37,404 bases of DNA, taken from NCBI GenBank assembly GCA_017550745.1, contig JAFZOG010000095.1:1-37404 (forward strand), given 5' to 3'. A model generated the notes under the pieces. That model saw only the letters and a list, made by a program, of their open reading frames with translations. It was not told the origin of the DNA and ran no database searches. This document shows, one piece after another, positions 1 through 37,404 of the stretch. The stretch comes from Clostridia bacterium (GTDB lineage Bacteria; Bacillota; Clostridia; Christensenellales; Aristaeellaceae). The position numbers were made by a program, and so were the translations under genes. Numbering within the stretch: position 1 is the first letter of the stretch; each line of letters starts with the position of its first letter.

Positions 1-99
1 GTGGAGCGAGAGCGGAACGGAGTGGAGGGATCTGGTGAAAAATGGGACCACCAAAGCTATCAGATCCCTCGACTCCGCTTCGCTTCGCTCGGGATGACA
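1..99. repeat. TGTCATCC-type palindromic repeat, cut by left edge
   Basis: An imperfect inverted repeat: a GGAGCGAGAGCGGAACGGAG-like arm near the left edge pairs with the CAGATCCCTCGACTCCGC-like arm at about 60-90, ending in GGGATGACA. It is the same family as the elements at 4924-5077, 11934-12058 and 13359-13444. The left end lies outside the window. The rest of the stretch to 176 shows no gene. Confidence 0.7.
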
Positions 100-176
100 A
101 TGTATCTTTCGTGCTTTAAAGCAACACGACTGAACAGTTACCTTGAAAGAAGTTAGCAATCCGCGCCGGGCTCCTG

Positions 177-593
177 TCACCTGAACAGCGGCGTTTCTTC
201 CTCTCCGTACACGTGGACAACCCTGGGCTGCCAGACGGACTTTTGCTTCATCCTTTTTTCCACCAGCCGCAGGATGAGCCAGCTTAAGCCCATGCACCCG
301 ATCCCCGTGGCCGCCCACAGGATCTCCTTCTCAAACAGCACGCTGCCCAGGGCCAGGCCCCCCAGCAGCATCAGCACCGGCATCACATACGCCAGCAGGG
401 AGGCTTTCAGCACCTGCCCCTGGGGCATGTCCACGTCGATCCACCGGCCCGCGGGGGCGTCCCCCGGAACCTTCACAAAGGTTTCCTTCTTCTGCCCGCC
501 GCACGCCCCGCAGTGGGCGCAGGCCTCGGGCCGCTCAAAGCATACCTCCAGCACGCCGTTTTCCGCGGCGACTACTTTTCCGCTGCGCAACAT
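177..593 (-). CDS. RseC/SoxR-reducing-system family membrane protein
   Basis: 138 residues. The N-terminal half has a small cysteine cluster, CAHCGACG, around residues 25-32, as in RseC-family proteins, followed by two closely spaced membrane segments (about residues 67-110) and a basic cytoplasmic tail. RseC homologues in anaerobes are associated with membrane redox systems such as Rnf/Rsx, but no rnf genes are seen here, so the partner is unknown. It follows spoIIIAH in the same direction with a gap of about 65 bp and may be co-transcribed. I chose the ATG at 593 over an upstream start at 629 because family similarity begins there and a GGAGG lies 12 bases upstream. The family call is from the Cys cluster plus topology. 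Confidence 0.75.
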   Translation of the reverse strand: MLRSGKVVAAENGVLEVCFERPEACAHCGACGGQKKETFVKVPGDAPAGRWIDVDMPQGQVLKASLLAYVMPVLMLLGGLALGSVLFEKEILWAATGIGCMGLSWLILRLVEKRMKQKSVWQPRVVHVYGEEETPLFR

Positions 594-657
594 GATGACT
601 GCTAACCTCCGTTTTTCTTGGAGTCTCATACCTGATTATATCACAGGTTCCCATATT

Positions 658-1128
658 TTAATAGCCCGTCAGCCGAATATTCTCCGCCTCCAGCCCCGAT
701 ATGTCCCGGGCGATTTCCAGAAAGAAGGCGGCTTCGTCGGCGCTTATTTCTATAGGAAGAAACACGGTCATGCTTCCGTCCCTGGAAACGCAGAGGGCAT
801 CCGAAAAGCCGTGGGCAGCCAGGGCGCCCTCCACGGCCAGCTCCATCTCGTCGTTCCTGGCCATGCCGGCCAGCTGCTGTTCCGCCAGGGCCTTTGTTTC
901 CGGGGCGGTGTGTTCGCTTTCGGCCAGGGTGGTGAGCAGGGCCTGCTCCAGGGCGCGGGTTTCCCTGCGCCGGGCGCGGTAGACCTCCGCCGGGGGAGGC
1001 GCGGCAGTGGCGGCGGGGGAGGCGGCCAGGGGCAGGGCCGCTTCCTCCTGGGCGCCCCGGGCCCAGGTCAGGATCAGCGCCGCCGCCACGGCAAGCAGCA
1101 TCAGGATGTTCAGGATCCGGTCCTTCAC
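658..1128 (-). CDS. spoIIIAH: stage III sporulation protein AH (SpoIIIAH), short form
   Basis: 156 residues, shorter than the roughly 218 of Bacillus subtilis. One N-terminal membrane anchor (residues 5-23), an Ala/Pro-rich linker, then a helix-rich segment and a C-terminal ring-building-motif-like domain with conserved wording near the end (ADEAAFFLEIARD). In the known system SpoIIIAH in the mother-cell membrane binds forespore SpoIIQ to form the feeding-tube channel. It starts with GTG, overlapping the spoIIIAG stop codon as GTGA, with GGAGG inside the end of spoIIIAG. It is the last spoIIIA gene. The identity rests on position and domain pattern; sequence conservation is modest. Confidence 0.85.
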   Translation of the reverse strand: MKDRILNILMLLAVAAALILTWARGAQEEAALPLAASPAATAAPPPAEVYRARRRETRALEQALLTTLAESEHTAPETKALAEQQLAGMARNDEMELAVEGALAAHGFSDALCVSRDGSMTVFLPIEISADEAAFFLEIARDISGLEAENIRLTGY

Positions 1129-1496
1129 GGCTTGTCCTCCATCAAAAACACGTCCACCTGGCTGGCGTTCAGGCCCAACAGCGTTTCAGCGGCCCGCAGC
1201 AGGTTCAGCCGCACGGCAATGTCCCCCGCGCCCCGGGCCACGATCACCGCGCCCACCGGCGTGCGGCTGCCGCCCCCGAAGGCGGAGGCCTCCTGGGCGT
1301 AGTAAATGCTCACCCGCACGCTCCCCGCCCCGGCGATCTGCTCCAGGGTGGCGCTCACCCGCTGCTCCTCCTCCGTCATGGCGGCGGGCTTCCCGCTCCC
1401 CGGAGGCAAAAGCAGCAGCGCCGCCGCGCAGCAGAGCAGCGCCAGCACAAAGGGCGCCCCCTTCACGGTTTTCAGCTTATCCAGCCAGGACTTCAT
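1125..1496 (-). CDS. spoIIIAG: stage III sporulation protein AG (SpoIIIAG), short form
   Basis: 123 residues against about 229 in B. subtilis. One membrane anchor (residues 14-31), then a ring-building-motif domain containing the family-like stretch RVSIYYAQE and ending NASQVDVF. In the known complex SpoIIIAG forms a large oligomeric ring in the intermembrane space of the engulfed forespore. Most of the loop that forms the beta-ring barrel in the Bacillus protein appears to be missing. RBS CGGAGG lies 5 bases before the ATG. The gene is preceded by the very short spoIIIAF and overlaps spoIIIAH by 4 bases. Confidence 0.85.
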   Translation of the reverse strand: MKSWLDKLKTVKGAPFVLALLCCAAALLLLPPGSGKPAAMTEEEQRVSATLEQIAGAGSVRVSIYYAQEASAFGGGSRTPVGAVIVARGAGDIAVRLNLLRAAETLLGLNASQVDVFLMEDKP

Positions 1497-1515
1497 ACGA
1501 TCCTCCGGGATATTT

Positions 1516-1680
1516 TCAGCCTCCTTGCAGCAGACGGGCCGCTCCGCCGATCATGCACAGCATGAAGCACAGCTCCACCCCGAAGGCGGCGTACCTGGAC
1601 GCTTCCCCCTCGGGGAGGATAAAGTCCAGCACCAGGCGAAACAGGCACAGGCCCGTCAATTGCTTGAGAAACATCATCAT
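1516..1680 (-). CDS. spoIIIAF: SpoIIIAF reduced to its two membrane segments
   Basis: 54 residues starting at the first of three ATGs, coupled to the spoIIIAE stop as ATGA. It has two hydrophobic stretches (about residues 5-22 and 31-50) separated by a short polar loop. This matches only the N-terminal membrane part of SpoIIIAF, which is about 200 residues in B. subtilis and carries a soluble ring-building-like domain after the second helix. The stop at 1516-1518 leaves 19 bp before spoIIIAG, so no displaced C-terminal coding sequence fits here. Either the domain has been lost in this lineage or a deletion has occurred. The call rests on operon position and topology. Confidence 0.75.
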   Translation of the reverse strand: MMMFLKQLTGLCLFRLVLDFILPEGEASRYAAFGVELCFMLCMIGGAARLLQGG

Positions 1681-2828
1681 CGCAGCATCACCGTCAGGTT
1701 CCCCACCGCCAGCAGCTGGGCCGCCAGAAGCAGGAACATGGCACCCACCGACAGTTGAATCACGAACAGCAGCATCAGAATATCCGAAAAGTCCTGCAGG
1801 CACGCCCCGCCCCGGGGGTCGGAGAGGGGCTCCAGCAGCGCGGCCCCGGCCCGGTAGAGCATCGCCGCCGCCAGGGTCTGCGCCATCGGCGAAACGGCAG
1901 CGGACAAAAGGATCAAAAGCCCCGTCAGGCCCAGGGCGTTTTTGATCAGCAGCGACGCCCCCACCAGCGTGTCCATGGTGTCGGCGAACATGCCGCCCAC
2001 CACCGGCACGAAGTGGTCCACCGCGTATTTCGCCGTGCGGATGGACACCCCGTCCGCCGCGGCGGCGCCCAGGGACTGCAGGGTGGTCACCGAAATGAAC
2101 ACCGTGAAGCCCACCCCCAGCGTCCAGGACGAGCCGGTCTTGAACAGCGAGGACAGGCGGCTGATCTTCATGCGGGGGGACAGATGGTTCAGGATGGCGG
2201 TCACCCCCGCCGACAGGGCCAAAGGCAGCGTGACGGACCGCACCAGCGCCGTCATGGTGCCCCCTGCCGCCACCACCGCGGGCTGGAAAAACGCCGCGCT
2301 GGCCGTGCCGCCCACCGCCGCCAGCAGCGTCAGCAGCAGCGGGAACAGGGCCTGCATCAGATCCGCCATCCGGGCCACCGCGTCCTGGGCCAGAAGGATG
2401 TGCTCCCCCAGGTCCTGGGCCATGCATCCCGCCAGCATCAGGAAACAGGCGGCGCTGAGGGTTTCGCCCAGGGCTTCCCTGGCGAAGGAGGCTCGCATCC
2501 GCTGCGCTACCCCGCACAGGACCGCCGGGGCCATCAGCCGCGCCAGCCGCCAGGCGCTGGCTGTCAGGGCGTTCATAAAGCGGGAGGCCAGGGAACGCAG
2601 CAGCGTTTCCGCGTCCAGGCGCATGCCGCCCCGGGCCAGGCGCAGGATCAGGGTATGGAAATCCTCGCCCTGGGGGAAGGCTTCGGCGTAGGCCTCCTGC
2701 CATTCCCGGAGCGGCAGGGTGTCCAGGGTGGCTTCCAGCGCGCCGCCCAGGGTTTCGGCATGGGCGGAGGCGCTAAAAACCAAGAAAACAGCCAGTATTT
2801 CTCCACAAAGGATGAGGCAGCGGCGCAA
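1677..2828 (-). CDS. spoIIIAE: stage III sporulation protein AE (SpoIIIAE)
   Basis: 383 residues, close to the usual ~400. A signal peptide (residues 1-24, ending SAHA) is followed by a long soluble part and about seven membrane segments in the C-terminal two thirds, containing the family stretches GGTMTALVRS and VVGGMFADTMDTL. SpoIIIAE is the largest membrane subunit of the SpoIIIA export complex. I place the start at a TTG (2828) because AGGAGG ends 6 bases upstream and the reading frame upstream of it runs through a hairpin repeat (2863-2907). The stop overlaps spoIIIAF. Confidence 0.9.
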   Translation of the reverse strand: MRRCLILCGEILAVFLVFSASAHAETLGGALEATLDTLPLREWQEAYAEAFPQGEDFHTLILRLARGGMRLDAETLLRSLASRFMNALTASAWRLARLMAPAVLCGVAQRMRASFAREALGETLSAACFLMLAGCMAQDLGEHILLAQDAVARMADLMQALFPLLLTLLAAVGGTASAAFFQPAVVAAGGTMTALVRSVTLPLALSAGVTAILNHLSPRMKISRLSSLFKTGSSWTLGVGFTVFISVTTLQSLGAAAADGVSIRTAKYAVDHFVPVVGGMFADTMDTLVGASLLIKNALGLTGLLILLSAAVSPMAQTLAAAMLYRAGAALLEPLSDPRGGACLQDFSDILMLLFVIQLSVGAMFLLLAAQLLAVGNLTVMLR

Positions 2829-2862
2829 AGTCTCCCTCCTTATGACTTTCTCGGAAGGGGGT

Positions 2863-2907
2863 CTGGGGGAAACCGCTCTTTGGTCTCCAAAGCGCGGTTT
2901 CCCCCAG
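2863..2907. repeat. CTGGGGG hairpin module inside the spoIIIA operon
   Basis: A near-perfect ~20-bp stem (CTGGGGGAAACCGCTCTTTG pairing with CAAAGCGCGGTTTCCCCCAG) with a small loop. The same module, with the same left flank (CTTTCTCGGAAGG), recurs at 6924-6968, and a variant is at 8407-8449. It lies between spoIIIAD and spoIIIAE, so it is transcribed within the operon, where it could affect mRNA processing or distal expression. No T-run follows it, so it is not a classical terminator. Confidence 0.85.
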
Positions 2908-2914
2908 AGAACTC

Positions 2915-3304
2915 TTACGGTATCAGGCTCATGGTCACTTCCCCGATTTCCCTGATCAGCGGCAGGGTTTGGGCCATGAGCAGCATTTTGCCGCACAGGG
3001 CGGCCTTGCCCGCCAGCCCTTCCTCGCCCGCGTCGCGGCAGGCCTGGACGGCGAACTCCGTCACATACGCCATGGCCGAAAGCTTAAGCAGCAGCGTCGC
3101 CGTTTGCTGCCCGATGCCCGCCCGCTCCGACAGCGCCTTCAGCGTTTCCACCGCAGGGCCCAGGGACGTAAGGGCGAAAAAAAAGAGCATCAGCCCCGCC
3201 GCCATGGCCGCCGCCGCGCCCGCCTGCCGGTGCGCCGCCCGGAGGGTGAAGCTGAGCAGCGCCGCCGCGCAGGCAAAGCCCGCCATCCTCAGGGTTTCCG
3301 TCAT
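2915..3304 (-). CDS. spoIIIAD: stage III sporulation protein AD (SpoIIIAD)
   Basis: 129 residues, usual length. Three to four hydrophobic segments; the C-terminal half carries the family pattern LLLKLSAMAYVTEFAVQACRDAGE followed by KAALCGKMLLMA. It is a polytopic subunit of the SpoIIIA channel complex and resembles flagellar/type III export membrane proteins in a general way. The ATG overlaps the spoIIIAC stop (ATGA), implying translational coupling. Confidence 0.93.
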   Translation of the reverse strand: MTETLRMAGFACAAALLSFTLRAAHRQAGAAAAMAAGLMLFFFALTSLGPAVETLKALSERAGIGQQTATLLLKLSAMAYVTEFAVQACRDAGEEGLAGKAALCGKMLLMAQTLPLIREIGEVTMSLIP

Positions 3305-3498
3305 GGCAGCTGAAACACCGCCTGCACCTGGGAGAGCACCTCCCCCGCCAGGCTCACCACCATCATCACCACGATCAGGATGCCCGCCACCCCCGCCACC
3401 GTGGCGATGTCCTCCCGCCCCGCCTTCGTCAGCGCCTGGCAGATCACCGTCACCAGCAGCCCCACCCCGGCGATCCTGAGCAGCACTTGGACTTGCAA
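3301..3498 (-). CDS. spoIIIAC: stage III sporulation protein AC (SpoIIIAC)
   Basis: 65 residues, normal for the family. Two membrane helices with an intervening conserved loop (QALTKAGREDIATVAGVAG). It starts at TTG (3498), supported by AAGGAGG 7 bases upstream; there is no ATG alternative. It is a small membrane subunit of the SpoIIIA complex and overlaps spoIIIAD by 4 bases. Confidence 0.93.
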   Translation of the reverse strand: MQVQVLLRIAGVGLLVTVICQALTKAGREDIATVAGVAGILIVVMMVVSLAGEVLSQVQAVFQLP

Positions 3499-3542
3499 GG
3501 TTTGACCTCCTTTATGTCAGTGGGATATGCCTGCGTCCCCTT

Positions 3543-4022
3543 TCAGCACAGCAGGATGAATACCGCCGCGCCGCCAAGCCAGCCCAGCAGGGCATAGAGG
3601 CGGGCGTCTTTGTCCCGGGCTTCGCGGCAGGCCGAACGGAACAGGGTCCACTGGCTGCGGGCGTAGGCGATGGCCTGGGCCTGCTCCCGGAGGGAGGGGG
3701 AGAAGAGCATGGATAGGCAGTTTTTCAGGGTGTCCCGCTCCTGGGGAAGCAGCACGCTTTCCCAATTGAGGCCGGACAGCAGCTCCTCCGGGGAGGCGGC
3801 GGGCGTGTCCGCAAGGCGGCGGCGCAGCTCCAGCAGCGCGGGCATATTCCCCCGCAGCAGCGCTTCGGAAAGCGGCGAATCGTTCAGGGCAATAGCGGCC
3901 TCCATGCGCAGCAGGGCGTTTTCCCAGGCCTGCAGGGTTTCTTCCCGCCGGTTCAGGCGGTTTGCCGCGCCCAGGCCCAGGGCGACGCAGGCCCCGGCGC
4001 CGGCGGCTGCCAGGCCGATCAC
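3543..4022 (-). CDS. spoIIIAB: stage III sporulation protein AB (SpoIIIAB)
   Basis: 159 residues. N-terminal hydrophobic segment (2-20), then a mostly helical body with the family pattern RREETLQAWENALLRMEAAIA and a C-terminal membrane segment (about 145-159). SpoIIIAB resembles GspF/PilC-type membrane proteins and is thought to work with the SpoIIIAA ATPase. It starts at GTG, overlapping the spoIIIAA stop (GTGA). A gap of about 44 bp separates it from spoIIIAC. Confidence 0.9.
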   Translation of the reverse strand: MIGLAAAGAGACVALGLGAANRLNRREETLQAWENALLRMEAAIALNDSPLSEALLRGNMPALLELRRRLADTPAASPEELLSGLNWESVLLPQERDTLKNCLSMLFSPSLREQAQAIAYARSQWTLFRSACREARDKDARLYALLGWLGGAAVFILLC

Positions 4023-4834
4023 GGGTTGATCTCCCTGACCAAAGGCTTTTGCCCCGGCGCGGACAGGAGCACCAGCCGGTCAAACGCCCCTGCCCGGAAA
4101 AGCGCCTCCATGCCCCGCCGATGCGGCGTGCCGGCCGTTCCGTGGGCCGTGGCGAGGATGCGCACCCCGCATTTCACCGCGTCCAGCAGCGCCGCCGCGT
4201 CCTCCGGGCCCCCGATCTCGTCCGTGGCCACCAGCTGCGGGGCCATGGCGCGGATGAGCAAAAGCAGGGCCTTTGCCTTCTCCATGCCGGTGAGCACGTC
4301 GGTGTTGGGCCCCACGTCCAGCTGCGGCCTTCCCGCCCGGCACCCGGCGATTTCCCCCCGCTCGTCCGCTACCCCCACCTGCGTCCCTTCCAGGGAGGAA
4401 AGCCGGACAATATCCCGCAGCAGCGTGGTTTTACCGGCCCCCGGCGGGCCGACGATCAGGGCGGACGCGCCCCGCAGCCGCGGGAAAACGTCCGCTCCCG
4501 CGCCCCTGATTTCATGGGCGATGCGCACGCACAGGCTGGTGATTTCGGTAAAGCCCTTTGCCCCCATCACGCCGCACACCCCCAGCCGGTGCCCGCCCTC
4601 AAGCGGCACAAAGCCCTGGCACAGCTCCCCCTGCCGCGCCGCCAGGGAATGGTTCGTCAGCGCCTGGGCCGCCTGCAGCACGTCCGTGGGCGAGAGGCGG
4701 CGGCTTCCCCGCCACGTGCTTCCCGCCAGCGCCACCGCCGCGCTCTGCCCGGGACGCAGCCGCACCTCCCGCGCCTGCCCCCAGTCCACTTCCCCCCAGC
4801 CCGGCTCACCGGGCACGATCAAACGCCAGTCCAT
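4019..4834 (-). CDS. spoIIIAA: stage III sporulation protein AA (SpoIIIAA), AAA-type ATPase
   Basis: 271 residues. Walker A GPPGAGKTT at 129-137, followed by the family pattern VADERGEIA (155-163), a Walker-B-like LVATDEIGG (191-199) and LATAHG (217-222). It is the cytoplasmic ATPase of the SpoIIIA mother-cell to forespore channel, related to type II/IV secretion ATPases. Start choice: ATG at 4834 fits the family N-terminus and lies exactly where transcription from the sigma-E-like promoter at 4840-4869 would begin. Upstream ATGs at 4873 and 4912 have no Shine-Dalgarno sequence and would lie in or upstream of that promoter. No Shine-Dalgarno precedes 4834 either, consistent with a leaderless message. 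Confidence 0.92.
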   Translation of the reverse strand: MDWRLIVPGEPGWGEVDWGQAREVRLRPGQSAAVALAGSTWRGSRRLSPTDVLQAAQALTNHSLAARQGELCQGFVPLEGGHRLGVCGVMGAKGFTEITSLCVRIAHEIRGAGADVFPRLRGASALIVGPPGAGKTTLLRDIVRLSSLEGTQVGVADERGEIAGCRAGRPQLDVGPNTDVLTGMEKAKALLLLIRAMAPQLVATDEIGGPEDAAALLDAVKCGVRILATAHGTAGTPHRRGMEALFRAGAFDRLVLLSAPGQKPLVREINP

Positions 4835-4839
4835 GATAC

Positions 4840-4869
4840 AGGGTATGAAAGGGCGGGGGAAAATATGAC
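4840..4869 (-). promoter_or_regulatory. sigma-E-like promoter of the spoIIIA operon
   Basis: On the minus strand GTCATATT (-35) and CATACCCT (-10) are separated by 14 bases. The known sigma-E consensus in Bacillus is KMATATT with a 13-15 base spacer and CATACAHT, so only one -10 position differs. Five bases separate the -10 octamer from the spoIIIAA ATG, so the predicted mRNA begins at or within a base or two of the start codon. Confidence 0.7.
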
Positions 4870-4923
4870 AAACCATACTGTTCTCAAATGAAATAAGCAA
4901 TAAAATGCACAATCACCAATACA

Positions 4924-5077
4924 TGTCATCCCGAGCGAAGTGGAGTGGGAACGGAACGGAGTCGAGGGATCTTTGAGCCGGTTGATCTCGTTGCTCAGGT
5001 CTCTCCATTCCGCTGCGCCAGGTCCTTCGACTCCGCTGCGCTCCGCTCAGGATGACATCGCTTCGGTCGGGATGACA
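4924..5077. repeat. TGTCATCC palindromic repeat
   Basis: It begins TGTCATCCCGAGCG and ends with two GATGACA copies (5051-5057 and 5071-5077). Internal arms ACGGAGTCGAGGGATC and TCCTTCGACTCCGC are complementary in part. This family of CTCAGGATGACA-type repeats is widespread in bacterial genomes (recognised from general knowledge). Together with the sigma-E-like promoter it accounts for the 363-bp gap between spoIIIAA and the next gene. Confidence 0.7.
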
Positions 5078-5197
5078 TTGCTTATTGGTGGTTCTAAATG
5101 GTTCATCGAATTTGAGAACAGTATCAAACAAACGAAAGAAACCGCCCGGCGCCTCCCGGAGGACAGCGCTGTGCGGCTCCTTCTATTTCCAAATAAT

Positions 5198-5956
5198 CTA
5201 TGAAAGCATCTCCATCGCCAGCCGGACGGTGAGCAGCGCCAGCACCCCCAGCATCACGGCGCGGATGAGCTTCGCGCCTTTGGTGAGGGTCAGCTTTGCC
5301 CCCAGCCAGCCCCCCAGGGTGGAGCAGGCCATGGCGGGAAAGGCCAGGGCGAAGAGCACGTTGCCCGCCGCGATGCGGGTGGCAAGGGAAGCGATGTTGC
5401 TGAGCAGATTCACGGGCTTTGCCGTGGCGGAGGCCGTGACCATATCCATCCCCAGCAGATGGGTGAACAGCACGATCAGAAACGTGCCGGTGCCGGGGCC
5501 GAAAAAGCCGTCGTAAAACCCGATCACAAAGCCGATCAGCGCGCAGAGGGGATACTGGCGTTTGGTGACGGGCCTGGATTCCTCCCGGCCCTTGCCCCGG
5601 AACAGCACCAGCGCCCCCACCACGGGGATGGCGAACAGCATGAAAATCCGCATCACCCGGTCCCCCAGGGCCATGGCGGCCCGGGTGCCCAGCCAGGAGC
5701 CGGGCATGGCCGCCGCCGCCGCGATCAGGGAAGGCTTTATCAGCAGCCTGCCGCTGCGGTAATACCGGACGGCGGCCATCAGCGTGCCGAAGGTGGAGGA
5801 AAACTTGTTGTTGCCCGAGGCGAAATCATAGTTCAGCCCCGCCAGCGTGTACGCGGGCAGGGAGATCAGCCCGCCCCCGCCCGCGATGGCGTCCACCGTC
5901 GCCGCCAGAAACACCATCGGCAACACGATCAGGTACGTTTGCAGGGTGACCTGCAT
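5198..5956 (-). CDS. TSUP (TauE/SafE) family membrane permease
   Basis: 252 residues with seven to eight hydrophobic segments and the two family hallmarks: AATVDAIAGGGGLISLPAY in the N-terminal half (17-36) and GFVIGFYDGFFGPGTGTFLIV in the second half (about 135-157). TSUP proteins export or import sulfonates, sulfite or other small organosulfur or organic anions; the substrate cannot be read from the sequence. GAAGGAAA precedes the ATG. The GNAT gene upstream on the same strand ends 19 bp before, so the two may be co-transcribed. Confidence 0.9.
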   Translation of the reverse strand: MQVTLQTYLIVLPMVFLAATVDAIAGGGGLISLPAYTLAGLNYDFASGNNKFSSTFGTLMAAVRYYRSGRLLIKPSLIAAAAAMPGSWLGTRAAMALGDRVMRIFMLFAIPVVGALVLFRGKGREESRPVTKRQYPLCALIGFVIGFYDGFFGPGTGTFLIVLFTHLLGMDMVTASATAKPVNLLSNIASLATRIAAGNVLFALAFPAMACSTLGGWLGAKLTLTKGAKLIRAVMLGVLALLTVRLAMEMLS

Positions 5957-5975
5957 GGGCGTTTCCTTCTTTCCG

Positions 5976-6560
5976 TCAATGAATCAGTATCTCTTTTTTA
6001 AACAGCCGGTCCGGCAGCAGGGCGCGGTACAGGGCGGCGTATCTGCGCTTCACCTCGTCCGCCGCCATGGGGGAGCCCAGGGGCAGGGCGAGGATCCTGA
6101 ACTGGACGCCGAACACCGTGGCGGCCACGCCGGTGTCCTTTAGGCCGTTGCGCAGGTAAAACGCAAGGCGGCGAGACCGGATGTCCAGCTCCTTTGGGCT
6201 CTCCGCGCAGGCCGGGTCGTCCACCTCCAGCACCACGGCGTCCATATCCTGAAGCGGGCCCCGCATCAGCGCCTGGATAAACAGGCTGCCGATCTTCTGC
6301 CCCCGCAGGTCCTTCCGCACCGCGTAATAATCGAACAGCGCGAAGGGCTTTCCGTCCTCCTTCACCTTCACGAAATAGGCGTAGGCCAGGATCTCTTCGC
6401 ACCGCACAGCGCCGAAGCACACATATTCGTCCCGCGCCAGCGCCCCTTCGATCATTTTCAGCGGCTTGAGCTCATCCGGGGGAAAATCCTGCTTCATGCG
6501 CTCCCGGTAGACCGCCCGGATCTGGGAAAGCGAAAGCGTTTCCACTGTAAACAAATCCAT
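5976..6560 (-). CDS. GNAT-family N-acetyltransferase
   Basis: 194 residues. The fold core is visible as the acetyl-CoA-binding region YYAVRKDLRGQKIGSLFIQAL (about 78-98), with a following beta-strand VVLEVDDP and the C-terminal FYLRNGLKDTG motif typical of bacterial GNATs. No substrate is indicated. GGGAGG lies 6-7 bases upstream of the ATG. It lies upstream of the TSUP gene. Confidence 0.85.
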   Translation of the reverse strand: MDLFTVETLSLSQIRAVYRERMKQDFPPDELKPLKMIEGALARDEYVCFGAVRCEEILAYAYFVKVKEDGKPFALFDYYAVRKDLRGQKIGSLFIQALMRGPLQDMDAVVLEVDDPACAESPKELDIRSRRLAFYLRNGLKDTGVAATVFGVQFRILALPLGSPMAADEVKRRYAALYRALLPDRLFKKEILIH

Positions 6561-6663
6561 CCTGAACCTCCCGCGTGTATTTCAGCCGTGATTATAGCAC
6601 AGGATGCTTCCCCGGGCAAGCGGCTCCGGGACACGCAACGGGGTAAACGCTTATTGCGATATT

Positions 6664-6824
6664 ATTGCTCCCCCAACTTAATCATGAATTATCTGCGGGC
6701 GATAAATCGCTCCAACCTACGTCACTCAACCTTGAAATACGTCCAGTATTCCTGCGGTTTCGTTCCTTGTCTGTAGCGATTTCTCATCCCGCATCTGAAT
6801 TCACGATTAAATTGGTGGAGCAAT
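6664..6824. repeat. MITE-like element with long terminal inverted repeats
   Basis: A 161-bp segment whose ends ATTGCTCCCCCAACTTAAT (6664-6682) and ATTAAATTGGTGGAGCAAT (6806-6824) are inverted copies (17 of 19 match). The complementarity continues inward through ATGAATT..CTGCGGG and AAATCGCT to give arms of about 40 bp. It is clearly AT-richer than the genes around it and has no coding capacity. It accounts for most of the first half of the 511-bp gap before hsp20. Confidence 0.75.
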
Positions 6825-6923
6825 ATGAAGTTATTGATGTGAATTGACACATATTTTCATAATAAACAGTTATGGAGAATCGCTTTTTCCTTATCTCAGT
6901 ATATGCCTTTCTCGGAAGGAGGC

Positions 6924-6968
6924 CTGGGGGAAACCGCTCTTTGGGCATCAAAGAGCGGTTTCCCCCAG
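6924..6968. repeat. CTGGGGG hairpin module
   Basis: Perfect 20-bp stem (CTGGGGGAAACCGCTCTTTG with its complement CAAAGAGCGGTTTCCCCCAG) around a GGCAT loop. The left flank CTTTCTCGGAAGG and right flank AACTCT are shared with the copy at 2863-2907. Confidence 0.88.
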
Positions 6969-7003
6969 TAAGTAACTCTCGTAAGCGTTTGCCCTGGACA
7001 CGC

Positions 7004-7035
7004 AAAAAACCGCCGGCGGCACAGGCCGCCGGCGG
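7004..7035 (-). terminator. rho-independent terminator of hsp20
   Basis: Read on the minus strand, an 11-bp perfect GC stem (GCCGCCGGCGG with CCGCCGGCGGC, 4-base loop) is followed by six T residues, about 36 bp after the hsp20 stop. Confidence 0.9.
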
Positions 7036-7071
7036 CGGAGAAAGATGGATTTTCAGCGGATGGAAAGCGGG

Positions 7072-7533
7072 TTATCCTTCGATGAGGATCTGCTTCTTTT
7101 CGGGCACCTTCCGGGCTTCCTTCTTGGGCACGGTGAGGCTCAGGACGCCGTTTTCGTATTTCGCCTTCACGTCCTCCTCGGTGAGGTTGCCGCCCACATA
7201 GAAGCTGCGCTGCATGGCGCCGGAATAGCGCTCCTGGCGCAGCACCTTGCCCTGCTGGGTCTTTTCTTCCTTATCCAGGCTCTTTTCGGTGGAGATGGTC
7301 AGGTAGCCGTTGTTCAGCTCCAGCTTGATCTCGTCCTTCTTAAAGCCGGGCAGCTCCACGTCCAGCTCATAGCCTTCCTCGGTTTCCTTCACGTCGGTCT
7401 TCATCATGCGGGAAGCGTTCTTGCCGTACAGCATGCGGTCGGTCTGGGGGAAGCCCCGGAAGAAAGCGCGGTCAAAATCATCAAAAACATCCATCAGGTT
7501 TTCGCCAAATACGGTGGGAAGATAAGTACTCAT
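7072..7533 (-). CDS. Hsp20/alpha-crystallin small heat-shock protein
   Basis: 153 residues. Short N-terminal arm rich in Phe/Asp (FDDFDRAFFRGF), an alpha-crystallin domain from about 45 to 143 with the hallmarks YELDVELPGFKKDEIKLEL and YENGVLSLTVPKKE, and a C-terminal I-x-I-type tail (ILI) for oligomer assembly. Small heat-shock proteins hold unfolding proteins without ATP. Start at ATG 7533 has GGAGG 8 bases upstream; the frame upstream is open but not protein-like. Regulated, from the sequence, by a sigma-A promoter covered by CtsR-type boxes (7644-7712). Confidence 0.95.
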   Translation of the reverse strand: MSTYLPTVFGENLMDVFDDFDRAFFRGFPQTDRMLYGKNASRMMKTDVKETEEGYELDVELPGFKKDEIKLELNNGYLTISTEKSLDKEEKTQQGKVLRQERYSGAMQRSFYVGGNLTEEDVKAKYENGVLSLTVPKKEARKVPEKKQILIEG

Positions 7534-7643
7534 AACGTAAACCTCCATTTCATGTGCCCCGCCGCCCTCCGGCGGCTTCGGGCCTTTGTCATATTGTTTC
7601 CGGCAGGGAGGGCTTTTATTCCCTTTCCCTGTTCGGTGATTGT

Positions 7644-7672
7644 AGTATATAACAAAGGTCAAAGATAGTCAA
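7644..7672 (-). promoter_or_regulatory. sigma-A promoter of hsp20
   Basis: On the minus strand TTGACT (7672-7667), a 17-base spacer and TATACT (7649-7644). The predicted transcript would start near 7637 with a leader of about 100 nt. The -35 box and spacer overlap the CtsR-type box. Confidence 0.75.
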
Positions 7673-7712
7673 ATAATCAAACAGGATTCTTGTTTGATAT
7701 TCTTTGACCTTT
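7654..7712. promoter_or_regulatory. paired inverted CtsR-type operators
   Basis: The plus strand has GGTCAAAGATAGTCAAA at 7657-7673, matching the known CtsR operator RGTCAAANANRGTCAAA. A degenerate inverted copy (GGTCAAAGAATATCAAA on the minus strand) lies at 7694-7710. The two arms also pair as a hairpin (AAAGGTCAAAGA at 7654-7665 with TCTTTGACCTTT at 7701-7712). Heat-inducible repression of hsp20 by CtsR is inferred. The rest of the 396-bp gap (7713-7929) holds only a T-rich stretch and the promoter of the next gene. Confidence 0.78.
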
Positions 7713-7852
7713 AAGCTGTTTTTCTGCCTTTTCTCGCTCTTTTGCATTCTTTCTCATTATTTCAGCGTTTTTCTCTATTTTTTGAATTTTCATCAGCCAA
7801 AGATGCGGAAGAGCCGGCTTTTGAGTTGTTTCCGGCCCTGGATTTTTCCCCC

Positions 7853-7881
7853 TTGCGGGAAAAGGGACGGGCCGTTATAAT
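7853..7881 (+). promoter_or_regulatory. sigma-A promoter of the 7930 acetyltransferase gene
   Basis: TTGCGG (7853-7858), a 17-base spacer and a perfect TATAAT (7876-7881), about 48 bp upstream of the ATG at 7930. Confidence 0.65.
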
Positions 7882-7929
7882 GAAGCGGAGCAGGATTTGA
7901 AATGAACGGAAAAGGAGAGATCAATCAAA

Positions 7930-8382
7930 ATGGAACCGCTGCAATACATCGCCTTGCGGGAGCGGCCCCAGCTCAAGGACCGCGCCGCCGCCTGGTTTTC
8001 GGAAAAATGGGGTGTGCCAAAGGAAGCGTACCAGCGCTGTATGGAGGCTTATTTATCCGGCGAAACCCCCAACGGCTGGTATCTGTGCCTGGACGGGAAC
8101 GCCATCGCGGGGGGTCTGGGGGTGATCGAGAACGACTTCCACGACCGCAAGGACCTGGCGCCCAACGTCTGCGCCGTCTATACCGAGCCGGATTACCGGG
8201 GCCGCGGCATCGCGGGCAGGCTGCTGAACCTGGCGGTGGACGACATGCGGGCAAAGGGCGTGTCGCCCCTTTACCTGCTGACGGACCACACCGGCTTTTA
8301 CGAGCGCTACGGCTGGGAATTCCTCTGCCTTGCCCAGGGGGACGGCGAAGCCCAAATGTCCCGGCTCTACGTACATCGGTAA
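7930..8382 (+). CDS. GNAT-family N-acetyltransferase
   Basis: 150 residues. The acetyl-CoA motif A is clear: NVCAVYTEPDYRGRGIAGRLLNLAV (about 79-103), with motif B LYLLTDHTGFYERYGWEF towards the C-terminus. The arrangement resembles a family of stand-alone bacterial GNATs of unknown substrate. AAGGAGAG lies upstream of the ATG and a good sigma-A promoter is at 7853-7881. It is monocistronic: the next plus-strand gene starts more than 300 bp later, beyond a repeat element. Confidence 0.88.
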   Translation: MEPLQYIALRERPQLKDRAAAWFSEKWGVPKEAYQRCMEAYLSGETPNGWYLCLDGNAIAGGLGVIENDFHDRKDLAPNVCAVYTEPDYRGRGIAGRLLNLAVDDMRAKGVSPLYLLTDHTGFYERYGWEFLCLAQGDGEAQMSRLYVHR

Positions 8383-8406
8383 CATAGGATTACGATTTTG
8401 CTTTTT

Positions 8407-8640
8407 CTGGGGGAACCGCTCTTTGGTGCCCAAAGAGCGGTTCCCCCAGTTCCGCAGCCTCAAAAGTCGCAAGTCCGCTTCATGCGGACATTGCTCGTTT
8501 CGGCTGATCTCACCGTCGATGAGATTTCCGCCTCAGGCGGTCATCGACGGTTCGTCCCCCTCCGAGAAAGGCTATTTCAGCGCAGGCCGGGCGGCAGCCC
8601 CGGAAAGCAAAGAATGGTTTCCCCCAGATATGTGAAGGGC
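8407..8640 (+). repeat. modular structured element, copy C
   Basis: Starts with a perfect 20-bp hairpin (8407-8449), then TTCCGCAGCCTC, then a block (about 8461-8556) that is nearly the same as 23041-23145 on the opposite strand. That block contains the hairpin GTCCGCTTCATGCGGAC (8473-8489) and a larger stem 8512-8522 / 8541-8551 enclosing CCGCCTCAGGCGG. The distal part (8557-8628) carries CTCCGAGAAAGG, the reverse of the flank of the CTGGGGG modules, and ends with another GGTTTCCCCCAG. No coding sequence. It fills the 332-bp gap before the DivIC-like gene. Confidence 0.8.
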
Positions 8641-8714
8641 AACAAAATAGGGTCAGGCTTTGCAGGAAAACGCCTCTGTCCCGGCGAATATGCATCGTAT
8701 AAGGAGGAGGCGGC

Positions 8715-9098
8715 ATGAGAAAACGCATTCGTCTTTTATATGTGCTTCTGATCGCCTTTGTCATCACCGCCGGCGGGCTGATCACCCTGAACCGGCTGGA
8801 CCGGGAAATCGCGGTACTGGAAGACACGGCGCGGGAAACGCGGCTTGCCCAGCTGTCGCTTGAAACGGAAAGCGGCAGCATGATGCAGGAAATCGCCATC
8901 ATGGACACGGAAAGCTATATCCGCACCATGGCGCGCAGGGACAACCGATATCTGATGCCGGGGGAAACGCTGTTTGTGGTGGTGAACCCGGAAGCATTAT
9001 ACGCCCCCGGGGAAATGCCCGGGCAGGAAACAGAAAAACCGGCGGAGGCTGAAACCGAGTCCGGCGGAGAAATCATCGGGGAGGATACGGAAGGATGA
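8715..9098 (+). CDS. DivIC/FtsL/FtsB-like septum formation initiator protein
   Basis: 127 residues. Short basic N-terminus, one membrane helix (about 7-25), then a coiled-coil-like segment (27-60) and a short C-terminal region containing ARRDNRYLMPGETLFVV, the pattern that follows the coiled coil in DivIC/FtsB proteins. An acidic low-complexity tail follows. Such proteins form the FtsQ/DivIB-FtsL-FtsB/DivIC divisome complex on the outer face of the membrane. AGGAGG lies just upstream. The stop overlaps the next gene as ATGA, so division and polyphosphate-type phosphatase genes are coupled. Confidence 0.85.
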   Translation: MRKRIRLLYVLLIAFVITAGGLITLNRLDREIAVLEDTARETRLAQLSLETESGSMMQEIAIMDTESYIRTMARRDNRYLMPGETLFVVVNPEALYAPGEMPGQETEKPAEAETESGGEIIGEDTEG

Positions 9099-9991
9099 AG
9101 CGCGCTGCCATTGCCATCGGCTCGAATTCCACCAGAATGCTGGTTGCGGATGCGCGGGGCGGCGTCCTGCGCGATCCGGTGCGCGGCCGCGAGGAGACGC
9201 GGCTTTTTTTGGGCCTGGACGGCGCGGGGCGCATCTCCCCCGAGAAAATCGAATCCAACGCCCAGGCCGTCTTACGGCTGCACCGGGAAGCCCTTTCCCA
9301 CGGCGCGCAAAGCGTGGATCTCTTTGCCACCAGCGCCGTCCGGGACGCCGCCAACAGCAGCGTCTTTGCCGCCCGCATCAGGGAGCTGACCGGGCTGGAC
9401 ATGCGCGTCATCTCCGGCAGGGAGGAAGCGCGGCTGGCGTTCATGGCGGTGTCCAATGGAGAAAGGCGGATGGTCATCGACATCGGCGGCGGCTCCTCCG
9501 AATGGACGCTGGGGGAAAACAACCGGGTGGAATGGTCCGTCAGCATGCAGATCGGGGCCTCCAGGCTGCTGAAAAACCAGCGGCTGGAAAGCCCGGAGGA
9601 CGCGGCCAGGGTGCAGATCCTGTGCAAAGAAGTGATGGGCCTGTACGGCAGGCAGCTGCAGTCGTTTGCCCCCGCCCCCGCCCTGATCGGCCTGGGCGGC
9701 ACCTGCACCACCGCCGCCGCCATCACCCTGGGCCGTGAGGCCCACGGCGAGGAGGTGGAGGGCGTCACCGTGGAAAAGCAGGCCGCCATCGACCAATTGA
9801 TCATGCTTTCTTCCATGACGCTGGAGGAGCGCAAACAGGTGCCCGGCCTGCCGCCTTCCAGGGCGGCCCACTATCCCCTGGGCCTGTGCATCCTCATCAG
9901 CAGCATGGACGTGCTGGGCTTCCAGCAGTTGACTGTATCCGGAAAAACCAACATGGACGGCTATTTGCTGAATCTTGCCAAGGAGGATTGA
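9095..9991 (+). CDS. Ppx/GppA-family phosphatase (exopolyphosphatase/pppGpp phosphohydrolase)
   Basis: 298 residues, the short single-domain form of the ASKHA-fold Ppx/GppA family. Conserved motifs: AIGSNSTRMLVAD (7-20), TSAVRDA (79-85), GREEARLAF (108-116), the phosphate-binding VIDIGGGSSEW (127-137) and LIGLGGTCTT later. The family hydrolyses inorganic polyphosphate or the pentaphosphate alarmone; the single-domain form cannot be assigned to one substrate by sequence. It is translationally coupled to the DivIC-like gene upstream and lies 7 bp from pepF, so the three genes look like one operon. Confidence 0.92.
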   Translation: MKRAAIAIGSNSTRMLVADARGGVLRDPVRGREETRLFLGLDGAGRISPEKIESNAQAVLRLHREALSHGAQSVDLFATSAVRDAANSSVFAARIRELTGLDMRVISGREEARLAFMAVSNGERRMVIDIGGGSSEWTLGENNRVEWSVSMQIGASRLLKNQRLESPEDAARVQILCKEVMGLYGRQLQSFAPAPALIGLGGTCTTAAAITLGREAHGEEVEGVTVEKQAAIDQLIMLSSMTLEERKQVPGLPPSRAAHYPLGLCILISSMDVLGFQQLTVSGKTNMDGYLLNLAKED

Positions 9992-9998
9992 ACACGGC

Positions 9999-11783
9999 AT
10001 GGCAAAGGAACTGAAAAACAGAAACGACATGGACCCCCGCTGGCAGTGGCGGCTGGATCATATTTTCGCCACGGAGGAAGCCTACGAGCAGGCCTTCGCC
10101 CGGGCGCAGGCCGATATTGAAAAGATGGCCGCCTGGCAGGGCCGCGTGAAGGACGATCCCCGCCGGGCCGTCCGGGACGCGGACAGGCTGGAGCAGCAGA
10201 TTGACCGCCTGGCCGCCTACGCCCTCATGCGCAAGGACGAGGACAGCGGCGACCCCGCGCGCCAGGCCCGGGCCGCCCGGTTCCAATCCCTGGCCGTAAA
10301 AGCGGAGGCCGCTTCCTCCTTCCTCAGCCCCGAGCTGCTGGCCCTGCCGGAAGACGATCTGCGGGCCATGATGGAGGAGAAGGATTTTGCCGATTACAGC
10401 GAATCCATCCGGGTGCTGCTGCTCAAAAAGCCCCACACCCTCCCCGCCGAGCAGGAAATGCTGCTGGCCCAGGCGGGGGATGTGATGGGCGTGCCCGGCG
10501 ACGTGTTCGGCATGTTCAACAACGTGGATCTGCCCTTGCCCGCTGTCACCGACGACAGCGGCGAAAAGGTGCAGCTGACCCACGGCAATTACGGCCCCCT
10601 CATCCGCAGCCGGAACCGGGACGTGCGTAAGGAAGCCTTTGAGGGCATGATGGGAACCTTCCAGCGTTTCGGCTCCACCGTCACCGCCATGTACGCGGGC
10701 GCTGTGAAGCGGGCCGTTTTCCAGGCAAGGGCGCGGCATTACGCTTCCGCCCGCCAGGCGGCCCTGGCCCCGCTGGAAATCCCCGAGAGCGTGTATGACA
10801 ACCTGCTCTCCGCCGTGGAGGACGCGCTGCCCGCCCTGGCGGAATACATGAACCTCCGCGGGAAAAAGCTGGGCGTCGGCAAGGTGCACATGTACGATCT
10901 GTATGTGCCCATGATCGCGGACTTCGACATGAAGATGTCCTTCCCCGAAGCCTTTGAGCTGGTCTGCGAAGGGCTGGCCCCCCTGGGCGAAGCATACATC
11001 CGCCAGCTCCGGGCGGGCTATGCGGGCGGCTGGATCGACGTGTATGAAAACAAAAACAAGCGCAGCGGCGCCTATTCCTGGGGCTGCTACGGCGTGCATC
11101 CCTACGTGCTGCTGAACCACACCGACGACCTGGGCGGGGCCATGACCCTGGCCCATGAGCTGGGCCACAGCATGCACACCTTTTACAGCAACCAGGCCCA
11201 GCCCTTTGTGAAGTCCAACTACTCCCTGTTCGTGGCGGAAGTGGCCTCCACCTGCAACGAAGTGCTGCTGATGCGCCACCTGATGAAGAAATACGCTGCT
11301 GACCCTACCGCCTCGGCCTTCCTGTGCAATCAGCTGCTGGAGGAATTCCGCACCACCGTCTTCCGCCAGACCATGTTCGCCGCCTTCGAGAAGGAAGCCC
11401 ACGCCATGTATGAGCGGGGAGAAGCCCTCACCAAGGATTCCCTCAGCAGCATGTATTACGGCCTCAACGAAAAATATTACCGCGGCTGCGAAGTGGACCC
11501 CCTCATCGCCAGCGAATGGATGCGCATCCCCCACTTTTACCGCAATTTCTACGTCTACCAGTACGCCACCGGCTTCTCCGCCGCCGTGGCCATCGCCGCC
11601 CGCATCCTGAACGAGGGCGCCCCCGCCGTCCGGGACTACATGAAATTCCTCTCCGCCGGCTGCTCCGTGCCGCCTATCCAGGCCCTGCGCTTCGCGGGCG
11701 TGGATATGGAAAAGCCCGACGCCGTCCGGGACGCCATGAAGGTGTTTACCGAGACCGTGGAGGATTTGAAGAAGCTGGTTTGA
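9999..11783 (+). CDS. pepF: oligoendopeptidase F (M3B metallopeptidase)
   Basis: 594 residues, usual length. The zinc site HELGH is at residues 386-390 (LAHELGHSMHTFY), with the downstream glutamate in FVAEVASTCNE and the C-terminal family stretches HFYRNFYVYQYATGFSAA and GVDMEKPDAVRDAM. The enzyme degrades short peptides in the cytoplasm. Start at ATG 9999 is chosen because AAGGAGG overlaps the end of the previous gene and the family N-terminus begins there. It is followed by a clear terminator. Confidence 0.96.
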   Translation: MAKELKNRNDMDPRWQWRLDHIFATEEAYEQAFARAQADIEKMAAWQGRVKDDPRRAVRDADRLEQQIDRLAAYALMRKDEDSGDPARQARAARFQSLAVKAEAASSFLSPELLALPEDDLRAMMEEKDFADYSESIRVLLLKKPHTLPAEQEMLLAQAGDVMGVPGDVFGMFNNVDLPLPAVTDDSGEKVQLTHGNYGPLIRSRNRDVRKEAFEGMMGTFQRFGSTVTAMYAGAVKRAVFQARARHYASARQAALAPLEIPESVYDNLLSAVEDALPALAEYMNLRGKKLGVGKVHMYDLYVPMIADFDMKMSFPEAFELVCEGLAPLGEAYIRQLRAGYAGGWIDVYENKNKRSGAYSWGCYGVHPYVLLNHTDDLGGAMTLAHELGHSMHTFYSNQAQPFVKSNYSLFVAEVASTCNEVLLMRHLMKKYAADPTASAFLCNQLLEEFRTTVFRQTMFAAFEKEAHAMYERGEALTKDSLSSMYYGLNEKYYRGCEVDPLIASEWMRIPHFYRNFYVYQYATGFSAAVAIAARILNEGAPAVRDYMKFLSAGCSVPPIQALRFAGVDMEKPDAVRDAMKVFTETVEDLKKLV

Positions 11784-11813
11784 TCCGGATACGCTGCTGA
11801 AAGGTCATGTTAC

Positions 11814-11860
11814 AAAGGGGAACGCTGGGCGCGCGAACAGCCTCAGCGTCCCCTTTCCTT
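11814..11860 (+). terminator. rho-independent terminator after pepF
   Basis: AAAGGGGAACGCTG at 11814-11827 pairs with CAGCGTCCCCTTT (11844-11856), followed by CCTTTT. It lies 30 bp after the pepF stop and abuts a parS site. Confidence 0.85.
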
Positions 11861-11861
11861 T

Positions 11862-11877
11862 TGTTTCACGTGAAACA
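11862..11877. other. parS centromere-like site 1
   Basis: Perfect 16-bp palindrome TGTTTCACGTGAAACA, identical to the known ParB/Spo0J-binding parS consensus. One of three sites within 2.6 kb around recF. Confidence 0.93.
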
Positions 11878-11933
11878 TTCAATTATTTTGGCTCTTCACG
11901 AATTGATACGGAAATGTTCCATCAAACTAACGA

Positions 11934-12058
11934 TGTCATCCCGAGCGAAGCCGAGCCAGAGGGGAGGCATAGCCGAGGGATCTGTCAGTGAATCGTTAAG
12001 CCAACCTACAGATCTTTCGACTCCGTTCCGCTCTCGCTCCACTCCACTCAAGATGACA
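11934..12058. repeat. TGTCATCC palindromic repeat
   Basis: Begins TGTCATCCCGAGCGAAGC and ends CTCAAGATGACA; GAGGGATCTGT pairs with ACAGATCTTTCGACTC. Same family as 1-99 and 4924-5077. With the terminator and parS it accounts for the 378-bp gap before recF. Confidence 0.7.
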
Positions 12059-12161
12059 ATGAAGGCTCACTTTTTTCCCTATCTTTCCGTGAAGAACCAT
12101 TATTTTTGATTGACAATATGAATCCCTTGTGGCAAACTGGTTCAAACAGGGAGGGACGGAT

Positions 12162-13247
12162 ATGCGCATGACGGGGCTGAGGCTGCGGGATTTTCGGGGG
12201 TACCAGCAGGTGCTTTTGTCGCCGCCGGAGGGCGTGACCATGCTGGTGGGCGAAAACGGCGCGGGGAAAACCAACCTGCTGGAAGCGGTGCATCTTTGCT
12301 GCGTAGGCCGAAGCCACCGTACCTCACAGGACAGGGATATGATCCGCAAGGGCCAGGACACCGCCGCGGTGCAGCTGACCGTGGAAAAGAACGACGGAAA
12401 GCACGAGGTAGGGGTTCGGCTGTTTGAAAACGCGAAAAAGCGCAAGGTGGTTTTTGTAAACGGAAAAACCGCCTCCCGGTTAGGCGAGCTCATGGGCCAT
12501 GCCACCTGCGTCATTTTCTCCCCGGAAGACCTGGCGCTGGTGAAGGAAGGCCCCCAGACCCGGAGAAAGTTTCTGGACATGCTGCTTTCCCAGCAGCAGA
12601 AAGCGTATTTCTACGCGCTGCAGACCTACACCAACGCCCTGAAACAGAGAAACGCCCTGCTAAAGCAGGGCGATCTCAGGCAGCTGCAGGCCTGGGACGA
12701 CCAATTGGCCCTTTCCGCCGCGCCGGTGGTCAGGCTCCGCCGGGCCGCCTGCCAGCAGCTGCATCAGAAAGCCCAGACCCATTACCGCTACATCGGCGGG
12801 AAAGAGGAAGAAACCTTCGCCATGGCCTACCGCGGGCCTCTTGCGGAAAGCAATAATATCGGGGAAGATATGCTGCGGGGCCTGCGGGCGGCCCTGGATG
12901 AGGATACGCGGCGGCAAACCACCACCTTCGGCCCCCATCGGGATGAGATCGAATTGACTTTATGCGGGGAACCCCTGAAAACCTTCGGCTCCCAGGGCCA
13001 GACCCGCACCGCCGCCCTGAGCATGAAGCTGGCGGCCTTTGATTTGCTGGAAGCCGCCCAGGGGGAGCCGCCCCTGCTGCTGCTGGACGACGTGCTCAGC
13101 GAGCTGGACCCGGACAGGCGCCGCCGCCTCATCGCCCGCATCGGCCGCGCCCAGGCGCTGCTTACCTGCACCGATTCCTCCGATTACATCGGCGCCCGCC
13201 CTGCCTGCGTGCTCATGGTAAAGAACGGAACGATTACGCAGACTTAA
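12162..13247 (+). CDS. recF: DNA replication and repair protein RecF
   Basis: 361 residues, usual length. Walker A GENGAGKT at 30-37 preceded by LRDFRGY; ABC-type signature region FGSQGQTRTAALSMKLA around 270-285; Walker B and D-loop LLLLDDVLSELDPDRR at 305-320. RecF with RecO and RecR loads RecA at single-strand gaps. Start at ATG 12162 has GGGAGGGA just upstream; the frame extends to 12129 without a ribosome site. In most Firmicutes recF follows dnaN directly; here dnaN is 10 kb away on the other strand. Confidence 0.96.
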   Translation: MRMTGLRLRDFRGYQQVLLSPPEGVTMLVGENGAGKTNLLEAVHLCCVGRSHRTSQDRDMIRKGQDTAAVQLTVEKNDGKHEVGVRLFENAKKRKVVFVNGKTASRLGELMGHATCVIFSPEDLALVKEGPQTRRKFLDMLLSQQQKAYFYALQTYTNALKQRNALLKQGDLRQLQAWDDQLALSAAPVVRLRRAACQQLHQKAQTHYRYIGGKEEETFAMAYRGPLAESNNIGEDMLRGLRAALDEDTRRQTTTFGPHRDEIELTLCGEPLKTFGSQGQTRTAALSMKLAAFDLLEAAQGEPPLLLLDDVLSELDPDRRRRLIARIGRAQALLTCTDSSDYIGARPACVLMVKNGTITQT

Positions 13248-13272
13248 TAAATCATACAAGGACACATGAAAT

Positions 13273-13488
13273 AAGTAAAGGGATTGGGGATTAGGGATTA
13301 GGGATTGGGGATCAGGAATCAGGGATCAGGGGAGAACCCACCCAGTCATTCTGACCCGTGTCATCCCTTCGACTACGCTCAGAGCCTGCCCTGAGCGTAG
13401 TCGAAGGGATGACAGGCGAGGCATCGTAGCGGCTCAGGATGACAGACGTGGTTTTTCGCCTAATCCCTAATCCCTGATCCCTTTACTT
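13273..13488. repeat. nested inverted-repeat element with GGGATTA heptamers
   Basis: Outer arms 13273-13302 and 13459-13488 are inverted copies of about 30 bp (two mismatches) made of GGGATTAGGGATTAGG-type tandem units. Inside, 13359-13414 is a perfect palindrome (TGTCATCCCTTCGACTACGC with its complement) of the TGTCATCC family, followed by a further CTCAGGATGACA at 13434-13444. This looks like one repeat inserted in, or assembled within, another. It occupies nearly the whole recF to isomerase gap. Confidence 0.8.
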
Positions 13489-13517
13489 ACTTAAAATACC
13501 CCATTCTTTAAAATGAC

Positions 13518-13533
13518 TGTTCCACGTGAAACA
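13518..13533. other. parS-like site 2
   Basis: TGTTCCACGTGAAACA, one mismatch from the parS consensus; it lies between the nested repeat and the isomerase stop codon. Confidence 0.85.
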
Positions 13534-13534
13534 A

Positions 13535-14389
13535 TCAACCTTCCAGAATCTCCCGCAGGGCTTCGCAGGCAGCGTCGAAGGCCTCGTCATTGGTTTCGTA
13601 GACAAACCGTCCGCCCAGCTTGCTTTCCTCGCCTTTGCGTTCCAAAGCCTTCAATCCGCCGAAGATTTTCAGGTGCGGCTCCACGGTCATGTCTTTGCCG
13701 CCCATGGCCAGGTATTCTTTCACGATGCAGGGCACGCTGCCTTCGCCTTTTCCGGCGGGCACCACGCTGCCGTCGGCGAACATGGCGTCTTTGATGTGCA
13801 GGTATTTGATGCGGTTTTTCAGCAGCTCCCACGCTTTTAAAGTATCCTGGCCGCACTGGACGAAATTGGCGGGGTCGAATACGCCGGCCAGTTCCGACAC
13901 TTCGGCAAGGATTTCCGCGCACCGCGGGGCGTTGTCGCCATAGATGCCCTTTTCGTTTTCATGGCACAGGACCACGCCGCTGTCCCGGACAGCTTCCGCC
14001 ATCTGATGCAGCCGGTCCATCACTTCATTGCGAAACACGGCGGGATTCTGGCCGGCGGGCAGATAGAAGGAAAACATGCGGATGTTTTCGCTGTGCAGTT
14101 CCCTGGCTACGTCCACGGTATGCTTCAGTACGTCCAGGTGCTTGGCGAAATCATCCTTTACAATGTCGATCTTTCCGATGGGCGATCCGATGCTCCACAC
14201 CCTCAGGCCCGCGCCGCTGATCTTCTGCCACACCTCCTTTGCTTTCGCCAGGGAAATCGCAGAAACGTTTTCTCCGTCCACCGAGCGGATCTCCAATCCC
14301 TGCAGGCGGTTGCGCCGCATGGCCTGGATCTGGCCGTCGATCATGGAGCTGGCTTCGTCGGCAAAGGCGTAAATGTTGGGGCTGTACAT
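13535..14389 (-). CDS. sugar phosphate isomerase/epimerase (TIM-barrel, AP-endonuclease-2 family)
   Basis: 284 residues. Pattern of xylose-isomerase-like TIM barrels: NIYAFADEAS at the N-terminus, GLEIRSVDGENV, IRMFSFYLPAG, LCHENEKGIYGD with metal-type ligands (H, E), GVFDPANFVQCG, and KYLHIKDAMFADGSVVPAGKGEG carrying further ligands (H, K, D). Enzymes of this family act on ketoses or inositol derivatives; the substrate is unknown. I prefer the ATG at 14389, with AAGGATGGG upstream; an in-frame ATG at 14401 is possible. It sits alone between two parS sites. Confidence 0.85.
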   Translation of the reverse strand: MYSPNIYAFADEASSMIDGQIQAMRRNRLQGLEIRSVDGENVSAISLAKAKEVWQKISGAGLRVWSIGSPIGKIDIVKDDFAKHLDVLKHTVDVARELHSENIRMFSFYLPAGQNPAVFRNEVMDRLHQMAEAVRDSGVVLCHENEKGIYGDNAPRCAEILAEVSELAGVFDPANFVQCGQDTLKAWELLKNRIKYLHIKDAMFADGSVVPAGKGEGSVPCIVKEYLAMGGKDMTVEPHLKIFGGLKALERKGEESKLGGRFVYETNDEAFDAACEALREILEG

Positions 14390-14412
14390 GGTATTTCCCA
14401 TCCTTTCTTTCT

Positions 14413-14428
14413 TGTTTCACGTGAAACA
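14413..14428. other. parS centromere-like site 3
   Basis: Perfect 16-bp palindrome TGTTTCACGTGAAACA in the spacer upstream of the isomerase gene. Confidence 0.93.
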
Positions 14429-14484
14429 TTTTTCTTTTTGTTGAGCGCTTTTTCTATTGCGTTCTTACCGTTTCCAAAACGCCG

Positions 14485-15165
14485 TCAGTCGTTCCTGCGC
14501 CTGGCAATGAGGATCAGGCGTACCAGCTGCAAGGCCGCGCTGACGAAGGAGGCCACATAGGTCAGGGCCGCGGCGTTCAGCACTTTGCGCACGCCGTCCA
14601 GCTCTTCCTGGGTAAAGTATCCGCTCTCCGTCAGCATCAGGTTGGCCCGCCTGCTGGCGTCAAACTCCACCGGCAGCGTGATGAGGGAGAACAGCACCAC
14701 GGCGGCAAAGACCGCGATGCCCGCGTACATCAGCGGCTTCCAGGAAAAAAGGATGCCCAGAAAGAAGATGGGCCAGGCCAGGTTGGAGCCGATATTCACC
14801 ACCGGCACCATCACGGACCGAAGGGACAGCAGGGCGTATCCCTGCTCCTTTTGCAGCGCGTGCCCCGCCTCGTGGGCGGCCACCCCCACCGCCGCCACGC
14901 TGTCCGAGCCGTATACGCCCTGGGACAGCCGCAGGGTGTTGGAGGAGGGGTCGTAATGGTCGGAAAGAGTGCCCTGGGTGGGGGCGATGGTAATGTCCAC
15001 CACTCCCTGCCGGGACAGCATCTGCCGCACCAGCTCCTGGGCGGGGATGCCCCGGCCGGTGCGCACCTTGCTGAATTTCTCAAAAGCGCTTTTCACCCGG
15101 GCCTGGGCCCACAGGCCCAGCAGCAGCCCCGGCAGCAGTAAAAGGATCGTTCCGTCAAAATACAT
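14485..15165 (-). CDS. YugP-like neutral zinc metallopeptidase, membrane-bound
   Basis: 226 residues. N-terminal membrane helix, then SDHYDPSSNTLRLSQGVYGSDS and the zinc site HEAGH at 98-102 (GVAAHEAGHALQ), two to three further hydrophobic segments, and PVEFDASRRANLML, a family hallmark carrying a probable third-ligand region. The family (zinc_metallopeptidase_2) is of unknown physiological role. Start at ATG 15165 with AAAGGAG upstream; a TTG at 15183 would precede that ribosome site. Confidence 0.9.
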   Translation of the reverse strand: MYFDGTILLLLPGLLLGLWAQARVKSAFEKFSKVRTGRGIPAQELVRQMLSRQGVVDITIAPTQGTLSDHYDPSSNTLRLSQGVYGSDSVAAVGVAAHEAGHALQKEQGYALLSLRSVMVPVVNIGSNLAWPIFFLGILFSWKPLMYAGIAVFAAVVLFSLITLPVEFDASRRANLMLTESGYFTQEELDGVRKVLNAAALTYVASFVSAALQLVRLILIARRRND

Positions 15166-15352
15166 GAAAACGTCTCCTTTCAAAATATCGGATTCCCGGA
15201 AACAATTCTAATATACTCCAAATATGTGAATAATCTATTGCGAAAGCGGCCTGCCCAGCCGTATTTTGCGCGTCCTGCCTTAATGGTATGCGCCACTCGG
15301 TTTTCCCTCGGAAAATTTCAAAAAAAGGCTGTGCAAACCATGGTTTCTATGG

Positions 15353-15358
15353 TATACT
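15353..15358 (+). promoter_or_regulatory. possible promoter of the flavoprotein pair
   Basis: TATACT at 15353-15358, about 52 bp before the ATG at 15411, with a poor -35 (TGTGCA, 17 bases upstream). A small palindrome AACCATGGTT lies in the spacer at about 15336-15345 and could be an operator. Weak evidence. Confidence 0.4.
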
Positions 15359-15410
15359 TTCCTTGAAACTCATGGCGATTCCATGCCTGAAATATAAAGG
15401 AGAGACACGC

Positions 15411-16871
15411 ATGTATGATGTGATCATCATCGGTGCCGGCGTGGTCGGCTGCGCGCTGGCGCGGAAGCTGTCCCAGTACGACGCGAAGATCGCCGTGCTG
15501 GACGCGGCGGAGGACGTGGCGGACGGCGCCAGCAAGGCGAACAGCGGCATCGTGCATGCCGGGTTCGACGCGAAGCCCGGCACGAAGAAAGCGTACTACA
15601 ACGTCAAGGGGGCCGCAATGTACGCGTCCCTGGCCAGGGAGCTGGGGGTTCCGTACAATCCCATCGGGGCGCTGGTCATCGGCTTTACCGAGGAGGACCG
15701 GGAAACCCTGAACAAGCTGCTCAGGCAGGGCATTCAAAACGGGGTTCAGGAGCTGCGCGTCATTGAGCGGGATGAGATCCTGGCCCTGGAGCCCAACACC
15801 AACCCGGACGTGCTCTGCGCCCTGCTGGTGCCCACCAGCGCGGTGGTGAGCCCCTATGAAATGACCCTGGCCCTGAGTTACCACGCGGCCCAGAACGGCG
15901 CGGAGTTCATCTTTGACAGCCCGGTGGAAAAGATCAGTGAATCCGCCGGCGTCTGGCATGTTTCCACCCCCAAGGGCACCCTGGAAGCCCGCGCCATCGT
16001 CAACTGCGCGGGCGTGGGCGCGGCGGAGCTTCACAACCAGATTTCAGATGAGCCGGTGAAAATCATCCCCCGGCGCGGCGAATACTACCTGCTGGATTCC
16101 ACGGTGAAATGCCCCTTCTCCCGCACCATGTTCCAGGTGCCGGGCAAGATGGGCAAGGGGGTGCTGATTTCCCCCACCGCCCACGGAAACGCTTTGCTGG
16201 GCCCCTCCGCCGAGGACATCGCGGACGGCACGGACACCCGCACCACCCGCTTTGGCCTGGACTTTGTGCTGGACAAGTGCCGCCTGACATGGCCCAAGGT
16301 GACCACCCGTTCCGTGATCACCACCTTCTCCGGCGTCCGCGCCCATCCCGCCACGGACGACTTCATCATCGGCCCCGTCCACGGCGCGCCGGACAACGCC
16401 TTTGAAGCTATCGGCATCGAAAGCCCCGGCCTAAGCGCCGCCCCCGCCATCGCGGAGGAATTGGGCGAGCTGGTGGCCGAGCGGCTGAAGCTGCCGGGGG
16501 CGCGCTTTGTGCGCCCGGCGGTGCCGCTGCTCAAGCCCTTCGCCGCCATGACCGAGGAAGAGCGGGCCGCAGCCTGCAAACGGAACCCGGAATACGGGCG
16601 CATAGTGTGCCGCTGCGAGGTGATTCCCGAGGCGGAGATCCGCGACGCCATCCGCCGTCCCGTAGGCGCCAGGTCCATCGACGGCGTCAAGCGCCGCACC
16701 CGGGCGGGCATGGGCCGCTGCCAGGGCGGGTTCTGCTCTCCCCGCGTGATGGAGATCCTGTGCGAAGAGCTGCACTGCTCCCCCCTGGAAATCACCAAGT
16801 GCGGAGGCGAAAGCAAGCTGCTGGCAGGCACGCTGAACGAAATCGCAAAGGAGGCGCGGGGGCATGCATGA
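15411..16871 (+). CDS. GlpA-like FAD-dependent oxidoreductase with BFD-type [2Fe-2S] domain
   Basis: 486 residues. N-terminal dinucleotide fold DVIIIGAGVVGCALARKL (3-20) and the glycerol-3-phosphate-dehydrogenase-like DGASKANSGIVHAGFDAKPG; the DAO-type domain runs to about 370. The C-terminal BFD-like domain has the four cysteines expected for a [2Fe-2S] cluster (C400, C402, C437, C442; RCE and CQGGFC). It resembles the GlpA subunit of anaerobic glycerol-3-phosphate dehydrogenase; the real substrate is not shown. AAGGAGAG lies 7 bases before the ATG. It overlaps the next gene by 8 bp, so they form a two-gene operon. The frame is open to 15288 but without a ribosome site. Confidence 0.88.
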   Translation: MYDVIIIGAGVVGCALARKLSQYDAKIAVLDAAEDVADGASKANSGIVHAGFDAKPGTKKAYYNVKGAAMYASLARELGVPYNPIGALVIGFTEEDRETLNKLLRQGIQNGVQELRVIERDEILALEPNTNPDVLCALLVPTSAVVSPYEMTLALSYHAAQNGAEFIFDSPVEKISESAGVWHVSTPKGTLEARAIVNCAGVGAAELHNQISDEPVKIIPRRGEYYLLDSTVKCPFSRTMFQVPGKMGKGVLISPTAHGNALLGPSAEDIADGTDTRTTRFGLDFVLDKCRLTWPKVTTRSVITTFSGVRAHPATDDFIIGPVHGAPDNAFEAIGIESPGLSAAPAIAEELGELVAERLKLPGARFVRPAVPLLKPFAAMTEEERAAACKRNPEYGRIVCRCEVIPEAEIRDAIRRPVGARSIDGVKRRTRAGMGRCQGGFCSPRVMEILCEELHCSPLEITKCGGESKLLAGTLNEIAKEARGHA

Positions 16872-18147
16872 TATGACGATCAAGGTGGACGTGCTGATCA
16901 TCGGCGCGGGCCCCGCGGGCCTGGCCGCCGCCATCGCCGCGAAAAAAACCGGGGCGGAAAGCCTGGTGGTGCTGGAGCGGGAGGACAACCCCGGCGGCAT
17001 CCTGCGCCAGTGCATCCATAACGGCTTCGGCCTGCACCGCTTCAAGGAGGAGCTCACCGGCCCCGAATACGCCCAGCGGGACATCGACACCGCCAACGAA
17101 ATGGGCATCGACATCCGCACCGGCGTCACCGTGCTGAGCGTCAGCCATGACAAACGGGTCACCGCCGTCAGCCGCGAAAACGGCCTTCAGGTGTTCGAGG
17201 CCAAATCCATCGTGCTGGCCATGGGCTGCCGCGAGCGTCCCCGGGGGGCGCTGGCCATCCCCGGCACCCGCTGCGCCGGGATCTACAGCGCCGGCACCGC
17301 CCAGAAGTTCGTGAACCTGGAGGGCTATATGCCCGGCCGCCGGGTGGTGATCCTGGGCAGCGGCGACATCGGCCTCATCATGGCCCGCCGCATGATGCTG
17401 CAAGGCGCCAAGGTGCTGGCCTGCGTGGAGCTGATGCCCTATTCCTCCGGCCTGAACCGCAACATCGTCCAGTGCCTGCAGGACTATGACATTCCCCTGT
17501 ACCTGAGCCACACCGTCATCGACATCCACGGCAAGGAGCGCCTGGCCGGCGTCACCGTGGCAAAGGTGGACGAGAACCGCCGGCCCATCCCCGGCACGGA
17601 AATCGAGTTCGCCTGCGACACGCTGCTGCTGTCCGTGGGCCTGATCCCTGAAAATGAGCTGTCCGCGGGGGCGGGGGTGGAGCTCTCTCCCGTCACCAGC
17701 GGCGCGGTGGTCAGCGATACGCTGGAAACCAGCATTCCCGGCGTCTTTGCCTGCGGAAACGTGCTGCACGTGCATGACCTGGTGGACCACGTGAGCAACG
17801 AATCCTTCCGCGCCGGTGAAATGGCCGCCCGCTACGCCAGGGGCGAACGCAGGGAAGGCCGCGTCATCCCAGTCAAGGACGGCGCGGGCGTCCGGGGCGT
17901 GGTGCCCCAGAAGATCGTCATGGAGGAGGGCATCCGGGAAGTGAACCTCATGTTCCGCCCGGACAAGGTGTACCGCGACCATTACCTGACCGTGTACGCC
18001 GACGGGAAGCCCCTTTCTTCCCTGAAGAAAATGATCCTCACCCCCGGCGAAATGGTGGTGCAGCCCATGAATGAAAAAATGCTGGCCGCCTGCAAAGACG
18101 CCGCGGAAATCACCGTGGCCATCACCCAGGAAAAGCAATCGGTTTGA
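16864..18147 (+). CDS. NAD(P)/FAD-dependent oxidoreductase (GlpB/HcnA-like partner)
   Basis: 427 residues. FAD-binding LIIGAGPAGLAAAIAAKKTG (about 11-30), a CIHNGFGLHRF stretch, AMGCRERPRGALAIPGTR before the second nucleotide fold VVILGSGDIGLIMARRM (about 159-175), and the C-terminal FAD stretch IPGVFACGNVLHVHDLVD. It is a pyridine-nucleotide-disulfide-type flavoprotein without the redox-active CxxxxC pair. In many Clostridia this gene and the GlpA-like gene are joined by a small Cys-rich DUF1667 gene; none follows here, as the gene ends at a terminator. AGGAGG within the preceding gene supports the ATG at 16864. Confidence 0.88.
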   Translation: MHDMTIKVDVLIIGAGPAGLAAAIAAKKTGAESLVVLEREDNPGGILRQCIHNGFGLHRFKEELTGPEYAQRDIDTANEMGIDIRTGVTVLSVSHDKRVTAVSRENGLQVFEAKSIVLAMGCRERPRGALAIPGTRCAGIYSAGTAQKFVNLEGYMPGRRVVILGSGDIGLIMARRMMLQGAKVLACVELMPYSSGLNRNIVQCLQDYDIPLYLSHTVIDIHGKERLAGVTVAKVDENRRPIPGTEIEFACDTLLLSVGLIPENELSAGAGVELSPVTSGAVVSDTLETSIPGVFACGNVLHVHDLVDHVSNESFRAGEMAARYARGERREGRVIPVKDGAGVRGVVPQKIVMEEGIREVNLMFRPDKVYRDHYLTVYADGKPLSSLKKMILTPGEMVVQPMNEKMLAACKDAAEITVAITQEKQSV

Positions 18148-18247
18148 TTCCCCGGGGGGATTTGCTGAGTGAATTGAAGCTCAAGCAAAAGGGATTGTTT
18201 CGGATCAGGAAATATTTTCCAGTATTCAAAGCGTATCAATAAAAACC

Positions 18248-18292
18248 TGGCACGGGATTTCAAACAGGTTGATAAATCCCGTGCCATTTTTA
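18248..18292 (+). terminator. rho-independent terminator of the flavoprotein operon
   Basis: TGGCACGGGATTT pairs with AAATCCCGTGCCA (13-bp perfect stem), followed by TTTTTATT, about 100 bp after the stop. Confidence 0.93.
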
Positions 18293-18363
18293 TTCATAAA
18301 TCTATTGATTTACAAGCCCTTTTATTGCTTCCCGATATACCGGATATTATCTGAGCTTATAAG

Positions 18364-18405
18364 AAAAAAACGGCGGAAAATGAATTTCTTTTCCTGCCGT
18401 TTTTC
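18364..18405 (-). terminator. terminator of the small coiled-coil gene
   Basis: On the minus strand a stem (CGGCAGGAAAA with TTTTCCGCCG, one bulge) is followed by a run of seven T. A-rich flanks make it possibly bidirectional. Confidence 0.75.
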
Positions 18406-18408
18406 CTA

Positions 18409-18696
18409 TTATTTATCCTGAATAAACCCGATGATTTCCTCGATGGATTTTCCGCTGGCTTCCACTGCGGCCCAGATGGCTTTCTTGTCTTCCTCCGCTT
18501 TCTTGGCGGCGGCGGCTTTTTCAGCGTTTTCCTTGGCTTTTTTCAGTTTTTTCGCTTCAGCCTTTTTGGCCTTTAACTGCGCTGCCAGCTCGGCGATTTC
18601 CTTTTCCACGGCGGTGAGCTTCTCGGCTGCGGCTTCCAGCGCAGGCGCTGCTGCGGCCGCTTTTTTCACGTTCTTGCTTCCCTTTGGACGCGGCAT
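18409..18696 (-). CDS. small basic coiled-coil protein with AT-hook-like N-terminus
   Basis: 95 residues. It opens MPRPKGSKNVKK, close to the RPKGSK core of AT-hook-type minor-groove DNA-binding segments, followed by an Ala/Lys/Glu heptad-rich helix (about 15-70) and a small C-terminal helix pair (IWAAVEASGKSIEEIIGFIQDK). The layout of a DNA-binding basic tip, a long helix and a small end domain suggests a nucleoid-associated or transcription-accessory protein; this is inference and I recognise no named family. It has a consensus promoter (18745-18774), AAGGAG and its own terminator, so it is a monocistronic, probably well expressed gene. Confidence 0.85.
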   Translation of the reverse strand: MPRPKGSKNVKKAAAAAPALEAAAEKLTAVEKEIAELAAQLKAKKAEAKKLKKAKENAEKAAAAKKAEEDKKAIWAAVEASGKSIEEIIGFIQDK

Positions 18697-18744
18697 AATT
18701 CCATCTCCTTTTCCCGCCGTTTTTCCGGCGAATTATTTTTATTT

Positions 18745-18774
18745 ATTATATCTTTTCATGAATAGATCTGTCAA
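18745..18774 (-). promoter_or_regulatory. consensus sigma-A promoter of the coiled-coil gene
   Basis: Perfect TTGACA (18774-18769), an 18-base spacer and perfect TATAAT (18750-18745) on the minus strand. The leader contains a small CGCCG/CGGCG hairpin (18715-18730) just before the AAGGAG ribosome site. Confidence 0.82.
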
Positions 18775-18836
18775 CCCCGCGTTATATATTTATCAATATT
18801 TTATATGCAAGAATACGTTTTTTCAGGGGAAGCTGT

Positions 18837-20009
18837 TCACGTATTTCCATTGGGTTCCGGGCTGCCGCCAATCTTCGGCAGGGCCACCGTGCCCAGCCTG
18901 GCGAGGATCGCTTTTCTTAATTCCTGCAGGAGGGTGTCGCTGCTGGTGGTGAACAGCTGGGCGATCATGCTCCAGGTGGTTTCCCGCTGTTCTTTGGATA
19001 TGCTCTCCAGCATTTTCCACATGCTGGCGACGGACGCGGGCAGGTCGCTCTTGATCTGGGATAAGGTTTCGCGGCCGGTGGATTCCAGCAGGCCGAACAG
19101 CGTGTTGACAAAGACGCGGCGGTTTTCCTCGCTCTGGGCGGAAAGCCACTGGTGCAGCGTGGTTTCGACGAATATGCTGCTGTCGCTGCGCTTATCCGCC
19201 TCCACAAAGCGCGGGCCCAGCACCTGCCAGGAGAAGCCGTCGTGCTGGATGATGCCCTGGGCGCTGCTTTTTACGATGTGCCGATAAGATTCGGTGTTCA
19301 GCAGCGCGCCGATGATGCTCTGCTCCGGCACCACGGAAATGATGCGGGGCCGCATCTCCAGGTATTTTTCGCTCTGGGTGAAGGGTTCAAGAAACCCGGG
19401 CCCGTCGTTGCTGTATACCGCCATGATCCGCTGACGCACCGCGGGCGCGGCGCAGACCGCCGCGTAGACCGCCAGGTTTCCGCCCTTGGAATGCCCGCCC
19501 ACCCGGATCGGTACGGACTGGCTTTCGAAATGGCGGTCAATGTACCGGGCAGCGCGGCGCTGGCCCTCGGTTTCGGGCATGTAGCTGAGATTAAAGTCCT
19601 CTTTCCAGCCCACCACCGTATCGTCCGTGCCCCGGAAGGCCACGAAGGCGGTCTCGTCCGGCAGGTAAAAGGTGATGGCGGCCAGCTGAATGTCCGCCGC
19701 CGTGTCGATCACATCGTAATAGTCCGAAAGAATGGCGCCGCCGAACCGCGCTTTGTCCGCCATGGCCTCCATCAGGAAAGGCGCGGTTTTCACATAGCTG
19801 TCCTGGGCCATGATTTCTTCTTTGGTGTGCAGGCTCCAGAACCTTCTGTTGGCTTCCTCGATGGTGACCCGCTCGCCGGACTCGGCCACCACGCCGTGAA
19901 AATCCGCGTAGGCCAGCTCGGACAGCACCAGCGCGTCCACCTCATTGAAGGGCGAAACGGAAAAAGGCACGTCGCCCCGCCAGGCAAGGTAATCGTGAAT
20001 GTTTGCCAT
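18837..20009 (-). CDS. DUF2974 (Mbeg1-like) alpha/beta-hydrolase-type protein
   Basis: 390 residues. N-terminal NIHDYLAWRGDVPFSVSPFNEVDALVLSELAY, typical of the DUF2974 family, then the hydrolase core with AFVAFRGTDDTVVGWKEDF and the nucleophile elbow GGHSKGGNLA (Ser174), followed by SNDGPGF. The C-terminal third (after about 270) is helical and variable. The family is lipase-like but its substrate is unknown. AGGAG precedes the ATG. No partner gene overlaps it. Confidence 0.88.
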   Translation of the reverse strand: MANIHDYLAWRGDVPFSVSPFNEVDALVLSELAYADFHGVVAESGERVTIEEANRRFWSLHTKEEIMAQDSYVKTAPFLMEAMADKARFGGAILSDYYDVIDTAADIQLAAITFYLPDETAFVAFRGTDDTVVGWKEDFNLSYMPETEGQRRAARYIDRHFESQSVPIRVGGHSKGGNLAVYAAVCAAPAVRQRIMAVYSNDGPGFLEPFTQSEKYLEMRPRIISVVPEQSIIGALLNTESYRHIVKSSAQGIIQHDGFSWQVLGPRFVEADKRSDSSIFVETTLHQWLSAQSEENRRVFVNTLFGLLESTGRETLSQIKSDLPASVASMWKMLESISKEQRETTWSMIAQLFTTSSDTLLQELRKAILARLGTVALPKIGGSPEPNGNT

Positions 20010-20137
20010 AAAGCCAACTCCTATCGCGTCCTTATGGAAAGAGTACAGAGTTCAGATGACGGAGTACAGATGATTTAGCTGTGACAATATAGGGAGCCAA
20101 TATGGACAAGTTAACTATATCTGCACTCTCAAAGCCT

Positions 20138-21007
20138 TTATTCTTTCGCTCCCTTTGCCAGCAGGAACGCGCCCGCGAAACCCACGGCAAACGTAAGCAC
20201 GCCCACAAGCACAGTGACAGCGGAAATGCCGGACATATCGGTCTGGATCAGCAGGGAGATGGGCGAGGCCACCACCAGGCCCAGCACGCCGCAGTAGGTG
20301 GCGGTGGGATAGCGGGAGGTGAGCCACTCGATGGCTTTCGCCACGCCGAAGATGCCCAGCACGATGCCCACCAGGAAGGGCAGCAGCATCAGCACCGGCT
20401 GGCCGATGGCGGCAAAATCAAAGTGCACCAGGCCGGAAGCCAAGGTTTTCAGCGCGCCGGTGACCGCCTTGTAATAGCCCAGCAGCATCAGCACAAGGCT
20501 GCCGGACACGCCGGGGATGATCATGGTGCCGGAGGCGATAACGCCCATCCCCAGCATGATCAGCATTTGGCCCGCGTTCATGTCGATGGTGTCGGCGTTC
20601 TGGATGCTGTCCTTGTTCTGGAAGCCCATCCAGATGATCAGGGCGAACATGAGCACGAAAGCGATGACGGCGGCGGCATTGATCTTTTTGCGGTCGATCT
20701 TTTTCAGCAGCGGCCCCAGGCCCCCCAAAATCAGGCCGATAAACAGGGTGTTGGTGGGCAGCTCATAGTTTTCCAGGCCCCAGTGGATCAGGCTGGCAAA
20801 GGCCAGGATGCCCGCCAGCATGCCGACGGCATAGGGCAGCAGGGTCAGGATGCTCTTTTTGAATTCTTTGAACAGATGGGTGATGCAGTGGATCAGGGTA
20901 TCGTAAATGCCCATGCTCACCATCATCGTGCCGCCGGACACGCCGGGGATGATGTTCGCCACGCCGATCACTACGCCGCGGAGAAGCTGATTGATCAGGT
21001 TTTTCAT
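20138..21007 (-). CDS. DUF368 family undecaprenyl-phosphate transporter, PopT type
   Basis: 289 residues, about eight membrane segments in two related halves, each with the DUF368 signature: GVANIIPGVSGGTMMVSMG near the N-terminus and SGTMIIPGVSGSLVLMLLGYY in the second half. DUF368 proteins (PopT) have been reported to recycle undecaprenyl phosphate across the membrane for cell-wall synthesis. Start at ATG 21007 with AAAGGAA upstream; the TTG at 21016 abuts that site. It has its own promoter (21041-21069). Confidence 0.9.
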   Translation of the reverse strand: MKNLINQLLRGVVIGVANIIPGVSGGTMMVSMGIYDTLIHCITHLFKEFKKSILTLLPYAVGMLAGILAFASLIHWGLENYELPTNTLFIGLILGGLGPLLKKIDRKKINAAAVIAFVLMFALIIWMGFQNKDSIQNADTIDMNAGQMLIMLGMGVIASGTMIIPGVSGSLVLMLLGYYKAVTGALKTLASGLVHFDFAAIGQPVLMLLPFLVGIVLGIFGVAKAIEWLTSRYPTATYCGVLGLVVASPISLLIQTDMSGISAVTVLVGVLTFAVGFAGAFLLAKGAKE

Positions 21008-21040
21008 GGTAATCAATTCCTTTCCAAATAATCAGGAACA

Positions 21041-21069
21041 AGTGTACCATATCAGGGGATTGAAGTCAA
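21041..21069 (-). promoter_or_regulatory. sigma-A promoter of the DUF368 gene
   Basis: TTGACT (21069-21064), a 17-base spacer and TACACT (21046-21041) on the minus strand, 34 bp upstream of the ATG. Confidence 0.65.
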
Positions 21070-21089
21070 TAAAAGCCCATGATGAAGGG

Positions 21090-21386
21090 TATGCGGATGT
21101 TACTACTCAGCCTTCGGCTTCGTAGTAACGCGAAAGGGGGAATCCTTCCCCCTTTCGGGAACCCCCTACGGTTTTTCCTAAAATCCCTTTGGGATTTCCG
21201 GGCGGAAAAACCGCAAGGAAGAAAATTTCTTTCAGCCGCCTGCGCTCCTTACAGAAATTTTCCGTCCTCGCGCCGTACACGCCGCCGCTGCGGATTTCAG
21301 TCAAAGGGAGAACCCCTTGACAATCCCCCTCTTGTTCCGTTTCTTCGTTGGTTCTCCAGGGGTGGCTGAGCAGTAACATGCGGATA
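21090..21386. repeat. multi-hairpin element with terminal inverted repeats
   Basis: The ends ATGTTACTACTCAGCC (21097-21112) and GGCTGAGCAGTAACAT (21364-21379) are inverted copies with one mismatch. Inside are several stems: GTTACTAC with GTAGTAAC, CGAAAGGGGG with CCCCCTTTCG, AAATCCCTTTGGGATTT, CGGTTTTTCC with GGAAAAACCG, and AAATTTCT with AGAAATTT. It has no convincing coding sequence and accounts for most of the 439-bp gap. The palindromic-module style matches the other elements but I see no second copy in the window. Confidence 0.7.
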
Positions 21387-21446
21387 TCAATATACAAAAA
21401 ATGGATGGATCGAATGAAAGAGAAATCCCGCTTCCGCTTTCAATGG

Positions 21447-22361
21447 TTATCGATACCAGCAATACCGCTGCCCCGCGTGCCAGGGAAGCAGGGTCAGCCA
21501 GGTGTGGTCCGGCAGGTCGAAGTACCAGGTATCCTGCTTCTGCTGGAACACGTGGCCCGGGGCGGACGCTGTGGGCACCCCCAAAATGGACACGCCCACG
21601 CCGCCGTCGGTGACGGTGGCCAGCTTGTATTTTTGCAGGCCGTTGGCAATCAGGTACGCAAAGTGGTCAGCCACCCCGGCGTGCACCGTGGAATGAATCA
21701 CCAGCGGATGATCCAGCCAGGGCGCAAGGCCCGGCGCCTCCTCCGCCGTGTAGCCGAACTGCCGCAGCGTGCCCAGGAAAATGGCCATGTGGCTCTCCGT
21801 TACCAGCAGATCCCCGGGCCGCAGGTACCGGGCCAGCTCCGAAAAATCCGGCATTTCCCGGCTCACGCTGTGGAATACGGCGCGGGAAACGTCGTTCAGC
21901 ATGTCCTGGGCCCCCGGCAGCCCGCCCAGCCCCGCCTGCCTCCACACCCATTTCACATAGCCCGCGCAGTCGAACCCGTATAGGTACACAGTGCCCGCGC
22001 GGTAATAAATGGGGCTGCTGATCCACGCCGCCTGGACGACGTATTCCGGGGCCTTGGCAAACACGTGGCTTTCCGTCTGCCCGCCGTACAGGTACGGCAC
22101 GCCGTAGGGCATCCTGGGCTGAATATCGGAGCCTGTCAGCAGATTATACCGCTCCAGGAAAGGGTTCCCTTCCTCCAGCAGCGACAGCGCCGCGTCCAGC
22201 ACCGGGGAAGGCGCCAGGCTGCCGTTGGCAAGCACCCGCATTTTCTGGCCCGCCGTCATTTCACAGGGCCCCGGCAGCCGGGACTTTTCCCCCTCCGACA
22301 GCCCCAGGGCCGCGCCCAGGATCCATAGCGCGCATATACACAATATCAGACGCTTTGTCAT
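21447..22361 (-). CDS. secreted NlpC/P60-like cysteine peptidase
   Basis: 304 residues with a signal peptide (1-22). The NlpC/P60-like catalytic elements are YGFDCAGYVKWVW (Cys132) and ESHMAIFLG (His191), with RPGDLLV between them as in the family. The probable role is hydrolysis of peptide bonds in cell-wall peptides outside the membrane. The N-terminal 100 residues match no domain I know. Being close to the PopT-type gene and a small membrane protein, it may belong to wall metabolism. Confidence 0.8.
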   Translation of the reverse strand: MTKRLILCICALWILGAALGLSEGEKSRLPGPCEMTAGQKMRVLANGSLAPSPVLDAALSLLEEGNPFLERYNLLTGSDIQPRMPYGVPYLYGGQTESHVFAKAPEYVVQAAWISSPIYYRAGTVYLYGFDCAGYVKWVWRQAGLGGLPGAQDMLNDVSRAVFHSVSREMPDFSELARYLRPGDLLVTESHMAIFLGTLRQFGYTAEEAPGLAPWLDHPLVIHSTVHAGVADHFAYLIANGLQKYKLATVTDGGVGVSILGVPTASAPGHVFQQKQDTWYFDLPDHTWLTLLPWHAGQRYCWYR

Positions 22362-22393
22362 TTGAAAAGTCCCCCCGGCGGAGAATCATTTGA

Positions 22394-22570
22394 TTATCTC
22401 CATCCGTATTTGATCACATAGTAAATCACATAGACCCAGCTCAACAGTCCGTGAATGACCGCCCAGCCCACGGAATGCCAGTTCACGTAGCTGATGACCA
22501 TCGCCAGGGCGCATCCAAAGGAAATGCCGGTCTTTACTGATTTCGTAATGGTTTCTTTATTACTGCTCAT
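22394..22570 (-). CDS. small two-helix membrane protein
   Basis: 58 residues, starting MSSNKETITKSVKTG, with two hydrophobic segments (about 15-30 and 33-54) and a basic end. GGGAGG lies 7 bases before the ATG, so the gene is probably real. It resembles small conserved membrane proteins of Firmicutes whose function is unknown. It is 32 bp from the NlpC/P60 gene on the same strand. Confidence 0.72.
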   Translation of the reverse strand: MSSNKETITKSVKTGISFGCALAMVISYVNWHSVGWAVIHGLLSWVYVIYYVIKYGWR

Positions 22571-22668
22571 GCTCTTTCCTCCCGTATGATTGTTAAGGTA
22601 TTTTATCACATGTGGGGCAGAAATTCTATAGGACCGTAGAAAGGTTAAGAATAATAAAATAAAATCAA

Positions 22669-23184
22669 GTAAAGGGAACGCTGGGGTTTCACCCCAGACC
22701 CCACCAGGGGGTTGAACCCCCTGGACCCGCATTAGCGGAAGTTGCTGCAAAGGGAAAGCAGACTTTGTTTCCGCTGATACTTGAGAGAGACAGGCAGGCT
22801 TTCAACGTTATGCTTCTGGCCCGGCGGCTGAAAGCCGCCTGACCGAGCGCAAAGCGTCCGGTGAAAGTCAGTAAAAAGCCATGGGGGAAAGCTTGTTTTC
22901 CCCCATGGCTTCTCACTAACTTTCATGGGCCAGAAGCCGCTCACTTCCGTATCCCCAAATCGACTGGCGAAAATAGCCGGTTCTACCCAACGAAGTGCTT
23001 TCGCCTATTGGGATGCAAGGGATGAAATCTCTTGCCGCAGGACGAACCGCCGATGACCGCCTGGGGCGGGTATCTCATCGGCGGTGAGATCAGCCGAAAC
23101 GAGCAATCTCCGCATGAAGCGGAGTTGCGACCTTTGAGGCTGCGGATCTGGGCGCGCGCAGCGCCCAGCGTTTCCCCCCTGTAA
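22669..23184 (-). repeat. large modular structured element, copy A
   Basis: On the minus strand, in order: hairpin CGCTGGGCGC/GCGCCCAG (about 23144-23169); block shared with copy C (about 23041-23145); block shared with copy B (22926-23039, 110 of 114 identical); an arm GCTTCTGGCCC (minus strand at 22927-22937) paired with GGGCCAGAAGC (minus strand at 22812-22822) that closes a junction holding a long hairpin (22863-22924) and two short ones; a conserved CTCTCAAGTATCAGCGG; and a terminal double hairpin (22679-22735). The two ends form imperfect inverted repeats (GTAAAGGG-AACGCTGGG type). It fills the 622-bp gap downstream of dnaN and has no coding sequence. Confidence 0.85.
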
Positions 23185-23192
23185 CGCCCGTT

Positions 23193-24320
23193 TTACTTGT
23201 TAAAGATCCTGACAGGCAGCACCAGGAAGGTAAAGGCGTTGCCCTCCAGGGGCAGGATCATGCAGGGAGACACGCTGGAATTGAAGCACATGCGCACCTG
23301 TTCGCAGTCGATATTGTGGATGATATCCGTCAGATACCGGGAATTGAACGCGATGCTCAGGTCATTGCCCTGGAAACCGATATCGATCTCCTCATGCACG
23401 TCGCCGCGCTCGGCGTTGGCGGTCATTTCCATGGGGGAATCGGCCTTCATATTCAGGTAGATCAGGTTGTTCTTGCCCTCCCGCGCCATCAGGCTGCACC
23501 GCTCGATGGCGTCGGAAAACAGGCCGCGGGTCACCAGCGCTTCCGTGGTCCAGGAATCGGGCAGGATCCGGTGGTAGTCGATAAATTCACCCGTCAGCAG
23601 CGTGCCGTAGACCTTGACGGAGCCGAAGGTGAACATGATGTGGGAGGAATTCATGGTGATCTGGCACTTTTCCTCCGTGTCCGGCAGCATTTTGCTGACC
23701 TCACCCAGCACCTTCCCCGGCGTGACCGCCTGGATATGGTCCTCCTTCAGGCCCTTTGGCACGTCGTTTTCCGCAGGCACCCGCTGCAGCGCAAGCCTGA
23801 ACCCGTCCAGGCCCACCAGCAGCGTTTCCTTTTCGTAGACCTCCATCAGGATGCCGGTGAGGATCTTGCGGCTCTCGTCCGTGGACACCGCGAACTGCAC
23901 CCGGCTCACCGCGTCCCGGAACCTGCCGCAGGGCAGCACCGCCCGGTATTCGCCGGAAATGTCGCGGATGTCGGGATAGTCCTCCGCTGCCATGCACGCC
24001 ATGGACGCGTTGCTGCCCCGGCTCCTGATGGCCGCGCGCATCCGCTCGTCCACCTTGACCTCTACCTCGCCTACCGGCTGCTTGCGCATCAGCTCCGCAA
24101 ACAGCTTCGCCGGCAGCAGCGCGCATCCGTCCTCTTCCACCAGCGCGTTCACCGTGGCCTTGATGGAGATCTCACCGTCCGTGCACGTCAGCAGCAGACC
24201 TTCCTCCACCGTCTCGATCAGCACCCCGTCGTATACCTGCTTCACCGGCCGCGGAGAAATCGCCCGCGTCACCATCCCTAACCCGTAATTCATTTCGTCG
24301 GTCTGAACCCGAAAATGCAT
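23193..24320 (-). CDS. dnaN: DNA polymerase III sliding clamp, beta subunit
   Basis: 375 residues, usual length, with the three-domain clamp layout: N-terminal TRAISPRPVKQVYDGVLIE, middle ILTGILMEVYEKETLLVGLDGFRLALQR, and C-terminal NSRYLTDII, with the ending SPCMILPLEGNAFTFLVLPVRIF that contributes to the partner-binding cleft. The protein encircles DNA and tethers the replicative polymerase. It starts at ATG 24320, preceded by AAAGGGACGG. The origin region lies directly upstream, as in Bacillus, but dnaA does not. Confidence 0.97.
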   Translation of the reverse strand: MHFRVQTDEMNYGLGMVTRAISPRPVKQVYDGVLIETVEEGLLLTCTDGEISIKATVNALVEEDGCALLPAKLFAELMRKQPVGEVEVKVDERMRAAIRSRGSNASMACMAAEDYPDIRDISGEYRAVLPCGRFRDAVSRVQFAVSTDESRKILTGILMEVYEKETLLVGLDGFRLALQRVPAENDVPKGLKEDHIQAVTPGKVLGEVSKMLPDTEEKCQITMNSSHIMFTFGSVKVYGTLLTGEFIDYHRILPDSWTTEALVTRGLFSDAIERCSLMAREGKNNLIYLNMKADSPMEMTANAERGDVHEEIDIGFQGNDLSIAFNSRYLTDIIHNIDCEQVRMCFNSSVSPCMILPLEGNAFTFLVLPVRIFNK

Positions 24321-24400
24321 ATTGCCCGTCCCTTTCTGTCGGCAGGTGGCCCCTGCTTTTTATCCGCGGGCTTCCGCTCGTCCGTCCGCCCGCCCAAATA

Positions 24401-24828
24401 ACATGTTTGTAGTAGTAATATAAATTCTTCGTAGTAGTATTAGAACCTGTGGAAAATGTGGATAACTTTCCGGATGCCTTGCGCAGCCTCCGTTTCCCGG
24501 CCCTCCTGCGCTGTGGAAATCCCGGTATTTGCTGTGGAAAAACGGGGATAACTTTGCCCGGTTCCCCCCATTTTCGCATATTTTTAGGGAAATTGCAAGG
24601 GGGAGGTTACGCTGGAGAGGGGTTACGCTGGGGCTGTTCGCCCCAGACCCGAACCAGGGGCCACAGGCCCCTGGACCCGCAATAGCGTAACCCCCTGTAA
24701 CTTTTTCTGCCAAAAACCATTTATCCACATTATCCACAATCGCGCAATGCACAGGATGTGGATAAAGAAAGCGAAGAAAATCAAGGGGTCAAAAAAGAAA
24801 TACACAGGATATCCCGGAGTTATCCACA
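24401..24828. other. oriC: chromosomal replication origin (oriC) with DnaA boxes and DnaA-trio-like repeats
   Basis: Consensus DnaA boxes TTATCCACA: 24457-24465 (minus), 24721-24729 (plus), 24730-24738 (plus), 24757-24765 (minus) and 24820-24828 (plus). Near-consensus boxes: 24448-24456, 24512-24520 and 24533-24541. Next to the paired boxes 24448-24465, on the dnaN side, lie two runs of TACTACTAC-type trinucleotides (minus strand, 24431-24443 and 24408-24419) in an AT-rich stretch. These match the known DnaA-trio part of the basal unwinding system and have the same order as in B. subtilis (boxes, trios, dnaN). Identification is from motif density and position. Confidence 0.88.
24612..24706. 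repeat. double-hairpin repeat module inside oriC
   Basis: Two adjacent stems, CTGGGGctgttcgCCCCAG and CCAGGGGCCacaGGCCCCTGG, closed by GGTTACGCT / AGCGTAACC. The same arrangement with different stem sequences is found at 22679-22735, at the end of copy A. It lies between the two DnaA-box clusters. Confidence 0.75.
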
Positions 24829-25818
24829 GGGGGGAAAGGCTTTTTTCCAGACGGGAAGGACGGAGAAAATGAGGACGATACAGCCCAGGGCCATGACGGC
24901 GTAGCAGACGTCCATGCGCATCCAGGTAAGGAAGCTGATTTTCTGTTCCAGGGCAAACTCCATGGCCAGGATGAGGCCGCTGGAGAGGAGGAGGCCCACG
25001 GCGCCGGGAAGGAGGAGGGCCTTGGCGCGCTGGGATTTTTTCAGCAGCCGGACGCAGAGAAGAAAGACCAGGAGCACGGCGATGCCGCTGAAAAGCTGGC
25101 TGGCGCGGACGAAGCCCCATTTGAGGACGGCGTCCTGGCGCATGGATTCCCAGAAGGGCTGGCAGCCGGCGTAGAGGAGCAGGAACAGCAGCGCTTTTCC
25201 CCCGGGGCGGCGTTTTTTCAGGCACATCAGGATCAGGAAAATAACGAAGGCGGTGATGGCTTCCGGAAGGTAGACGGCGAAGCACCAAACGCCGTAATAA
25301 TTCTGTTCTCCCAGGGGAAAGCGGAAGAGGATGCCGGGGTTTTCCCAGGCCACCATGCTTTTTTCCTCAAAGGGATCGAACCATTCCTCGATGTCGTAGC
25401 CGTAGCCCAGGTTCACCAGGGGCTCTGCCATGCGGCAGGCGGCGATCATGAGGGCGGTGGGCGCGGCGGCGGCGTCCAGGATATTTCCCAGGGGCTGGCG
25501 CGTGATCTTCGCGGTCAGGGCCCCGGCGAGGAGGCCGCCCAGCAGGGCGCCGTAGAGCATGTAGCCCCCCCGGGTCAGCTGCCAGAAGAAGCTGAGGCCC
25601 TGGTCCAGCAGCCAGTCGATGGACACCAGGCAGTATCCGATGCGTCCGCAGAGCACCGCCAGCGGGATGGCAAGCACGGCAAACCAGCTGACCGTGCCGG
25701 GCTTGAGGGCGTGCTTTTTCCCCAGCCATTCCATGAGCAAAAGCCCCGCCAGGGCGGAGGCGGCCAGGACCAGCCCGTAGCGGTAAAATGTGATGGGCCC
25801 GATCTGAAACGCTGCCAT
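24820..25818 (-). CDS. prolipoprotein diacylglyceryl transferase-like membrane protein, lacking the catalytic His
   Basis: 332 residues, about seven or more membrane segments. Lgt-like landmarks are present: LCGRIGYCLV (57-65), GGYMLYGALLGGLLAG (84-99) and the Arg-containing CRMAEPLVNLGYG (128-140). In canonical Lgt the second motif is H-G-G and its His is essential; here the position is Tyr-Gly-Ala. The usual GRxxNFxNxE signature is also degenerate. It is therefore either a diverged enzyme or a paralogue of different function. It starts 3 bp after the upstream glycosidase gene, with GGAGG in that gene's end, so the two are coupled. Its stop codon lies within a DnaA box. Confidence 0.75.
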   Translation of the reverse strand: MAAFQIGPITFYRYGLVLAASALAGLLLMEWLGKKHALKPGTVSWFAVLAIPLAVLCGRIGYCLVSIDWLLDQGLSFFWQLTRGGYMLYGALLGGLLAGALTAKITRQPLGNILDAAAAPTALMIAACRMAEPLVNLGYGYDIEEWFDPFEEKSMVAWENPGILFRFPLGEQNYYGVWCFAVYLPEAITAFVIFLILMCLKKRRPGGKALLFLLLYAGCQPFWESMRQDAVLKWGFVRASQLFSGIAVLLVFLLCVRLLKKSQRAKALLLPGAVGLLLSSGLILAMEFALEQKISFLTWMRMDVCYAVMALGCIVLIFSVLPVWKKAFPPCG

Positions 25819-25821
25819 GGC

Positions 25822-26748
25822 TTATTCCTCCACCACGGCGGAGGCAAAGTAGATCAGGCCGGAAATGCCGCGGCTGTTCAGCGTCTTATGGACGCGCTTG
25901 CCGTTCAGCATCAGGTTGGTGCTGCCGCCGCCGTCCAGGTTAAAGGCCACCTTGCACTCGGGGAACACGTCCTCCCGCACGATAAAGTCCGCCACCTGGA
26001 ACAGCTTCATGCCGCTGCCGTTGCCGCCGTCCACCTCGAAAATGCCGTATTCCAGCTCGCCCAGCTGGCAGATGGCGATGCGCTGGGCGCAAAGGTTGGG
26101 CTCGCGCTTGTCGTTGTTGGGCACGTCGATTTCCTGGGGCTGGCCGTCGATCACCAGCACCGGGCCGAAGGTGAAGGCGTTGATGACCGTGCGGCCCGCG
26201 GCTTCCAGTTCGTTAAGCTTGTCCTGGAGGGTCGCGTCCGTGGCCTTGAGGACATAGGAGAAATCGCCCTTGTCGTCGATGATGAGCACGTCCCGCTTGC
26301 CGTCCGGCTTGCGGCGGTATTCCACGCCCTGGCGCACCACGTAGCCGGAATCGTAGGTGTATTTCATGAAATCGTCGTTGCAGGCCACCACGGAATTCAG
26401 CTTCGCCGCCATGTCCTTGGGCCGGGCGTCGGCGGGGTTGTCGTAGTCCTCATAGCTCATGGTGGTGCGCAGCTGCGTCGGGTCGGCGATCTTGATGCGC
26501 ACCCAGCGGCACATCACCCAGTCGTTGCTGTATTTGGGCTTCCAGTTTTTTTCCTGCATGATGATATGAATGGATTCGTCCTCATATTCGTATTCGGAAA
26601 TCCACCCGTCCTTTGGCAGCACCCGGCCCGTTTCCGTCAGGTCCAGGGGCAGGGGCTTTACCTCCGCCAGCGCGGGGGAGGAAAAAAACACCGCAAGCAA
26701 AATCAGCATCACGGCCGCGATGCACCAGCGCAGCAGGTTCGTATTCAT
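25822..26748 (-). CDS. secreted phosphodiester glycosidase family protein (NAGPA/DUF2233)
   Basis: 308 residues. Signal peptide (1-28, ending PALA), then a domain with the family landmarks VVACNDDFM, a central FTFGPVLVIDGQP, RIAICQLGELEYGIFEVDGG and the C-terminal FNLDGGGSTNLMLNGK. Family members remove GlcNAc or related sugars from phosphodiester links; in bacteria the target may be exopolysaccharide or wall polymers. ATG 26748 has AAGGAGAG 9 bases upstream. It forms a two-gene unit with the Lgt-like gene. Confidence 0.87.
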   Translation of the reverse strand: MNTNLLRWCIAAVMLILLAVFFSSPALAEVKPLPLDLTETGRVLPKDGWISEYEYEDESIHIIMQEKNWKPKYSNDWVMCRWVRIKIADPTQLRTTMSYEDYDNPADARPKDMAAKLNSVVACNDDFMKYTYDSGYVVRQGVEYRRKPDGKRDVLIIDDKGDFSYVLKATDATLQDKLNELEAAGRTVINAFTFGPVLVIDGQPQEIDVPNNDKREPNLCAQRIAICQLGELEYGIFEVDGGNGSGMKLFQVADFIVREDVFPECKVAFNLDGGGSTNLMLNGKRVHKTLNSRGISGLIYFASAVVEE

Positions 26749-26892
26749 CGTCGTATACTCTCCTTGATTTTGTACCGGGCAAGAATTGCCGTATTTGCGC
26801 ATCATTACCCATTTTCTTATTTCGTCGCCGGTCTTGCTTTTTCCTGCCGTTTTTGGAAAAGAAAAAGGATGATGGCAGGGGAAACGCTAATG

Positions 26893-26924
26893 AAAGAAAC
26901 TGCCGCCCAAAATCAGGCGGCAGT
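26893..26924 (-). terminator. rho-independent terminator of the xpt-BMP operon
   Basis: Minus strand ACTGCCGCC with GGCGGCAGT (9-bp stem) followed by TTTCTTTC, 25-50 bp after the BMP-type gene stop. Confidence 0.85.
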
Positions 26925-26948
26925 CCGGAAATTTTACGTTTGGCAGGA

Positions 26949-28157
26949 TCAGAACATGGTGTTCAGCAGCTCGATGCCGTCGATGATGACGTCAAAGTAA
27001 GGAGCGGAGCGGAATTCAGATTCATGGAAGTAGCCGTCATAGACGATCTTGGTGCCTTCCTCGAAGTGGCCTTCGGTGGCTTCCTGGGGCTTCCAGGATT
27101 CTTCCAGCTTCTGGCCTTCCACGGTGAGGTAGTCATTTTCGGCCACGGTAAACACGTTGCGGGTGCCGGCGATGAATTCAGCCTGGGCGGCGTCGATGGC
27201 TTCCTGGGTGCCGGGAGCGGCGACGGCTTCGTTCAGGTCGGTGACGATGACGGAATTGCCTTCGATGGTGCCCACCCAGTCGGTTTCGATGGGTTCGCCG
27301 GCGATGACCTGGTTGATGATGTATTCAAAGTAGGGCTCCCAGTTGATGCGGGAATACACCAGGTAGGTGTTGGGGCAGCTGGCTTTGGTGGAGATGTTGT
27401 AGCAAACGTTGGGGATACCGGCGTTTTCACAGGCGGTAGGAGCGCCCATGGAGTCGGCGTGCTGGCTGATCAGGTCGCAGCCCATGGCGATCAGGGCCTC
27501 GGCGGCGGCCTTTTCTTCCTTCTCGTCGTACCAGGAGCCGGTGAACTGCACCTTCATGGTCACGTCTTCGCAGACGGACTTGGCGCCCAGATAGAAGCTG
27601 GTGAAGCCGGAAATCACTTCAGCGTAGGTGAAAGCGCCCACATAGCCCATCAGGGGATGCTCGCCCTTCAGCTTGCCTTCTTCCTTCAGCTGGTTCAGCT
27701 TCATCCCGGCGGCGATGCCGGCCAGGTAGCGGCCTTCATAGATGGTGGCGAAGGCGTTGTGCAGGTTCGCGTAGTTCAGCACATGGGCCCGGTCGCCGGT
27801 GGCGTGGAAGAACTGCACGTCCGGATACTTTTCCACGATGTCGTCGGTAAAGAACTGATGGCCGTAGCTGTCAAAGAAGATCATGTTGCAGCCTTCGTCG
27901 ATCAGGTCCAGGGCGGCTTCGGCGCATTCCTGGGACTCGGGGCGGTTGCGGGAGATGATGACCTGGTCGTCGGACAGGCCCAGCTTTTCTTTGGCTTCCA
28001 TCGCGCCGTTGATGAAGTTGTTGTCGTAGGTGGAGTCTTCGTCGTGCAGCAGGATGACGCCCAGCTTGATATTTTCCTTGGCGATACCGTCCGCCAGGGC
28101 GGAGACGCAGCCCAGGCACATGGCCAGGGTGAGCAGCAGAGCAACGAGCTTTTTCAT
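26949..28157 (-). CDS. BMP-family ABC transporter substrate-binding protein (nucleoside/purine type)
   Basis: 402 residues. Signal peptide MKKLVALLLTLAMCLGC.. with likely cleavage after SALA, then a basic membrane protein (PnrA-like) fold: KLGVILLHDEDSTYDNNFINGAMEAKEKLGL, DEGCNMIFFDSYGH, NAFATIYEGRYLAGIAAGMKL and GYVGAFTYAEVISGFTSFYLGAKSV. BMP proteins bind nucleosides. The gene follows xpt, consistent with purine scavenging. No lipobox is evident (the residue three before Cys17 is Cys, not Leu/Ile/Val). The permease and ATPase genes are absent from the window. GGAGGAGG lies upstream of the ATG. Confidence 0.9.
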   Translation of the reverse strand: MKKLVALLLTLAMCLGCVSALADGIAKENIKLGVILLHDEDSTYDNNFINGAMEAKEKLGLSDDQVIISRNRPESQECAEAALDLIDEGCNMIFFDSYGHQFFTDDIVEKYPDVQFFHATGDRAHVLNYANLHNAFATIYEGRYLAGIAAGMKLNQLKEEGKLKGEHPLMGYVGAFTYAEVISGFTSFYLGAKSVCEDVTMKVQFTGSWYDEKEEKAAAEALIAMGCDLISQHADSMGAPTACENAGIPNVCYNISTKASCPNTYLVYSRINWEPYFEYIINQVIAGEPIETDWVGTIEGNSVIVTDLNEAVAAPGTQEAIDAAQAEFIAGTRNVFTVAENDYLTVEGQKLEESWKPQEATEGHFEEGTKIVYDGYFHESEFRSAPYFDVIIDGIELLNTMF

Positions 28158-28206
28158 GATGGTTTTTCCTCCTCCGGAATTGGTTGGGTGGTGATGATAT
28201 ATTCTG

Positions 28207-28785
28207 TCAGCCCTCCGCCAGAATGATCTTGCCGTCCTGGATGGCGGATACGACTGCCAAAGACTGGATATTGACGCCCATGGCCCGGATATTCTTTCCG
28301 CCGGGCATGAACCCCTTTTCAATGCCGATGCCGATGCCGACCACCTGGCACCCGGTCTGGGCGCAGAGGGCCATCATGCCCTGGCACGCCTGGCCGTCGG
28401 AAAGGAAATCGTCCACGATCAGCACGCGGCTGCCCTTGGGCAGGTATTTCTTGTCGGCGCGGATGATGTTTTCCCGCTTGTGGGTGAAGGAATACACGCT
28501 GGCCTGGGCCACGTCCGGGCTCTGCACCACGGTGGCGGCCTTCTTGGCGAACAGCACCGGCACGTCGCCCATGGCGTGGGCGGTGGTGAGGGCCAGGGCG
28601 ATGCCGCTGGCTTCCACGGTCAGGATCAGGTCGGGCTTTTCGCCGGAGAAGCGCTTCGCCATCTCCTGGCCCATCCGGAACATCAGGCCGGTGTCGATGC
28701 GGTGGTTCAAAAACATGTCTACCTTAATAATATCGTTCCCGATGCAGATACCGTCCCGGATGATGGCTTCCTTCAGCTCCTGCAT
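28207..28785 (-). CDS. xpt: xanthine phosphoribosyltransferase
   Basis: 192 residues, usual length. Family landmarks: N-terminal LKEAIIRDGICIGNDIIKVDMFLNHRID, the EASGIALA loop (58-65) and the PRPP-binding VLIVDDFLSDGQA (121-133). It converts xanthine plus PRPP to XMP. ATG 28785 has AAAGGAGG upstream; the reading frame upstream is not family-like. It is the first gene of an operon with the nucleoside-binding protein 49 bp downstream. Confidence 0.95.
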   Translation of the reverse strand: MQELKEAIIRDGICIGNDIIKVDMFLNHRIDTGLMFRMGQEMAKRFSGEKPDLILTVEASGIALALTTAHAMGDVPVLFAKKAATVVQSPDVAQASVYSFTHKRENIIRADKKYLPKGSRVLIVDDFLSDGQACQGMMALCAQTGCQVVGIGIGIEKGFMPGGKNIRAMGVNIQSLAVVSAIQDGKIILAEG

Positions 28786-28806
28786 GAAGCGCGCCTCCTT
28801 TCCATA

Positions 28807-28819
28807 AAAACCGAACATT
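28807..28819. promoter_or_regulatory. PurBox-like sequence upstream of xpt
   Basis: AAAACCGAACATT matches the known Bacillus PurR PurBox AWWWCCGAACWWT at every position. Functional PurR operators normally have two inverted boxes 16-17 bp apart; I see no second box at that distance. It lies just downstream of the predicted transcription start. Confidence 0.4.
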
Positions 28820-28838
28820 AAAAAGGAAATACACTGAT

Positions 28839-28867
28839 ATTGTACAGAAAAACCCTCCAAAAAGCAA
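28839..28867 (-). promoter_or_regulatory. promoter of the xpt operon
   Basis: TTGCTT and TACAAT (28844-28839) with a 17-base spacer on the minus strand, giving a start near 28832 and a leader of about 47 nt. The remainder of the divergent 408-bp gap (28868-29020) is AT-rich and shows no purine riboswitch. Confidence 0.6.
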
Positions 28868-29025
28868 GCGTTTTTGCAAATTATATCGTTATTTTCATGA
28901 ATTTGACGGAATTGAGAATGAAAAATTTCGAATATTATACCAAAAAGGGAATGATTCGGCTAAATCGTTTCAAACGGAAGGGGAATCAGGACGCTTTTTT
29001 TCGTCACATTTGATGAAAAAAACGG

Positions 29026-29054
29026 TGGACTTTTGGACAATCGTGTGCTATAAT
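29026..29054 (+). promoter_or_regulatory. extended -10 promoter of the sugar ABC operon
   Basis: TGGACT (29026-29031), a 17-base spacer and TATAAT at 29049-29054 preceded by TGC (extended -10). The leader of about 130 nt contains two small stems (AGCCG/CGGCT near 29065-29083 and CGCGG/CCGCG near 29143-29161) and no recognisable riboswitch. Confidence 0.78.
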
Positions 29055-29193
29055 GCAAATGAGGCAGCCGGCGGGTTCGGCTGTAAAGAGAGCAAATCAA
29101 AGAAAAGCGGCACACATACGTCATCATCATATTCGGTTCTTGCGCGGCAGGAGTTCCGCGTGCGAATAAATATTTTTAAAAGGAGAAACCACA

Positions 29194-30426
29194 ATGAAAA
29201 AGGTTCTCGCTCTGGTTCTCGCTCTGGCCATGATGATGGCCGCCACCGGCGCCCTGGCCGACATCGTGATCTGCCAGAACAAGGTGGAAATCACCGACGC
29301 GCTGATGGAATACGCCAAGCTGTACACCGAAAAGACCGGCGTTGATGTAAAGGTCATCACCGGCGGCGGCTCCTCTGACTACAACACCGTGCTGAAGGCC
29401 GAAATGCAGTCCGGCCGCGAACCCGACATCTGGGTCATCGAAGGCCCCTCCGGATACGAGCTCTGGAAGGACAAGATCGCTGACCAGACCGGCGCGGAAT
29501 GGACCCAGTACACCGCCGCCGCCTACATGGACGGCGACAAGGTGGTCGGCTTCCCCGTGGCTGTGGAAGGCTACGGCCTGGCCTACAACAAGGCCATCCT
29601 GGACAAGGCCGGCATCGACCCCGCCACCCTGACCAACTTCGACGCCCTCAAGGCCGCCTTTGAAAAGCTGGATTCCATGAAGGCTGAGCTGGGCCTGGAC
29701 ATGGTGGTTTCCATGGTGGCCGGCACCACCACCGGCATGACCTGGGTCACCGGCCTGCATAACTTCAACGTGTACCTGACCGTGGGCAACGAGCGCAACG
29801 ACACCACCTACATCGACATGGTGCTGGAAGGCAAAGTGGACGAAGAACGCTTCCACCAGTATTGCCAGTACGTGGCCCTGCTGTTCCAGTACAGCACCCA
29901 GGATATGCTGCTCAACGGCACCCAGGACAGCCAGCTGGCCGCGTTCGCCAACGGCAAAGCCGCCTTCTATCATCAGGGCAACTGGATGGATCCTTCCCTG
30001 GTGGTGCTGAATCCCGACTTTGAAATCGCCTACGCGCCCCATCCCTTCCTGCACGAAGACACCGACGGCATCCTGGTCAATCCTCCCTCCTGGTACGTGG
30101 TCAACGAGAACGGCAACAAGGACGAGGCCATCGCTTACCTGAACTACCTGGCCACCTCTGAAGAGGGCGCCGATTACATGGTGAACAAGGCCGCCATGGT
30201 GCCCGCCTTCACCAACGTGACCATCGCTCCCTCCACCCCCCTGTCCAAGAGCGTCATGGAATGGAACGCCGCGGGCAAGACCTATGACTGGCAGCAGTAC
30301 AAACTGCCCGACGGCTTCGGCATGGGCACCCTGGGCCAGATCTACGAGCTGTTCGCCGCCGGCGCCATCGACGTGGACACCTTCGAAATCATGATGAAGG
30401 ACGCCATCGCCGGCATCGCCAAGTAA
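29194..30426 (+). CDS. extracellular sugar-binding protein of ABC transporter (SBP family 1)
   Basis: 410 residues. Signal peptide MKKVLALVLALAMMMAATGALA with a type I cleavage site, so no lipobox cysteine. The mature part has the maltose-binding-type pattern: ITDALMEYAKLYTEKTGVDVKVITGGGSSDYNTVLKAE, EPDIWVIEGP, GFPVAVEGYGLAYNKAILDKAGIDPATLTNFDALKAA and AAFANGKAAFYHQGNWMDP. Substrate: probably an oligosaccharide or glycoside. AAAGGAG precedes the ATG. A terminator-like stem separates it from the two permease genes. Confidence 0.93.
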   Translation: MKKVLALVLALAMMMAATGALADIVICQNKVEITDALMEYAKLYTEKTGVDVKVITGGGSSDYNTVLKAEMQSGREPDIWVIEGPSGYELWKDKIADQTGAEWTQYTAAAYMDGDKVVGFPVAVEGYGLAYNKAILDKAGIDPATLTNFDALKAAFEKLDSMKAELGLDMVVSMVAGTTTGMTWVTGLHNFNVYLTVGNERNDTTYIDMVLEGKVDEERFHQYCQYVALLFQYSTQDMLLNGTQDSQLAAFANGKAAFYHQGNWMDPSLVVLNPDFEIAYAPHPFLHEDTDGILVNPPSWYVVNENGNKDEAIAYLNYLATSEEGADYMVNKAAMVPAFTNVTIAPSTPLSKSVMEWNAAGKTYDWQQYKLPDGFGMGTLGQIYELFAAGAIDVDTFEIMMKDAIAGIAK

Positions 30427-30459
30427 TCTTTCCCCACAGGAACACAAACATCCTATGAT

Positions 30460-30508
30460 CAGGGGGCTGCGCCTGGAGAACCTTTTTCTGGTCGCAGCCC
30501 CTGTTTTT
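30460..30508 (+). terminator. terminator/attenuator after the binding-protein gene
   Basis: CAGGGG(G)CTGCG pairs with CGCAGCCCCTG and is followed by TTTTT. It lies within the operon, 34 bp after the binding-protein stop, so it would give more binding protein than permease. Confidence 0.8.
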
Positions 30509-30578
30509 CAACAGTGAACAGGATTCAGATGATTGCGCAGGAATAAATGAAACAACGTAATGAGTTGAGAACGCAAGC

Positions 30579-30777
30579 CGAAAGGCTTCCCCTGGCAGGG
30601 GAAGCTGTCAGGCGCGGAACCAACTTCGAGCGTGTCATCATGTAATTTCGCGCCTGACTGATGAGGCGCTCCCCTTGTTTGGTTTCATAAAAGCGGCTTC
30701 TCTTATAGCCTGCTTGAAGGTGCACCTCATCCGGCGCTTCGCGCCACCTTCCCCTGCCAGGGGAAGGCTTTCAAAGA
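30579..30777. repeat. palindromic repeat with 25-bp inverted ends
   Basis: The ends, each containing CTTCCCCTGGCAGGGGAAG or its complement preceded by GAAAG, are inverted copies of about 25 bp and each is itself a hairpin. Internal stems are GTCAGGCGCG with CGCGCCTGAC, and GGCGCTTCGCGCC near 30733. The CACCTCATCCGGCGCTTCGC part is familiar as a widespread repeat in gut Clostridia. It sits between the binding-protein and permease genes of one transporter. Confidence 0.75.
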
Positions 30778-30851
30778 TGTTTTTCTGGATGATAATTCTG
30801 CACGCTATACTCTCTTCAATCTCCTAACTGAAAAAAAGGGGGGAACAAGCC

Positions 30852-31751
30852 ATGACCAGCAAACAAAAGCGCAAGCTGACGGAATTCCTGTTCCTGGTGC
30901 CGACGCTGCTTGCGTTTCTGATGGTCATCATCATTCCGTTCATCTACGGTATCTTCTATTCCTTCACCGACTGGCAGGGCACCGGCTCCTTCAGCAAGAT
31001 GGTGGGCTTTGAAAACTACGCCGCCATCTTCAATGAGCCCGCCTTCCTGCATTCCTTCCTGGTGACGCTCAAGTTCACCGTCATCAACATCATCACGGTC
31101 AACGTGGTGGCGTTCATCATCTCCCTGCTGGTCACCAGCGAAATCCGGGGCCGCAACGTGTACCGCGCGGGCTTCTTCGTGCCCAACCTGATCGGCGGTA
31201 TCGTGCTGGGCCTGATCTGGCAGTTCATTTTCAGCAACATCCTGCCCTCCGTGGGCGCGGCCATCGGCTGGGACCTGATCAGCAAGTCCCTGATTTCCAA
31301 TAAGGACACCGTCATGTTCACCATGGTCACCGTGAACACCTGGCAGTACGCCGGCTACATCATGCTGATCTATGTGGCGGCCATCCAGAGCATTTCCAAG
31401 TCCGTCATGGAGGCGGCGGAGGTGGACGGCGCCAAGTACTGGACCCGCATCACCAAGATCCAGATCCCCCTCATGGCCAACGCCTTCACCATCTCCCTGT
31501 TCCTGACGCTGACCAACAGCTTCAAGATGTACGACGTGAACGTGGCCCTGACCAACGGCGGCCCCGTGGGCATCTTCATGAACAAGCCCGTCAACAGCTC
31601 GGAGCTCCTGGCCCTCAACATCTACCAGACCGCGTTCAAATACAACAACATGGCCCAGGGCCAGGCCAAGGCCGTGCTGTTCTTCGTGGTGCTGACCATC
31701 TTCTCCATTATCCAGGTCTCCTATAACAAGAGCAAGGAGGTGGAAGCGTAA
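30852..31751 (+). CDS. sugar ABC transporter permease (MalF/UgpA type)
   Basis: 299 residues with six membrane segments (first at about 12-33) and the EAA loop EAAEVDGAKYWTRITKIQIPLM in the third quarter, which contacts the ATPase. Family landmarks: PFIYGIFYSFTDWQG and NLIGGIVLGLIWQFIF. GGGGGAACAAGCC precedes the ATG; the stop overlaps the next ATG (TAATG). Confidence 0.94.
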   Translation: MTSKQKRKLTEFLFLVPTLLAFLMVIIIPFIYGIFYSFTDWQGTGSFSKMVGFENYAAIFNEPAFLHSFLVTLKFTVINIITVNVVAFIISLLVTSEIRGRNVYRAGFFVPNLIGGIVLGLIWQFIFSNILPSVGAAIGWDLISKSLISNKDTVMFTMVTVNTWQYAGYIMLIYVAAIQSISKSVMEAAEVDGAKYWTRITKIQIPLMANAFTISLFLTLTNSFKMYDVNVALTNGGPVGIFMNKPVNSSELLALNIYQTAFKYNNMAQGQAKAVLFFVVLTIFSIIQVSYNKSKEVEA

Positions 31752-32650
31752 TGGCTAAGAAGCAACCCGAACAGATCGAGCGCATGGCCGGTTCCATCCC
31801 CCATCCGGGGCGGCGGATTGCCCTGGAGGTCGTCACGCTGCTCCTCTTTATCCTGTTCATGCTGCCTTTCGTCATTGTGATCATGAACTCCATGCGCACC
31901 AATGCCGAAATCATCAACGCGCCCGTGGGCCTGCCGGAGAATCCGGCCAACCTGTTCCAGAACATTTCCGACGTGTGGAACAACCCCACCTTCAATTTCC
32001 TTTCCGCCTGCCGTGACAGCCTGATCATCACCGTGCTGTCCCTGGCCGCCATCTCCATCTTCTCGGCCATGGCAGCCTGGGTGCTGGTGCGCAACAAGAC
32101 CAAGTGGAGCAACCTTTTGTTCCTCATGTACGTTGCCGCCATGGTCATCCCCTTCCAGGTGGTTATGTTCCCGTTGCTTACCTGGTTCAAGACCGTGGGC
32201 GATTTCCTGCATATCCCCATGCTGCGCTCTTACCAGGGCATCATCTTCGCTTACCTGGGCTTCGGCGAAGCCATGAGCATCTTCATCTTCCACGGCTTCA
32301 TCAAGGGCGTGCCCCTGGAGCTGGAGGAAGCGGCGGACATCGACGGCTGCTCCCGGGCGGGCACTTTCTTCCGCATCGTGTTCCCGCTGCTGCAGCCCGT
32401 GTTCGTCACCGTCCTGGTGCTCAACGGCCTGTGGATCTGGAACGACTACCTGCTGCCGCTGCTGGTGCTGGGCGCTTCCGGCGATATCCGCACCATCCCC
32501 CTGGCCGTGCAGGGCTTCAACGGCTCCTTCGTCAAGCAGTGGAACCTGATCATGGTCTCTACCCTGCTGGCCATGCTGCCCATCATCATCCTGTATATCT
32601 TCGCCCAGAAGTATATCGTCAAGGGTATGGTGGAAGGCTCCATCAAATAA
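31751..32650 (+). CDS. sugar ABC transporter permease (MalG/UgpE type)
   Basis: 299 residues with six membrane segments and the EAA loop LEEAADIDGCSRAGTFFRIVFPLL. Landmarks: LFILFMLPFVIVIMNSMRTNAEI near the N-terminus and LNGLWIWNDYLLPLLVL. It starts one base into the preceding stop codon, so it is translationally coupled. No ATPase gene follows; carbohydrate importers of this class commonly share an MsmX-type ATPase encoded elsewhere. Confidence 0.94.
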   Translation: MAKKQPEQIERMAGSIPHPGRRIALEVVTLLLFILFMLPFVIVIMNSMRTNAEIINAPVGLPENPANLFQNISDVWNNPTFNFLSACRDSLIITVLSLAAISIFSAMAAWVLVRNKTKWSNLLFLMYVAAMVIPFQVVMFPLLTWFKTVGDFLHIPMLRSYQGIIFAYLGFGEAMSIFIFHGFIKGVPLELEEAADIDGCSRAGTFFRIVFPLLQPVFVTVLVLNGLWIWNDYLLPLLVLGASGDIRTIPLAVQGFNGSFVKQWNLIMVSTLLAMLPIIILYIFAQKYIVKGMVEGSIK

Positions 32651-32664
32651 TAAATATCTCCAAT

Positions 32665-32708
32665 CCAACACAGCGCCCCCGGCAGGATCGCCGGGGGCGC
32701 TGTGTTGG
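32665..32708 (+). terminator. long perfect hairpin after the sugar ABC operon
   Basis: A 19-bp perfect stem (CCAACACAGCGCCCCCGGC and its complement) with a 6-base loop, 15 bp after the permease stop. It lacks a T-run, so it may stabilise the mRNA 3' end rather than terminate strictly by itself. Confidence 0.7.
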
Positions 32709-32730
32709 CGGCAGCATGGATTGTGCGAAG

Positions 32731-33179
32731 GGCACTTTAAGCCAGTAAAGGGATACGCTGGGCGCTGCGCGCGCCCAGACCTGCGGCAAGGGATTTCATC
32801 CCTTGCATCCCAATAGGCGAAAGCACTTCGTTGGGTAGAACCGGCTATTTTCGCCAGTCGATTCGGGGATGCGGAAGTTAGCGGCTTCTGGCCCAAGAAA
32901 GCCGGGAAAATCTCCAGGGGAAAGCTCGCTTTCCCCTGGAGATTATTCCCTGGCTTTCACCGGACGCTTTGCGTCCGGTCAGGCGGCTTTCAGCCGCCGG
33001 GCCAGAAGCATAACGTCGAAAGTTTGTTATGCTCTCTCAAGTATCAGCGGGAATAAAGCCAATTCGTCCTCACAGGTTGTTTCCGCTACAGGAGTCCAGA
33101 GGACGAAGTCCTTTGGTGCAGGTGCACGAGGGCCGCAGAGGCCCTCGCCCCGTCGTTCCATTAGCGACTTAAAGTGCCC
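32731..33179 (+). repeat. large modular structured element, copy B
   Basis: Bounded by inverted repeats GGGCACTTTAAG (32731-32742) and CTTAAAGTGCCC (33168-33179). In plus orientation it holds: hairpin CGCTGGGCGC/GCGCCCAG; the 114-bp block 32782-32895 (110 of 114 identical to copy A); a junction closed by 32884-32894 with 32999-33009 that contains the long hairpin 32897-32958 and the stems CCGGACGCTTTGCGTCCGG and GGCGGCTTTCAGCCGCC; CTCTCAAGTATCAGCGG; and two terminal hairpins. The copy-C block is absent. It fills the 549-bp gap before the phage-type cassette. Confidence 0.85.
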
Positions 33180-33199
33180 AATAAAAGGAGTATACCATC

Positions 33200-33580
33200 A
33201 TGACCATCGAAAAAGCGATTTTCCAGGCGGACGAATTAAAGCCCAATCAAGTGGCGAAGGCGCAGAAGATCGACTGGCTGAGCCACCTGGACAGGCGGGT
33301 GTTCAAAGAGGTGATTTCCGCCCATGTGCCCGACGGAAACACGCCGCAGGCTTTCACGCCCTACGACCAGGACACCCCGGCGGATACGGAGCTGCTGGCG
33401 AAAGCGCCGTATGACGACATTTATCCCTATTTCCTGTCCATGCAGATCGACCTGGCAAACCTGGAATATGACAAATACAACAACAGCATGCTGCTGTTCA
33501 CCGACGCCTTTGGCCAGTTCGCCCGGGCGTATCACCGGGAGCACCGCTTCAAGCAGGAAGCGAACGCCTTGAAATTCTGA
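33200..33580 (+). CDS. phage-type structural protein of unknown function
   Basis: 126 residues, mostly helical, with the stretches WLSHLDRRVFKEVISAH and PYDDIYPYFLSMQIDLANLEYDKYNNSMLLFTDAFGQFARAYHREHR. The pattern of short proteins ending in a tyrosine-rich helix is seen in phage connector/adaptor-type genes, and the three genes that follow look like phage structural genes. The exact role is inferred from context only. AAAGGAG precedes the ATG; the next gene is 14 bp downstream. Confidence 0.65.
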   Translation: MTIEKAIFQADELKPNQVAKAQKIDWLSHLDRRVFKEVISAHVPDGNTPQAFTPYDQDTPADTELLAKAPYDDIYPYFLSMQIDLANLEYDKYNNSMLLFTDAFGQFARAYHREHRFKQEANALKF

Positions 33581-33594
33581 CAGGAGGGATTGCC

Positions 33595-35373
33595 ATGCAC
33601 TATCCGACCCTGAAAACCGTCCCCTCCCTGCCTTTATGGACAGAGCAGTTCACCGGCCTTGACCGCCGCCCCCGCGCCGCGGACGGGTCGTTTGCGGCCA
33701 TGGGCAACATGACGGGTGAAAACTGGCCCCTGCTGTCCAGCCGGAAAAAACGCGGCGTCGTGGCGGAGCTGGAAAACCCCCTGGGGATGATCGCCATGGA
33801 AAAGCTGGCCTGGATCGACGGGAGCAGGCTGTACTACGGCGGGAAGCCGACCCCCATCACCGGCCTTTCCCTGGACGCGTCTATGCTCCCCAAGCAAATG
33901 GTGTCCATGGGCGCGTATCTGCTGGTGTTCCCGGACGGCATGTACTGCAACACGGCGGACATGACGGACTTTGGCACCATCGACCGGCTCTATGCCTCGC
34001 CCGCGGGGCAGGCGGTGGGTTTTTCCCTCTGCAACCTGGAGGGCCAGGCATACCCGCGGACCGGCATGACCGTCAGCGATGCCGAACCCTCCGATCCGGA
34101 CGAGGGCGATTATTGGCTGGACACGGGGGAAACGGCCCACGTCCTGTACGTGTGGCACGGCAAATGGACGGCGGTTTCCAGCCTGTACGTCCGCATCGAC
34201 GCCCCGGGCATCGGCGAAGGGCTGCGGGCCCAGGACAGCGTGGCCCTCAGCGGCATCTGCTATGCGGGAGGCGACAGCGCTTTGGAAAGCCAGCTTGATT
34301 TCCTGAACGCCACCCATACCGTGCAGGCCGTGGACGATGATTATATCGTCATTACGGGGGTGATCGACCAGAACTATACGCAGGCGGACGGATCGGTCCG
34401 GGCGGACCGGAAAGCGCCACGGATGGATTTTGTGATCGAATGCAACAACCGCCTGTGGGGCTGCCGCTACGGTGAACAGGACGGTGAAACCGTGAACCAG
34501 ATATACGTCTGCGCCCTGGGCGATTTCAAAAACTGGCGCAAGTACGCGGGCACCAGCCAGGACAGCTATTATGTGAACGTAGGCTCTGACGGCCCCTTCA
34601 CCGGCGCGGCGGCGCACCGGGGCACGCCCTGCTTCTTCAAGGAAAACTGCCTGCACCGCGTCTACGGCGAGATCCCGTCGAATTTCCAGATGCAGACCGT
34701 CCGCTGCGAGGGCGTGAATCCCGGCAGCGGCAGCACCCTGGTTTCCGTGAACGGCGTGATGTATTACCTGGGCGCCCATGGCGTGCAGCGGTTTGACGGG
34801 ATCCCGGAAAGCGTCGGCAAAGCGCTGGGCGAAGGCAGGCTCAGCGGCGGCGCGGCGGGGGAAATGGACGGGAAGTATTACCTGTCCGCCCAGGAAGAAA
34901 CGGGCGGGTGGAGCCTGTATGTGTTCGATACCGGCCGGGGGGCCTGGTACCGGCAGGACGACGCCCACGCCCTGGCTTTTGCCGCGCTGAACGGGGAAAT
35001 GTACATGCTCTGCCGGAACGGGACGGTCTATGCCCTGAACGGCAGGGCGGGCACGGAGGAACCGGCGGAAGTGACCTGGTACGCCGAGACCGCCGAAATG
35101 GGCTATGAATACCCGGAGCACCAGTATATGAGCCGGTTTCTGCTCCGCATGAAGCTGGAGGAAAACGCGGTCTGCCATTTCCAGGTACAGTACGATTCCG
35201 ACGGGATATGGCTGGAACGGGCGTTTCTGCACGGCGACGGGAAAACGGACATTTTCCAATTGCCCATCGTGCCCCGGCGGTGCCGCCACATGAAGGTGCG
35301 CCTGGAGGGCCATGGCGGCATGCGGCTGTACGGTATGGCCCGGGTGCTGACCGCGGGCGGAAGCAAAACGTGA
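33595..35373 (+). CDS. phage tail protein, beta-propeller-like (nozzle or tail-hub candidate)
   Basis: 592 residues, almost entirely beta-strand with repeated aromatic-Gly turns (for example RLYYGGKP, NRLWGCRYGEQ, GVMYYLGAHGVQRFDG, GKYYLSAQEETGGWSLYVFDTGRGAWYRQDD and GEMYMLCRNGTVYALNG), suggesting a beta-propeller. The C-terminal domain (after about 495) is a beta-sandwich ending RLYGMARVL. Nozzle proteins of short-tailed phages contain such a propeller; this assignment is inference from the fold-like pattern and position. GGAGGGATTGCC precedes the ATG. Confidence 0.6.
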   Translation: MHYPTLKTVPSLPLWTEQFTGLDRRPRAADGSFAAMGNMTGENWPLLSSRKKRGVVAELENPLGMIAMEKLAWIDGSRLYYGGKPTPITGLSLDASMLPKQMVSMGAYLLVFPDGMYCNTADMTDFGTIDRLYASPAGQAVGFSLCNLEGQAYPRTGMTVSDAEPSDPDEGDYWLDTGETAHVLYVWHGKWTAVSSLYVRIDAPGIGEGLRAQDSVALSGICYAGGDSALESQLDFLNATHTVQAVDDDYIVITGVIDQNYTQADGSVRADRKAPRMDFVIECNNRLWGCRYGEQDGETVNQIYVCALGDFKNWRKYAGTSQDSYYVNVGSDGPFTGAAAHRGTPCFFKENCLHRVYGEIPSNFQMQTVRCEGVNPGSGSTLVSVNGVMYYLGAHGVQRFDGIPESVGKALGEGRLSGGAAGEMDGKYYLSAQEETGGWSLYVFDTGRGAWYRQDDAHALAFAALNGEMYMLCRNGTVYALNGRAGTEEPAEVTWYAETAEMGYEYPEHQYMSRFLLRMKLEENAVCHFQVQYDSDGIWLERAFLHGDGKTDIFQLPIVPRRCRHMKVRLEGHGGMRLYGMARVLTAGGSKT

Positions 35374-35387
35374 AGGAGGTCGTTGGA

Positions 35388-36143
35388 TTGATCAGCACAT
35401 CGCTTTTGAACAGGCAGCAGGACGCCTACAGCCCGCTGGTGGCGCAGGCGCAGAGCTACCTGTATTCCAGTATGCAGGGGAATAAGCCCCAGGCCTACCG
35501 GAGCCGTTATGAGGAACAGATCGCCGGGCTGTATGACCAGATCATGAACCGGCCCGCGTTTTCCTACAATGCAGAAAAAGACCCGCTGTACCGGCAGTAC
35601 AGGGATCAGTACATCCGGGAGGGGCAGCGGGCCATGCTGGACACCGTGGGCGCTTCTGCGGCCCTCACCGGCGGGTACGGCAACAGCTGGGCGAATACGG
35701 CGGGCTATCAGGCGTACGGCCGGTATTTGCAGGCGCTGAACGATCAGCTGCCCCAGCTGGAAAAGCTGGCCAGGGAAAACTATGAAGCGGAAGGAAACCA
35801 GCTTAAGGACCGCGCCGACCTGGCGCTGAGCCTGGATAACAGGGAATACGGCTGGTACCGGGACGCGGTGAACGACTGGCAGTATGACGCCAAGCTGGCG
35901 ATGGAGCAGCAGAAATTTGATGTCGAGGTGCAGAAATACCGGGATCAGATGCTGGCTTCCATGAGCGCCCAGCCCGTTTATCCCAACGGCGTGCAAGCCG
36001 AAGCAGCTGAGAAAAAGGAAGAGGAGATACGGAAGGAGGAGGAAGAAAAGCCGCGGTATACCTGGAACCAGCTGACCGCGAACCGCGACAATCAGGCGGC
36101 CTTCCTCAAATACGCCCAGGCAAAAAACAGGAAAAGGAGATGA
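35388..36143 (+). CDS. phage internal/ejection-type helical protein
   Basis: 251 residues, helical. It contains the stretch YNAEKDPLYRQYRDQYIREGQRAMLDTVGASAALTGGYGNSWANTAGYQAYGRYLQALNDQ (about 61-120), a pattern I recognise from many uncharacterised phage structural genes of gut Firmicutes, then a charged coiled-coil tail (EKKEEEIRKEEEE) and a basic end. It starts at TTG 35388: AAGGAGG ends 8 bases upstream and the frame upstream overlaps the previous gene. A role as an injected core or tail-interior protein is inferred. Confidence 0.6.
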   Translation: MISTSLLNRQQDAYSPLVAQAQSYLYSSMQGNKPQAYRSRYEEQIAGLYDQIMNRPAFSYNAEKDPLYRQYRDQYIREGQRAMLDTVGASAALTGGYGNSWANTAGYQAYGRYLQALNDQLPQLEKLARENYEAEGNQLKDRADLALSLDNREYGWYRDAVNDWQYDAKLAMEQQKFDVEVQKYRDQMLASMSAQPVYPNGVQAEAAEKKEEEIRKEEEEKPRYTWNQLTANRDNQAAFLKYAQAKNRKRR

Positions 36144-36147
36144 TCGG

Positions 36148-37254
36148 ATGGCGTATCTGGCCGACATTCCGTTCCCCGGCAATGTCAAGGACGTCCGGCA
36201 GGTGATGGATTACCTGCGCCAGCTGGAAGAGCAGCTGCGCTACGTGATCCAGCACCTCGGCGCGGAAAACATCCAACCCAATGCCATCGGCGAGGCGCAG
36301 CTGAGCCTGCGGGTGAACGAGGATATGCGCGCCGTGCGGAAATCCGTCAAGGATATGGGCCACAATCTCAGCTCCTATCAGCAGGCGGCGGAGGAAATCG
36401 CCCAGGATCTGCGCCGCGTGGCGGCGGAGGGCGTGCAAAAGCTGAGCAATTCCGCCGTGACCATCAACACGGGCGGCATCGACATGTCCGGCGGGGCAAT
36501 CAGCCTTCGGGCGGGCAGCGCCTTCCGGGCCAGCAGCGGCAGCGCGTTTGAGGTGTTCGCGGCGGATGGGAACAGCTGCATCAAGCTGGGCGGAACCCCG
36601 CAGGATCCCAACGCCTCCCTGGGAAGCGGCGGCACCCTGCGGGTGAAAGCCCTTTACGCCGACAGCATCCACGCGGGCAGCAGCGATTACTGGAACGGCG
36701 GGGGAGCCGTGGGCGGCACCCAGGTGGTGGTGTCCGCCGCGAAACCCGAGGGGCACGGGCTGCTGTGGATCAAGCCCCTGGAGGCGGGCATCGCGGACTA
36801 TGCGCTGGCCCCCGCCGCCGCCCTGTCCATGGACGGCGCGCAGCCCGAAAGGACCCTGACCCTGGCCCGCACCCGCGCCTCCGCCCTGGAAGGGCAGACC
36901 TGCCGGTACGGCGTTCAGTTCAGTATCTACAATGCGTCCCCGGCCTGTACCTGGACGCATGTGCAGGTCTATCTCCTGCGCGCGGGGCAGACGCCGCTGC
37001 TGATTCACGAAAGCAGCCCCAACACGCAGGTGGGCGCAGGGGATTATTTCCGCGTGGATACGCTGGCGTCTCCTTCCGCGGCGATGGAAAACCTGACTGC
37101 CGGCGCTGATTTGCAGCTGAAGGTCTGCCTGACGAAAAGCACCGGCACACAGGCCGTCTTTTCCGCCAACTCCATGGTGCTCCTGCGCTGCTTCGCCGGG
37201 CAAAGCGCCGCTGCCGACGGCACCCAGCCCTGCGATCTGCGCTATATTCCATAA
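36148..37254 (+). CDS. phage tail-fibre/receptor-binding-like protein
   Basis: 368 residues. The N-terminus (1-95) has helices with coiled-coil character (VKDVRQVMDYLRQLEEQLRYVIQHL), then a Gly/Ser-rich beta-helix-like stretch (TINTGGIDMSGGAISLRAGSAFRASSGSAFEVFAADG), then a C-terminal beta-sandwich (about 200-368). This order (attachment coil, shaft, globular tip) is typical of fibre proteins. It ends the cassette and is followed by a terminator. Receptor specificity cannot be read. Confidence 0.6.
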   Translation: MAYLADIPFPGNVKDVRQVMDYLRQLEEQLRYVIQHLGAENIQPNAIGEAQLSLRVNEDMRAVRKSVKDMGHNLSSYQQAAEEIAQDLRRVAAEGVQKLSNSAVTINTGGIDMSGGAISLRAGSAFRASSGSAFEVFAADGNSCIKLGGTPQDPNASLGSGGTLRVKALYADSIHAGSSDYWNGGGAVGGTQVVVSAAKPEGHGLLWIKPLEAGIADYALAPAAALSMDGAQPERTLTLARTRASALEGQTCRYGVQFSIYNASPACTWTHVQVYLLRAGQTPLLIHESSPNTQVGAGDYFRVDTLASPSAAMENLTAGADLQLKVCLTKSTGTQAVFSANSMVLLRCFAGQSAAADGTQPCDLRYIP

Positions 37255-37266
37255 AACAGGCTGTCG

Positions 37267-37296
37267 AAAAAGGTCGCCAATGGCGGCCTTTTTTGA
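37267..37296 (+). terminator. terminator of the phage-type cassette
   Basis: AAGGTCGCC AAT GGCGGCCTT stem followed by a T-run, about 12 bp after the last cassette gene. Confidence 0.85.
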
Positions 37297-37304
37297 TATA
37301 ATAG

Positions 37305-37404
37305 GGATGGGTGATAAAAGTGCTAACGAAAGAACACAAGAAATGCTTTGCCTACTATGATTGTGTTCTTTGTCCGAACTGCCAGGTATTAAGCTATTCT
37401 ACCA
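37305..37404 (+). pseudogene. internal fragment of IS1182-like transposase, truncated by window end
   Basis: The frame open from 37305 (GTG at 37311) encodes KEHKKCFAYYDCVLCPNC followed by QVLSYST, which matches the internal cysteine-containing part of IS1182/IS5-type transposases (the known pattern there is YDC-x-LCP-x-x-QVL-x-Y-x-T). The N-terminal domain is missing: the upstream frame is closed by a TAG at 37302-37304, directly after the phage terminator. The right end is beyond the window, so it is unknown whether more follows. Confidence 0.6.

Follow-up and report, generated by a model that had tools for sequence, protein, structure and literature searches.

The window (the whole 37,404-nucleotide stretch of DNA analysed here) belongs to a Clostridia bacterium of the family Aristaeellaceae (genome G000; 3.75 Mb in 186 contigs, 89% complete) and holds, beside dnaN and beside an ABC-permease gene, two copies, denoted A and B, of one hairpin-rich element of ∼450 nt (Table 1). 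The two have blocks of 122 nt (96% identity) and 109 nt (88%) in common. The earlier note had counted a third stretch, C, as another copy, but C has a single block in common with A (113 nt at 92%), denoted module M2, and none with B in pairwise sequence comparison, so that C, rather than being a third copy, consists of another hairpin with M2 behind it. The extent of B in Table 1 corrects the 32731-33179 of the earlier note; on element A, no GGGCAC end was found.

Table 1. Coordinates of elements A, B and C and of their parts in the window
Feature	Position	Strand	Context or basis
Element B, complete end-to-end unit	32730..33179	+	between ABC-permease gene (31751-32650) and unassigned ORF (33200-33580)
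B left inverted end GGGCACTTTAAGCCA	32730..32744	+	sequence
B right inverted end, minus-strand reading GGGCACTTTAAGTCG	33165..33179	-	sequence
B left-arm hairpin M1	32758..32778	+	sequence, fold
B left-arm hairpin P3, strongest covariation of the family	32786..32806	+	sequence, fold, covariation
B left-arm block P4 (GGCGAA...TTCGCC)	32816..32855	+	sequence, alignment
B centre: three hairpins inside closing stem GCTTCTGGCCC/GGGCCAGAAGC	32884..33009	+	sequence, fold
B hairpin M4	32897..32958	+	sequence swapped between copies, pairing retained; loop in either orientation across the family
B hairpin M5a	32960..32978	+	loop in either orientation across the family
B hairpin M5b	32982..32998	+	covariation, stem/loop counts
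B right arm, inverted homologue of left arm (P4', P3')	33033..33122	-	profile match
B right-arm hairpin M1'	33127..33147	+	sequence, fold
Element A	22669..23193	-	B-type core, other tail, M2 between M1 and P3; directly downstream of dnaN
Core of A	22811..23041	-	family-profile match, E 9e-58
Module M2 within A	23041..23144	-	sequence match
Right arm of A, inverted homologue of left arm	22702..22788	+	profile match
C: CTGGGGGAACCGC hairpin (8407-8449), then module M2	8407..8640	+	only M2 common with A
Module M2 within C	8453..8556	+	sequence match

The modules of B follow each other in the order M1, P3, P4, centre (M4, M5a, M5b), P4', P3' and M1'. When the left half of 80 copies, all in the sense orientation, was made into a profile, this profile recognised 61 of 80 right tails after reverse complementation, compared with one match in the wrong-strand control; the element is thus a two-fold inverted repeat.

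All three stretches fold better than their dinucleotide shuffles, with minimum free energy z-scores of -15.1 for B, -11.2 for A and -6.6 for C. The three paired changes named in the earlier note, including the replaced long hairpin, are all present in the sequence. The broader claims, that the copies differ mainly by paired substitutions and that covariation extends across a fold of several hundred nucleotides, hold only locally. Among the 180 unique core copies collected from related loci, one was dropped for gaps and seven of the remaining 179 as near-duplicates; in the 172 copies tested against a purpose-written tree-based null (20 simulations), 13 column pairs reached E ≤0.05, these E-values being a guide only because recombination between copies violates the tree assumption. 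Nine of the 13 pairs are complementary, and all nine lie in four local hairpins, P3, M4, M5a and M5b; the other four are non-complementary and lie within P3 and its neighbourhood. No long-range column pair was significant in the 172 copies. On the core, RNAalifold recovers no more than a partial structure, the closing stem P5 is nearly invariant, and the blocks between the hairpins are conserved.

The mismatches tolerated in the stems bear on whether the fold is that of RNA or of DNA. Over the unique arm pairs of six stems, G·T (116) and A·C (105) are about equally frequent, and therefore there is no overall preference for the pairs that only RNA would tolerate. M4 taken alone has 91 G·T versus 46 A·C mismatches, 47 of the 91 falling at two positions, and two stems lean towards A·C, namely P4 (8 G·T versus 31 A·C) and P3 (5 versus 16). 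The loops of M5a and M4 are found in either orientation (for example, CAAAG 67 and CTTTG 46; GCTCGC 48 and GCGAGC 18); the P3 loops show no clear orientation flips. The Rfam search that the earlier note had proposed as a check gave no match at the curated gathering thresholds in the window and 13 related loci, and a known RNA family was accordingly rejected. When matches with E ≤1 are admitted, A gives six sub-threshold ones, of which five, to families of microRNA precursors and frameshift elements (best E 9e-07), fall on the M4 hairpin and the sixth, to a CRISPR-repeat family, beside M4.

In its own genome, BLAST yields 69 matches for B, 68 for A and 54 for C, these being counts of pieces, many of them partial and many at contig ends. 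B is matched by 35 of 150 genomes, its own included, with the other genera represented mostly by short pieces. In an exact-pattern scan of named genomes, the matches listed are mostly from uncultured Clostridiales, Clostridia, Christensenellaceae and Oscillospiraceae, and several of the assemblies among them bear names that refer to samples from goat or red deer; two Chloroflexi matches among those listed are probably due to chance. What is seen are short, hairpin-rich, non-coding cassettes between the genes of rumen Clostridia, in fragmented assemblies where many units are interrupted by contig ends. There was no match to B in the phage and plasmid sequence searches and none to A in Escherichia coli genomes; among viral contigs, a 20-base core pattern was matched by one and a 24-base pattern by none. 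A 4.3-kb contig from a viral collection (L348, 1809-1982) that carries a GGACACTTTAAATCA end together with the core pattern may be a bacterial fragment. In the open-licence literature, no paper was recognised as describing this element.

A complete unit is bounded by the inverted 15-base motif GGGCACTTTAANTCA, with 91 exact occurrences across 11 of the 29 genomes of the genus, compared with none for the reversed pattern. Across the 308 family genomes searched, exact matches are confined to 11, all in one genus; three genomes (G010, G020 and G004) together have 65 of the 91 ends, and the own genome has 14. In the consensus, the arms TGANTTAAA/TTTAANTCA flank GGGCAC, the outer arm being weak. 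Next to the ends, on their outer side, there is a weak outward half-site (TNNNTTAAA), made up of TTAAA at -5 to -1 and a T at -9 (111 ends). In the structured class, the left ends (48) and the right ends (49) have it alike; on the smaller cargo classes (8-24 ends each), it is noisier. One and the same end motif bounds several unrelated palindromic cargos, which, as classified with short regular expressions, include the structured element, degenerate-word palindromes (CAGAGTTCAGAG, GTAGGAGGTAGG), GGGATTAGGG/CATCCCGA palindromes and CCTTCCCC palindromes.

The 18 two-ended elements (152-586 bp, two of them with one right end in common) show no target duplication, the identity between left and right flanks over 1-12 bp being like that of permuted flanks; a 3.3-kb pair of weak ends enclosing coding-like sequence (L315) was left out of this set. 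Against 20 shuffles each, these 18 elements have folding z-scores of -5 to -22, and their two strands reach similar energies. Their flanks show no more mirror symmetry than permuted flanks do, and an element-specific palindromic target was accordingly rejected. Of 142 flanks inspected roughly for reading frames, 131 have a long frame that ends or starts outside the slot and 11 have an open frame that enters it, so that not every slot is surely intergenic. An outer motif, GTAACTGTTCAGTCG (up to four mismatches), is found at most 60 nt outside 29 of 119 GGGCAC ends, compared with one in the shuffled control, and mostly begins 24-28 nt out. The same motif forms the ends (GTAACTGYTCAGTCG) of another palindrome (L287, 1867-2080) that is present in one genome and missing in the other (L134). 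Judged by eye, its target of ∼8 bp is duplicated, and because of these ends and this duplication, DDE-type MITEs probably exist here as well.

The contents of orthologous sites differ between genomes. At one such site, the structured element is present in G007 and G014, and a spacer of 34-35 nt in G020 and G010 (L123/L331, L129/L231). A unit of G020 (G020:C36:15447) has no counterpart at the equivalent positions in G007 and G010. A 448-bp structured unit that follows a gene end in G010 (G010:C22:8622) corresponds to similar ends with another palindrome in G020, to a third content nearby in G014 and to none in G007 and G000.

A systematic comparison of the G010 units with the sister genome G020 covers the 24 of 30 G010 ends that have an orthologous flank (80-95% identical), which make up 23 slots; the other six ends are without an orthologue among the G020 loci compared. 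At these 23 slots, all with the structured element in G010, G020 has a different class in 18, the structured class in three and nothing recognisable in two, the contents being CCTTCCCC palindromes (12), CATCCCGA palindromes (3), degenerate palindromes (3), the structured element (3) and nothing (2). The orthology mostly rests on a single flank, with both flanks matching in four slots, all four of which hold different contents in the two genomes. Flank identity extends to 14 nt or less from the slot in 18 of the 24 ends and halts 20-89 nt short in six; 15 of the 18 class-differing slots have identity to within 14 nt. Some of the G020 loci were chosen because they carried the end motif, and for the 15 G010 slots unmatched by such motif-chosen loci (14 with an orthologue), the outcome is 10 different, two structured and two empty. 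The end motif is recognisable with at most three mismatches at 11 of the 24 orthologous junctions, compared with 2 of 742 control windows, and at 3 of the 14 junctions that were not motif-chosen in G020; at the other 13 of the 24, the sister genome's motif has more than three mismatches. Two G020 slot stretches fold no better than shuffles (L409, z -0.7; L399, z -0.2). Within G010, the first 60 nt inward from the first end base are alike at seven ends, with at most one difference. The slot positions appear to be inherited, and their contents to turn over and become alike within one genome.

Module M2 (∼105 nt), found in A and C, is probably a second small repeat that appears and vanishes in or beside such hairpins. 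When element copies with and without M2 are compared, rather than orthologous sites, the module lies in the M5b loop in four comparisons (L127/L329, L313/L312, L341/L278, L345/L292) and beside M1 in one (L250/L288). Strict insertion into hairpin loops did not hold up as a general rule, flanking stems of at least 6 bp being present in 6 of 43 full copies versus 4.3 expected, which is not significant; on reading the sequence of M2, no inverted ends were recognised.

The window contains further palindromes. The hairpin of C is one of three CTGGGGGAAACCGCTCTTTGG hairpin repeats (2841-2907, 6902-6968 and 8407-8449), and elsewhere a 109-bp stretch with such a hairpin is present in L308 and missing from the orthologous site in L302. 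The palindrome of GGGATTAGGG and CATCC words at 13261-13501, with a decayed GGGCAC-type end GGGTATTTTAAGTAA (13501-13487, minus strand), probably represents a further class of cargo in this system. A CATCCCGAGCGAAG repeat near the window start (1-141) is bordered on the outside by an exact match to GTAACTGTTCAGTCG (141-127, minus strand), additional TGTCATCCCGAGCGAAG palindromes lie at 4924-5077 and 11934-12058, and a CCTTCCCCTGCCAGGGGAAGG hairpin at 30747-30767 has the core word of the commonest cargo class in the compared G020 slots. Next to dnaN, at 24580-24830, hairpins related to the arm of the element stand beside clusters of TTATCCACA, which we take to be DnaA-box-like, and this region is possibly a replication origin.

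Several candidates for the mobiliser were considered. Y1_Tnp is encoded in 10 of the 29 genus genomes, with one in the own genome, but was not detected in G010, G020 and G004 (81, 91 and 80% complete, respectively), which leaves a RAYT/Y1 enzyme unsupported as the resident mobiliser. The 27 tyrosine-recombinase loci in six genomes yielded one match to the end, with three mismatches, and none of them could be linked to adjoining ends. Neither a transposase nor an autonomous parent with GGGCACTTTAANTCA ends was seen among the related loci, the assemblies of which are incomplete. A bare end-hairpin as the ancestral slot was likewise dropped, since exact CACTTTAA/TTAAAGTG with 6-36 nt between them occurs in none of the 29 genomes.

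Comparison with known systems yields partial parallels. MITEs have short inverted ends, are non-coding and are presumably moved in trans; the present elements are like them in being multicopy and non-coding with inverted terminal repeats, and unlike them in that target duplication is absent from the 18 elements and no parent element was found among the related loci. REPINs, as described in the part of the source used here, combine conserved inverted ends with a variable hairpin spacer that shows compensatory changes, and are present in many copies (PMC3116915). The elements described here resemble them in the conserved inverted ends around a hairpin spacer and in copy number, but are ∼150-590 bp long and carry unrelated cargos, and Y1 was not detected in the three end-richest genomes. 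Among the pneumococcal repeats BOX, RUP and SPRITE, BOX and RUP create target duplications, unlike the present elements, and slot exchange is absent from the portion of the description consulted (PMC3049150). The bcr1 repeat of the Bacillus cereus group, again going by its description only, is similarly a structured repeat with mobile-element characteristics, albeit shorter (147-167 bp; PMC2267715).

The closest described parallels, within the parts of the sources drawn on, are REPINs and MITEs together with the small mobile repeats and SwitchRepeats of the archaeon Haloquadratum walsbyi, the latter being the nearest. The excerpt used here (PMC3119063) describes SMR-A of ∼110 bp, with prominent inverted ends and no target duplication, that insert into the palindromes of other elements, and SwitchRepeats, in which two distinct repeats, or one repeat inverted, occupy the identical position in two strains; the authors state that the mobilization mechanism 'remains enigmatic'. 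The elements described here are, like these, short and non-coding, without target duplication and with a mobiliser that is not known; M2, at ∼105 nt in or beside hairpins, recalls SMR-A, although it shows none of the prominent inverted ends of the latter on reading, and the different class at 18 of 23 slots recalls SwitchRepeats (PMC3119063). The phenomenon therefore has a described archaeal relative (PMC3119063), from which it differs in that the host is a bacterium and that several long palindromic cargos are framed by one end motif. What seems to be new is the presence, in a bacterium, of this common end motif around several long palindromic cargos, together with the change of class at 18 of the 23 slots compared.

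We consider it probable that A and B are non-coding, non-autonomous palindromic mobile DNA, swapped at inherited slots by a trans-acting activity, and not a new RNA class. The element is a large nested palindrome, that is, a long inverted repeat with hairpin-bearing arms and a three-hairpin centre, and a putative trans-acting enzyme would move or exchange its units at the GGGCACTTTAANTCA ends; the hairpins would be kept as DNA palindromes that the exchange needs or tolerates, or be copied from arm to arm in replication, with no selection on an RNA fold. Mobility, part of what the earlier note had suggested in proposing a mobile structured RNA or a new non-coding RNA, is supported because orthologous sites occur with the element, without it or with other contents. 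The RNA part of that proposal, under which the covariation reflects selection on the RNA fold, is highly improbable: the strong fold (z -15.1), the nine covarying complementary pairs, the nearly invariant P5 and the conserved inter-hairpin blocks, and the G·T excess of M4 speak for it, but overall G·T is no commoner than A·C, loops occur in either orientation, the two strands fold equally well, the halves are homologous in inverted orientation, significant covariation is confined to local hairpins, the sister genome holds other palindromes at the same site, and Rfam offers no match. Just as slim a chance is given to REPIN-like elements moved by a RAYT/Y1 (HUH) transposase that acts on single-stranded DNA, akin to the transposable single-stranded-DNA repeat that the earlier note had also considered and that is conceivable. 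The architecture is the same, with inverted conserved ends around a middle of hairpins with compensatory changes, at least as the portion of the REPIN study used here describes it (PMC3116915), and target duplication is absent from the 18 elements; against this, Y1_Tnp was not found in the three genomes, 80-91% complete, that hold 65 of the 91 exact ends, and the half-site preference is identical on both ends.

Two other alternatives are to be weighed against palindromic DNA swapped by a trans-acting activity. It is conceivable, if on balance unlikely, that these are ordinary MITEs of one IS family, whose DDE transposase would have such a strong target preference that sister species acquired independent insertions at one site. 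Short inverted ends, no coding capacity, a weak AT-rich target motif and the adjacent palindrome with GTAACTGYTCAGTCG ends and a target duplication of ∼8 bp (by eye) are in keeping with MITEs, unlike the 18 elements without duplication and the end motif that falls on the identical base at several slots despite the weak flank motif; nor was an autonomous copy seen among the related loci, where the 3.3-kb weak-end pair of L315 looks coding. Rather unlikely is the view that the slots are old hairpin sites, with interiors rewritten by replication template switching or by gene conversion via end homologies, and no dedicated enzyme. Such rewriting would account for the loop flips, for arm-to-arm correction and for the near-identical units within one genome, as at the seven G010 ends, but the cargo classes have just ∼15-20 bp of end homology, sites with versus without a unit do not follow from it alone, and no exact bare end-hairpin of CACTTTAA and TTAAAGTG exists in the 29 genomes. 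Where palindromic DNA is indeed swapped at inherited slots, the agent can be envisaged more concretely. The core site of a tyrosine recombinase consists of inverted arms around a 6-8 bp core and is the substrate of the integrase; it is a quite doubtful conjecture that the GGGCAC end and the outward half-site form such a recombinase core site in a cassette-exchange system, in which a dedicated recombinase would swap palindromes between fixed slots, so that each species fills the inherited slots with its currently dominant palindrome.

Paired substitutions are often read as a sign of functional RNA; the strand symmetry and the loop flips suggest that mobile DNA palindromes can mimic it. If the exchange at the slots is confirmed, the turnover of small palindromic repeats in bacterial intergenic regions would become testable.
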